Below, one piece after another: positions 1-37,573 of a stretch of 37,573 bases of DNA. Made by a program: the position numbers and the translations under genes. Origin of the DNA: a virus; IMG/VR virus record IMGVR_UViG_3300047481_000991, positions 1 to 37,573 of that record. The stretch is one strand, 5' to 3'. The notes under the pieces are model-generated. The model was not told the DNA's origin, made no database searches, and saw only the letters and a list, made by a program, of their open reading frames with translations. Position 1 is the stretch's first letter. Each line of letters starts with the position of its first letter.

Positions 1-307
1 CACTTGCCGACAACGAACTGCTTGCTTTGTAGGCGTAACTGGAACTTATAGCCCAACTTGAAGACAACGACGACTCGGCGGTGCTGGACGATAGAGAACT
101 GCTTGCTTTGTAGGCGTAACTGGAACTCACAGCCCAACTAGATGACAATGAGGAATCAGCACCACTTGCCGACAACGAACTGCTTGCTTTGTAGGCGTAA
201 CTGGAACTTATAGCCCAACTTGAAGACAACGACGACTCGGCGGTGCTGGACGATAGAGAACTGCTTGCTTTGTAGGCGTAACTGGAACTTATAGCCCAAC
301 TAGATGA
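1..307 (-). repeat. 162-bp tandem repeat inside a structural gene
   Basis: Positions 1-126 recur almost perfectly at 163-288, a 162-bp period or 54 codons. Each period splits into two diverged 81-bp (27-residue) halves built on an SSSYA/SSSWA core. The array is in frame with the gene at 1-2560 and touches the window edge, so the copy number is not known from this sequence. Confidence 0.9.
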
Positions 308-2560
308 CACTGCGTAACTAGAACTCACGGCCCAACTTGATGTGGCGTATAACCGTTCGTCAGCACCCATAACATACATGGATCCGGTCAACTTTAAGCT
401 ACCACTCACCCTCACGGTGGGGCCTGTATTTCCAGGACCAAACTCTGCTATGAAGAACGGAAATCTGTCATTTGCGCTTCCGCTCTGAACTACAAAACTT
501 TCTACGACTGACAACGCGGCGCGGTTTGTGGCAGAGTCATATCCCTGCCCGCCCGCGACTCGTGATGAAGAAATCGTCAAAGACCCGGACGAAATCACAG
601 AACGAATCGTCTCCGAATCGGTTATAAGATAGTTTGTTATATTCTTGAAAAGCGTCTCTCCCTCCCGGTCTATATTCACTATTCCTTGTAATTCCGAAAA
701 AATAGACTTGCTGTTTATGTCGAAGAACTCTGAACGTATTTCAAATTGTTCGTTTTTTATTGTTACTGGAAAAAATATTCTCGTGGAGAATACATCCGGA
801 GAAAAACCAAACTCCGCGAAGGTTCTAAGAGAAAGGTCGGAAATTCTCGTGGTTCTTAGATTCACAGGAACAATCACGAGGGTCCCTTTACAGTCGTTGG
901 CGAATGATATTATTTTTCCAAAATGATTTCCAGAAAATGCAGCTCTATCCTTACCCACAGGAAGAACATACTCGTGAAGTTTTATTCCACGGTTTGTAAA
1001 GAAGGTCGGTTCCGATTGAGAACTTGCTGTGTTATGGGAGCCTGTGAAGAAAAACATCAAACTGGAGGCTTTGGTGGTGTCCAATTTAATCATGTCCACA
1101 TCGGCCGATATTAGGTAATCCGACCCTTTATACAACGTAATGAAATTTGAATCATACGCCGAACCGCTCTTTATCAAATCCTGTTCAACCACGTAGTTTA
1201 CGTATTTTTCTTTTGAAGAGGAAATTGTGAGCAGAGAGGTGTCATTTTTAATAATCACATACTCAGACCCGTTCGGGTTTTCCACGGTCGAAGACAGTAT
1301 CATCGAATTTAAAACGTCTACAGAACTCTGTTGGATAGACAATTCCTGCGAACTTGTGTAGTAATATCGGCTTATGTGGTCCAGATTATAGAACTCTCCG
1401 ATTCTAGCAAAGGCTCGGTTTGCTGTAGAAGTGTCAAACAACGTCTCCGTCTCAAGAAGAGGTTCGTCAGAAACACACTCAAATTCAGATGCTTTGTTCA
1501 AACTGCGTCTATAGACTTTGTGGCGATGTAATTTTCCTGTAAGAGTCTTTAGGTTTCTATAAGTTATGTCCAAGAACGGTTCTCTTAAAAAAGCGTAGGA
1601 CGCTCCAACCGGTTTCTGTAAAAACACGTTGGGGTCAGGAACACCATCAGGATTTCCGTCCGGTATAAGTCCAGATGAGGTTATATATGAAGTGGCGAAA
1701 AACCTCTGGACAAATGAACCAGATACCACCGGAACAACCTGTCTTACATTATTAGTAACATAGGTTATTGGGCTCTCAAGATTAATCGTCGATGAGTTTA
1801 ATACGGATTTTACTCTTGCAGATTGAGTTATGTCTACAACAACATTCCTTAGAGAGTTTCCATCCAAAACTGAGATCTCCGATATGTATAGAGTCAACGC
1901 GGACTGGCCGTTTTCACGACTAAACAACGTCAAAGTCGGGTCTGTAGGGTTTGTATAAGAAAGTCGGTAATCTATGTCCGATTTTCTAGCATTTAAGGTA
2001 TTTACATCTGTAAACACCGATGGGAAAAATGCGTTACACTTAATGCTTCCTGATATAGTTGCGGATTCCTGAGCCGTGGTTGTCCACCCCTCGTTTAAGA
2101 CGTAAGATAGGAACGGAGTCGTCTCCATCGTGGGCCTTTCAAAGAAGATAACCCGGTCGGAATTGTCTACGGTCGGATCTATTTTAATCGTAGAACTCCA
2201 CTTAACCGACTTTCCATCAATCGTTGTTCCCATGAGAGTCATGGTTCCAAACCCAGCGGTTGTGGTGTCGAATACGTGGGCAGAAACAACTAAATCCGTG
2301 GTTTCCACATAACTTTCGTAACCGGATTTTCCTGTTTCGTAGAAGAGTGGGGTCCCCGAAGAATCCAGTATTTCCAATGAAATTCCCGAGTTCTTTTTTA
2401 ATAGAGGTGAACCATTTATAGTAAAGTGGTTCTTTCCAGCAGTAAATGAGGATTGTAGGCCAGATACAACGAAATACTCCGATCTATAGGATTGATCTTC
2501 TATATCGGCTCTACTGTTTGCTAAATTTAGACGACGCCTAGCGTTCGCACTACGATGCAT
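1..2560 (-). CDS. Large virion structural protein, 3' end outside window
   Basis: An open frame runs without a stop from ATG at 2560 to the window edge: 853 codons, with the C-terminus missing. It starts MHRSANARRRLNLANSRADI and continues through a beta-rich, Ser/Thr-rich body. I read it as a virion or tail structural protein of T4-like phages, from position and composition rather than from a diagnostic domain. The last ~110 visible residues are a Ser/Ala/Tyr repeat (units such as SSSWAISSSYAYKASSSLS) of the kind seen in phage fibre proteins; the same style of repeat occurs in the fibre genes at 27.6-30.7 kb. It is the last gene after the Mre11/Rad50-like pair, separated by 18 nt that hold a candidate late promoter. 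The repeat probably continues to the left. Confidence 0.85.
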   Translation of the reverse strand, partial: MHRSANARRRLNLANSRADIEDQSYRSEYFVVSGLQSSFTAGKNHFTINGSPLLKKNSGISLEILDSSGTPLFYETGKSGYESYVETTDLVVSAHVFDTTTAGFGTMTLMGTTIDGKSVKWSSTIKIDPTVDNSDRVIFFERPTMETTPFLSYVLNEGWTTTAQESATISGSIKCNAFFPSVFTDVNTLNARKSDIDYRLSYTNPTDPTLTLFSRENGQSALTLYISEISVLDGNSLRNVVVDITQSARVKSVLNSSTINLESPITYVTNNVRQVVPVVSGSFVQRFFATSYITSSGLIPDGNPDGVPDPNVFLQKPVGASYAFLREPFLDITYRNLKTLTGKLHRHKVYRRSLNKASEFECVSDEPLLETETLFDTSTANRAFARIGEFYNLDHISRYYYTSSQELSIQQSSVDVLNSMILSSTVENPNGSEYVIIKNDTSLLTISSSKEKYVNYVVEQDLIKSGSAYDSNFITLYKGSDYLISADVDMIKLDTTKASSLMFFFTGSHNTASSQSEPTFFTNRGIKLHEYVLPVGKDRAAFSGNHFGKIISFANDCKGTLVIVPVNLRTTRISDLSLRTFAEFGFSPDVFSTRIFFPVTIKNEQFEIRSEFFDINSKSIFSELQGIVNIDREGETLFKNITNYLITDSETIRSVISSGSLTISSSRVAGGQGYDSATNRAALSVVESFVVQSGSANDRFPFFIAEFGPGNTGPTVRVSGSLKLTGSMYVMGADERLYATSSWAVSSSYAVSSSWAISSSYAYKASSSLSSSTAESSLSSSWAISSSYAYKASSSLSASGADSSLSSSWAVSSSYAYKASSSLSSSTAESSLSSSWAISSSYAYKASSSLSAS

Positions 2561-2563
2561 GCC

Positions 2564-2573
2564 TAATAAATAG
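2564..2573 (-). promoter_or_regulatory. Candidate late-promoter motif before structural gene
   Basis: Coding-strand CTATTTATTA lies 3-4 nt before ATG 2560, in the 18-nt gap after the Rad50-like gene. It matches the recurrent ATAYTTATW motif seen before many genes here. Promoter function is inferred. Confidence 0.4.
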
Positions 2574-2578
2574 AGGAA

Positions 2579-5161
2579 TCAGACGGTTATCTTAGAGAAT
2601 CCATTTTCTTTTTTTATCTCTATAGTGTGGTCCACCATGTCCTTCATGGAGTCAAGGTGGCTTATTATAAGCATAAAATCGAAATTCGACTTCAATATTG
2701 AAAATAGGGAGTTCATGGATGCGAGATTATCTGCATCAGCACAACCGAAACCCTCGTCTATGGCTATGAAATTCGGTCTAGGTAGGTTTGAAATGTTTAT
2801 TAGAGCCACCCTTATGACTAACGATGTCAAAAACTTCTCAAGTCCGCTTGCTAGTTCCAGCGGCCAAGATTTGTCATTGTAAACTATGTTCGTCACGACG
2901 TTTCTACCGTCGGTCTGAATGTTCACACCGAATTCGACGATTTGACTTAATATCGTATTGACTTCCTTCTCTATGATAGGCACGGCCTGTGATATTAACT
3001 CGAATGGAATTCCATCCCTTGAAACAGATGAAACATAGTGACCGTATGCTTGTATTTCTAACTCTACCGATTTAAGCAACAAGGCATTCTTCTCACGTTT
3101 CTCTTTCTCAGACGTGAGCACTCCGATTTTTCCGGTAATCTCCGATAGGAGGTCACTCTTTTCGAGAAGCCTTCTATCCGTCATCAATATCTTCCGCGTG
3201 AGAGACTCTCTCAAACTTTCGATTTTCAAATTCGACTCTATGGCTGCTTCTTGTTTCAAATACCTAGAAATCATAACGTCCACCTCTTTAAGTGAGTTAC
3301 GGTCAACCACAACCTTGTTCTGTGCAGTCATGGATTGTTTATTCTTTGTAGCCAAAGACTTTTCCAATAAAGCTAACTTGGGCAAAAGTTTAGTATACTC
3401 ACGGTAATCGTCCTCCACTGATGCTTTCGATGCAATCGTGGCTTCGATTGATGCATACTCTTGTAACAAACCCCCTACAACCACCTTATCTCCTTCAAGG
3501 GAAAGTTTGGCATCCAATGCGTCTTTGACGAAATCGTTATTTACACAGAACTTACAATTTGGGTCATACTCATGTTTATCTAACCTTTTAAGTTTGTCTA
3601 ACTTTCCGTCAACAAATATCTTCTTCTTATCTATCTCGTGTTTTTTAGAAATCAAAGACTTCTTGATTGAAGAAAGTTCTTCAAATGCAGCCTCTACGCC
3701 GGACGACTTGAGACGAGCTATTTCCCCTTCGGTGGAAGCAACGTCAGATTTAATCGACGTTAGTTCGGATTCAATATCTACGATATTATCCTCCAAAGTA
3801 GATATTGAGTGTTCCAACTCAACCTTACGCTTTCTCAATCCGGCTATGTCAGTCGATACCTCTTCATCAAATTTTATCAACTTCTCGGTCAATGAAATTA
3901 TCTCCGAGTTCATGGAATCCTTCTCGTGTGTCAGAGACTTCCGTTCTTCGGACAACACTGCGACCTGATCCGTGAACAATCCAATTTTTGCGTTCACGTC
4001 ACGTAAATCTTCGGTGGACTCGTTCTTTTGAATAAACTTCGCTTCCGTCTCAAGTTCTTTTAGTTTCTCGCCTGCCGGGCCTGCGAGTTCGTCGAATAGA
4101 TTCAAACCCATGAACTGTGACAACAAATCCTTCCTCTCCGTCTGACCCATATCAACAAACGTTCCCAACTTATTGTTCTGTATGGACAAAACGGTCAGTA
4201 TGAAATCGTCATACGTTCCAAGATAGTCTCTTATGAGGTCGTTAGTGCTTCTTCTAGCTTCACCGTTAAGTTCAACAACCTTCCCATCTTCCTCTTTCCA
4301 GAATTTCACATCCACCTTTACGTTCCCCTTTTTATCTGATTTTCCAGACCTCTCGATATAGTAATTTACATTTTCTATCTCGAAGTTGAACTTACAGTAA
4401 AAAGACATTTTCTGAGAATTTAAAACATGAGATGCTTTAAATGCTCTGTCACACTTATCGAAGATACAGAAGCTCAACGCGGAAAGAATGGATGATTTTC
4501 CACTTGCATTAACGGCAAACACACCGATGACGTCCTTCATGTCCGAGAAATCTATTACGTTATTTTCTCCGTAACTGAACATATTGCTGAATTCAAACTT
4601 TTTAGGTTTCCATCTAATGTTTCTTACAATCTTGTCCCTATCAATGGATTGATTGTATGTCTCATTTATCTCAAATATCCTCGTCATCACCGTGTCCGGT
4701 ATGGTTGTTCCAATAGATTTTCTTACCAAAAAGTCCTTAATCAACTTGTTCTGATACTCCACATCTGACAAGTCGCTGAGGTTGAGTTCTTTAGTGGTGA
4801 GAGAACTTTTGTTCAACGACTGTTCACTATCCACACGGACATAGGTTATCTCAATAATCTCCGTCAACTTCCGTATTTCTGATACCACAAGCTTCACTTC
4901 GGATGCGATGGTTTCAAAACACCTGACTCTCAACCGGACTTTCGATGGTATGTCGCTTACATCTGTAGACAACACTCCTCGCTTCACGTCGATGGTATAA
5001 AATCCACAGGCGTTATCTATGTCGAGCTGCCGGAATGCTTTACTTTTAAGATTCCATATCACATATCCATGACCCTTTAGGTCTTCTCCGTGGTTCTGTT
5101 GAATGAGAGATCCGCAATAGACTGCCAGAGGATTCTTCTTACGTATTATGTAATTCTTCAT
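2579..5161 (-). CDS. Rad50/SbcC-like recombination ATPase (T4 gp46 type) with N-terminal Mre11 capping-like segment
   Basis: ATPase subunit of an Mre11-Rad50 type DNA end-processing complex used in recombination-dependent phage replication and repair. Visible: Walker A (GVFAVNASGKSS) near residues 210-222; two long coiled-coil arms around a CKFC zinc-hook motif near residue 537; an ABC signature-like segment (LASGLEKF) near residue 765; Walker B (FIAIDEGFG) near 797; and the H-loop (IISHLD) near 828. The Walker A normally lies near the N-terminus, but here about 190 residues precede it. They contain NPLAVYCGSLIQQNHGED, which resembles the region after the last metal motif of Mre11/SbcD/gp47 nucleases. 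The start ATG overlaps the stop of the nuclease gene (ATGA), so the two are translationally coupled. ATPase identity is firm; the origin of the N-terminal segment is inferred. Confidence 0.93.
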   Translation of the reverse strand: MKNYIIRKKNPLAVYCGSLIQQNHGEDLKGHGYVIWNLKSKAFRQLDIDNACGFYTIDVKRGVLSTDVSDIPSKVRLRVRCFETIASEVKLVVSEIRKLTEIIEITYVRVDSEQSLNKSSLTTKELNLSDLSDVEYQNKLIKDFLVRKSIGTTIPDTVMTRIFEINETYNQSIDRDKIVRNIRWKPKKFEFSNMFSYGENNVIDFSDMKDVIGVFAVNASGKSSILSALSFCIFDKCDRAFKASHVLNSQKMSFYCKFNFEIENVNYYIERSGKSDKKGNVKVDVKFWKEEDGKVVELNGEARRSTNDLIRDYLGTYDDFILTVLSIQNNKLGTFVDMGQTERKDLLSQFMGLNLFDELAGPAGEKLKELETEAKFIQKNESTEDLRDVNAKIGLFTDQVAVLSEERKSLTHEKDSMNSEIISLTEKLIKFDEEVSTDIAGLRKRKVELEHSISTLEDNIVDIESELTSIKSDVASTEGEIARLKSSGVEAAFEELSSIKKSLISKKHEIDKKKIFVDGKLDKLKRLDKHEYDPNCKFCVNNDFVKDALDAKLSLEGDKVVVGGLLQEYASIEATIASKASVEDDYREYTKLLPKLALLEKSLATKNKQSMTAQNKVVVDRNSLKEVDVMISRYLKQEAAIESNLKIESLRESLTRKILMTDRRLLEKSDLLSEITGKIGVLTSEKEKREKNALLLKSVELEIQAYGHYVSSVSRDGIPFELISQAVPIIEKEVNTILSQIVEFGVNIQTDGRNVVTNIVYNDKSWPLELASGLEKFLTSLVIRVALINISNLPRPNFIAIDEGFGCADADNLASMNSLFSILKSNFDFMLIISHLDSMKDMVDHTIEIKKENGFSKITV

Positions 5162-5895
5162 GTTATATTGTCGAGAGTTTCTGTTACGGGGCCCACGAGT
5201 TCGTAATCACCTGTCGATAAATACGAATCCAACTCGTCCTCACTGACGATAATTCCATCTGGCCTCAACACCTGATGTTTGTGGATGTCGCCTAGGAGAA
5301 CTATGTCGTGTCCGTCGAAAAGTTTAGTGGTTATGGTTCGGTTACTGACCGCATATCCTACATCGGTAAGTGCCCTATCTACAGGTCCGTGGAACAATCC
5401 GATTAAATATCTTGTTTCACGTCTATATTTGGTCGGTATATCCTCCACACGAATGTATTTATCAGCTTCGTCAAACACGGACATATGGTTAAAGAGTATG
5501 TCTCCCAATATAAACAGCCCCGTGTCTCTGAAATAGAACAAGTTGGGGTGATTCAATGCGTTAACTATAGGGCTTAGACTATCCAATCTATTTTTGTTAG
5601 AAAGCGTCGCGTCGTGATTTCCGGCTATCAGAACGGTTGGTCTAATGTCTGCTAGATTTTTCAAGAACTCACTGGCAAGCCCCACACACTCTGGACTTAA
5701 ATCAGACTTGGAGTGGAACAAATCTCCGAGAACGGCGATACAAGTGTTCTTCGGAAGCATTTTAGCATCCTTGTAAAGTTTCTCGAATACACCTAAATAC
5801 TCGTCGTGTCGTTTAGTCAGACGAATGTGAATGTCAGCGACGTGCAATACACCCACAAACTCTTCTATCTCACAGTTTAGTTTAGTAACATTCAT
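5158..5895 (-). CDS. Mre11/SbcD-like nuclease (T4 gp47 type), catalytic domain only
   Basis: Metallophosphoesterase nuclease partner of the Rad50-like ATPase encoded next. Metal-binding motifs occur in the expected order: DIH near residue 21, GDLFHS near 58, GNHD near 93, LFHG near 168 and GDIHKHQ near 202. At 245 residues it is short for the family (usually 340 or more) and stops soon after the last motif. The usual following segment (GS-IQ-N-GE) is instead at the N-terminus of the downstream ORF. It overlaps both neighbours by short start/stop overlaps and sits in a replication/recombination operon with the primase and RuvC-like genes. Confidence 0.92.
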   Translation of the reverse strand: MNVTKLNCEIEEFVGVLHVADIHIRLTKRHDEYLGVFEKLYKDAKMLPKNTCIAVLGDLFHSKSDLSPECVGLASEFLKNLADIRPTVLIAGNHDATLSNKNRLDSLSPIVNALNHPNLFYFRDTGLFILGDILFNHMSVFDEADKYIRVEDIPTKYRRETRYLIGLFHGPVDRALTDVGYAVSNRTITTKLFDGHDIVLLGDIHKHQVLRPDGIIVSEDELDSYLSTGDYELVGPVTETLDNIT

Positions 5896-6840
5896 TCAGT
5901 TCATTTTCATCGAAACCATAGTTTCAAAATTCATCAACGGAGAATTTCGTATCAAATCCCACGTCCCCGAGAATCCTAACACAGATGGATCCTTTTCACC
6001 AATATTTATAAATCGAGTGTTTATGTTGTTTTTTAAAAGAAATTCTATAATAGACACGGATTCTCTTCTTGCATCCGAGTCTAGTAGAACATTCACCACC
6101 GGTGGAGGATTGGATAGAAGTTCTGATTTCAACTCTCGCGATAAGGTCTTTCCGAACATAGGAATACAGTTATATCTGACAGCGAAAGCATCAAACACTC
6201 CTTCAACAAGAGTTATTTCCTGACTGAAATCTATCAGAGAGCCAAACCCAATGAAATTTTTGCTAGCAACAGAGTTATTGTATTTAAGCGTCGATTCGTA
6301 ATAACTTCTTCCTACAAAAAAGTCTAAAAATCCGTCTTTGTTGTATGATGGGACGATTATTCGATGAGAGAATTCGCCTGATTCACAATAGCCTATTTGG
6401 TATCTGAGTATGTCGAATTTAGTCACATGACGATTCAACAGGTATCTCACTGCATTTTTATACTCGATTGAATTCGATACATTTTTGATTGGGATATACT
6501 CTTTCGGCAAAACAACTTCGGACTTTACATCTGGCTTAGACTCTTCAAAATTCAAAACCATCTCGTCGGAATTGGTCGGAGTTCTATTCCACGCGTTAGA
6601 AGAAGTCAACAAACCAAAGTATTCTCGTGGAGCACCAATCTTTTTTAGAAGGGTGATGAGATTTAATCCAGAAAAGCTGCATACCCAACAGTTATACTTT
6701 CCTGTGTTGAGATTCACTTCCAATTTCCGTTTGTGGTGTTTACATTTGGGACAGAAATACACCGCATCAGTTCCTTTTCTGATACGCGCTTTTTGTTTCA
6801 ACACTTTGTTAAGCAAAGAAACTTTTTCTTCCAGTAACAT
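5896..6840 (-). CDS. DNA primase (DnaG/T4 gp61-like)
   Basis: Synthesises RNA primers for lagging-strand replication. The N-terminus has a zinc-binding motif CPKC followed by CWVC (residues about 28-55). The TOPRIM domain shows LVEGVFDAF (conserved Glu) near residue 210 and NVLLDSDARR (DxD) near residue 250, with a central SHRIIVP...FVGRSYY segment typical of these primases. At 314 residues it is close to compact phage primases and has no helicase domain. I chose ATG 6840; an in-frame TTG lies one codon upstream. The stop is directly followed by the Mre11-like gene, so they form one operon. Confidence 0.9.
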   Translation of the reverse strand: MLLEEKVSLLNKVLKQKARIRKGTDAVYFCPKCKHHKRKLEVNLNTGKYNCWVCSFSGLNLITLLKKIGAPREYFGLLTSSNAWNRTPTNSDEMVLNFEESKPDVKSEVVLPKEYIPIKNVSNSIEYKNAVRYLLNRHVTKFDILRYQIGYCESGEFSHRIIVPSYNKDGFLDFFVGRSYYESTLKYNNSVASKNFIGFGSLIDFSQEITLVEGVFDAFAVRYNCIPMFGKTLSRELKSELLSNPPPVVNVLLDSDARRESVSIIEFLLKNNINTRFINIGEKDPSVLGFSGTWDLIRNSPLMNFETMVSMKMN

Positions 6841-6871
6841 CAATCTACATTATGGTGAAACACCAAAACAC

Positions 6872-7384
6872 TCAATTTAAATTATCTTTTGCTAACGCCA
6901 GAACCATGGCGTCATACATATCGGAATTCTTTTCGTCCCAGTTTCCCTTTTTATTCAAGGTGTCAAACTTGTGGATGTCGTGAATTTTTTCAAGATACAT
7001 TTTTACAAAAACTTTCGACTTTATACCCTTCTCACGGCATTTACCTAGAACACTTTTTCTAGCCGTATTGACGTTCCACAATTTTATTGGTTTATGCCAC
7101 CGTTCAGAGAGGATGTATTCAAATACGGCATTGAACCTGGACAGTTTTATTATGACCTGTTGGGAGGTAAATCCACCTGCAAACCCGCTGAGTGCTGCTT
7201 CCAGATGAATTTTTTCTATCTTTGAAAAACATGGATGTGCTTCCAGCACACCTATAACTTCTAAAGTCTTATCCTTTGACGAGTCGAAGTTTTTTATGTT
7301 TATGAAGCCCGCTGAGTGTATAACCGAGTCTTGGGTGAATGCCCATCCGACCGTGCTAGTAGAAGCGTCTAATCCTAAAACCAT
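6872..7384 (-). CDS. RuvC-like Holliday-junction resolvase
   Basis: A 170-residue RNase H-fold protein. The first strand carries VLGLDASTSTVGWAF with catalytic Asp6; Glu62 lies in IHLEAALSG; and Asp155/Asp158 lie in the C-terminal helix SDMYDAMVLALA. These match the acidic active site of RuvC-family resolvases, which cut four-way junctions and would resolve branched phage DNA before packaging. It is the first gene of the recombination/replication group (RuvC-like, primase, Mre11-like, Rad50-like). The start codon lies within a perfect inverted repeat (7381-7399). Confidence 0.82.
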   Translation of the reverse strand: MVLGLDASTSTVGWAFTQDSVIHSAGFINIKNFDSSKDKTLEVIGVLEAHPCFSKIEKIHLEAALSGFAGGFTSQQVIIKLSRFNAVFEYILSERWHKPIKLWNVNTARKSVLGKCREKGIKSKVFVKMYLEKIHDIHKFDTLNKKGNWDEKNSDMYDAMVLALAKDNLN

Positions 7385-7399
7385 ATGGAATACATATGG
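7381..7399. repeat. Inverted repeat over RuvC-like start codon
   Basis: CCATATG, 5-nt spacer, CATATGG: a perfect 7-bp inverted repeat. It contains the ATG of the RuvC-like gene (7384). It could form an mRNA hairpin that hides the start, or serve as an operator; neither is shown. Confidence 0.5.
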
Positions 7400-7417
7400 T
7401 CATGGGTTAGATAAAAA

Positions 7418-7642
7418 TTAGCCCTTGTATTTCTTGTTCGAGTGTCCTTTTAAGAACATGGATTCCTTTTTAGGCAATCCAGTGTCTTTTCCACCCTTGG
7501 TAAATCCGTCCGCGAAGTCATTTGAAAATCCATCCGCAGTCACCTTTCCTGCTGCTTTGGCATCAAACGCTCCGCCACAGGTTCCCTTGGCATATCGTTC
7601 TTCCATAGTCGTCACGAGAGATTTTCTGTCAGTCTGTTCCAT
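7418..7642 (-). CDS. Hypothetical small protein, 74 aa
   Basis: A Gly- and Lys-rich soluble 74-residue protein (begins MEQTDRKSLV; C-terminus KGHSNKKYKG). No signal peptide, membrane segment or known motif is seen. A candidate late-promoter motif lies 4 nt before the ATG, and the gene sits between a virion propeller protein and the RuvC-like gene. Lack of any competing frame and the promoter motif support it as real; the function is unknown. Confidence 0.65.
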   Translation of the reverse strand: MEQTDRKSLVTTMEERYAKGTCGGAFDAKAAGKVTADGFSNDFADGFTKGGKDTGLPKKESMFLKGHSNKKYKG

Positions 7643-7646
7643 ATTC

Positions 7647-7655
7647 TATAAATAT
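7647..7655 (-). promoter_or_regulatory. Candidate late-promoter motif
   Basis: Coding-strand ATATTTATA ends 4 nt before ATG 7642. It is one of the best matches to the recurrent ATAYTTATW motif. Promoter role inferred. Confidence 0.45.
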
Positions 7656-7658
7656 ACA

Positions 7659-10600
7659 TCAGATGTCGAATCGGATAATAAAATTGAGAGGAAAGTAACC
7701 CTGATTCTTAATCGGTGTTCCGAGTTTAGCAACTGCGACAAGGTCCAATCCATTGTATAACCCAACCGTCGTTACATAAGGGGATAGATTTGATCCTGTC
7801 GAGAACGAATCCACGGTCATATCCCTCAAAAATTCAGACTTTATCGTTTTAGGTTGACCTCTACCTGTCAACGTATTCAAATATCTAATAATTCCGTCGA
7901 AGGTATTTCTGGAATCGGACGACATTGATTTTGAACGCAACAGTGGTGATATATTGTCGGAATTCAACTTACCTATAAAGAACTTCCACAAGATTTTTAT
8001 ATCCAATTCGTCGGTTTTACCGTCAGAATTTATGTCCAACTGCTCAAAAATTGTGTCAGTCACATACTCGTAAACCCCCGCCGGGACGGTTTCCGTTAAC
8101 AAACTAACTCTCGTTTTATTTTCAAACGAGCTTGAAACGTGATATTGAAAAACACTTGCTTCCGACTGACCATCCACAGTGTTAGGATTGAGGAATGTGA
8201 ACAGATTCCACCAAGCTTCGCTGCCTGTGTTCTTTTTGTATATAGACCTTAGAATGAAGTCACAGTCGCTGAAATCAAAACTTCCATTCCCATTTAAGTC
8301 CGTCACCGTCGAGGCCACTTCATAAGATGTTGGATTTGTTGATACGTTAAATTCGCCGGTATTAACCGTGCAAATGATTTCCTTTTCGTAAAATTTCTCC
8401 GAACTCTTGTATGCTATATCGTATATCGGCACATCATTGAAACCACTTTCAAACATCGAACTGAACGTATTACTGTCGGACGTCAGAACAATTTTACCTG
8501 TTCTGTAAAACACATTTCCGATGTGATGTTCGACGCCCAAATCAGATAGGTCAAATATGTGAAACCCACCGTGGAAACTTCCTGACACATTTTCATTTGA
8601 AAACGAATAGTCAATATCATCCACCGCCGCGTCTAATAGTGGCATCGGATCACCTGTAATGAGGTTATCGCCAAATATTTCTACATCATTCGCGAAGAGG
8701 TAATATCCCACTCCTTTTAGTTTTTTCGGTTTATACTTGGCTAAGATGTCCCAACTAGAACTCAGAGAGGAAGTATAAATATACAACATTCCATTGTAGT
8801 CGTAATCAAAAAATTCATTATCTATCGGACTGTTTGTTAAAGTGTTTTTTATGTATGAGGAGGTGTATTCCGATAGATACTTTGGTGAGGAAATAGCCAG
8901 AGTATCTCCGTAGATGCTCACAGCATGACCAAACCGGTTCGAGTGAAAGTTATCCACATCTCCGAACAATCTGGTTTCATTCCAATGGGAACCTGTAAAT
9001 CCGTTCAAAGTGCAGTATCTTTTTTCAAAAACATATACCGCACCGTTTCTCATATGAGGGGATCCGCTGTATTCGAGTATATTTCTGTCATAAGGGGCAC
9101 CAATGGCCACCTTCACGTCGGTATCAGATGCACAGTAGATAGATACGGAGTTTCCGAATCCATCCATAGTGTTGTTTTGATTAAAATACGGTAGAACGGG
9201 AACAAAAAATAGATCCTCTTCTTCTTTGGTCGGAGAAAACTTCTTGGTTTCTTGCCATCCGGTGCTGGAGGATTCAAAGAGATAAACTTTAGACGCGGTG
9301 TTGTTCAGACTACCATTCCCGACTACAATTTTATTGAACCCTTTGTCTATTTCAAGTGTAGAACCGAAAAACACATCGGATGTCTCGCTTCCGGTCAAGA
9401 ACGTTTGGTAAACGTATCCGTTTGAGGAACTCTTGAATAGATACACAGACCCTCGAAGGCCACCGTCTTGACTGAACGGGGAGCCAACGGCGAGATAGTC
9501 GTCGTTCATGGATACCGAATATCCGAACGAACGGGATTGTTCATTTGAACCCAACGAACGGGTGACTACCTGAATTGGATCCGAAGAACTCGTGTTACTC
9601 AAATCATAGAGTAAAACAAAACCGCTTGCCGTTTTCGGAGTCGCTCCGATAGAACATCTCAAATCGGTCGTTGAAACCGCTAATAGGTTTTCAAACATGG
9701 AAACTGCAACTCCGAAATCCGACTTTGTTATCGACGTGACCGCACCGACGTGAGCAAGGGAACTGGTCTTAACCGTGAAGGTTCTGTCAAAAACGAATCT
9801 GTCGGATACAAGCCTCTCCTTTACGTAAACGTCCACGCTGCCCGTCTTAGTTATGTTGGATTCAAAAGATGGGCACCCAACAGCTGCAAAGAACTCGGAG
9901 GTCGCCACAGAGTATCCCACATTCGGGTGAAGTGATGACGTGTGTAGTGAATCCTTTACTATTTTTTCAAAAACGCTGCCGCTAGTGACCACGTTTCCGT
10001 CTCCATCATCTACAAGAGTGACTGATTGTTCCTGTGAACTATCTTCTATTCGGAGGGAATTCTTTTGAATTGTATCGCCGAAGTAAGCCTGTGGAACCGT
10101 GGCGACCTTTATCTGGCTCCCTATAAAACGCTTACTCCTGTCTAAGAACACGTCTATGTTCTCTAACCCAAGAACCTTTGTCGGATCCTTCGTGTCACTG
10201 TAGTAAGAATTCTTAATTTGGTCGTAGACGAGTCGTTTATACGTTCCATCGACGTTTTTGGAAGAAGATATGGGCAAAAATCTGACGTATTTTTCTACTT
10301 TCACACCCTCGGCGATATTGATGAACTTATCCGTGCTCTCTTCTAAAACAACATTAAAGTCGTCCACCCTATATTCCTCCACGTCACTTATAGTGAAGAC
10401 GTCTCCCGGATACGGATAGTATCTGAGGCTTAAACTCGTCTCCGTGAAAGACTTATCATAGTAATTGAACGAACCTGAAACGAAATTTGCAGTAGTCAAT
10501 CCCGATCTGAAATCTGTGTAGTTTATTCCCGCAGGAAGATTGTCACCGATGGAACTGGTCGTGTAGCTGGAATCGGTTAAGAGACAGTTTACGGAATTCC

Positions 10601-10673
10601 CTGGAGATCTCCACGTTTTTGAGACGTTAAATGGAGCAGCGGAAATATCTTCCTTACTTAGATTCTTAATCAT
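7659..10673 (-). CDS. Virion protein with FG-GAP-like beta-propeller and dockerin-like repeats
   Basis: A 1004-residue structural protein. From about residue 245 to 680 it has repeated blades of the form FG-SVS...LAVG-P (for example FGYSVSMNDDYLAVGSP near 385 and FGHAVSIYGDTLAISSP), typical of FG-GAP/integrin-type propellers that bind ligands or surfaces. Near residues 789-812 and 877-900 are two dockerin-like calcium-loop repeats (DLNGNGSFDFSDCDF and DINSDGKTDELDI). The last ~45 residues (YVTTVGLYN...AVAKL...IRFDI) closely match the C-terminus of the neighbour at 10752-11843. It is probably a baseplate- or tail-attached surface protein, perhaps for adsorption; that role is inferred from fold and context. 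Confidence 0.85.
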   Translation of the reverse strand: MIKNLSKEDISAAPFNVSKTWRSPGNSVNCLLTDSSYTTSSIGDNLPAGINYTDFRSGLTTANFVSGSFNYYDKSFTETSLSLRYYPYPGDVFTISDVEEYRVDDFNVVLEESTDKFINIAEGVKVEKYVRFLPISSSKNVDGTYKRLVYDQIKNSYYSDTKDPTKVLGLENIDVFLDRSKRFIGSQIKVATVPQAYFGDTIQKNSLRIEDSSQEQSVTLVDDGDGNVVTSGSVFEKIVKDSLHTSSLHPNVGYSVATSEFFAAVGCPSFESNITKTGSVDVYVKERLVSDRFVFDRTFTVKTSSLAHVGAVTSITKSDFGVAVSMFENLLAVSTTDLRCSIGATPKTASGFVLLYDLSNTSSSDPIQVVTRSLGSNEQSRSFGYSVSMNDDYLAVGSPFSQDGGLRGSVYLFKSSSNGYVYQTFLTGSETSDVFFGSTLEIDKGFNKIVVGNGSLNNTASKVYLFESSSTGWQETKKFSPTKEEEDLFFVPVLPYFNQNNTMDGFGNSVSIYCASDTDVKVAIGAPYDRNILEYSGSPHMRNGAVYVFEKRYCTLNGFTGSHWNETRLFGDVDNFHSNRFGHAVSIYGDTLAISSPKYLSEYTSSYIKNTLTNSPIDNEFFDYDYNGMLYIYTSSLSSSWDILAKYKPKKLKGVGYYLFANDVEIFGDNLITGDPMPLLDAAVDDIDYSFSNENVSGSFHGGFHIFDLSDLGVEHHIGNVFYRTGKIVLTSDSNTFSSMFESGFNDVPIYDIAYKSSEKFYEKEIICTVNTGEFNVSTNPTSYEVASTVTDLNGNGSFDFSDCDFILRSIYKKNTGSEAWWNLFTFLNPNTVDGQSEASVFQYHVSSSFENKTRVSLLTETVPAGVYEYVTDTIFEQLDINSDGKTDELDIKILWKFFIGKLNSDNISPLLRSKSMSSDSRNTFDGIIRYLNTLTGRGQPKTIKSEFLRDMTVDSFSTGSNLSPYVTTVGLYNGLDLVAVAKLGTPIKNQGYFPLNFIIRFDI

Positions 10674-10677
10674 TTCT

Positions 10678-10686
10678 TATAAATAT
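10678..10686 (-). promoter_or_regulatory. Candidate late-promoter motif
   Basis: Coding-strand ATATTTATA ends 4 nt before ATG 10673. It follows directly after a predicted terminator (10714-10745), as expected for the start of a new transcription unit. Confidence 0.5.
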
Positions 10687-10713
10687 GAAGAACCTAGTTT
10701 TATACGTCGATAT

Positions 10714-10745
10714 AAAAACCAAGATTTCGCCAATGGGCGGAAATC
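10714..10745 (-). terminator. Rho-independent terminator after virion gene
   Basis: On the minus strand, GATTT-c-CGCC, loop CATT, GGCG-AAATC forms a stem with one bulge (10723-10745). It is followed a few bases later by a T5 tract. It lies just after the stop of the gene at 10752-11843. Confidence 0.6.
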
Positions 10746-10751
10746 ATACCA

Positions 10752-11843
10752 TTAGAAATCCAATCGGATCCTAAAGCTCAATTCGGATGAAAAGTCCTTC
10801 TTGGTAGGCTGGCTTAGTTTTGCCACCGCTATCAATTCGTTCTGTTCGTTATATAGACCTACCGTTGTTACGTAGGTTTTCGGTTCTTCAACCAACGCAT
10901 CAATCACTTCTCCCTTGAAACTTCCCGAGATATTCTCTGGGTAGACAAAGGATGGGTTATTGGAGAAATTGAAATCTTGATTCTTCACCCTTACGAAATA
11001 ATGAGTCGAAGGAACTATCTCAGACTTCCTCACCCTCATATTCCGGTTGCTCTCCGCGACCATCTGATTGTAGAATCTGACACTGTTATCGACGTGGAAA
11101 GTAGATGTGAGTCCGTTATCGTAGTGAAAGCCGGCCAGTGTGGCGAGTTTCTTTGCATTAAATACCATGATTCCATTTTTAGGATAGAAGAGTCCGATTC
11201 CCTGATATTCTCCGGATACAACGGTTCTCCCTACGTCGCTATCAAAGCTTCCGGAAACAATCTGATAGACCAATCGTTGTTCCTTCTTCTCAGCCGGTGT
11301 AAGTAGTGCGGTTTCGTCCACAAGATGTAGACTCGCACTTCCACTTGCACCGTTTAAAGCAAATGCCCACTGACCTTTATCTATCTGGTCGTTCATAAGA
11401 TTGGTAGAGAACGCCATTACAAACACTTCTGAGCTTGTTATATAGGTGTTAGATGTTGAACTCCCCGTCTTAAAACTGAACAGACCATCTTCGTCAGATA
11501 TTCCAAGCAATGTGTTTGCAAACTGAGAATATATGGCCTTGGTGTTTTTGAATAAAGAACCTGTTTTTACTCCACCACCGTTTTTATCACCGTATGATAT
11601 GGAAAAAAGTAACTGTTTCGTGGATGCCGCACTGTCATATACGTTCGTGTAATACAGCCCATTCAAAACATCATACGTACCGTTTGAACCGGTGAGCTGT
11701 TTCTGGTCAGTGTCGGTCCTAAGCAAAGACTGCAAGAAGGTGGCTTGATTCCCTGGAAAATATCCATTCGATATGGTGTTGTTTTTTCCCGAAATGATGT
11801 CTCCCGAGTCAAACGACTGGTATATTTTGAAGTTGTTCTCCAT
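10752..11843 (-). CDS. Virion structural protein, 363 aa
   Basis: A beta-rich, Ser/Thr/Asn-rich protein with no membrane segment, inside the baseplate/tail block, 5 nt after the gene at 11849-12484. Its last ~45 residues (YVTTVGLYNEQNELIAVAKL, then a basic patch, ending FRIRLDF) share a module with the C-terminus of the 1004-residue neighbour, which suggests both dock to the same virion site. I do not recognise a catalytic domain. A structural role is inferred from context and the shared module. Confidence 0.78.
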   Translation of the reverse strand: MENNFKIYQSFDSGDIISGKNNTISNGYFPGNQATFLQSLLRTDTDQKQLTGSNGTYDVLNGLYYTNVYDSAASTKQLLFSISYGDKNGGGVKTGSLFKNTKAIYSQFANTLLGISDEDGLFSFKTGSSTSNTYITSSEVFVMAFSTNLMNDQIDKGQWAFALNGASGSASLHLVDETALLTPAEKKEQRLVYQIVSGSFDSDVGRTVVSGEYQGIGLFYPKNGIMVFNAKKLATLAGFHYDNGLTSTFHVDNSVRFYNQMVAESNRNMRVRKSEIVPSTHYFVRVKNQDFNFSNNPSFVYPENISGSFKGEVIDALVEEPKTYVTTVGLYNEQNELIAVAKLSQPTKKDFSSELSFRIRLDF

Positions 11844-11848
11844 AAATG

Positions 11849-12484
11849 TTAGGTTGTTACAGTGACCGTCACAGGGATACTTACCCCTCCACCGGATTCA
11901 TTTCCAATTATGGTCAATGTAGTGGTAGTGGTTCTGTTTAACGCTGAAGATGGTATGAAAGCGAATTCAAGTCCGACAGCATAAATCGAACTGTCCACTG
12001 ACCTGTCTCCACCGAATGTCGGTGTCGTTCCAGGAGAAGAAGATACTGAAGCTTCAACAGTGACAACTAAACTTCCGACCTTACTGTTTCCAAGTATTGC
12101 CGTATACCCACCGTTTGAATTGTAATTGGATGGTGTAGTTGATGGAGAGATAACGATTCTACCGTTGTATGTAGACAATACCGAAATATTCTCTTGAGAA
12201 ATCGCTACCGTTGGTATAAACGTGGAACCTTGGTCAAGTGTCACGAGTTTGTATTTCATTACCTGCGTCTCGTCTGTGTTCGGTTCAAATATAGGGGTAT
12301 TTACGAGAGCGATTTCCTTCAAATCCTCCGTCTCGGCATCCGGGTTGTAAAGCCCGTAATCGATCTCATCGTCAGCTAAGGCAAATGAGGTTATTTTAAG
12401 ACTTCCGTTCTTTGCTAACAATTCTCTCCCCTTTTTTGTAAGCACGGCGTCAACGACGATTGATTTGTTATCTAAATATGCCAT
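11849..12484 (-). CDS. Virion structural protein, 211 aa
   Basis: The N-terminus (LTKKGRELLA, then LKITSFALADDEIDYGLY) resembles N-terminal modules I associate with structural proteins of large myophages. The C-terminal half is Thr/Ser/Gly-rich beta structure ending VTVTVTT, like an Ig-like or fibre segment. It lies between the giant tail protein and the two proteins that share a C-terminal tail. Probably a tail or baseplate decoration protein; the exact position is unknown. Confidence 0.75.
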   Translation of the reverse strand: MAYLDNKSIVVDAVLTKKGRELLAKNGSLKITSFALADDEIDYGLYNPDAETEDLKEIALVNTPIFEPNTDETQVMKYKLVTLDQGSTFIPTVAISQENISVLSTYNGRIVISPSTTPSNYNSNGGYTAILGNSKVGSLVVTVEASVSSSPGTTPTFGGDRSVDSSIYAVGLEFAFIPSSALNRTTTTTLTIIGNESGGGVSIPVTVTVTT

Positions 12485-12491
12485 AATCTTC

Positions 12492-12501
12492 TAATAAATA
12501 G
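12492..12501 (-). promoter_or_regulatory. Candidate late-promoter motif
   Basis: Coding-strand CTATTTATTA ends 7-8 nt before ATG 12484, in the 44-nt gap after the giant tail gene. Matches the recurrent motif. Confidence 0.4.
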
Positions 12502-12528
12502 TCTACGATTCCGATTTTCTGTTTTATT

Positions 12529-15500
12529 TTAAACCTTTAGTCCTGAGTTTGTGTTCTTTATATTCGGCCCCACCGAAATACGTATAATTGGACTTCTATC
12601 CTCGATTCCCTCTTGGTTAATAGTCGTGTTCTCTGTCTGACGTGACTTTCCAACATAGTTTCTGAAAGGCAAATACTTTCTGTTTATAGGTCGGAACCTC
12701 TCCACATTTGACAATTCGGTGTGAGATGACGGTATTTCCATTGCGCTTCCACTTGGAATCAAATCCACGGAACACATAGTTCTACGGATAGTCCTATCCT
12801 CAGAAAAACTCTTCCGTCTCGTGTATTTCTTTTGATACGCCTTATAAACACTGCCATCGTAATATACGTATCCATTTTCTCCCAAGAAAATGTTTGTATC
12901 ATATTCACTGATGCGGTCTTCGACAGAACCAAATCCAGCAAAGGAATTTTCTACCGTAGATACGTTGTTATGAGAAATGTAAGACACGTCCGCGCTGGAT
13001 GTTGTGGGGATAGAAATCGACGCAAGCCCCACCAAATCGTTAAGCGGAATAACGGAAGTATAAGTCGTTATCTCAGAAATTGTTGCCGGCTTTTGTTCTA
13101 CCCGGCTACGTTCTAGTAGAGTTGCCTCGACGAGGATTCCCGAGTAGACTTTGTTTCTCGCCGGCAAAACCGCTTTGAGTGTCTCAAATATACTCTTATC
13201 TATGAATATTCTGTAAATCGAAAAGAGTTCGTTAAAGAGTATCTTGGATACCAAATTTTTCCTATAGAAATTTCTGCGGAATTCATCTAACTTGAGATAC
13301 CGTCGGCCATATCTGTCGGTAGGTTCCGCGACGGATGAAATTATGTCGTGATCTCCGAAGAAGTTTAGAATATCCTTGTTTCTCTCATGTATTGGAGACA
13401 CGAATATTCCCAACTTTCTTGAATCTTCGTATTTATTTGTCGGCGACTTGTAAGTGGTAGATTTCTCGTGGGATAATCTGGAGTCGATAGAATCTACGAC
13501 GGTGTAGTTCACCTTTTTATTCTCAAGTCGGCTCGGACCAATGTGTTCCGTAGGCAATTCATTTATGACAATGAACTCCTTCGTTTGATGTGGAAAATAC
13601 GAATATGATTGCGTCAGACAGCTTCCTGTGGTGAGGCTCGACGTCACGTTACTTCCGGAGAAATTATACAGATATGCAAATGACGCAGAATACCCACTGT
13701 TAAGGTTGTTCACCGTATATCCCTGATCAGTTAATGATGCGGAGGAGAAATCTACGGGAATACCAAGGCCAAATCTAAAAAGCAAATCTTCGTAGCTTGA
13801 TGACGGTTCTCCTTGATAATAAGATTGGATGTTCTTTCCCCTAATTTCAAAGTCTTTATCTGAAAGAGGCGTGGATTGAATTACGAACCTATCCATACAT
13901 CCTCTGAACTTCGCTGCTGAGTAATTCGGCAAATTATCGGTCGCCAGTGCGGTAGAATCCTCGGTTATAAAGTCGCTGTCGGACGGTTCGGTTTCAAGTA
14001 TTTCCAATATTTCACTTACAATCTCTATTTCATTTGCACCGGAATTTCCGAACGTAAAGAATCCGGGATGCTCGAATGATTCGTTGAGAGAACCGCTCAA
14101 ATAAAACGAAGTTTGTAGGTCAACACTCTTTCCTCCTGTAGAAGAACGATACACCTTTATGTCATACTTGACAGGAACGAATGACGAAGACTGTGCAACG
14201 TCGAATCTATTGTCTATATAATTTCTTCTAAGCATCACACTCATCGGTTCATCCGAGAAGAGATAAACCGGATCCGTCAGTGTGGTGAACGCGGAATCGT
14301 CGTTACTTATCGTAAAATAAAACCTTCCCAAACTTTTTCCGGTTTTTACAAATCCGAGAGAGTAAACCTGATTAGTGGCCGATGCCGCGTCTCCAAACTT
14401 CTCGTGAAGTGGAACTATTAACCTAGATGAAGAATAGTGCGTTGGATCGATATAAAGCTTGAAATCCACCGATTTGACAGTTGTAGGCCATGAGCCGGAG
14501 ATTTCAACGTATTCATCTGCTTCACCCTGATACTCCAACAGATACTCTTTTTCCTCGGAAAAATATGAAGAACTAATCTCATGGTCAGAATATCCACCAC
14601 CAAACTCTTTAAGAGTTATTAAGTTATTCGGAACTCCGTAAATGGAAAATATTTGTCTAATACATTCCTCTGTGCCCTTGGACTTGTATACAGCGGGCAA
14701 GTTTATTAACATTCTCTTCCAGATAGTTTTGGTCTTCTCATCCACCGATATACTGTTTACCAAATCCGATTGGTCTGCCGAGGAGAGGTAGTTTTCAACC
14801 GTATCGGATGATTCTATCAATCCAGAAAGTCCGGGAGGAAGCTTAAATCCAAAGCTGTTCAATATATAACTTATCAATTTACCTGTGATTCCGTCATCTA
14901 AATCGTGACCAACTCTTTTGTATATGCCTATGTTGGATATATGCAGATACAGATTGTCAAAATGATGACCAATCATGCTTAGGAACTTCAGGTATTCATC
15001 ATTGTCTTCATCCGCATAGACAAATTCCGGACTGTTGTTTAAGAGAGAGTCACGGTTATTTTTGTCATACACCTCAGAGTCAGATAATAACTCCGCGACC
15101 GTGGTGGATGCATCGGTGCTTCCCGACGTTTCTACAAAAATCTCGTCCGTTGTGTCGTAAATAAAATCTCCGGATTTATAGAGATATGCCTCGTAGCCGT
15201 CAAATCCTCCTATAATAGAATCCACTTCATCCCGTTTGTTCGTTAGGTCGGTATAAACGCTTAGTATATCCGAGATTTCTGTGGAACCGGAATCTATGGC
15301 TTCCAATGTCGCGATCTCTTCGGCCAGTGTGGTGATTTGAACCACCTTGTTCTTGAAAATCTTCAACCTCAAATTAGCCGAAGAAAACACCACGAAGTTG
15401 GCAAAGTCGCTGTAATCTATGTTTAGGTCTATCAACTTCTTGTTTACAAGAATCTTATTTTCCGACTCGCGGGCAATAGATAAATCGTCACTTGAGTAAT

Positions 15501-17106
15501 ACTTCGTGGGGATCGTTCTGTTTGACGGTTCGTTGATGCTTAGAGAAAAATTAGGAGTCCTCAACTTCACAATCTTTTCCGAACTCTTAGCGGACCATGA
15601 CAACAGCTCGAATGTAGGTATTATGGATATGTTCGATAGAGAAGTTTTGTCTCCGACAGAGAACCTCCCCAATAGAGGGTCTTTCAGCTTCACCCATACC
15701 TCTGAGTCATTTTCGATTTTAGTGGAGATTATTGGAAACAGATCGCCGTTTCCGAAATTAAGAGCCGTTTTTAGCGGAGACTTGAATTTTACCTTATATC
15801 CATACTCTACATTTGATATAGATGTGTGGACCAACTTTAACATTATGCTGGTCAAGTAAACAATCGCCGACTTAAACTCCGCCTTCTTGGATTTTGTTTC
15901 AAAAATATTTGGGTTATAGAACTTTAGTCGAGATTCGCACACAGAAGAAACTATGGCATTTGCATAATTTCTAAGAGATTTGAAGTCTCCAACGAACTCG
16001 AAATTGAACTTGAAATGATTCTCAAGAAATTCTCTGATGCCTACGAGTTTTATGTTCCTTCCGGTAGTGGAATCCTCTACTCGAACGCCGTTATATATCG
16101 AGGATATTAAATTCAACACTTCGCTGTCATTTGAAAACGCCAATAGATTCCTAAGACTCGTTATTTCATTTGAAAACGATTGTTTTGTAGAATCGTATAA
16201 CTCCGTAAGATTCGCAGAGCTTAACTCGTAAACCATCTCGTCGAAAATCTCTCTGTGAATAAACCTATCATCCGGAAGGGAAGAAAATTCAGTGTTAAGT
16301 TTAAAATCCAACGGAGCCACCGACTCTGATAGATTTATGGAAGTATTATTCGTGGATATATCCGTGTGATAAACAAACAACGACTTAGGAAACTCCTCTG
16401 TCGCGTCAATCATTATCTCGCCCGACGATGGCCGATAAACTATATTTTTTGAATACTCCGAAGAACCGTTTCGAGTTCCACCACGAACTTTGCTGAAGCG
16501 TATTTTTCTTACATCCGTTCCAACCACCTTGATAGTGTGGACTGTCCCCGATTTGAACTTCGGTGTAACGGTCCCATCTATAGTTAGAACGTTCTTTGTA
16601 ATTTCCAAAGTATGTTCCGTGATGACCTTCTCCGATTTAAAAGACTTTATCAGTTTAATCTCTTTACGAGAATTACTTATCTCCTTTATTATCAATGGGC
16701 TATCGGTGGAGAATAGGGAGTATACAGGATTTACCGATAGATAAAAATTGTTGGACGTTATGGAACCTGTGCTGATGACGTCCGCTATCGACAATAGTAT
16801 GTTTTTTTCCGGGTCTTGAACCGAAGTGTTCTTAGTTGGGAAGTAATAATCCTCAAACGAATTTCCATCCACATCGGAGTATTGATAGATCGTCTTTTTA
16901 TCGGAATTTGAACCGGTTATTTGAAAATATGAACCGAGTTCCTTTTGTAGATTGTAAACTCCGACCTCAATGGTGTCTTTTGGGGAGTTTCCGAACGAAT
17001 ACTCTCGGCTCGATGATACGAAAAAGAGATTATACTCCTTATTTCCCAAATACCCAACGGTATTTAAAGAATTTTTTGATTCTCCAATGAGGTTCAGCGA
17101 TGACAT
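12529..17106 (-). CDS. Giant baseplate/tail structural protein, 1525 aa
   Basis: The largest gene in the window. Near residues 795-830 it carries INLPAVYKSKGTEECIRQIF followed by YGVPNN, a signature I associate with P2 gpI-like tail proteins and large baseplate proteins of myophages. After it, a segment beginning YVEISGSW resembles a concanavalin A/LamG-like beta sandwich. The rest is mixed alpha/beta without obvious enzymatic motifs. It follows a 159-residue protein and precedes other virion proteins. It is probably part of the baseplate periphery that links the wedge to fibres; that placement is inferred. Confidence 0.8.
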   Translation of the reverse strand: MSSLNLIGESKNSLNTVGYLGNKEYNLFFVSSSREYSFGNSPKDTIEVGVYNLQKELGSYFQITGSNSDKKTIYQYSDVDGNSFEDYYFPTKNTSVQDPEKNILLSIADVISTGSITSNNFYLSVNPVYSLFSTDSPLIIKEISNSRKEIKLIKSFKSEKVITEHTLEITKNVLTIDGTVTPKFKSGTVHTIKVVGTDVRKIRFSKVRGGTRNGSSEYSKNIVYRPSSGEIMIDATEEFPKSLFVYHTDISTNNTSINLSESVAPLDFKLNTEFSSLPDDRFIHREIFDEMVYELSSANLTELYDSTKQSFSNEITSLRNLLAFSNDSEVLNLISSIYNGVRVEDSTTGRNIKLVGIREFLENHFKFNFEFVGDFKSLRNYANAIVSSVCESRLKFYNPNIFETKSKKAEFKSAIVYLTSIMLKLVHTSISNVEYGYKVKFKSPLKTALNFGNGDLFPIISTKIENDSEVWVKLKDPLLGRFSVGDKTSLSNISIIPTFELLSWSAKSSEKIVKLRTPNFSLSINEPSNRTIPTKYYSSDDLSIARESENKILVNKKLIDLNIDYSDFANFVVFSSANLRLKIFKNKVVQITTLAEEIATLEAIDSGSTEISDILSVYTDLTNKRDEVDSIIGGFDGYEAYLYKSGDFIYDTTDEIFVETSGSTDASTTVAELLSDSEVYDKNNRDSLLNNSPEFVYADEDNDEYLKFLSMIGHHFDNLYLHISNIGIYKRVGHDLDDGITGKLISYILNSFGFKLPPGLSGLIESSDTVENYLSSADQSDLVNSISVDEKTKTIWKRMLINLPAVYKSKGTEECIRQIFSIYGVPNNLITLKEFGGGYSDHEISSSYFSEEKEYLLEYQGEADEYVEISGSWPTTVKSVDFKLYIDPTHYSSSRLIVPLHEKFGDAASATNQVYSLGFVKTGKSLGRFYFTISNDDSAFTTLTDPVYLFSDEPMSVMLRRNYIDNRFDVAQSSSFVPVKYDIKVYRSSTGGKSVDLQTSFYLSGSLNESFEHPGFFTFGNSGANEIEIVSEILEILETEPSDSDFITEDSTALATDNLPNYSAAKFRGCMDRFVIQSTPLSDKDFEIRGKNIQSYYQGEPSSSYEDLLFRFGLGIPVDFSSASLTDQGYTVNNLNSGYSASFAYLYNFSGSNVTSSLTTGSCLTQSYSYFPHQTKEFIVINELPTEHIGPSRLENKKVNYTVVDSIDSRLSHEKSTTYKSPTNKYEDSRKLGIFVSPIHERNKDILNFFGDHDIISSVAEPTDRYGRRYLKLDEFRRNFYRKNLVSKILFNELFSIYRIFIDKSIFETLKAVLPARNKVYSGILVEATLLERSRVEQKPATISEITTYTSVIPLNDLVGLASISIPTTSSADVSYISHNNVSTVENSFAGFGSVEDRISEYDTNIFLGENGYVYYDGSVYKAYQKKYTRRKSFSEDRTIRRTMCSVDLIPSGSAMEIPSSHTELSNVERFRPINRKYLPFRNYVGKSRQTENTTINQEGIEDRSPIIRISVGPNIKNTNSGLKV

Positions 17107-17132
17107 ACTACAATAATTATGCCCAATGGGGG

Positions 17133-17612
17133 TTATTTATTAGAAATTGTAGCATCTTTTTTAAGATAAAACGGAAATTCCTCGGAGAAATCCTCATCAA
17201 CCGAGCCTTCGCCCGCCGCTATCCTAAGTTCTACGATTATATCTCTACTAGCCTTCAATTCAGATTGGAGTTTGTATACCGCTTCATCTGACGGTGCGGC
17301 TGTGCTGGAAGATATTTGTGATTTCAGAGAACTTACTTGGGCTTTGTAATCTTCTGTTGTGGGTGATGACGAATCTACATTAGATGTCGATTCTTGTGGA
17401 GAAAACTCCTCAAATGAGAGGTTGTAAAACTTAACAAATTTACTATAATCATATTCCGCGTTCCTGACTACCACCTTTAGAAATGCTTCGTTAATATCAG
17501 CCGGTTCTTCTTTGAAAAAGAGGTTTCCAGCCGAGTTGAAGTTATACTCGTATTCCAAGTTTCCGAGACGAAACGCGGTAATCTCGTCTCCAAATTTGTT
17601 TAAATCTGCCAT
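17133..17612 (-). CDS. Hypothetical virion-block protein, 159 aa
   Basis: An acidic protein with an N-terminal globular part (MADLNKFGDEITAFRLGNLE) and a central helical segment (YKAQVSSLKSQIS...LQSELKASRDIIVELR) that looks like a short coiled coil. Its ATG almost abuts the stop of the preceding gene (1-nt gap), so the two are likely co-translated. I recognise no family. Position in the baseplate block suggests a structural or assembly role. Confidence 0.7.
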   Translation of the reverse strand: MADLNKFGDEITAFRLGNLEYEYNFNSAGNLFFKEEPADINEAFLKVVVRNAEYDYSKFVKFYNLSFEEFSPQESTSNVDSSSPTTEDYKAQVSSLKSQISSSTAAPSDEAVYKLQSELKASRDIIVELRIAAGEGSVDEDFSEEFPFYLKKDATISNK

Positions 17613-17613
17613 A

Positions 17614-18858
17614 TCAACGGGTCACCTTGAAAGTGTGTTTATCGTCAAATATTTGTATCGACCCATCAGAGAACTCCGACTTTATCAAAATTCTATAGTA
17701 TCTCTCCTGAGCCAATCCGGTTGTATCCAAGTAGAAGAAGTTTCCATATTCATCACAACTTAATCGTGTGTAATCATCAAAACCGATGACAGTCTCTTCG
17801 CTTTCATTATCTTTTATCGAATAGAAACTGCTCGACGGGAGGAATTTTGGTGTCAGATAGTTGGTCTGGGCTGACACGAACCGTTTCAGAGGATTCTGTT
17901 CACGGGAAAAGACGGTGAACTTTACCTTATTTCCACTCTTGTATTCGGAACGTATTCCCTTGATGCTCACAGATACACCGAGACTTGCTGTAACGGGTGC
18001 AAGGCTCGAAGTATTGATAGCCGCATCCGCCCACTTCACGTCTATGAAAGGCGAGTATATCGTATTAGTCTCCCTTCCAAAGAATTTTAAATTCATCGAA
18101 GCAGACGTGTTAAGTTCTTCGGAAGTGAGTAAAATTAGTCCCTCGTTCGGAATACAACCACAGATCCACGCTCTGCAAATCGGAGTTATGTCCATAGAAA
18201 TATCCGATGTCGCGTAACTAAAGGATTGAGAACAAATATAACTTGACGCTGAGACAGTTGAACAGAAACTTAGACTGAGATTGTTTGAACAACTAGGAGG
18301 AGCGGAATAATACCAAGTTCCTCCGGCACGTTGGAAAGATGCAGTCGAGGAGTTATCGAGATAATTCGAGTTCGTTATATTGAGGTCAGCGTCTTGGTTT
18401 GGATACCACTTACTAGATGTATTCTGTGAATTCTTATACAACCAACTTACTCCATCTGTTGACCCGCCTGCAGCATATATTCCGGTTCCCATTGCCCAAC
18501 TCTGACTAATTGGAAACGCATAAATAGTGTAATCTATAGGAAGTTCTTTTGACTCAATCACTCTCATTGTTAGAGTGAACTTTGGATTGGTTATATCTCC
18601 GGAAGAGATTGACCGACTTACCTCGGTCATGTCAAACTTCACCAAAGACCGCTTTATGTAATTTTTGTATTCATTTACGAACCGATTTACAGAAACATAA
18701 TATGACCCCGAGATATAACCGGAAAGAACGCCCGTGAAACTGGTCAAACTTCCGGTGTATCCACACGCTGATCCGCTGAAACCGCCGTGCATCGTTCCTG
18801 ACACACAGCTGCTACCGGTTATCCCCGTGAAGTTGTCAACTGTAAATGATAATGCCAT
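17614..18858 (-). CDS. DNRLRE-like virion protein, 414 aa
   Basis: The N-terminal ~50 residues are Gly/Ser/Cys-rich with repeated xGS/SG steps (SGTMHGGFSGSACGYTGSL). They are followed by KRSLVKFDMTEVSRSI and, at about 260-275, LKFFGRETNTIYSPFIDVKW, a pattern like DNRLRE-type beta-sandwich domains found in surface and phage structural proteins. The C-terminal ~120 residues form another beta domain. Many cysteines lie between residues 17 and 240, unusual for an intracellularly assembled virion protein. It is followed by the 159-residue gene and preceded by two small relatives. Confidence 0.75.
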   Translation of the reverse strand: MALSFTVDNFTGITGSSCVSGTMHGGFSGSACGYTGSLTSFTGVLSGYISGSYYVSVNRFVNEYKNYIKRSLVKFDMTEVSRSISSGDITNPKFTLTMRVIESKELPIDYTIYAFPISQSWAMGTGIYAAGGSTDGVSWLYKNSQNTSSKWYPNQDADLNITNSNYLDNSSTASFQRAGGTWYYSAPPSCSNNLSLSFCSTVSASSYICSQSFSYATSDISMDITPICRAWICGCIPNEGLILLTSEELNTSASMNLKFFGRETNTIYSPFIDVKWADAAINTSSLAPVTASLGVSVSIKGIRSEYKSGNKVKFTVFSREQNPLKRFVSAQTNYLTPKFLPSSSFYSIKDNESEETVIGFDDYTRLSCDEYGNFFYLDTTGLAQERYYRILIKSEFSDGSIQIFDDKHTFKVTR

Positions 18859-18862
18859 ATCG

Positions 18863-18871
18863 TATAAGTAT
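18863..18871 (-). promoter_or_regulatory. Candidate late-promoter motif
   Basis: Coding-strand ATACTTATA ends 4 nt before ATG 18858. C at the fourth position is one of the two common forms of the motif. Confidence 0.45.
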
Positions 18872-18886
18872 TGTTCTTTCCATCAT

Positions 18887-19273
18887 TTATGGGAAAACAA
18901 AGAAATCTTCGTCTACAGATACATATAGAACATCTCCATCATCTTCCGTTATAATATTTCCAAACTCGTCCACTATTCCGAGCGGCCCACATATGCCTCC
19001 CGGAGAAGCCGCAGCGTCACAGTTTACAGACCCACTCACGCTTCCGGTTGCACAGTAAATGCTTCCGGTGAACTGACCATTAAAATTCTGAACATATCTG
19101 TTTATCAACTCGCTGGACAATGTTGTGCTGGCCAACGATGCGGTTCTAAACGTTCTCGAAAGTTTGTTTATACAGCCGACTTCTACATACGGAGTAAGAC
19201 CAAAGTTCTTCCGTCTCGCAGTCTCTTCGCTGTAAATGAAAGTGTCTTTTTGACAAAAAATGAAATGGTGCAT
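18887..19273 (-). CDS. Small DNRLRE-like virion protein, 128 aa
   Basis: Starts MHHFIFCQKDTFIYSEETAR then KNFG and EVGCINKL, paralogous to the start of the next gene upstream (MHKFVFPTSDTFLDS ... DNFGRDEILEI). The middle has TGS/SGS steps (FTGSIYCATGSVSGS) as in the 414-residue protein. It ends in an acidic tail (DDGDVLYVSVDEDFFVFP). Only 2 nt separate it from the gene at 19276-19563. Probably a small tail/baseplate surface protein. Confidence 0.7.
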   Translation of the reverse strand: MHHFIFCQKDTFIYSEETARRKNFGLTPYVEVGCINKLSRTFRTASLASTTLSSELINRYVQNFNGQFTGSIYCATGSVSGSVNCDAAASPGGICGPLGIVDEFGNIITEDDGDVLYVSVDEDFFVFP

Positions 19274-19275
19274 AA

Positions 19276-19563
19276 TTAACAGTCATCACTTTCTGGCAAA
19301 ACGAGTCCACAGCCTATTATACTTCCGGAGACATTCGATGCCGAACCTGTAATAGACCCTGTTATGTTTCCCGTAAATCGGAGTAAATTGAGCCCAACGA
19401 AATCAGTGACCGCTTGTTGGATAGAGGAGGTTATTATGTAAGTTTTTACGGTGTAAGTTATGGATGAAATTTCTAGTATTTCATCACGACCGAAGTTGTC
19501 CTCCCTGTAATCGGGGTGGCTATCCAGAAACGTATCTGATGTAGGGAATACGAACTTGTGCAT
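19276..19563 (-). CDS. Small DNRLRE-like virion protein, 95 aa
   Basis: A paralogue of the 128-residue neighbour: MHKFVFPTSDTFLDSHPDYR, DNFGRDEILEI, then a Gly/Ser tract (TGNITGSITGSASNVSGS) and a short Cys-containing end. It looks like the N-terminal half of a DNRLRE-type sandwich domain without the second half. It lies 3 nt after the gp6-like gene, so it is coupled to the baseplate wedge genes. A structural role is inferred. Confidence 0.68.
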   Translation of the reverse strand: MHKFVFPTSDTFLDSHPDYREDNFGRDEILEISSITYTVKTYIITSSIQQAVTDFVGLNLLRFTGNITGSITGSASNVSGSIIGCGLVLPESDDC

Positions 19564-19566
19564 AAT

Positions 19567-21531
19567 TTACAGGCATTTTCCACGGATGTCCACGTCTGGA
19601 TATTTTACCTCGAAAACCGCTGGGTCGATTGGTGGATATACAATTTTATGTTTTGTCGCAGCATCCAAATCGTATTCACATAGAGAATAATTCCCTCCCA
19701 CAAGGTTTGTGAATTCCAGATTCGATACGGCTTGAACACCCTCCACCTTAGCGATTTCAAGCTCCAATTGTCCTATGTTAATCGGTTGGGAGAACTGCCA
19801 AAGTTCTATGTCGAAAAACTTCTTAACTGCGGAAATACAGTTAGCTAAGACTTCCTTCTTGTTGTAAGTGGAGTAGGTTAAAACGGTAAAGTCCACACCG
19901 ATGTTTACTATGAAACCGTCTATTATGTTAACCCTATCCGAGATCATTCGATATTTTGCTATGTATTTCTTTAAGTTGTAAACCAGTGCTTCATTTACAG
20001 TGGTCAGGTTTTTGTCGTCGTTGTAAGTCAAGACGTATAAGTTTATTCCGAACGGATTGACTCCATCAAGGTTCGCTTTTCTTAGGCCCGCTTGAGTAGA
20101 ATCCAAGATTAAGTTGTGATTTTCATCCAACAAACCATTCACCGATTGTATGTTGTTAGACGTCAAATCGGATTCGGATGAAACGTATGCCTTAGAAACC
20201 CTACCGTATTCAGCGGGCATACTAAGAATCCTCGCTACATAATCTTCCTTAGTCACCATTCTGTCCTGAGACGCGAAATTAGCCATTGCGTTCTGTTTCA
20301 TTTCCAATACAGACTCGGAAGAGGCTCCTCCGGTGGCCGGAGTTGGGTTAGATACCCTAAGACTGCTTTTTACGGTATTGACTAAATTGCTCTCAGCGGG
20401 CAAATATTCCACCGCGTCGTCAAATTCTATCTTACTCACCGTGGTTATGTCACCAACGTTCGCATTTGATTCGATGCCGCCGCCTATGATGTATTTTACA
20501 GATAGTGTTGTGTTGAAGGGGGATGACCCGTAAGAATTCGATTTAACGAAGCTGGTAGGGTCAAGGGTGAGATTATATCTGGACACGTTTGAGAAACCAA
20601 CGCCCAACAGCTCAGAATTCGGAACCAAAATTTCCTCTTCAAGACTATCCGTGGATGAACCGAACTGTAAGAACGTCTTATTGTTTTCATCGACTTCGAT
20701 GATATATCTCCGATTTGTCCTGAGGAATCTTATTATATTTGGAACCGTGGAACTGTAATTTGAATATGTCTCGAAATTAAAACGATTGTTCTCCACCGGC
20801 AAATGTATGAGGTCTTGGGCCAAGAAATCCACCTGATACCAATCGTTGTTATCAACGTCTTTTACAGACACAATTTTAATAACGTTGTCCTCAGCTAGTT
20901 CCACTCTAAGATTAGGTGTCTGTCCCGAAACAACAAATTCCCTAGAAACGGTCTTTCCAGAGTAAGCCTTCACCGATTTCTTTATAAGATAGAACTCGGG
21001 TTCCCCAGCACTGTTTCTCGAAAAAACCTCGTCAACTCTAGGATAGAGTTCGCTTTTTATAGAGAAATTAACCGTATCTGAGGTTATGAAGGATGTCCGA
21101 TTAGAAGACATAGCTTCCATTCCCTCCTTAACTATCAAAGCATAGCGTGTATCTGGTTCAAATGTTCCGTCGTCGTTACGTTTGGATGGGATTATTTGAT
21201 ATAAATCCAAAGTTGTTGTCGAGGGCTTGCTCGGCCGTGGGGTATATCCCAAAAACTTCACAAGATTTATGACGTTCTTCCGTTCTTCCGCAAAATTTAT
21301 CAACCCTTCTTTAAATTGATAATCAATGTAAAAAGACAATACATCGCCCACATAGGCGGCCATGTCAATGAACATCATTCCGGGAGACGCATTATTGAAA
21401 TCCTTATATGTCCGTGGGTAGTAATGCTTCGCAAAGTCGATAAGATTCTCCTTTAACGCATCAAAATCTTTGCCGAGGTATCGCACTTCTCTCGACAGTG
21501 GTTTGAAGTTCTTATCTAATGTTGTGCCCAT
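19567..21531 (-). CDS. Baseplate wedge protein, T4 gp6 / baseplate J-like
   Basis: The N-terminus (YYPRTYKDFNNASPGMMFID, then MAAYVGDVLSFYID and a helical region through FLGYTPRPS) is the classic start of gp6-like wedge proteins, which form the inner ring of the baseplate around the hub. Baseplate J-like segments follow: around residues 415-450 TKEDYVARILSMPAEYGRVS and, later, the IDGFIVNIGVDFTVL and INIGQLELEIAKVEGV region. At 654 residues it matches the T4 gp6 size class. It follows the gp25-like gene by 3 nt, as in many contractile-tail clusters. Confidence 0.93.
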   Translation of the reverse strand: MGTTLDKNFKPLSREVRYLGKDFDALKENLIDFAKHYYPRTYKDFNNASPGMMFIDMAAYVGDVLSFYIDYQFKEGLINFAEERKNVINLVKFLGYTPRPSKPSTTTLDLYQIIPSKRNDDGTFEPDTRYALIVKEGMEAMSSNRTSFITSDTVNFSIKSELYPRVDEVFSRNSAGEPEFYLIKKSVKAYSGKTVSREFVVSGQTPNLRVELAEDNVIKIVSVKDVDNNDWYQVDFLAQDLIHLPVENNRFNFETYSNYSSTVPNIIRFLRTNRRYIIEVDENNKTFLQFGSSTDSLEEEILVPNSELLGVGFSNVSRYNLTLDPTSFVKSNSYGSSPFNTTLSVKYIIGGGIESNANVGDITTVSKIEFDDAVEYLPAESNLVNTVKSSLRVSNPTPATGGASSESVLEMKQNAMANFASQDRMVTKEDYVARILSMPAEYGRVSKAYVSSESDLTSNNIQSVNGLLDENHNLILDSTQAGLRKANLDGVNPFGINLYVLTYNDDKNLTTVNEALVYNLKKYIAKYRMISDRVNIIDGFIVNIGVDFTVLTYSTYNKKEVLANCISAVKKFFDIELWQFSQPINIGQLELEIAKVEGVQAVSNLEFTNLVGGNYSLCEYDLDAATKHKIVYPPIDPAVFEVKYPDVDIRGKCL

Positions 21532-21534
21532 AAT

Positions 21535-21954
21535 TTAAATCTTTATGTTCTCTAACTCGAAATCGAGAGTGTCTTCCTGACCGGTCTGAATAACCGTGAA
21601 CTCCAACGATATTCTCAACTTATAATTATCATCGTTGGAAGAGTTTTCGGTGTTAATAATTGATATTTTATCGACTCTGACTTCTGGTATCCAAAAGGAA
21701 ATCTCTTCTCTTAGGAGGTTTTTTACTATTTCATTTATGTTCTCGTCCTGTTGTTCAAATAGAACGGTATACAACCTCGTTCCGAACTCAGGCATCATTC
21801 TCCTTTCCCCTCTCCTTGTTTTTAGGAAGTTTGAGAGGTTTGATTTTACCTGAGTGTTGGTGTCAAAAGATTGTTGAAAATACCCTCCAGACCCGTTTAC
21901 AATTGGCAAGGTTATGCCTATCGGGTATTTCGACGATGTTATGTTCGATGGCAT
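21535..21954 (-). CDS. Baseplate wedge subunit, T4 gp25-like
   Basis: A 139-residue gp25/gpW-like protein that nucleates sheath assembly on the baseplate. Visible: an N-terminal loop with SFDTNTQVKSNLSNFLKTRR, then GERRMMPEFGTRLYTVLFEQ, the conserved GER/PEFG core of the family, and the helix INEIVKNLLREEISFWIPEV followed by C-terminal strands. Its ATG overlaps the stop of the upstream 143-residue gene. Order hub-like, small protein, gp25-like, gp6-like matches contractile tail operons. Confidence 0.93.
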   Translation of the reverse strand: MPSNITSSKYPIGITLPIVNGSGGYFQQSFDTNTQVKSNLSNFLKTRRGERRMMPEFGTRLYTVLFEQQDENINEIVKNLLREEISFWIPEVRVDKISIINTENSSNDDNYKLRISLEFTVIQTGQEDTLDFELENIKI

Positions 21955-22385
21955 TATCTGTTAGACGACTTGGTTTTTGACAATTTTAACAGTTGAGAAT
22001 AGTCTCGTGTAAGAGCTGAAGCCACGGCTGGTGGAACGTTTTCTACATTATCCAGAACCGAAGGTGCCTCAGTTGTCATGGTGGACGGTGCGCCGCTTAC
22101 CATCTGACCCTCCTGTTTTATTCTGACCGTGGTTTCGTTAAGAATATCATTCAAGACCGCGTTTTTTACATATTGCCGCTTCGGTCCAGCGGATTGAGCA
22201 GCAGGAGGCGCAGGTCGTGGTTGTTTAGGAGCGTCATTCACTTGCTTCCGAACGTTCCCCTCTTGAATACCTTTAGACTGTGGTTTCATGCCGGAAAAAT
22301 ATTCATCCAGAACCGATGGTAATATCTCTCTTAATTTGCGTTCTATAGATTCTCCTATAATTTTCTTGAATTCGTCCGTGTTCAT
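21954..22385 (-). CDS. Hypothetical baseplate-block protein, 143 aa
   Basis: The N-terminal helix MNTDEFKKIIGESIERKLRE is followed by a Pro/Ala/Gln-rich linker (RPAPPAAQSAG) and a helical segment YVKNAVLNDILNETTVRIKQ. It overlaps the gp25-like gene by one base and follows the hub-like gene. It has no enzymatic motifs. It may be a baseplate accessory or assembly protein, inferred from its place between hub and wedge genes. Confidence 0.72.
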   Translation of the reverse strand: MNTDEFKKIIGESIERKLREILPSVLDEYFSGMKPQSKGIQEGNVRKQVNDAPKQPRPAPPAAQSAGPKRQYVKNAVLNDILNETTVRIKQEGQMVSGAPSTMTTEAPSVLDNVENVPPAVASALTRDYSQLLKLSKTKSSNR

Positions 22386-22390
22386 AATGT

Positions 22391-22399
22391 TATAAATAT
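22391..22399 (-). promoter_or_regulatory. Candidate late-promoter motif
   Basis: Coding-strand ATATTTATA ends 5 nt before ATG 22385, within the 26-nt gap after the hub-like gene. Confidence 0.45.
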
Positions 22400-22411
22400 C
22401 TAAATTTGGTG

Positions 22412-24016
22412 TTATCTTCTATTTTTTCCCACCCATCCACCGGGGACACCATCTCCGGATGAAACATCTATGGTTACGGGATTAACGCCGTCTGTTATTC
22501 TCCCACCGTTTGCTCCGGGAGAATATCCTCCGCCAGTAAGAAATACGCGGCGACTCATAAGAGTATGCAACTTGTCTTTAAGCGCATATAATCTCTTTAG
22601 TTGGACGGGAAATTGCGTTTGGTCTGGATTTGCTCCTCCAGCGTTCGGATGTGAGTGTTGATAACGGTGTGTATGTTCTATAAGCCAGTTACACAAATCA
22701 TACAACCAATCCACAGTTGTCTGTCCGAGTAGAGCGGGTTCTCCGGTTGCATCGTATTCACCCAAATATATCGCGGGGGCGTTGAAAACGACTTTTGAAT
22801 TCGTGGACATCACTATCTGGTCGTGAGCATCTACAACGTATTCACTATCGGTAACGACCATGTATCGTTTTTTTGAAAAGTGTATTGATTCACCGAACCT
22901 AGATGAAAATATCAGTCGGTCACTGTTGATAACTATTTGGTCACGGTTTAATGTAGGAAACTCAAACCTAGTGCTTCCTTTTGGACTGAACTTCGGTTGT
23001 TCCTCCGAAGCGTTTTTGGAAAGCGATGTCTTATAACAGGTGGTCTTGAAACTTGACACGGTTTTTCCTGACGTGAGGTGGATTGAAGAACCGTCGTTGT
23101 TTACATCCTCAGAAAGATATCCAGTAAAACTCTTTTCACTTAAAGACTTTGATATTGGTTGAATGACATTCAACTTTGGGTGTAGAGATTGTTCGGATAA
23201 CTGCGCAATAGGTCGTTGCCTATTTCGTATGAGAACCATTGGGTTTCCGCCACCATAGTTTTCGTCTCCGCTCACATAATTGTCGTAATCACCGGAGTCG
23301 TTCTTTCTTTCCGTGTCATAAGCTCCCATTCGTATACTCTGTCCGAACCTTCCCTCAACTATAACGTCTCCTTCAAATCTACGAAGATTCCTTATTTTGT
23401 TATTGAACCAGAAATAATTTCCCAAAATACCGTTGAAGCCGCCAACTGGACCATTAGGGAAACAATCGAATCGGGATACAGGTCCACGTAACTTTACGGG
23501 ACCATAGGAGGTATTTTTTTCCTTTTTTCCGTAAGTCATTTCATACCTAAAATCGGCGTTTGAATTACAATTCCCCTTTGTATTCACTTTTGATGTGTAG
23601 TAAAACTTATCAAAAATCTTTACAACGTGAACAACTTCGTTAAGAAGAGGAACTGATAAAAGAGTAGAATCCAATGGGACTGCCCATACCAAAGACTCCT
23701 TCTCAAACTTTTCATGTGTATAGCACAGTCTGACAAGCGCTGTTCCTATGGAAAAGTAATCCCGGTCTTGTATAGAAAGGGGTTTTCCCTGAAAATCAGG
23801 TGGGTTTTCGAGAGGGGCACTTACATTCCCAAGCCCTACTGATCCTGTTGAAAACATAGGATGAGAATCGTCAAGGACGACATCTAAAACGATGGCTGGC
23901 TCGAACTGTATTATACTCTTTCCACTCTGAATTATCTTATTGTCTCTCTTTGTAGAAAGCAAAACGACATCATCGGTGGATGTATCGAATATAGAATGGT
24001 CTATGGAATAACTCAT
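22412..24016 (-). CDS. Baseplate hub/spike protein, T4 gp5-like
   Basis: A 534-residue protein. It has an OB-fold-like N-terminal half (AVPLDSTLLSVPLLNEVVHV), GRFGQSIRMGAY near residue 225, and SRFGESIHFSKKR later, as seen in gp5/VgrG-like hub and spike proteins. Near residue 410-460: AIYLGEYDATGEPALLG, then TTVDWLYDLCNWLIEHTHRY, a module common in large-myophage hub proteins, followed by a His-rich stretch. I see no lysozyme domain. It precedes the gp25/gp6 wedge genes and overlaps the 128-residue gene by 4 nt. Confidence 0.85.
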   Translation of the reverse strand: MSYSIDHSIFDTSTDDVVLLSTKRDNKIIQSGKSIIQFEPAIVLDVVLDDSHPMFSTGSVGLGNVSAPLENPPDFQGKPLSIQDRDYFSIGTALVRLCYTHEKFEKESLVWAVPLDSTLLSVPLLNEVVHVVKIFDKFYYTSKVNTKGNCNSNADFRYEMTYGKKEKNTSYGPVKLRGPVSRFDCFPNGPVGGFNGILGNYFWFNNKIRNLRRFEGDVIVEGRFGQSIRMGAYDTERKNDSGDYDNYVSGDENYGGGNPMVLIRNRQRPIAQLSEQSLHPKLNVIQPISKSLSEKSFTGYLSEDVNNDGSSIHLTSGKTVSSFKTTCYKTSLSKNASEEQPKFSPKGSTRFEFPTLNRDQIVINSDRLIFSSRFGESIHFSKKRYMVVTDSEYVVDAHDQIVMSTNSKVVFNAPAIYLGEYDATGEPALLGQTTVDWLYDLCNWLIEHTHRYQHSHPNAGGANPDQTQFPVQLKRLYALKDKLHTLMSRRVFLTGGGYSPGANGGRITDGVNPVTIDVSSGDGVPGGWVGKNRR

Positions 24017-24399
24017 TTAATTTCCTTGACCTGAACTGATGTAGATTTTGAGTTGCTGGCCTGGAGTTTTTCAACTTCCTCCATAAGCTGTTTCCGTTCA
24101 TCGTCGGTTATGGAGAATCCGTTTGCTCCAGCAGCAGATTCTTCGTTTTGTTTTGAGATGATTCTCTGAATTATGGCTGCAAGCTTTACGAGTTGGTCAT
24201 CATTCTTGACCCCTACGTCCAGATAGTCCCGTATCAGTGGAACTATAACGATGGCATCGTTTACACCTTTTATAAGAGAGCGAAGTTCGCTTATCAAGAC
24301 GTCTAATTGGTCTTTTTTCTCGTTTTGATTTACAACTATCTCCTTACACAAGGCAGCGAAGGATTTCCCCTTATATATCTCAAATTCATTAAGTTCCAT
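24013..24399 (-). CDS. Hypothetical coiled-coil protein, 128 aa
   Basis: Largely helical and charged: MELNEFEIYKGKSFAALCKE, then helices including QLDVLISELRSLIKG, and a C-terminal KQLMEEVEKLQASNS. It contains no membrane segment or catalytic motif. It is the first gene of the baseplate transcription unit, overlaps the hub-like gene start (ATGA), and has a candidate late promoter 4 nt upstream. Likely a structural or chaperone protein of the hub; unproven. Confidence 0.72.
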   Translation of the reverse strand: MELNEFEIYKGKSFAALCKEIVVNQNEKKDQLDVLISELRSLIKGVNDAIVIVPLIRDYLDVGVKNDDQLVKLAAIIQRIISKQNEESAAGANGFSITDDERKQLMEEVEKLQASNSKSTSVQVKEIK

Positions 24400-24403
24400 A
24401 TCC

Positions 24404-24412
24404 TATAAGTAT
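24404..24412 (-). promoter_or_regulatory. Candidate late-promoter motif for baseplate operon
   Basis: Coding-strand ATACTTATA ends 4 nt before ATG 24399. It lies in the 65-nt gap after the sigma-factor gene and would drive the hub-gp25-gp6 operon. Confidence 0.5.
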
Positions 24413-24464
24413 CAATCTTTAGAGGACTTTTCTGGTTACATCGACAGAATCTCTCTAAGAGAGG

Positions 24465-25352
24465 TCAGATGACCCCTTCTTCGACATACTTCTTTGTGAT
24501 TTTCTGTTGATATTCCTTCATCTTGTTGATGATTTTTGTGATGGCCTGAGTTTTACAAGATGAAATTTCTCTTATGTAGAGGTATAACGCTTTCTTATTG
24601 AAGTAATCCAGCCTATCACTGTTACGGAACAACTCAACAACCGCCTCGGCTATTTTAAGATCTCGGTTCTTTGGGAAGATGGTTTTAATGTTCTTATCCC
24701 AATATTCGACCATCATTCGTATGAATTCTTCATTCTCTTTGTCTTTTTGATACGTATCTACGGTCTGGAGACGAACAGTGTTTTCGTCGTTTTCTTCACT
24801 TATGTCTACCTGTTGGTTATACCGCTTGTAGTTCGAGTTGTTATTGAATATCAAATAGTTTTTAGCGACTATGCTGAAGTAGGAGAATGCCTTCCCCTTT
24901 CCCTCTTCAAACTTGTGAATGTTTGCTACCAGGTGAGATAGCGTTTCTTTTTGAACTTCCAGTGGCCCCACGTCAAAGTAACTAAACTTGAATGTATTGA
25001 AGACATTCTCCACCAATTTTTCAAATGACCTTTGTATACAAGTTTCGTATATGTGATTCCTCTTATCCTGGTCGACTTCTTTATTGAATCGGATAATAGC
25101 GTCCTCGGTATCCTTTGTGAAATACATCTTTTCGACGGATATTTTTTTAGGTTTGACCTCCGTAGGAGTTACGGGTTTAGTCGGAACGTTCTTTGCCGCA
25201 GGATTCACTGACGGTATAGACGTCATCTCTGTGGGTAATGCTGGTCGGGACTTCTTAGACTGGGAACCGGCCACTTGTCGTGAATTCTCTCTTTTTGAGG
25301 GATTCTTCACGAGCGTCTTGGTCTTTTTTGATTTCTTCTTGAGTTTCGGCAT
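24465..25352 (-). CDS. RNA polymerase sigma factor for late genes (T4 gp55-like)
   Basis: Directs host RNA polymerase to phage late promoters. The first ~75 residues are Lys/Pro/Thr-rich and probably disordered. Residues about 95-175 hold a sigma region 2-like core (FEKLVENVFNTF, LEVQKETLSHLVANIHKFEE, KAFSYFSIVAKNYLIFNNN). The C-terminal helices (LYLYIREISSCKTQAITKII) resemble a minimal region 4. Size and order fit gp55-type sigma factors of T4-like phages. The start overlaps the upstream membrane-protein gene by 98 nt. The recurrent ATAYTTATW motif upstream of many genes in this window is the obvious candidate target. Confidence 0.85.
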   Translation of the reverse strand: MPKLKKKSKKTKTLVKNPSKRENSRQVAGSQSKKSRPALPTEMTSIPSVNPAAKNVPTKPVTPTEVKPKKISVEKMYFTKDTEDAIIRFNKEVDQDKRNHIYETCIQRSFEKLVENVFNTFKFSYFDVGPLEVQKETLSHLVANIHKFEEGKGKAFSYFSIVAKNYLIFNNNSNYKRYNQQVDISEENDENTVRLQTVDTYQKDKENEEFIRMMVEYWDKNIKTIFPKNRDLKIAEAVVELFRNSDRLDYFNKKALYLYIREISSCKTQAITKIINKMKEYQQKITKKYVEEGVI

Positions 25353-25608
25353 AGGTTTTTTCTTTTAAGTCGTTCACGATGGATACGATGTTTGAGAATA
25401 CGAAGCCAACTTCATCATCGCGTTCAAAGATTTCTTTCTCATCAACCACCTTAAGCATCGAATAAGTTTCCTTTACTATGCCTTGATATTTTAGTATCCA
25501 AGATTCATATTCATCTATCTTATCAGCAGCGAGATGTGTCGCCTTTATAAGAAAAACGTTAAGAACAACCGATACTACCAATACCAATGATAAAATGATT
25601 ACTGTCAT
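25255..25608 (-). CDS. Small membrane-anchored protein, 117 aa
   Basis: The N-terminal ~21 residues are a single hydrophobic helix (VIILSLVLVVSVVLNVFLI). A helical soluble domain follows with YESWILKYQGIVKETY and EKEIFERDDEVGFVFSNIV. I have the impression that short membrane proteins like this accompany the late sigma gene in other T4-like phages, but could not check. The C-terminal ~33 codons overlap the N-terminal region of the sigma gene in another frame. Its ATG overlaps the stop of the 43-residue gene (ATGA). Confidence 0.78.
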   Translation of the reverse strand: MTVIILSLVLVVSVVLNVFLIKATHLAADKIDEYESWILKYQGIVKETYSMLKVVDEKEIFERDDEVGFVFSNIVSIVNDLKEKTYAETQEEIKKDQDAREESLKKREFTTSGRFPV

Positions 25609-25736
25609 AAATCTTCGTCGTCGCCAGCAGAGAATTCTTCTAGGAACTCTCTAGCCTCGATTATAGTGTCCCAGTCGGAATGTTTAATTCCCCGTTTAAG
25701 CAATTTTAAGACCTCTTCTATTTCTGTTTCGTTCAT
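25605..25736 (-). CDS. Small hypothetical protein, 43 aa
   Basis: A 44-codon ORF from ATG 25736, encoding an acidic helical peptide (begins MNETEIEEVLKLLKRGIKH, ends GDDEDL). Its TGA overlaps the ATG of the membrane-protein gene, which suggests coupled translation. The Asp/Glu-rich composition and overlap support a real gene. Function unknown. Confidence 0.6.
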   Translation of the reverse strand: MNETEIEEVLKLLKRGIKHSDWDTIIEAREFLEEFSAGDDEDL

Positions 25737-25775
25737 AATATGAATTACATATCAAGAACATTTGAAAAGAATCGT

Positions 25776-25900
25776 TTAATTCTTAAACAGTCTAGCAAAA
25801 TAATCGTGACGTCTTCGTTTCGATGTAACATTACTATTCAAATTACTAATTGTCAAATTATTTTTTGAAGTATTTTCCACGACCTCGCTTACATCAACTT
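25776..25900 (-). other. Open -1 frame continuing the membrane-protein gene
   Basis: The gene at 25901-26704 ends GTT GAA AAA AAA AAT TAG inside a run of ten A. A -1 shift there reads AAA TTA GAA GTT GAT and stays open to TAA at 25776-25778, adding about 40 residues (EVDVSEVVEN ... RRRHDYFARLFKN). This may be programmed frameshifting, or a homopolymer error in which one gene of about 308 residues was cut short. No other gene is seen here. Confidence 0.45.
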
Positions 25901-26704
25901 CTAATTTTTTTTTTCAACCAACGGTTCTTCTTCGTCTGCGGTATTATAGGCTAACAAGAGACAGATAGCCAGTGGGTCGAAGACTGTGATAATCAATACG
26001 ATAAACCACTTCACGACCTTATCCATAGAAATGCCGGATTCGTCAGCAACGAACTTAAAAGTGATTATGTCATTCTTGCCTAACTCGGATAACTTCAAGT
26101 CAGCAATGGATTTGTTTACAACATCTATGTCTTGATAGGATGTTTCCATCTTTTTATTTTCAGACTCTATATTAGATTCACTCCTTGTTATCAACTCTAC
26201 TGTCTGAGTCTGTAGTTCCTGTAATTGTATCGGATTCCTTGCAATCAGAGAATTCGTCATGGTCTGACTCAACCGAAGTTCTTGGGCCGCTCTCAAGTCA
26301 TTTATGGTTACTATCCTAGATTTCGACAGCTCTATCTTTTTGTTTATATCAGACCGTTTAGACTCCAACAGTGAGATCTTCTCCAGAGATAACTTATTAT
26401 CAAGTGAAGAACGTTGATAAGAAGCGGTCAAATACCCAAAAATTCCCAACGATGTTATGAACATCAGAATCAAAACGCTGAGTGTCAGGTAGATTTTTAG
26501 ATAGTTCTTTGTGGATTTCCAGTATTTAAACAGATAACTCGTGGAGACAAGTTTGCCTAACTCCAAGGATGCTGCCATTACCATTGCTGCTTCCTTTGAA
26601 CCGGAAAAAAGCATGGCTATACCGACAATTGAGAAATATGCTGCAACAGCCGCTATAAAAAAGGATATAGAAGCAACTAATCGTTTGAATGTGAAATGTT
26701 TCAT
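25901..26704 (-). CDS. Membrane protein with central coiled coil, 267 aa
   Basis: Hydrophobic segments at about residues 10-34, possibly 38-52, 70-93 and 233-256 (the last with ITVFDPLAICLLLAYN) frame a long charged helical region (about 100-215) likely to be a coiled coil. I believe the topology and DPLA motif recur in other phage membrane proteins, but could not check. It may act at the host envelope during infection or lysis; that is speculative. The 3' end lies in an A10 tract, with an open -1 frame beyond (see 25776-25900). No strong promoter motif: TTATATTGATAC precedes the ATG. Confidence 0.75.
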   Translation of the reverse strand: MKHFTFKRLVASISFFIAAVAAYFSIVGIAMLFSGSKEAAMVMAASLELGKLVSTSYLFKYWKSTKNYLKIYLTLSVLILMFITSLGIFGYLTASYQRSSLDNKLSLEKISLLESKRSDINKKIELSKSRIVTINDLRAAQELRLSQTMTNSLIARNPIQLQELQTQTVELITRSESNIESENKKMETSYQDIDVVNKSIADLKLSELGKNDIITFKFVADESGISMDKVVKWFIVLIITVFDPLAICLLLAYNTADEEEPLVEKKN

Positions 26705-26732
26705 ACTGTATCAATATAACTATCGACACAGC

Positions 26733-26746
26733 GAGGTAAAAACCTC
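26733..26746 (-). terminator. Weak hairpin after HD-domain gene
   Basis: GAGGT, TTTT loop, ACCTC forms a 5-bp stem just after the stop of the HD-domain gene. No T tract follows, so termination is uncertain. Confidence 0.3.
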
Positions 26747-26749
26747 TAA

Positions 26750-27415
26750 TTAAAAGGATTTCTGCTCCCTTTTCCACGCGTCATATTCTGACCGGCAGGC
26801 CAAATAATCGCCAGCGTGGACAACTCTTGGAAGATTTGTTTTCAACTCATTGTCTGGGTTGTAACTCTTTAAGTATGAAGAAGCCGCCTCATGGTAAAGA
26901 CCGTCCGACAATTTAATCGCAAGAGTCTCTTTCCATGTGCAGACAATCTGATGTTGTTGGAGGATATACAACGCTCTATCAGTGACATCCATATACTGAA
27001 GGTTGGGGTTGAACTTAAAAATCTCACCACGGTTTTTTCTATGCCATTCACTGTCTTGAGGGAGATAATATTCTCCTTGTTGTAAATCACCCAACTTTCC
27101 CAAGTCGTGATGCAACGCTGAAAATACCAATTCTTCGTCCGTGAAATCTATAGTGGCACCCATCGCTTCCCACAGTTTCTTTGTTCCAACTGCGGCGCGA
27201 TACACATTCATAATGTGGTCAATATACCCGCCGACGTAGGCATTGTGGAAGTGTGCCTTTGCGGAAGCTGGGGCCATTACCAATCGGATACCGTAAGCAT
27301 CCTCAGAATAGAGTTTACGGAGTCTATCCAACCTTTCGCCTGTGAAGGTCTTTTCGACCAAGGCCATGAACTTATCGTGAAGTTTTTGAAGATCCGACTC
27401 TGTGTATTCTTTCAT
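26750..27415 (-). CDS. HD-domain phosphohydrolase
   Basis: A 221-residue HD-superfamily protein. Metal ligands are visible as His67 in GGYIDHIMNV, His102/His103-Asp104 in ALHHDLGKLGD, a later His in LQQHQIVC, and a downstream Asp in RVVHAGDYLACR. Such enzymes hydrolyse nucleotides or cyclic nucleotides; large phages often encode one, and the substrate cannot be told from sequence alone. It lies between a 57-residue ORF and the membrane protein. No obvious promoter motif lies immediately upstream. Confidence 0.88.
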   Translation of the reverse strand: MKEYTESDLQKLHDKFMALVEKTFTGERLDRLRKLYSEDAYGIRLVMAPASAKAHFHNAYVGGYIDHIMNVYRAAVGTKKLWEAMGATIDFTDEELVFSALHHDLGKLGDLQQGEYYLPQDSEWHRKNRGEIFKFNPNLQYMDVTDRALYILQQHQIVCTWKETLAIKLSDGLYHEAASSYLKSYNPDNELKTNLPRVVHAGDYLACRSEYDAWKREQKSF

Positions 27416-27451
27416 TTAAGAATGATACACCGATAACTGTATGTCACAAGT

Positions 27452-27625
27452 TTATTTATTACGGATGTAATCTACCAATTTAATGCACTCGTCTGCTTTT
27501 GTGTTTATCTTCGCCATATCGAGATTTCCATCCTTGGCATACGGCATAGATATAGAAAGTATCTCTTCGAGATTTTTTCTAATCACACACTCAACAGATT
27601 CGTTCACTTGAATAGAGTCGTTCAT
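27452..27625 (-). CDS. Small hypothetical protein, 57 aa
   Basis: A 58-codon ORF from ATG 27625 just after the fibre gene stop (8-nt gap). It is a helical, mildly acidic peptide (MNDSIQVNESVECVIRKN ... KINTKADECIKLVDYIRNK). It precedes the HD-domain gene by 36 nt in the same direction. No recognised family. Tight packing and normal composition support it. Confidence 0.6.
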   Translation of the reverse strand: MNDSIQVNESVECVIRKNLEEILSISMPYAKDGNLDMAKINTKADECIKLVDYIRNK

Positions 27626-27633
27626 AATTTGTA

Positions 27634-29166
27634 TTAAGTTTTAATCAAGTATCTAAAAGCAAAATCGAATCCAGAAGAAGAAATGTCAGCATTTGTAGGA
27701 CTTAGATTTCTGGGGACGTTTTCAATAAGTTCTTGACTTATAAAATCTCCCATATTTGGTATAAAAAATGTTGCGGCGATTGACGAGGTGAGGGATAGAC
27801 TGCTGTTATTATAACCCGATATGGTTATGGAATTTTTTGACTGAGCTAATGATGCCGAAGGCATATCGTTGTAGGAACCGCTATACCTAATGACGCTGCA
27901 CGTGAACGGAGCGTTATCCGGCAGGACTAACGTGGCCGGCACTTGATGTTCAATAGAAGCTGGCGAGGATTGTCGAAGATATCCAGTAGCAGATTGTAAT
28001 GTTCTATTATCTGTCACCTTGAACATAGAACTATATGCTACATTAGAACTTCCCGTAAATGCAACTATTGTATAATTGCCAAAAGAAAGAGAACTCGTGG
28101 TCACTGTAACACTTGGTTCGTATCTTACAATAGTATCATAAAATGAACTAGAATTCGTGCTTTGTTCTGATATTATGAATCTATAATTTCCTTCGGCTAG
28201 ATTGTCGAATGATGCCGTTGGGGTCGCTGTGGATATAATTTTAACCGATGAAGTAGTGGCGCCGCCAATGGCGCCGCCTGCTATGCACGCTATTGTATAG
28301 ATTCCTCCCACTACTTCCGTCACCGGAACAAACTGAACTCTTCCGTTATAACTTCTGTATAATACTAAACGTCCACTGCTAAAAAAATTGTTTCCATGAC
28401 GAACATAATAATACGTTTCCGAATAAGAATATACATACATCAATTGATTGAATGCTGTTCTCACAGCATTGATGGTGAGTTCCGGGTAATATCCGAATTT
28501 TTTTCCCAATGAATTGTATAAATCCGCGTAATCAGAAACCAATACATCACTTCCATCACATAACAAATATTCATCTGTCGCTACGATACTATCCGTCTCA
28601 ATACCGGCATACAAAACCATATAACCGGTTTCTATTCCGTTAGACGCATAATTTGAAGTGTTAGATGAAGATGCAAAACTGGAGCTTAAGGCATAAGAAC
28701 TCAATTCAGCAAAGACGCCGCTGCCGGAAGCGAAACTCGCTGATATTGCGTATGATGAACTTAAAGAAGACGAACTATTAAGAGAAAAATTGCTTAAGTG
28801 TGAGTATGAGCTCGTAATAGCAAATATACCAGATCCGGATGCGTAATCCGCTCTTGTTGCATATGAACAACTGGTGGCCCAGTCGCTTGAAGCAGCAATT
28901 ACACCACTTCCACTGGCTGCATGGGAAAAACTTGAAGATATGCTCGAAGACGCCCAACTCGAATTTGCTATGTGGTCTGAATATGACGATGTTATTGAAT
29001 AACTAGAGGATTCTACCGATGAGGAAGCAGCTATCACGGTGGATAGATACCCCCACGATACACTCTTAGACTCGGACACGGGCGATACGTCCTGAACTAA
29101 AAACAAATCTTCCGAAGAAATTTGTCCATCAAGACTATTGAGTTCTGATATTCTCTTGTTTGCCAT
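27634..29166 (-). CDS. Tail fibre protein with Ser/Ala repeats and tail-collar domain
   Basis: A 510-residue fibre. The N-terminus (MANKRISELNSLDGQISSED, then LFLVQDVS) is typical of phage fibre attachment modules. Residues about 50-190 are an imperfect repeat of SSSY/ASGSGVFA units. At ~195-230, TGYMVLYAGIETDSI... LLCDGSDVLVSDYADLYNSL is a phage tail-collar domain. The C-terminal ~270 residues are beta-rich and probably form the receptor-binding tip. It has the same layout as the next gene upstream, so they are paralogues. A candidate late promoter lies 9 nt before the start. Confidence 0.88.
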   Translation of the reverse strand: MANKRISELNSLDGQISSEDLFLVQDVSPVSESKSVSWGYLSTVIAASSSVESSSYSITSSYSDHIANSSWASSSISSSFSHAASGSGVIAASSDWATSCSYATRADYASGSGIFAITSSYSHLSNFSLNSSSSLSSSYAISASFASGSGVFAELSSYALSSSFASSSNTSNYASNGIETGYMVLYAGIETDSIVATDEYLLCDGSDVLVSDYADLYNSLGKKFGYYPELTINAVRTAFNQLMYVYSYSETYYYVRHGNNFFSSGRLVLYRSYNGRVQFVPVTEVVGGIYTIACIAGGAIGGATTSSVKIISTATPTASFDNLAEGNYRFIISEQSTNSSSFYDTIVRYEPSVTVTTSSLSFGNYTIVAFTGSSNVAYSSMFKVTDNRTLQSATGYLRQSSPASIEHQVPATLVLPDNAPFTCSVIRYSGSYNDMPSASLAQSKNSITISGYNNSSLSLTSSIAATFFIPNMGDFISQELIENVPRNLSPTNADISSSGFDFAFRYLIKT

Positions 29167-29175
29167 GTATCTTTA

Positions 29176-29184
29176 AATAAGTAT
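29176..29184 (-). promoter_or_regulatory. Candidate late-promoter motif
   Basis: Coding-strand ATACTTATT ends 9 nt before ATG 29166, in the 26-nt gap between the two fibre genes. Confidence 0.4.
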
Positions 29185-29192
29185 TGTCTAAG

Positions 29193-30680
29193 TCACCTTT
29201 TAACGTTGTAATAAAATGCGCTTCCTGATGGACCCATATTTGTTCCGTAGACAATTGTTCCGTCCGGATAAGACCCTGTTATATATGCGGCAACGGCATA
29301 TGACATACTTATGTTATAGTTTGCTGGACCGGAGGAGGTTATCTGAGAAAAGTTTCTATTTATTGATGAGTTGTATGGCCCAGATCCACCCGACGAAGTG
29401 GGTAAATTTGTTGTGATTTTCGGCAATCGGTCAGAAATCACTCCGTCAGTAAATTTTGATCCAAAAGATGATGATAAGGATGGGTATAGAGATTGACTAT
29501 AACTTCTACCATCACAATTAAACCAATTATTAGATCCGCTCAAAAATACGCCAGCATATATAAGTATCATTCCCGGTAGAGGTCCGTTTGAAGATGTTAA
29601 CGCCACTCGACTTCGATTCGCCCAAGTCGCTGTCACTGACATAGATGATGATATAGCGGATATTCCAGAACCACTGCCGTTAGACGCAAATCTAGCGAGG
29701 GATGATGATATGCTGCTCAGTGAATGGTTTGAAAGAGCTGAAGATGTCGTTGTTAAACTTGCTGATATGGCCCAAATATTTGGTCCTGAGGCATTTTGGG
29801 CGCCGCCTGGAGAAAAATAAATAAATTCGCTGTAATACAAAGTCGGTGTTGGATTATACGGTATTGTCACACCAAATCTTAGACTTCTATCAACCGAATC
29901 CAATTTAGACACTTCAAATTCATATGAGTTTGACGGTAATCCGAAGTAAGTTACTGCATTAGACGAAGGGGATATTACTCTGGAACCAAGTATGTCTGTG
30001 TAAGTTATAGGTTTAATAACATATGAATTTCCAACCGGCGCACGGACACGTATACTCATCGTGGCATTGCCTACAGGCGAAGTTAAAATGTTAAGCGTAT
30101 CACCGCTGAATGTAATCTCTAGTAGATCTCTATGTGTGAAAGAGTAACTTGATGACACTGCGAAACTGCTTGACCAAGCAAAAACTGCGCTGCCGCTGGC
30201 GACGTGAGAATATGAAGAATTTGTAACAAATTGAGATGTGTCTACACCTGATCTTGGATATTCATAAACCTGTGCAGTCACGGCTGCCAATGAAGTTCCT
30301 GTAATGGCCACGTTAACCGCGCCGGCAGTGAATCTCCCCGAATCCGTGAGTGTTTGAAGCACATTGACCAAACTCGTGTCGTTCACACCTTTTATCCAAG
30401 AATATTCTTTTCCAATCGTAAGTCCTGTTAGCTGATAAAAGCCTGGAAAATTATAGGATACAGAACCTATCAAATTTGGAGCCAGTCGTTCATTTAAGGA
30501 GATTGAGGATGTTAACGCATAACTGGAAGATAGAAATATGGTCCCATCCAACGCATCCGACAAATCTCCCAACGGGACTGCATGGGTGGTAAGTTCACTT
30601 TTATCGACGACCACGAATAAATCCGCAGAGTCGATAGAATTGCTTATCGGAGTTAAATTGTGGAGCTGACGATTTGACAT
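29193..30680 (-). CDS. Tail fibre protein with Ser/Ala repeats and tail-collar domain (paralogue)
   Basis: A 495-residue fibre. The N-terminus MSNRQLHNLTPISNSIDSAD, then LFVVVDKSE, parallels the neighbour. Interspersed SSSYA/ASGSAVFAWSSS repeats occur at ~50-55, 155-185 and 310-350. A collar domain at about residue 365 (GPLPGMILIYAG ... NWFNCDGRSYSQSLYPSLS) is followed by a shorter tip than in the neighbour, rich in Ser/Gly/Tyr. The pair may be two fibres, or one fibre plus a length-determining or tip protein. Confidence 0.87.
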   Translation of the reverse strand: MSNRQLHNLTPISNSIDSADLFVVVDKSELTTHAVPLGDLSDALDGTIFLSSSYALTSSISLNERLAPNLIGSVSYNFPGFYQLTGLTIGKEYSWIKGVNDTSLVNVLQTLTDSGRFTAGAVNVAITGTSLAAVTAQVYEYPRSGVDTSQFVTNSSYSHVASGSAVFAWSSSFAVSSSYSFTHRDLLEITFSGDTLNILTSPVGNATMSIRVRAPVGNSYVIKPITYTDILGSRVISPSSNAVTYFGLPSNSYEFEVSKLDSVDRSLRFGVTIPYNPTPTLYYSEFIYFSPGGAQNASGPNIWAISASLTTTSSALSNHSLSSISSSLARFASNGSGSGISAISSSMSVTATWANRSRVALTSSNGPLPGMILIYAGVFLSGSNNWFNCDGRSYSQSLYPSLSSSFGSKFTDGVISDRLPKITTNLPTSSGGSGPYNSSINRNFSQITSSGPANYNISMSYAVAAYITGSYPDGTIVYGTNMGPSGSAFYYNVKR

Positions 30681-30691
30681 TACTTATTACT

Positions 30692-30700
30692 GATAAGTAT
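30692..30700 (-). promoter_or_regulatory. Candidate late-promoter motif
   Basis: Coding-strand ATACTTATC ends 11 nt before ATG 30680, in the 26-nt gap after phoH. Confidence 0.4.
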
Positions 30701-30706
30701 GAAATC

Positions 30707-31441
30707 TCAGTCCTTTTTGGATTCTTTTTTGATCTTTTTGATGATAAACTTCACCAACTTCGACCTAACGATGTCGTCCTCATCGAATGTAAATGTATAA
30801 ATTCCGTTTTCTTTACTATCATCATCGTTGAAGGTATCAAACATTTTCTTGAATCCACTTTTAAGACCTATGTCCGTTTGGTCGGTATCACCGAGGACAA
30901 ATATCTTACTAAATTCTCCTACGCGGGTAATCAATGTCAACAGTTCCTTCGGAGTCATGTTCTGTGCTTCGTCGGCTACAATAGCCTTGGCATTCCAGTT
31001 CAATCCCCTAAGAAATCCAACTGGAACGGATTCTACACGACCCTCTAATTGAAGCGCACGAACCTCGGACGCGGGCAACAATTCATCCAACTTGTCGATA
31101 AGAGGTTGGAGATATGGAGCCATTTTCTCATTACATTCTCCGGGAAGAAATCCCAATTTGCTGTCACTGCTTTCGACCGCACTTCGTATATACATGAGGT
31201 CACTGACCCTCTTCTCGTTCATAAGCTTCAACGAGGCCAATACGGATAGATAGGTCTTTGCGGTTCCTGCTGGACCAGAGACGAAAATCATCTTTACATC
31301 CCGGTTAAGAGCAAGAGATAGAAACTCCTTTTGTTTTTCTGTTAGAGGTTGTTTTTCTAAAATTGTAAGACCGCTTTTTATCTTAGATTTTTGAGGAATG
31401 ACGGGGCTTGTGTCTTGCTTCCGCCGGTTTTTATTTTTCAT
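30707..31441 (-). CDS. phoH: PhoH-like ATPase
   Basis: A 244-residue P-loop NTPase. LTEKQKEFLSLAL precedes Walker A GPAGTAKTYLS (residues ~56-66). RSAVESSDSKLGFLPGECNE is the typical PhoH motif, with AIVADEAQNMTPKELLTLIT as Walker B near residue 160 and FVLGDTDQTDIG as the sensor. PhoH proteins are widespread in large marine and other phages; their role in infection is unsettled (RNA-related ATPase suspected). The C-terminus is Lys-rich. The start overlaps the stop region of the 102-residue gene by about 11 nt. Confidence 0.93.
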   Translation of the reverse strand: MKNKNRRKQDTSPVIPQKSKIKSGLTILEKQPLTEKQKEFLSLALNRDVKMIFVSGPAGTAKTYLSVLASLKLMNEKRVSDLMYIRSAVESSDSKLGFLPGECNEKMAPYLQPLIDKLDELLPASEVRALQLEGRVESVPVGFLRGLNWNAKAIVADEAQNMTPKELLTLITRVGEFSKIFVLGDTDQTDIGLKSGFKKMFDTFNDDDSKENGIYTFTFDEDDIVRSKLVKFIIKKIKKESKKD

Positions 31442-31739
31442 ACTTTTTTAGTAATTTGACATTAACACGTTTCACTCTATTACAGAGTTCGTATTTTTCT
31501 TCATCAACGTAAAACTTGTAGATGTTCTCTACGTTTTCTAAAAAACACTCGCCACTCAGAGTCACAATGAAATCGGAACCTTTGAAAGAAAACACTTCAA
31601 CTGATTCCAAACCATTCTCCAGAGAATACTCGATTGAATCCAAAATCTGCTCCATCATCTTAATCTTGTTTTTAGACAGATAGACTTTAAGTTCCGAATC
31701 GTCCGAAGGTAACTTCAAAGATTTATACGATGTAGCCAT
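31431..31739 (-). CDS. Hypothetical protein, 102 aa
   Basis: Starts MATSYKSLKLPSDDSELKVY (ATG 31739; a TTG five codons upstream is less likely). Helix KNKIKMMEQILDSIEYSLEN is followed by strands EVFSFKGSDFIVTLS and a C-terminal basic region NRVKRVNVKLLKKYEK. No known motif recognised. It is the first gene after a strong terminator and has a candidate late promoter 14 nt upstream. It overlaps phoH, suggesting co-expression. Confidence 0.68.
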   Translation of the reverse strand: MATSYKSLKLPSDDSELKVYLSKNKIKMMEQILDSIEYSLENGLESVEVFSFKGSDFIVTLSGECFLENVENIYKFYVDEEKYELCNRVKRVNVKLLKKYEK

Positions 31740-31753
31740 ATTTCTAACTACCA

Positions 31754-31762
31754 AATAAATAT
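31754..31762 (-). promoter_or_regulatory. Candidate late-promoter motif
   Basis: Coding-strand ATATTTATT ends 14 nt before ATG 31739 and lies downstream of the 31800-31835 terminator, the expected place for a new promoter. Confidence 0.45.
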
Positions 31763-31799
31763 CACATAAAGGACCTAATCAATGACTTTACTGCAAAAT

Positions 31800-31835
31800 A
31801 AAATCACCGAGGCGGTTGATTTCCTCGGTGATTTT
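31800..31835. terminator. Strong bidirectional terminator
   Basis: A perfect 13-bp inverted repeat: AAAATCACCGAGG at 31800-31812 pairs with CCTCGGTGATTTT at 31823-31835, with a 10-nt loop. It has T-rich flanks on both strands. It lies between the gene ending at 31853 and the one starting at 31739. Confidence 0.85.
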
Positions 31836-31852
31836 CATAAAGAAATGTCGTC

Positions 31853-32068
31853 TTAGTAGACTCGATGACGTTTCTCATCCTTTTCCGAAATCTCAACCCG
31901 AGAGGTTGGATCCCACTTGGAGACGAGTCCTTGCCAGTAGCCGTATTCTGTTCCGGCTTGTTCTTGGTTTGTGTATTCTAACTCAGAGACGCGTTTTCTA
32001 TCACGTAGAACGACGAATCTTGTTGGTTTGGTTAACTTGACCTTGTTTTTTGGTGTAGTATCTGTCAT
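31853..32068 (-). CDS. Hypothetical protein, 71 aa
   Basis: A basic, charged protein with conserved-looking YTNQEQAGTEYGYWQGLVSKWDP and a C-terminal KDEKRHRVY. No membrane segment. It is the last gene before the strong terminator and follows the 94-residue gene by 6 nt. Function unknown. Confidence 0.65.
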   Translation of the reverse strand: MTDTTPKNKVKLTKPTRFVVLRDRKRVSELEYTNQEQAGTEYGYWQGLVSKWDPTSRVEISEKDEKRHRVY

Positions 32069-32074
32069 ACGTTT

Positions 32075-32359
32075 TTAATCTTCACATCTTTTGTTGTGAA
32101 TGTCAACATCTTTGATTACATTTAAAATCTCGTTTATCGCAGATGCATAAGTGTTCGCAAGATCCGCCGAAGTCAAATGGCTTCGGCCTGTGACGGAATT
32201 AGAAATGACCTCGATTTTATCAAGGGCCTTTACAAGTTTGTTTTTTGCCCGGCGTTCTGCTGCAACAAAACTCTTCGGAACCAAGTGTTCAAATTCCGGT
32301 TCAGTCTCCGGAGTCTTGAAATCATCTTCATCCATGTAATAACGTTTTTGGTTTTTCAT
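32075..32359 (-). CDS. Hypothetical protein, 94 aa
   Basis: An acidic N-terminus (MDEDDFKTPETEPEFEHLVP) is followed by a helical body (AAERRAKNKLVKALDKIEVI; ADLANTYASAINEILNVIKD). An in-frame ATG eight codons downstream would reduce the 32-nt overlap with the upstream gene. No known family recognised. Part of a three-gene run between the tmRNA and the terminator. Confidence 0.62.
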   Translation of the reverse strand: MKNQKRYYMDEDDFKTPETEPEFEHLVPKSFVAAERRAKNKLVKALDKIEVISNSVTGRSHLTSADLANTYASAINEILNVIKDVDIHNKRCED

Positions 32360-32621
32360 TTGATTTGTTTGTTAAAAACTCCACAAGTTCATCTTTACTC
32401 TTTACGGTCAATACAATTTCATCAGCCCATAAATTTCCCGTCGTAAACAGCCTCCATGCCCACCGGAAACGTTCTTTCCAGGATAATGGTTTTGTGGCAT
32501 TACCGTAACTCCAGATGGAAAGATTGTATTGGTCAAACTCCGTATCATGTTCTACTTCAACAGCATGTCCATAACAGGCACACTTGATGAATAATGTTCT
32601 CGATTTTTGGTCTTTAGTCAT
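32328..32621 (-). CDS. Hypothetical phage protein, 97 aa
   Basis: The sequence around FIKCACYGHAVEVEHD, NLSIWSYGN, and FRWAWRLFTTGNLWADEIVL matches the feel of a small conserved phage family that begins with a Cys-containing strand. I place the start at ATG 32621 (MTKDQKSRTLFIKC) because that puts the conserved strand at the N-terminus. The frame is open upstream to ATG 32702, so a 124-residue form is possible. Two Cys and one His could bind metal, but no clear site is seen. Confidence 0.68.
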   Translation of the reverse strand: MTKDQKSRTLFIKCACYGHAVEVEHDTEFDQYNLSIWSYGNATKPLSWKERFRWAWRLFTTGNLWADEIVLTVKSKDELVEFLTNKSNEKPKTLLHG

Positions 32622-32992
32622 ACACTTTTTATATTTATTGATACTATGAATTCGTATCCTCGTCACGGCTTGATTGATAGAATTCTTCACATAGTTCTCC
32701 ACTCACGCTGTATAATACGTATATCATACAAATTCATAACTGGCAAGATTTTATACCGAGATTTTTGTAACCGATTGAAGTTTTTCAGAGACGGAATAAT
32801 CCGTTCGTTTCTTTGGAAATAAATTGAAAGTATTTTGACCACGGGAACGTCTCGTCCCATCCAAGAGCTTACACATTCAAGGTAGCAGCCTATCACGGTA
32901 ATTCGGTTAAACTTAATAACTTACTGTTTCGCGTGAGTATTCGTATATGAAATATGACGAATATATAGTAGTTCTTCACAGGTAACTTTCAA
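32622..32992. other. Intergenic region downstream of tmRNA
   Basis: 371 nt with no convincing gene. It holds a 69-codon minus-strand ORF (32687-32896), whose composition is unlike its neighbours and which I do not call. There is a possible sigma70-like pair, TTGCCA-N17-TATACG, on the minus strand, and an AT-rich inverted repeat at 32938-32963. Confidence 0.5.
32938..32963 (-). repeat. AT-rich inverted repeat after tmRNA
   Basis: TATTCGT and ACGAATA form a perfect 7-bp stem around a 12-nt interior that can pair further. It lies about 30 nt beyond the tmRNA 3' end and could end the tmRNA transcript, but no T tract follows. Confidence 0.35.
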
Positions 32993-33376
32993 GGTGGAGA
33001 TGTCGGGAGTCGAACCCGAGTCCTTAAAACTAACTTCACCCAAGACTACACGTTTATGGTTTTTGTTTTTTCGAGAAGGTGATACTAAAACCCGAAAGTT
33101 CCTCTTCCTTAGATTTGTATTATTTCAACCCACCAACCAAATCAAATGGTGTGTCTAACACGATAAGTAGCGTAACATGAAAATACCGTGTATCAATCCA
33201 TGTTACGGGTAACCTAATTAGGCTACGGCGTATTCGGCCTCGACACCTTCTGGTGTGAAGTCGTATGCGATTACGTTTTTAGCGTTTATCTTTTTGATAG
33301 ATTTTTAAAGAAGCCAACTATCATCTTCTACGTGCCCTAAATGTCGCTTATATTAAGTCGAAACCAGTGCATCCCC
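32993..33376 (-). ncRNA. ssrA: Transfer-messenger RNA (tmRNA), one-piece
   Basis: Rescues stalled ribosomes: acts first as an alanine tRNA, then as an mRNA for a degradation tag. The 5' end GGGGATG (33376-33370) pairs with CATCTCC at the 3' end, including the G3-U70 wobble that marks alanine charging. The T arm is TCGGG-TTCGACT-CCCGA. The 3' end reads A-CC-T, so the last A of CCA is not encoded. The resume codon GCT is at 33283-33281. The tag starts AKNVIAYDF, ends EAEYAVA (21 codons) and stops at TAA 33218-33220. Pseudoknots are visible: PK1 (GATAG/CTATC, then TCTTT/AAAGA) and PK2 (CGTAACATG/CATGTTACG with ACACG/CGTGT). The P2 stem GCACGT/ACGTGT closes the structure. At 384 nt it has normal length. 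No smpB is seen in the window. Confidence 0.97.
33218..33283 (-). other. tmRNA tag-peptide reading frame
   Basis: 21 sense codons from resume codon GCT to TAA encode a tag that starts AKNVIAYDFTP and ends VEAEYAVA. The hydrophobic AVA end is the type recognised by ClpXP-class proteases. It is longer than the common 10-residue ANDENYALAA-type tag. Confidence 0.88.
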
Positions 33377-33410
33377 AATAGTATTCAAAGAACTAACCAA
33401 TCCTAACATC

Positions 33411-33419
33411 TATAAGTAG
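33411..33419 (-). promoter_or_regulatory. Candidate late-promoter motif upstream of tmRNA
   Basis: Coding-strand CTACTTATA ends 34 nt before the tmRNA 5' end. Since tmRNA needs no ribosome binding site, this copy favours a promoter over a translation signal for the recurrent motif. Confidence 0.45.
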
Positions 33420-33433
33420 GAAGTCAATCAGAA

Positions 33434-34930
33434 TTAATTGTATCCTCGGAGAACTTTCATCACTTTATCTAAAGACAAATTTTTAAAAACCAAATCCTCT
33501 CTTGAGTTTTGACCTGGTACTCCGAAGTTGAAATTCATTTTTACAGAAAATTTGTTGAAAGTGTCGTTCTCTGGCATAACCATAGCAGAATAATAATCCG
33601 AAGGACCTTTTTTTCCTTCTGGGGTAGTGATTAACAAAAATCCTCCGAACCTGCCGCCGTGAATCTTTTCCACCCAAAAATTGTCCGTATCTTTTGGGTC
33701 TAAGTATTTGCTTGTGGATATATTCTTCCCACCGAAATCCTGTGAAGCCCGAATTTTAGATAAAATTGATTGGGTCGTTAGTGAAGATGTTTTATCACTT
33801 TCCCTCAACTTCCCCATCCGGACATCCCTATCGTGGGGTTTCTCCCCCATCGGAGGTTCGGTCGGACAGCTTGGCATATGATGGACCAATCCGCTCATGG
33901 GCATTCTATAACGAGTTTCGCTTGGAAGTATTTCACGTTTGCATCTAAAACACATATCTTTATTAGCCTCTCCCTCAAACTCTTTTAATAGATCATTTTT
34001 GGTAGAATTAGTTGGTAATGTGTGTCCACATGAACTACAAGACTTTGTTCCCTCAATATCATTATGAATCGAGGTTTCTCCATAAGTTCCTTTTTTACAC
34101 CTTACACATTTCTTACCAGTTATATCAATCGTCTTTTCTGGTTTCACTTCTGGCTTAGGCATTGTGAATGATTGTATCTCGTTCACGAGGTCCCAAAGAT
34201 TCTTTCCCATCACGTCATCATACACCGCAGAATCAATTTTATCCCATTGTTCATCCGTTGGTGACGGTGTGACACTTTCGATTTCGACATCAACTGACGT
34301 CTCATCAACTTCTGAATGAAATTCTCCGTGCGGTTGTGGTGTTCCGACTACGTTACCGGATACGGTTGCTTCATAGTCAAAATCCGACCCGTCTACATTG
34401 ACCGTGCCTTTAACGGTTTTTGAAAAGTGTTCCACATCTTCTTTTATCTGACCCGCAGCCAACTTCTGATTCAACTCAGCAGCAACCGCTTTTGCCCGAC
34501 CTTCATCATAATACTCCATACCAATCGGAGTCTCTTCATATTCGTCACCCATAGGGTCAGATGTCACCCGAACCACTTGATAAACAATCTCACGTTCGGC
34601 ATCTGGGTCCCGACTTCCTCTTGATAGGTCTTCTCGGTTTACAAAGAAATGAGTTTTCTTGCCGTTCGATGGCTGTCCACCGACGTTTTCTGACAAGTTA
34701 TACATCTGTCTAAAATAATTGTATCCGTAAACAATATCTCCGGCGAAAGAGTATACACCAATATCTCTACGTCCATCAGCGTAAGTCGCCCACACATACT
34801 CAAATTTCTTATCACCCATCATAAACGGTTTTTCTCCGTTCATCTGTCTCAAGTAGGTCACATACTGTTCTCCTGTGTCAACTTCGTTCAAACATTGACG
34901 GATAAGTTTTTTCAAAATGCCTTGTTTCAT
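33434..34930 (-). CDS. Unrecognised 498-aa protein with zinc-ribbon-like motifs
   Basis: N-terminus MKQGILKKLIRQCLNEVDTG, then a basic/aromatic region (YVWATYADGRRDIGVYSFAG). Residues about 265-300 have CVRC...CSSC, a zinc ribbon, and about 325-360 have CFRC...HHMPSC, a second possible zinc site. The C-terminal ~110 residues form a separate domain (FWVEKIHGGRFGGFLLITTP). Acidic linkers join the parts. No known phage family recognised. It follows the 573-residue gene by 21 nt and precedes the tmRNA. It could be an injected or DNA-associated protein, but that is a guess. Confidence 0.75.
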   Translation of the reverse strand: MKQGILKKLIRQCLNEVDTGEQYVTYLRQMNGEKPFMMGDKKFEYVWATYADGRRDIGVYSFAGDIVYGYNYFRQMYNLSENVGGQPSNGKKTHFFVNREDLSRGSRDPDAEREIVYQVVRVTSDPMGDEYEETPIGMEYYDEGRAKAVAAELNQKLAAGQIKEDVEHFSKTVKGTVNVDGSDFDYEATVSGNVVGTPQPHGEFHSEVDETSVDVEIESVTPSPTDEQWDKIDSAVYDDVMGKNLWDLVNEIQSFTMPKPEVKPEKTIDITGKKCVRCKKGTYGETSIHNDIEGTKSCSSCGHTLPTNSTKNDLLKEFEGEANKDMCFRCKREILPSETRYRMPMSGLVHHMPSCPTEPPMGEKPHDRDVRMGKLRESDKTSSLTTQSILSKIRASQDFGGKNISTSKYLDPKDTDNFWVEKIHGGRFGGFLLITTPEGKKGPSDYYSAMVMPENDTFNKFSVKMNFNFGVPGQNSREDLVFKNLSLDKVMKVLRGYN

Positions 34931-34938
34931 AGTGGTAA

Positions 34939-34948
34939 TATTAAATAG
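34939..34948 (-). promoter_or_regulatory. Variant of the candidate promoter motif
   Basis: Coding-strand CTATTTAATA lies 8 nt before ATG 34930. It is a one-base variant of the recurrent motif and a weaker call. Confidence 0.25.
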
Positions 34949-34951
34949 AGC

Positions 34952-36673
34952 TCAGTTTCCCTTAAACTGATTAAATGCTTCTACATAGTGTTCGTAGTTC
35001 TTTCTATCTCTCTCAGAATCGTTCGCTCCGGGCGGTGTCAGTTCCTCAAGACTTAACGGAGTGGAATGAATCTTGTTCACTTCGGTTTCCATGTGTTTCA
35101 TATTGGCAGAATACCGTGTATTGGGCTCTTCCATATCACGGTGCAACTGCCTAAGCTTTGAAGCTCTGTCGTTATCACCATGTCGCTGTGCCGCATATGC
35201 TTGTTTCAAAATTTCGAGTTTCTTCCTTCTCTGAGCAATAACGTCGGGTTTAGCCTGGTCCTCCGATTCGTCGTCATCCACCTTCTTGCGAAGCGGCATT
35301 ATAAGACGGTAATTTATATATGCGATAGCGTGGTCCAACATCCAAACAAATCTTTGCTGTGGATGGTCGCCCCTAATATCACCGAACTTGTTCATCACAT
35401 ATAACCTAGAAAAACTCAACTTGTCAAGCAAACCTTTCAACGCATGTCCTTTGAAGATTTTTAGAAACGCCTCCGGAGTTGTCGCGGATTCTTTAAGACG
35501 GCTTATTATTTCCGGTTGAACCAGTGCCGTGTCTTCATTTTCATTTACAGTAGGGGAGGTGGGTTTGTCAATCATATACTTTGAAAGTTCACTTAAAAGT
35601 TCTGTCGCACTTGCTTTGCCACCAAATTTTTCATTTATCTCACGCAATGCCTTCTTTATGTCAATTCCTCTGTCACGGAGATTTCTTATGATAGCAACAG
35701 CGGACGTGCCGTATTGACTCAATTTCTTCTCAAGTTCAGCGTAGAGAATGTCAGCTGGTATAACATCTCCTTCATCATCCGCCAAACTATCAATGGTCTT
35801 TATAATGACGTTCTTGATTTCTTTCTCCCCCGACTTTGCTGCGGCTCCCAACGCATCCAACTCAGCCTTAATGTTAATCATGTCTATCTTGTGACGCCGT
35901 TTCTCGGATTGTGACCACGTTGCTCCCTTGACGTGTTCATCGGATTCCATTTCCGAAAGTTTCTTGGAAAGTTCTGATATACGCTTTTGGATTTCGGATT
36001 GAGTTTCAGGTGAAGCCATCTCGGTTCCCATCAACTTGTGAAGACCTTCCATGTCAACTAACTTTATTCGGTTTTCCGGGTCGCCATCGGTTCTAACCTC
36101 CCATATCATTTCATTTGGGTCAAATCCACATTCCTTCACAATCTTAACAAACAGTGGAAGGTTTTTCTTATACATTTCTGGGTTGCTATACCATACAGTA
36201 AAATAACGTTTATCGTTTACAATAAAAATCCTAAATCTCCACGTCTCTTCGTAATGACCCCAAGTTTCGTTATCCTTACCAGGAACCGCATAGAGATGTT
36301 CAAACATGGAACCGACGAACTCCTCCAATGAACCATGACCCTTCGCGCCGGAAGCAAAAACGTCGAGCACTACGCGTTTAATGCGTTTATCCTTGTATGG
36401 GTCATAATGGTCGCTGGGATTGGAAAAGAAATGTATGGCCTTCTTATTGAGTTCTGGGTTGTGAAGCTGAACCACGGCTTTTTCTCCGGCTTTTGGGTCA
36501 TCGACTAATGCAACGTAATTATCGTCGGTGCCAGCTTTGGGGTCAGAAAAAACAAGCCCGGTTGCCGCAACTGCCTCATTTACATAGTAGCTGATGTATT
36601 TGGTCGTCCCATCAGGATTCTTCAATGCAAGTGTGTCAGGACTCTCCAACAATAGATCTTTTAACTTGGTCAT
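34952..36673 (-). CDS. Unrecognised 573-aa protein
   Basis: Starts MTKLKDLLLESPDTLALKNP. A mixed alpha/beta N-terminal half contains FASGAKGHGSLEEFVGSMFE and WRFRIFIVNDKRYFTVWYSN. A charged coiled-coil segment follows at ~225-280 (KRISELSKKLSEMESDEHVK), then a helical C-terminal half with HPQQRFVWMLDHAIAYINYR and a Lys/Arg/Asp-rich end. There is no signal peptide or membrane segment. It is the first minus-strand gene after the divergent intergenic region, so it may be at the start of a transcription unit. No function can be assigned. Confidence 0.75.
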   Translation of the reverse strand: MTKLKDLLLESPDTLALKNPDGTTKYISYYVNEAVAATGLVFSDPKAGTDDNYVALVDDPKAGEKAVVQLHNPELNKKAIHFFSNPSDHYDPYKDKRIKRVVLDVFASGAKGHGSLEEFVGSMFEHLYAVPGKDNETWGHYEETWRFRIFIVNDKRYFTVWYSNPEMYKKNLPLFVKIVKECGFDPNEMIWEVRTDGDPENRIKLVDMEGLHKLMGTEMASPETQSEIQKRISELSKKLSEMESDEHVKGATWSQSEKRRHKIDMINIKAELDALGAAAKSGEKEIKNVIIKTIDSLADDEGDVIPADILYAELEKKLSQYGTSAVAIIRNLRDRGIDIKKALREINEKFGGKASATELLSELSKYMIDKPTSPTVNENEDTALVQPEIISRLKESATTPEAFLKIFKGHALKGLLDKLSFSRLYVMNKFGDIRGDHPQQRFVWMLDHAIAYINYRLIMPLRKKVDDDESEDQAKPDVIAQRRKKLEILKQAYAAQRHGDNDRASKLRQLHRDMEEPNTRYSANMKHMETEVNKIHSTPLSLEELTPPGANDSERDRKNYEHYVEAFNQFKGN

Positions 36674-36978
36674 ATAGATGATACTCTATAATTAGTGATT
36701 CTCCAAACAAAACCGCCCAGAGATTTTTCGTTTAACGCCCTGCTCCCGCCCATTTTCCAAAAAACCGCCCAGAGAGAACTCCCGCTTTATCCGTTTTAAC
36801 TCATAAACCCGTTTTATCCACTTTAACACATAAAACCAATTATTACCCGGCGGTCATCCTCCATGAAACTTATTACCGTTCAACAGAAATCATTACCTGA
36901 GTGACTGCTTACATCAAAACAATTATTGGGGTTGGACAGACAAAGAACGCTCGGTCATAATGCTCTCTATCCTATCAT
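36674..36978. other. Divergent intergenic region with short repeats
   Basis: 305 nt between the leftward 573-residue gene and a rightward small gene. It holds a 15-bp direct repeat (36709-36723 and 36761-36775, core AAAACCGCCCAGAGA) and a 22-bp imperfect repeat (36786-36807 and 36813-36834, 19 of 22 identical). A weak motif variant is at 36687-36695. It probably holds divergent promoters; an origin or regulator site is possible. Confidence 0.6.
36709..36775. repeat. 15-bp direct repeat pair
   Basis: AAAACCGCCCAGAGA occurs exactly at 36709-36723 and 36761-36775, 52 bp apart. Its place in the divergent gap suggests a protein-binding site. Confidence 0.7.
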
Positions 36979-37209
36979 ATGAAGCCAATTGAGATACCCC
37001 GACAGTATATATGGGAAAATAGTCCAGAGTCAATTGAAGAATCACTAAGAGTAGCATTCAGTAATATACTGAATAATGAATATGTGGTATCTGCCTCCTA
37101 TAACCCAGAGACACGAATCGCTGAAGTCATACTGAGTAAAAAATCAATAGACTACATTAATATCTCCTTTACTGTCACCGACAAGGGAATTGAACCGCCC
37201 AAGGAATAA
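36979..37209 (+). CDS. Small hypothetical protein, 76 aa, on opposite strand
   Basis: The only plus-strand gene I accept. MKPIEIPRQYIWENSPESIE, helix SLRVAFSNILNNEYVV, strands EVILSKKSIDYINISFTVTD, ending GIEPPKE. Normal, protein-like composition and no overlapping minus-strand gene support it. No Shine-Dalgarno sequence is seen. It lies beside the repeat-rich window end. Function unknown; it could be a small early protein. Confidence 0.5.
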   Translation: MKPIEIPRQYIWENSPESIEESLRVAFSNILNNEYVVSASYNPETRIAEVILSKKSIDYINISFTVTDKGIEPPKE

Positions 37210-37573
37210 AATTTGCCCCTGGTTTTTTTGAGAAACCGCTCTAAAAGGTCAAAAATCCACCCAGGAAAACGTCATATAAGACATATAGGACGGCTAAATA
37301 ACCCTTATACGTCACCTAAGACGTAAAAAACAGCTAAAACAGACAAGAAGCGCACCAGAGAAAAAAATGCCGTGTGTTTGCAAGGTAAAAGTAAGCTAAA
37401 CGGAGAGGAAGCGCACCAGAGAAAAAAATGCCGTGTGTGTTGCGCCACTGTCGGCGTCACCCCGGTGGGGGGTACCGTCATATTCAGAAGTAGCCCCCCT
37501 TTTTGACGGGGGTTCCGCCCCCAGTATGGGGGGGATGCCGTCATTTTAAGGGGTTACCTGGGGTGGGTAGGGG
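37210..37573. other. Non-coding repeat-rich window end
   Basis: 364 nt without a convincing gene. It holds a 6-bp inverted repeat TACGTC/GACGTA (37308-37325) followed by an A run, a 31-bp direct repeat pair, and from about 37440 a G/C-run segment with possible hairpins (CCCC/GGGG; GGGGG-TTCCG-CCCCC). Base composition shifts sharply to high GC in the last ~130 nt. An ORF on the minus strand here (37305-37544) has atypical composition and is not called. Confidence 0.6.
37347..37438. repeat. 31-bp direct repeat pair
   Basis: GAAGCGCACCAGAG followed by seven A and TGCCGTGTGT occurs at 37347-37377 and 37408-37438, identical, 61 bp apart. Similar AGCTAAA-containing sequence precedes both copies, so the true repeat unit may be longer. 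Confidence 0.85.

Follow-up and report, generated by a model that had tools for sequence, protein, structure and literature searches.

The window, that is the whole stretch of 37,573 nucleotides analysed here, is an entire linear virus record of IMG/VR. It carries a single tRNA or tmRNA gene, a one-piece tmRNA that is also its sole Rfam match at gathering. The gene is preceded by a short leader with a promoter-like site and a boxA-like motif and is adjoined at its 3' end by a predicted structured RNA, F1. The features of the region, given from upstream to downstream, and the gene used to find relatives are as follows.

33434..34930 (-): g498, conserved upstream neighbour of the tmRNA, of unknown function (synteny)
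33400..33427 (-): sigma70-type promoter-like site, TTGACT-16-TAGGAT, conserved in position in 9 of 12 distinct relatives
33385..33393 (-): boxA-like motif of the leader, GTTCTTTGA, beginning 17 nt ahead of G1 of the tmRNA
32993..33376 (-): one-piece tmRNA (ssrA) gene (ARAGORN; RF00023; covariation)
33218..33283 (-): tag frame and its stop, encoding AKNVIAYDFTPEGVEAEYAVA, resume codon GCT (ARAGORN)
32826..32991 (-): F1, structured RNA of about 165 nt adjoining the tmRNA 3' end (trailer comparison, covariation)
32687..32896 (-): small ORF o69, overlapping F1 over the latter's 3' half (matched by tblastn in L012, L014, L083 and L084)
32328..32702 (-): o124, conserved small ORF downstream (39-89% identity in relatives)
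30707..31441 (-): PhoH-like ATPase, conserved neighbour (PHROG 170, E 5e-63; synteny)
19567..21531 (-): baseplate wedge protein, query for relatives (PHROGs)

An earlier note, made from the letters of the DNA, had described a complete phage tmRNA with a G3-U70 pair, T arm, resume codon, tag frame, stop and at least two pseudoknots, and had proposed the Rfam covariance model as a check of the fold. Both the identification and the fold are borne out. ARAGORN calls the gene, and RF00023 matches positions 32992-33376 with 139.5 bits (gathering score 47, E 9e-55), the model being covered end to end (positions 1-374 of 374). All of the elements listed are present, the pseudoknots being four in number and the tag 21 codons long, and the acceptor stem is GGGGAUG/CAUCUCC with the G3-U70 alanine identity pair. 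In its full consensus match, this pair, the T arm, the tag frame and the four pseudoknots, the molecule is like bacterial ssrA; it differs in being phage-borne, in its boxA-like leader, in the F1 element downstream, in the lack of an smpB gene found with it, and in that CCA is not encoded. Indeed, the window tmRNA ends in ACCU, so that its 3' end must be trimmed and then completed by the CCA-adding enzyme. Some relatives (L019, L020, L035) do encode CCA.

Searching with a degenerate pattern of the tag start led to 17 further IMG/VR viral contigs, in all of which (17/17) Rfam finds a tmRNA above its cut-off, while ARAGORN reports one in 13 of the 17 fetched stretches. The baseplate wedge protein led to two additional tmRNA contigs, G019 and G025. 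The genes around the tmRNA and elsewhere in the window encode baseplate wedge, gp25, tail collar domains, PhoH and SbcC/SbcD-like proteins, in agreement with the earlier description of the flanking genes as phage-like. A common gene order (g573, g498, tmRNA, small ORFs, PhoH, tail genes) is found in contigs from many metagenomes, and this shared neighbourhood excludes, as a general explanation, a host segment joined to a phage contig by assembly error. The carriers form an uncultured clade of tailed phages whose baseplate genes are of the contractile-tail type. No blastn match to the window phage was found among 50,697 named phage records, and scans of genome contigs for a host gave no match. 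The isolates that come nearest in the wedge protein, Microcystis phage Mel-JY01 (38%) and Flavobacterium phage immuto (34%), both lack a tmRNA above cut-off.

Twelve distinct tmRNAs of related phages were aligned and scored at 71 named pairs, which belong to 12 helices: the acceptor, the T stem, P5, part of P2 and the four pseudoknots. Of the cells of this alignment, 93.7% are paired. Both sides have changed in a compensatory manner in 33 of the 71 pairs, compared to 17.9 +/- 2.2 in shuffled alignments and 6-11 when the pairing is slid by 1-3 columns. The T stem is 100% paired, with compensatory changes in four of its five pairs; PK1, PK2a, PK3 and PK4b are each paired in at least 92% of cells, and the weakest helices are PK2b (79%) and PK4a (66%). 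Three versions of the acceptor occur among the relatives (GGGGAUG/CAUCUCC, GGGGCCA/UGGCUCC and GGGCCCG/CGGGUCC), and G3-U70 is kept in each; it is present in 11 of the 12 aligned tmRNAs, and the twelfth, L035, shows the same pair if a one-base bulge is allowed. This rewriting of the stem around a retained alanine identity pair is strong evidence, from comparison, that the tmRNA would be charged.

The tag was examined in the same way. Among its first 10 codons, the variable columns number 0, 1 and 5 of ten at codon positions 1, 2 and 3, respectively, and relatives with tags of 20 and of 21 codons preserve the frame. This pattern of substitution indicates that the tag is under coding selection. 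Helix covariation and third-position variation, taken together, mean that the tRNA-like and the mRNA-like halves of the molecule are both maintained. With the same neighbourhood in 17 plus two contigs, they also argue that the tmRNA is phage-borne and under selection, and the comparison shows a conserved molecule competent, by its sequence, for alanylation and tagging. Because prophages use ssrA as an integration site and acquire fragments of it (PMC9004378), the gene might be thought a functionless host-derived passenger or the remnant of an integration site. We regard this as extremely unlikely, since RF00023 matches the gene from end to end and not as a fragment, and since the complete gene has strong covariation, conserved synteny and its own leader across the clade.

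The tag had been described in the earlier note as unusual, at 21 residues much longer than typical. This did not hold: known tmRNA tags range from 8 to 35 residues (PMC8012679). A literature search with the tag string gave no match. Its nine N-terminal residues (AKNVIAYDF) are nearly invariant among relatives while the second half drifts, as if these nine were read by something. This would suit a phage tag that sends stalled host or phage proteins to a different fate (slower decay, a different protease, or reading of AKNVIAYDF by an adaptor), the benefit then lying in the tag and not in the supply of ribosomes. However, the end of the tag consists of small hydrophobic residues, as in ordinary ssrA tags, and constraints on the RNA or on the resume codon may hold the N-terminal bases, though third positions vary; such retargeting seems to us unlikely.

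The search for smpB was negative in the window, in the 17 related contigs and in further relatives, most of the relatives being fragments. Host SmpB is therefore probably used, and the function of the tmRNA would depend on the host. Our preferred reading, which we consider likely, is that of a working phage tmRNA that supplements host trans-translation during infection. Three roles had been suggested beforehand: keeping ribosomes free in late infection, tagging host proteins for a different protease, and replacing a degraded host tmRNA. Of these, the supply of ribosomes is the most plausible.

The molecule could also act as a decoy, sequestering host SmpB or AlaRS and thereby blocking host trans-translation. 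Phage RNAs reduced to the tRNA-like domain (TLD) do exist, as in DS6A, a similar molecule there inhibiting tmRNA (PMC4131195). The huge phage LR756508 has a 112-nt TLD-only RNA with G3-U70 (L111:1501-1612; LR756508:414804-414915), possibly a decoy of SmpB or AlaRS, alongside a full tmRNA. Yet a decoy needs neither tag frame, nor stop, nor pseudoknots, all of which are selected in the window's clade, which makes a decoy very unlikely here. The full tmRNA of LR756508 (L109:1501-1947) is followed, about 12 kb downstream and on the same strand, by a homologous wedge gene (38% identity). Unlike the window, LR756508 has the TLD-only RNA and a match resembling RNase P RNA (49 bits), and F1 was not detected in it. 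The tag given by ARAGORN for its full tmRNA, GRRKPLSW, looks wrong; by eye, the tag has about 32 residues and ends in ERKPAAV.

Phage tmRNAs were called uncommon in the earlier note, which is fair: they are found in 402 of 18,146 phages, or 2.3% (PMC9004378). Ten are listed in PMC4131195, and huge phages provide others (PMC7162821, with tmRNA and SmpB; PMC8172020). Bacillus phage G and the mycobacteriophages Bxz1 and Wildcat have a one-piece tmRNA in a lytic phage, as here (PMC4131195, PMC7474061), and the tmRNA of Wildcat is a precedent for high expression (PMC7474061). The aquatic methylophage Melnitz, a myophage, resembles the window in having ssrA and a second structured RNA element in the transcript (PMC9004378); its tmRNA is permuted, in two pieces, and accompanied by a glutamine riboswitch, whereas that of the window is in one piece and F1 matches no riboswitch. 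The window tmRNA is thus a new, well-conserved example of an already known kind; its surroundings are less expected, and matter more.

The leader is one part of these surroundings. Taken in the window alone, the promoter-like match is no better than chance, chance matches being common in the region, so that the evidence for the site is its conservation. A single regular expression finds a sigma70-like pair with 16-nt spacing in 9 of 12 loci; there is no match in L026, L033 and L035, the last of these loci being cut short. Between this site and the tmRNA, the motif GTTCTTTGA is invariant in all 12 distinct loci (12/12), its first base lying 14-19 nt ahead of the tmRNA 5' end, and none of the loci fetched contains a second copy; when lengthened to 11 bases it is, across whole records, almost confined to tmRNA leaders. 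It is absent from the tmRNA leader of Bacillus phage G, unlike that of the window. Pairing between leader and trailer as the cause of this conservation was rejected from a by-eye comparison, since the trailers differ among relatives.

The consensus of boxA, a motif of rRNA leaders, is GYTCTTTAANA in gamma-proteobacteria (PMC5725501). Over the first nine positions GTTCTTTGA has one mismatch to this gamma-proteobacterial consensus: a G for A at the eighth. Other bacteria use G at this position of boxA. A literature search for the variant returned only unrelated papers. We infer a boxA function from the similarity to the consensus, and the invariance of this boxA-like leader suggests that the phages borrow rRNA-style antitermination for structured RNAs.

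A working phage tmRNA could then be made and used as follows. A sigma70-type, host-type promoter would drive a single precursor, and the boxA-like leader would recruit host NusB/S10, so that the long untranslated RNA is made full-length. RNase P and 3' nucleases would release the tmRNA, CCA would be added, and host AlaRS and SmpB would load the molecule, which would free ribosomes stalled on truncated messages. Tagged fragments would go to host proteases, and what the phage would probably gain is a pool of free ribosomes late in infection.

F1, the other part of the surroundings, was first detected by comparing tmRNA trailers, and the predicted element follows the tmRNA in the window and in about half of the relatives. 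Its copies are located as follows.

32826-32991 (-) of the window
L012, L007, L014, L034, L083 and L084
L125:305-466 (-)
L126:316-471 (+)
L128:10002-10163 (-)

A covariance model built from seven members gives 150-195 bits in tmRNA phages of the window's group. Outside the training set it finds F1 in G032 (62 bits, E 2e-13), in G037 (46 bits, E 1e-9) and in G042, whose copy scores like that of G032 and is not independent of it. The combined alignment has 43 pairs with 96.8% of cells paired and compensatory changes in 25 of the 43, compared to 8.8 +/- 2.2 after shuffling and 0-7 when the pairing is slid, figures that are favoured by the fitting of this alignment to the model; a first, structure-free alignment (MAFFT) already held 12 compensatory pairs. 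Folding of the single sequence is not more stable than that of shuffles (z +1.0), so that the case for F1 rests on covariation. In Rfam, F1 has no match at gathering, none that is credible at E up to 5, and none to a riboswitch. A hammerhead or other self-cleaving RNA was considered and set aside, because the strand order of the hammerhead does not fit and Rfam is negative, and a coding sequence is argued against by indels of 1-4 nt and by the position of F1 between tRNAs in sister phages, although o69 overlaps part of it. With its clear consensus structure, F1 is a candidate for a new RNA family. Within a limited literature search, we could not match the leader and F1 to anything described.

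The remaining trailers are of several kinds. The tmRNA relatives L020 and L035 have neither F1 nor an alternative hairpin. In L023, L025 and L029, a different short hairpin lies directly 3' of the tmRNA, and in L033 this hairpin and then F1 follow the tmRNA.

The phages G032, G037 and G042 are sisters of the window's group, with wedge proteins near 48% identity. They have F1 and no tmRNA above cut-off, and their F1 occupies the space that separates tRNA-Gln(ctg) from tRNA-Ser(gga). The stable RNAs C and D of T4 lie in the tRNA cluster of that phage. They are, like F1 of the sister phages, structured RNAs other than tRNA within a phage tRNA array, F1 being known here from sequence and covariation alone.

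In G032 and G042, GTTCTTTGAGAT is followed by an RNA resembling RNase P RNA and then by an array of tRNA-Ala, tRNA-Gln and tRNA-Ser, so that an RNase P-like RNA heads the tRNA array in at least two sister phages. The G032/G042 RNA matches the whole model of RNase P RNA class A (RF00010) with 45.3 bits (E 7e-13); the phage RNAs of this type, at 45.3-49 bits, do not reach the gathering score of 100, and they carry the GAGGAA and ACAGAA motifs. They are located as follows.

L128:10903-11170 (-)
L134 (G032:56905-57172)
L132:1501-1726 (LR756508:76010-76235)

A homologous, more divergent RNA that Rfam does not detect is present in G051, and the 3' part of one lies at the contig end in G037. A search of the records with an RNase P-like RNA for the RNase P protein (PF00825) was negative. 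A limited literature search found no report of such an RNA in phages. If true, it would be a case of a virus bringing its own tRNA-processing ribozyme.

We put forward tentatively, as a possible though doubtful generalization, that these phages run a stable-RNA operon of their own behind an rRNA-style boxA leader, with tmRNA and F1 in one clade and, at the matching locus of the sisters, an RNase P-like RNA together with tRNAs and F1. F1 would then be a new RNA class acting on translation or RNA processing, and some phages would encode a catalytic RNase P RNA.

Two further observations were made. An additional apparent structured RNA lies between two tRNA-Ala genes (L128 about 10640-10830 (-), L085 about 1260-1470 and L088 about 240-590), with a closing stem AGATAC/GTATCT, or AGATGT/ACATCT in L088. 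The genes of the window have no clear Shine-Dalgarno sequence, and TAYTTATA stands a few bases before several start codons, for example upstream of the genes at 7418-7642, 7659-10673, 21954-22385 and 24013-24399. The window holds 9 copies of this motif for 3.7 expected, a number reached in 0 of 100 shuffles, and TAYTTATA is possibly a late promoter giving near-leaderless messages.
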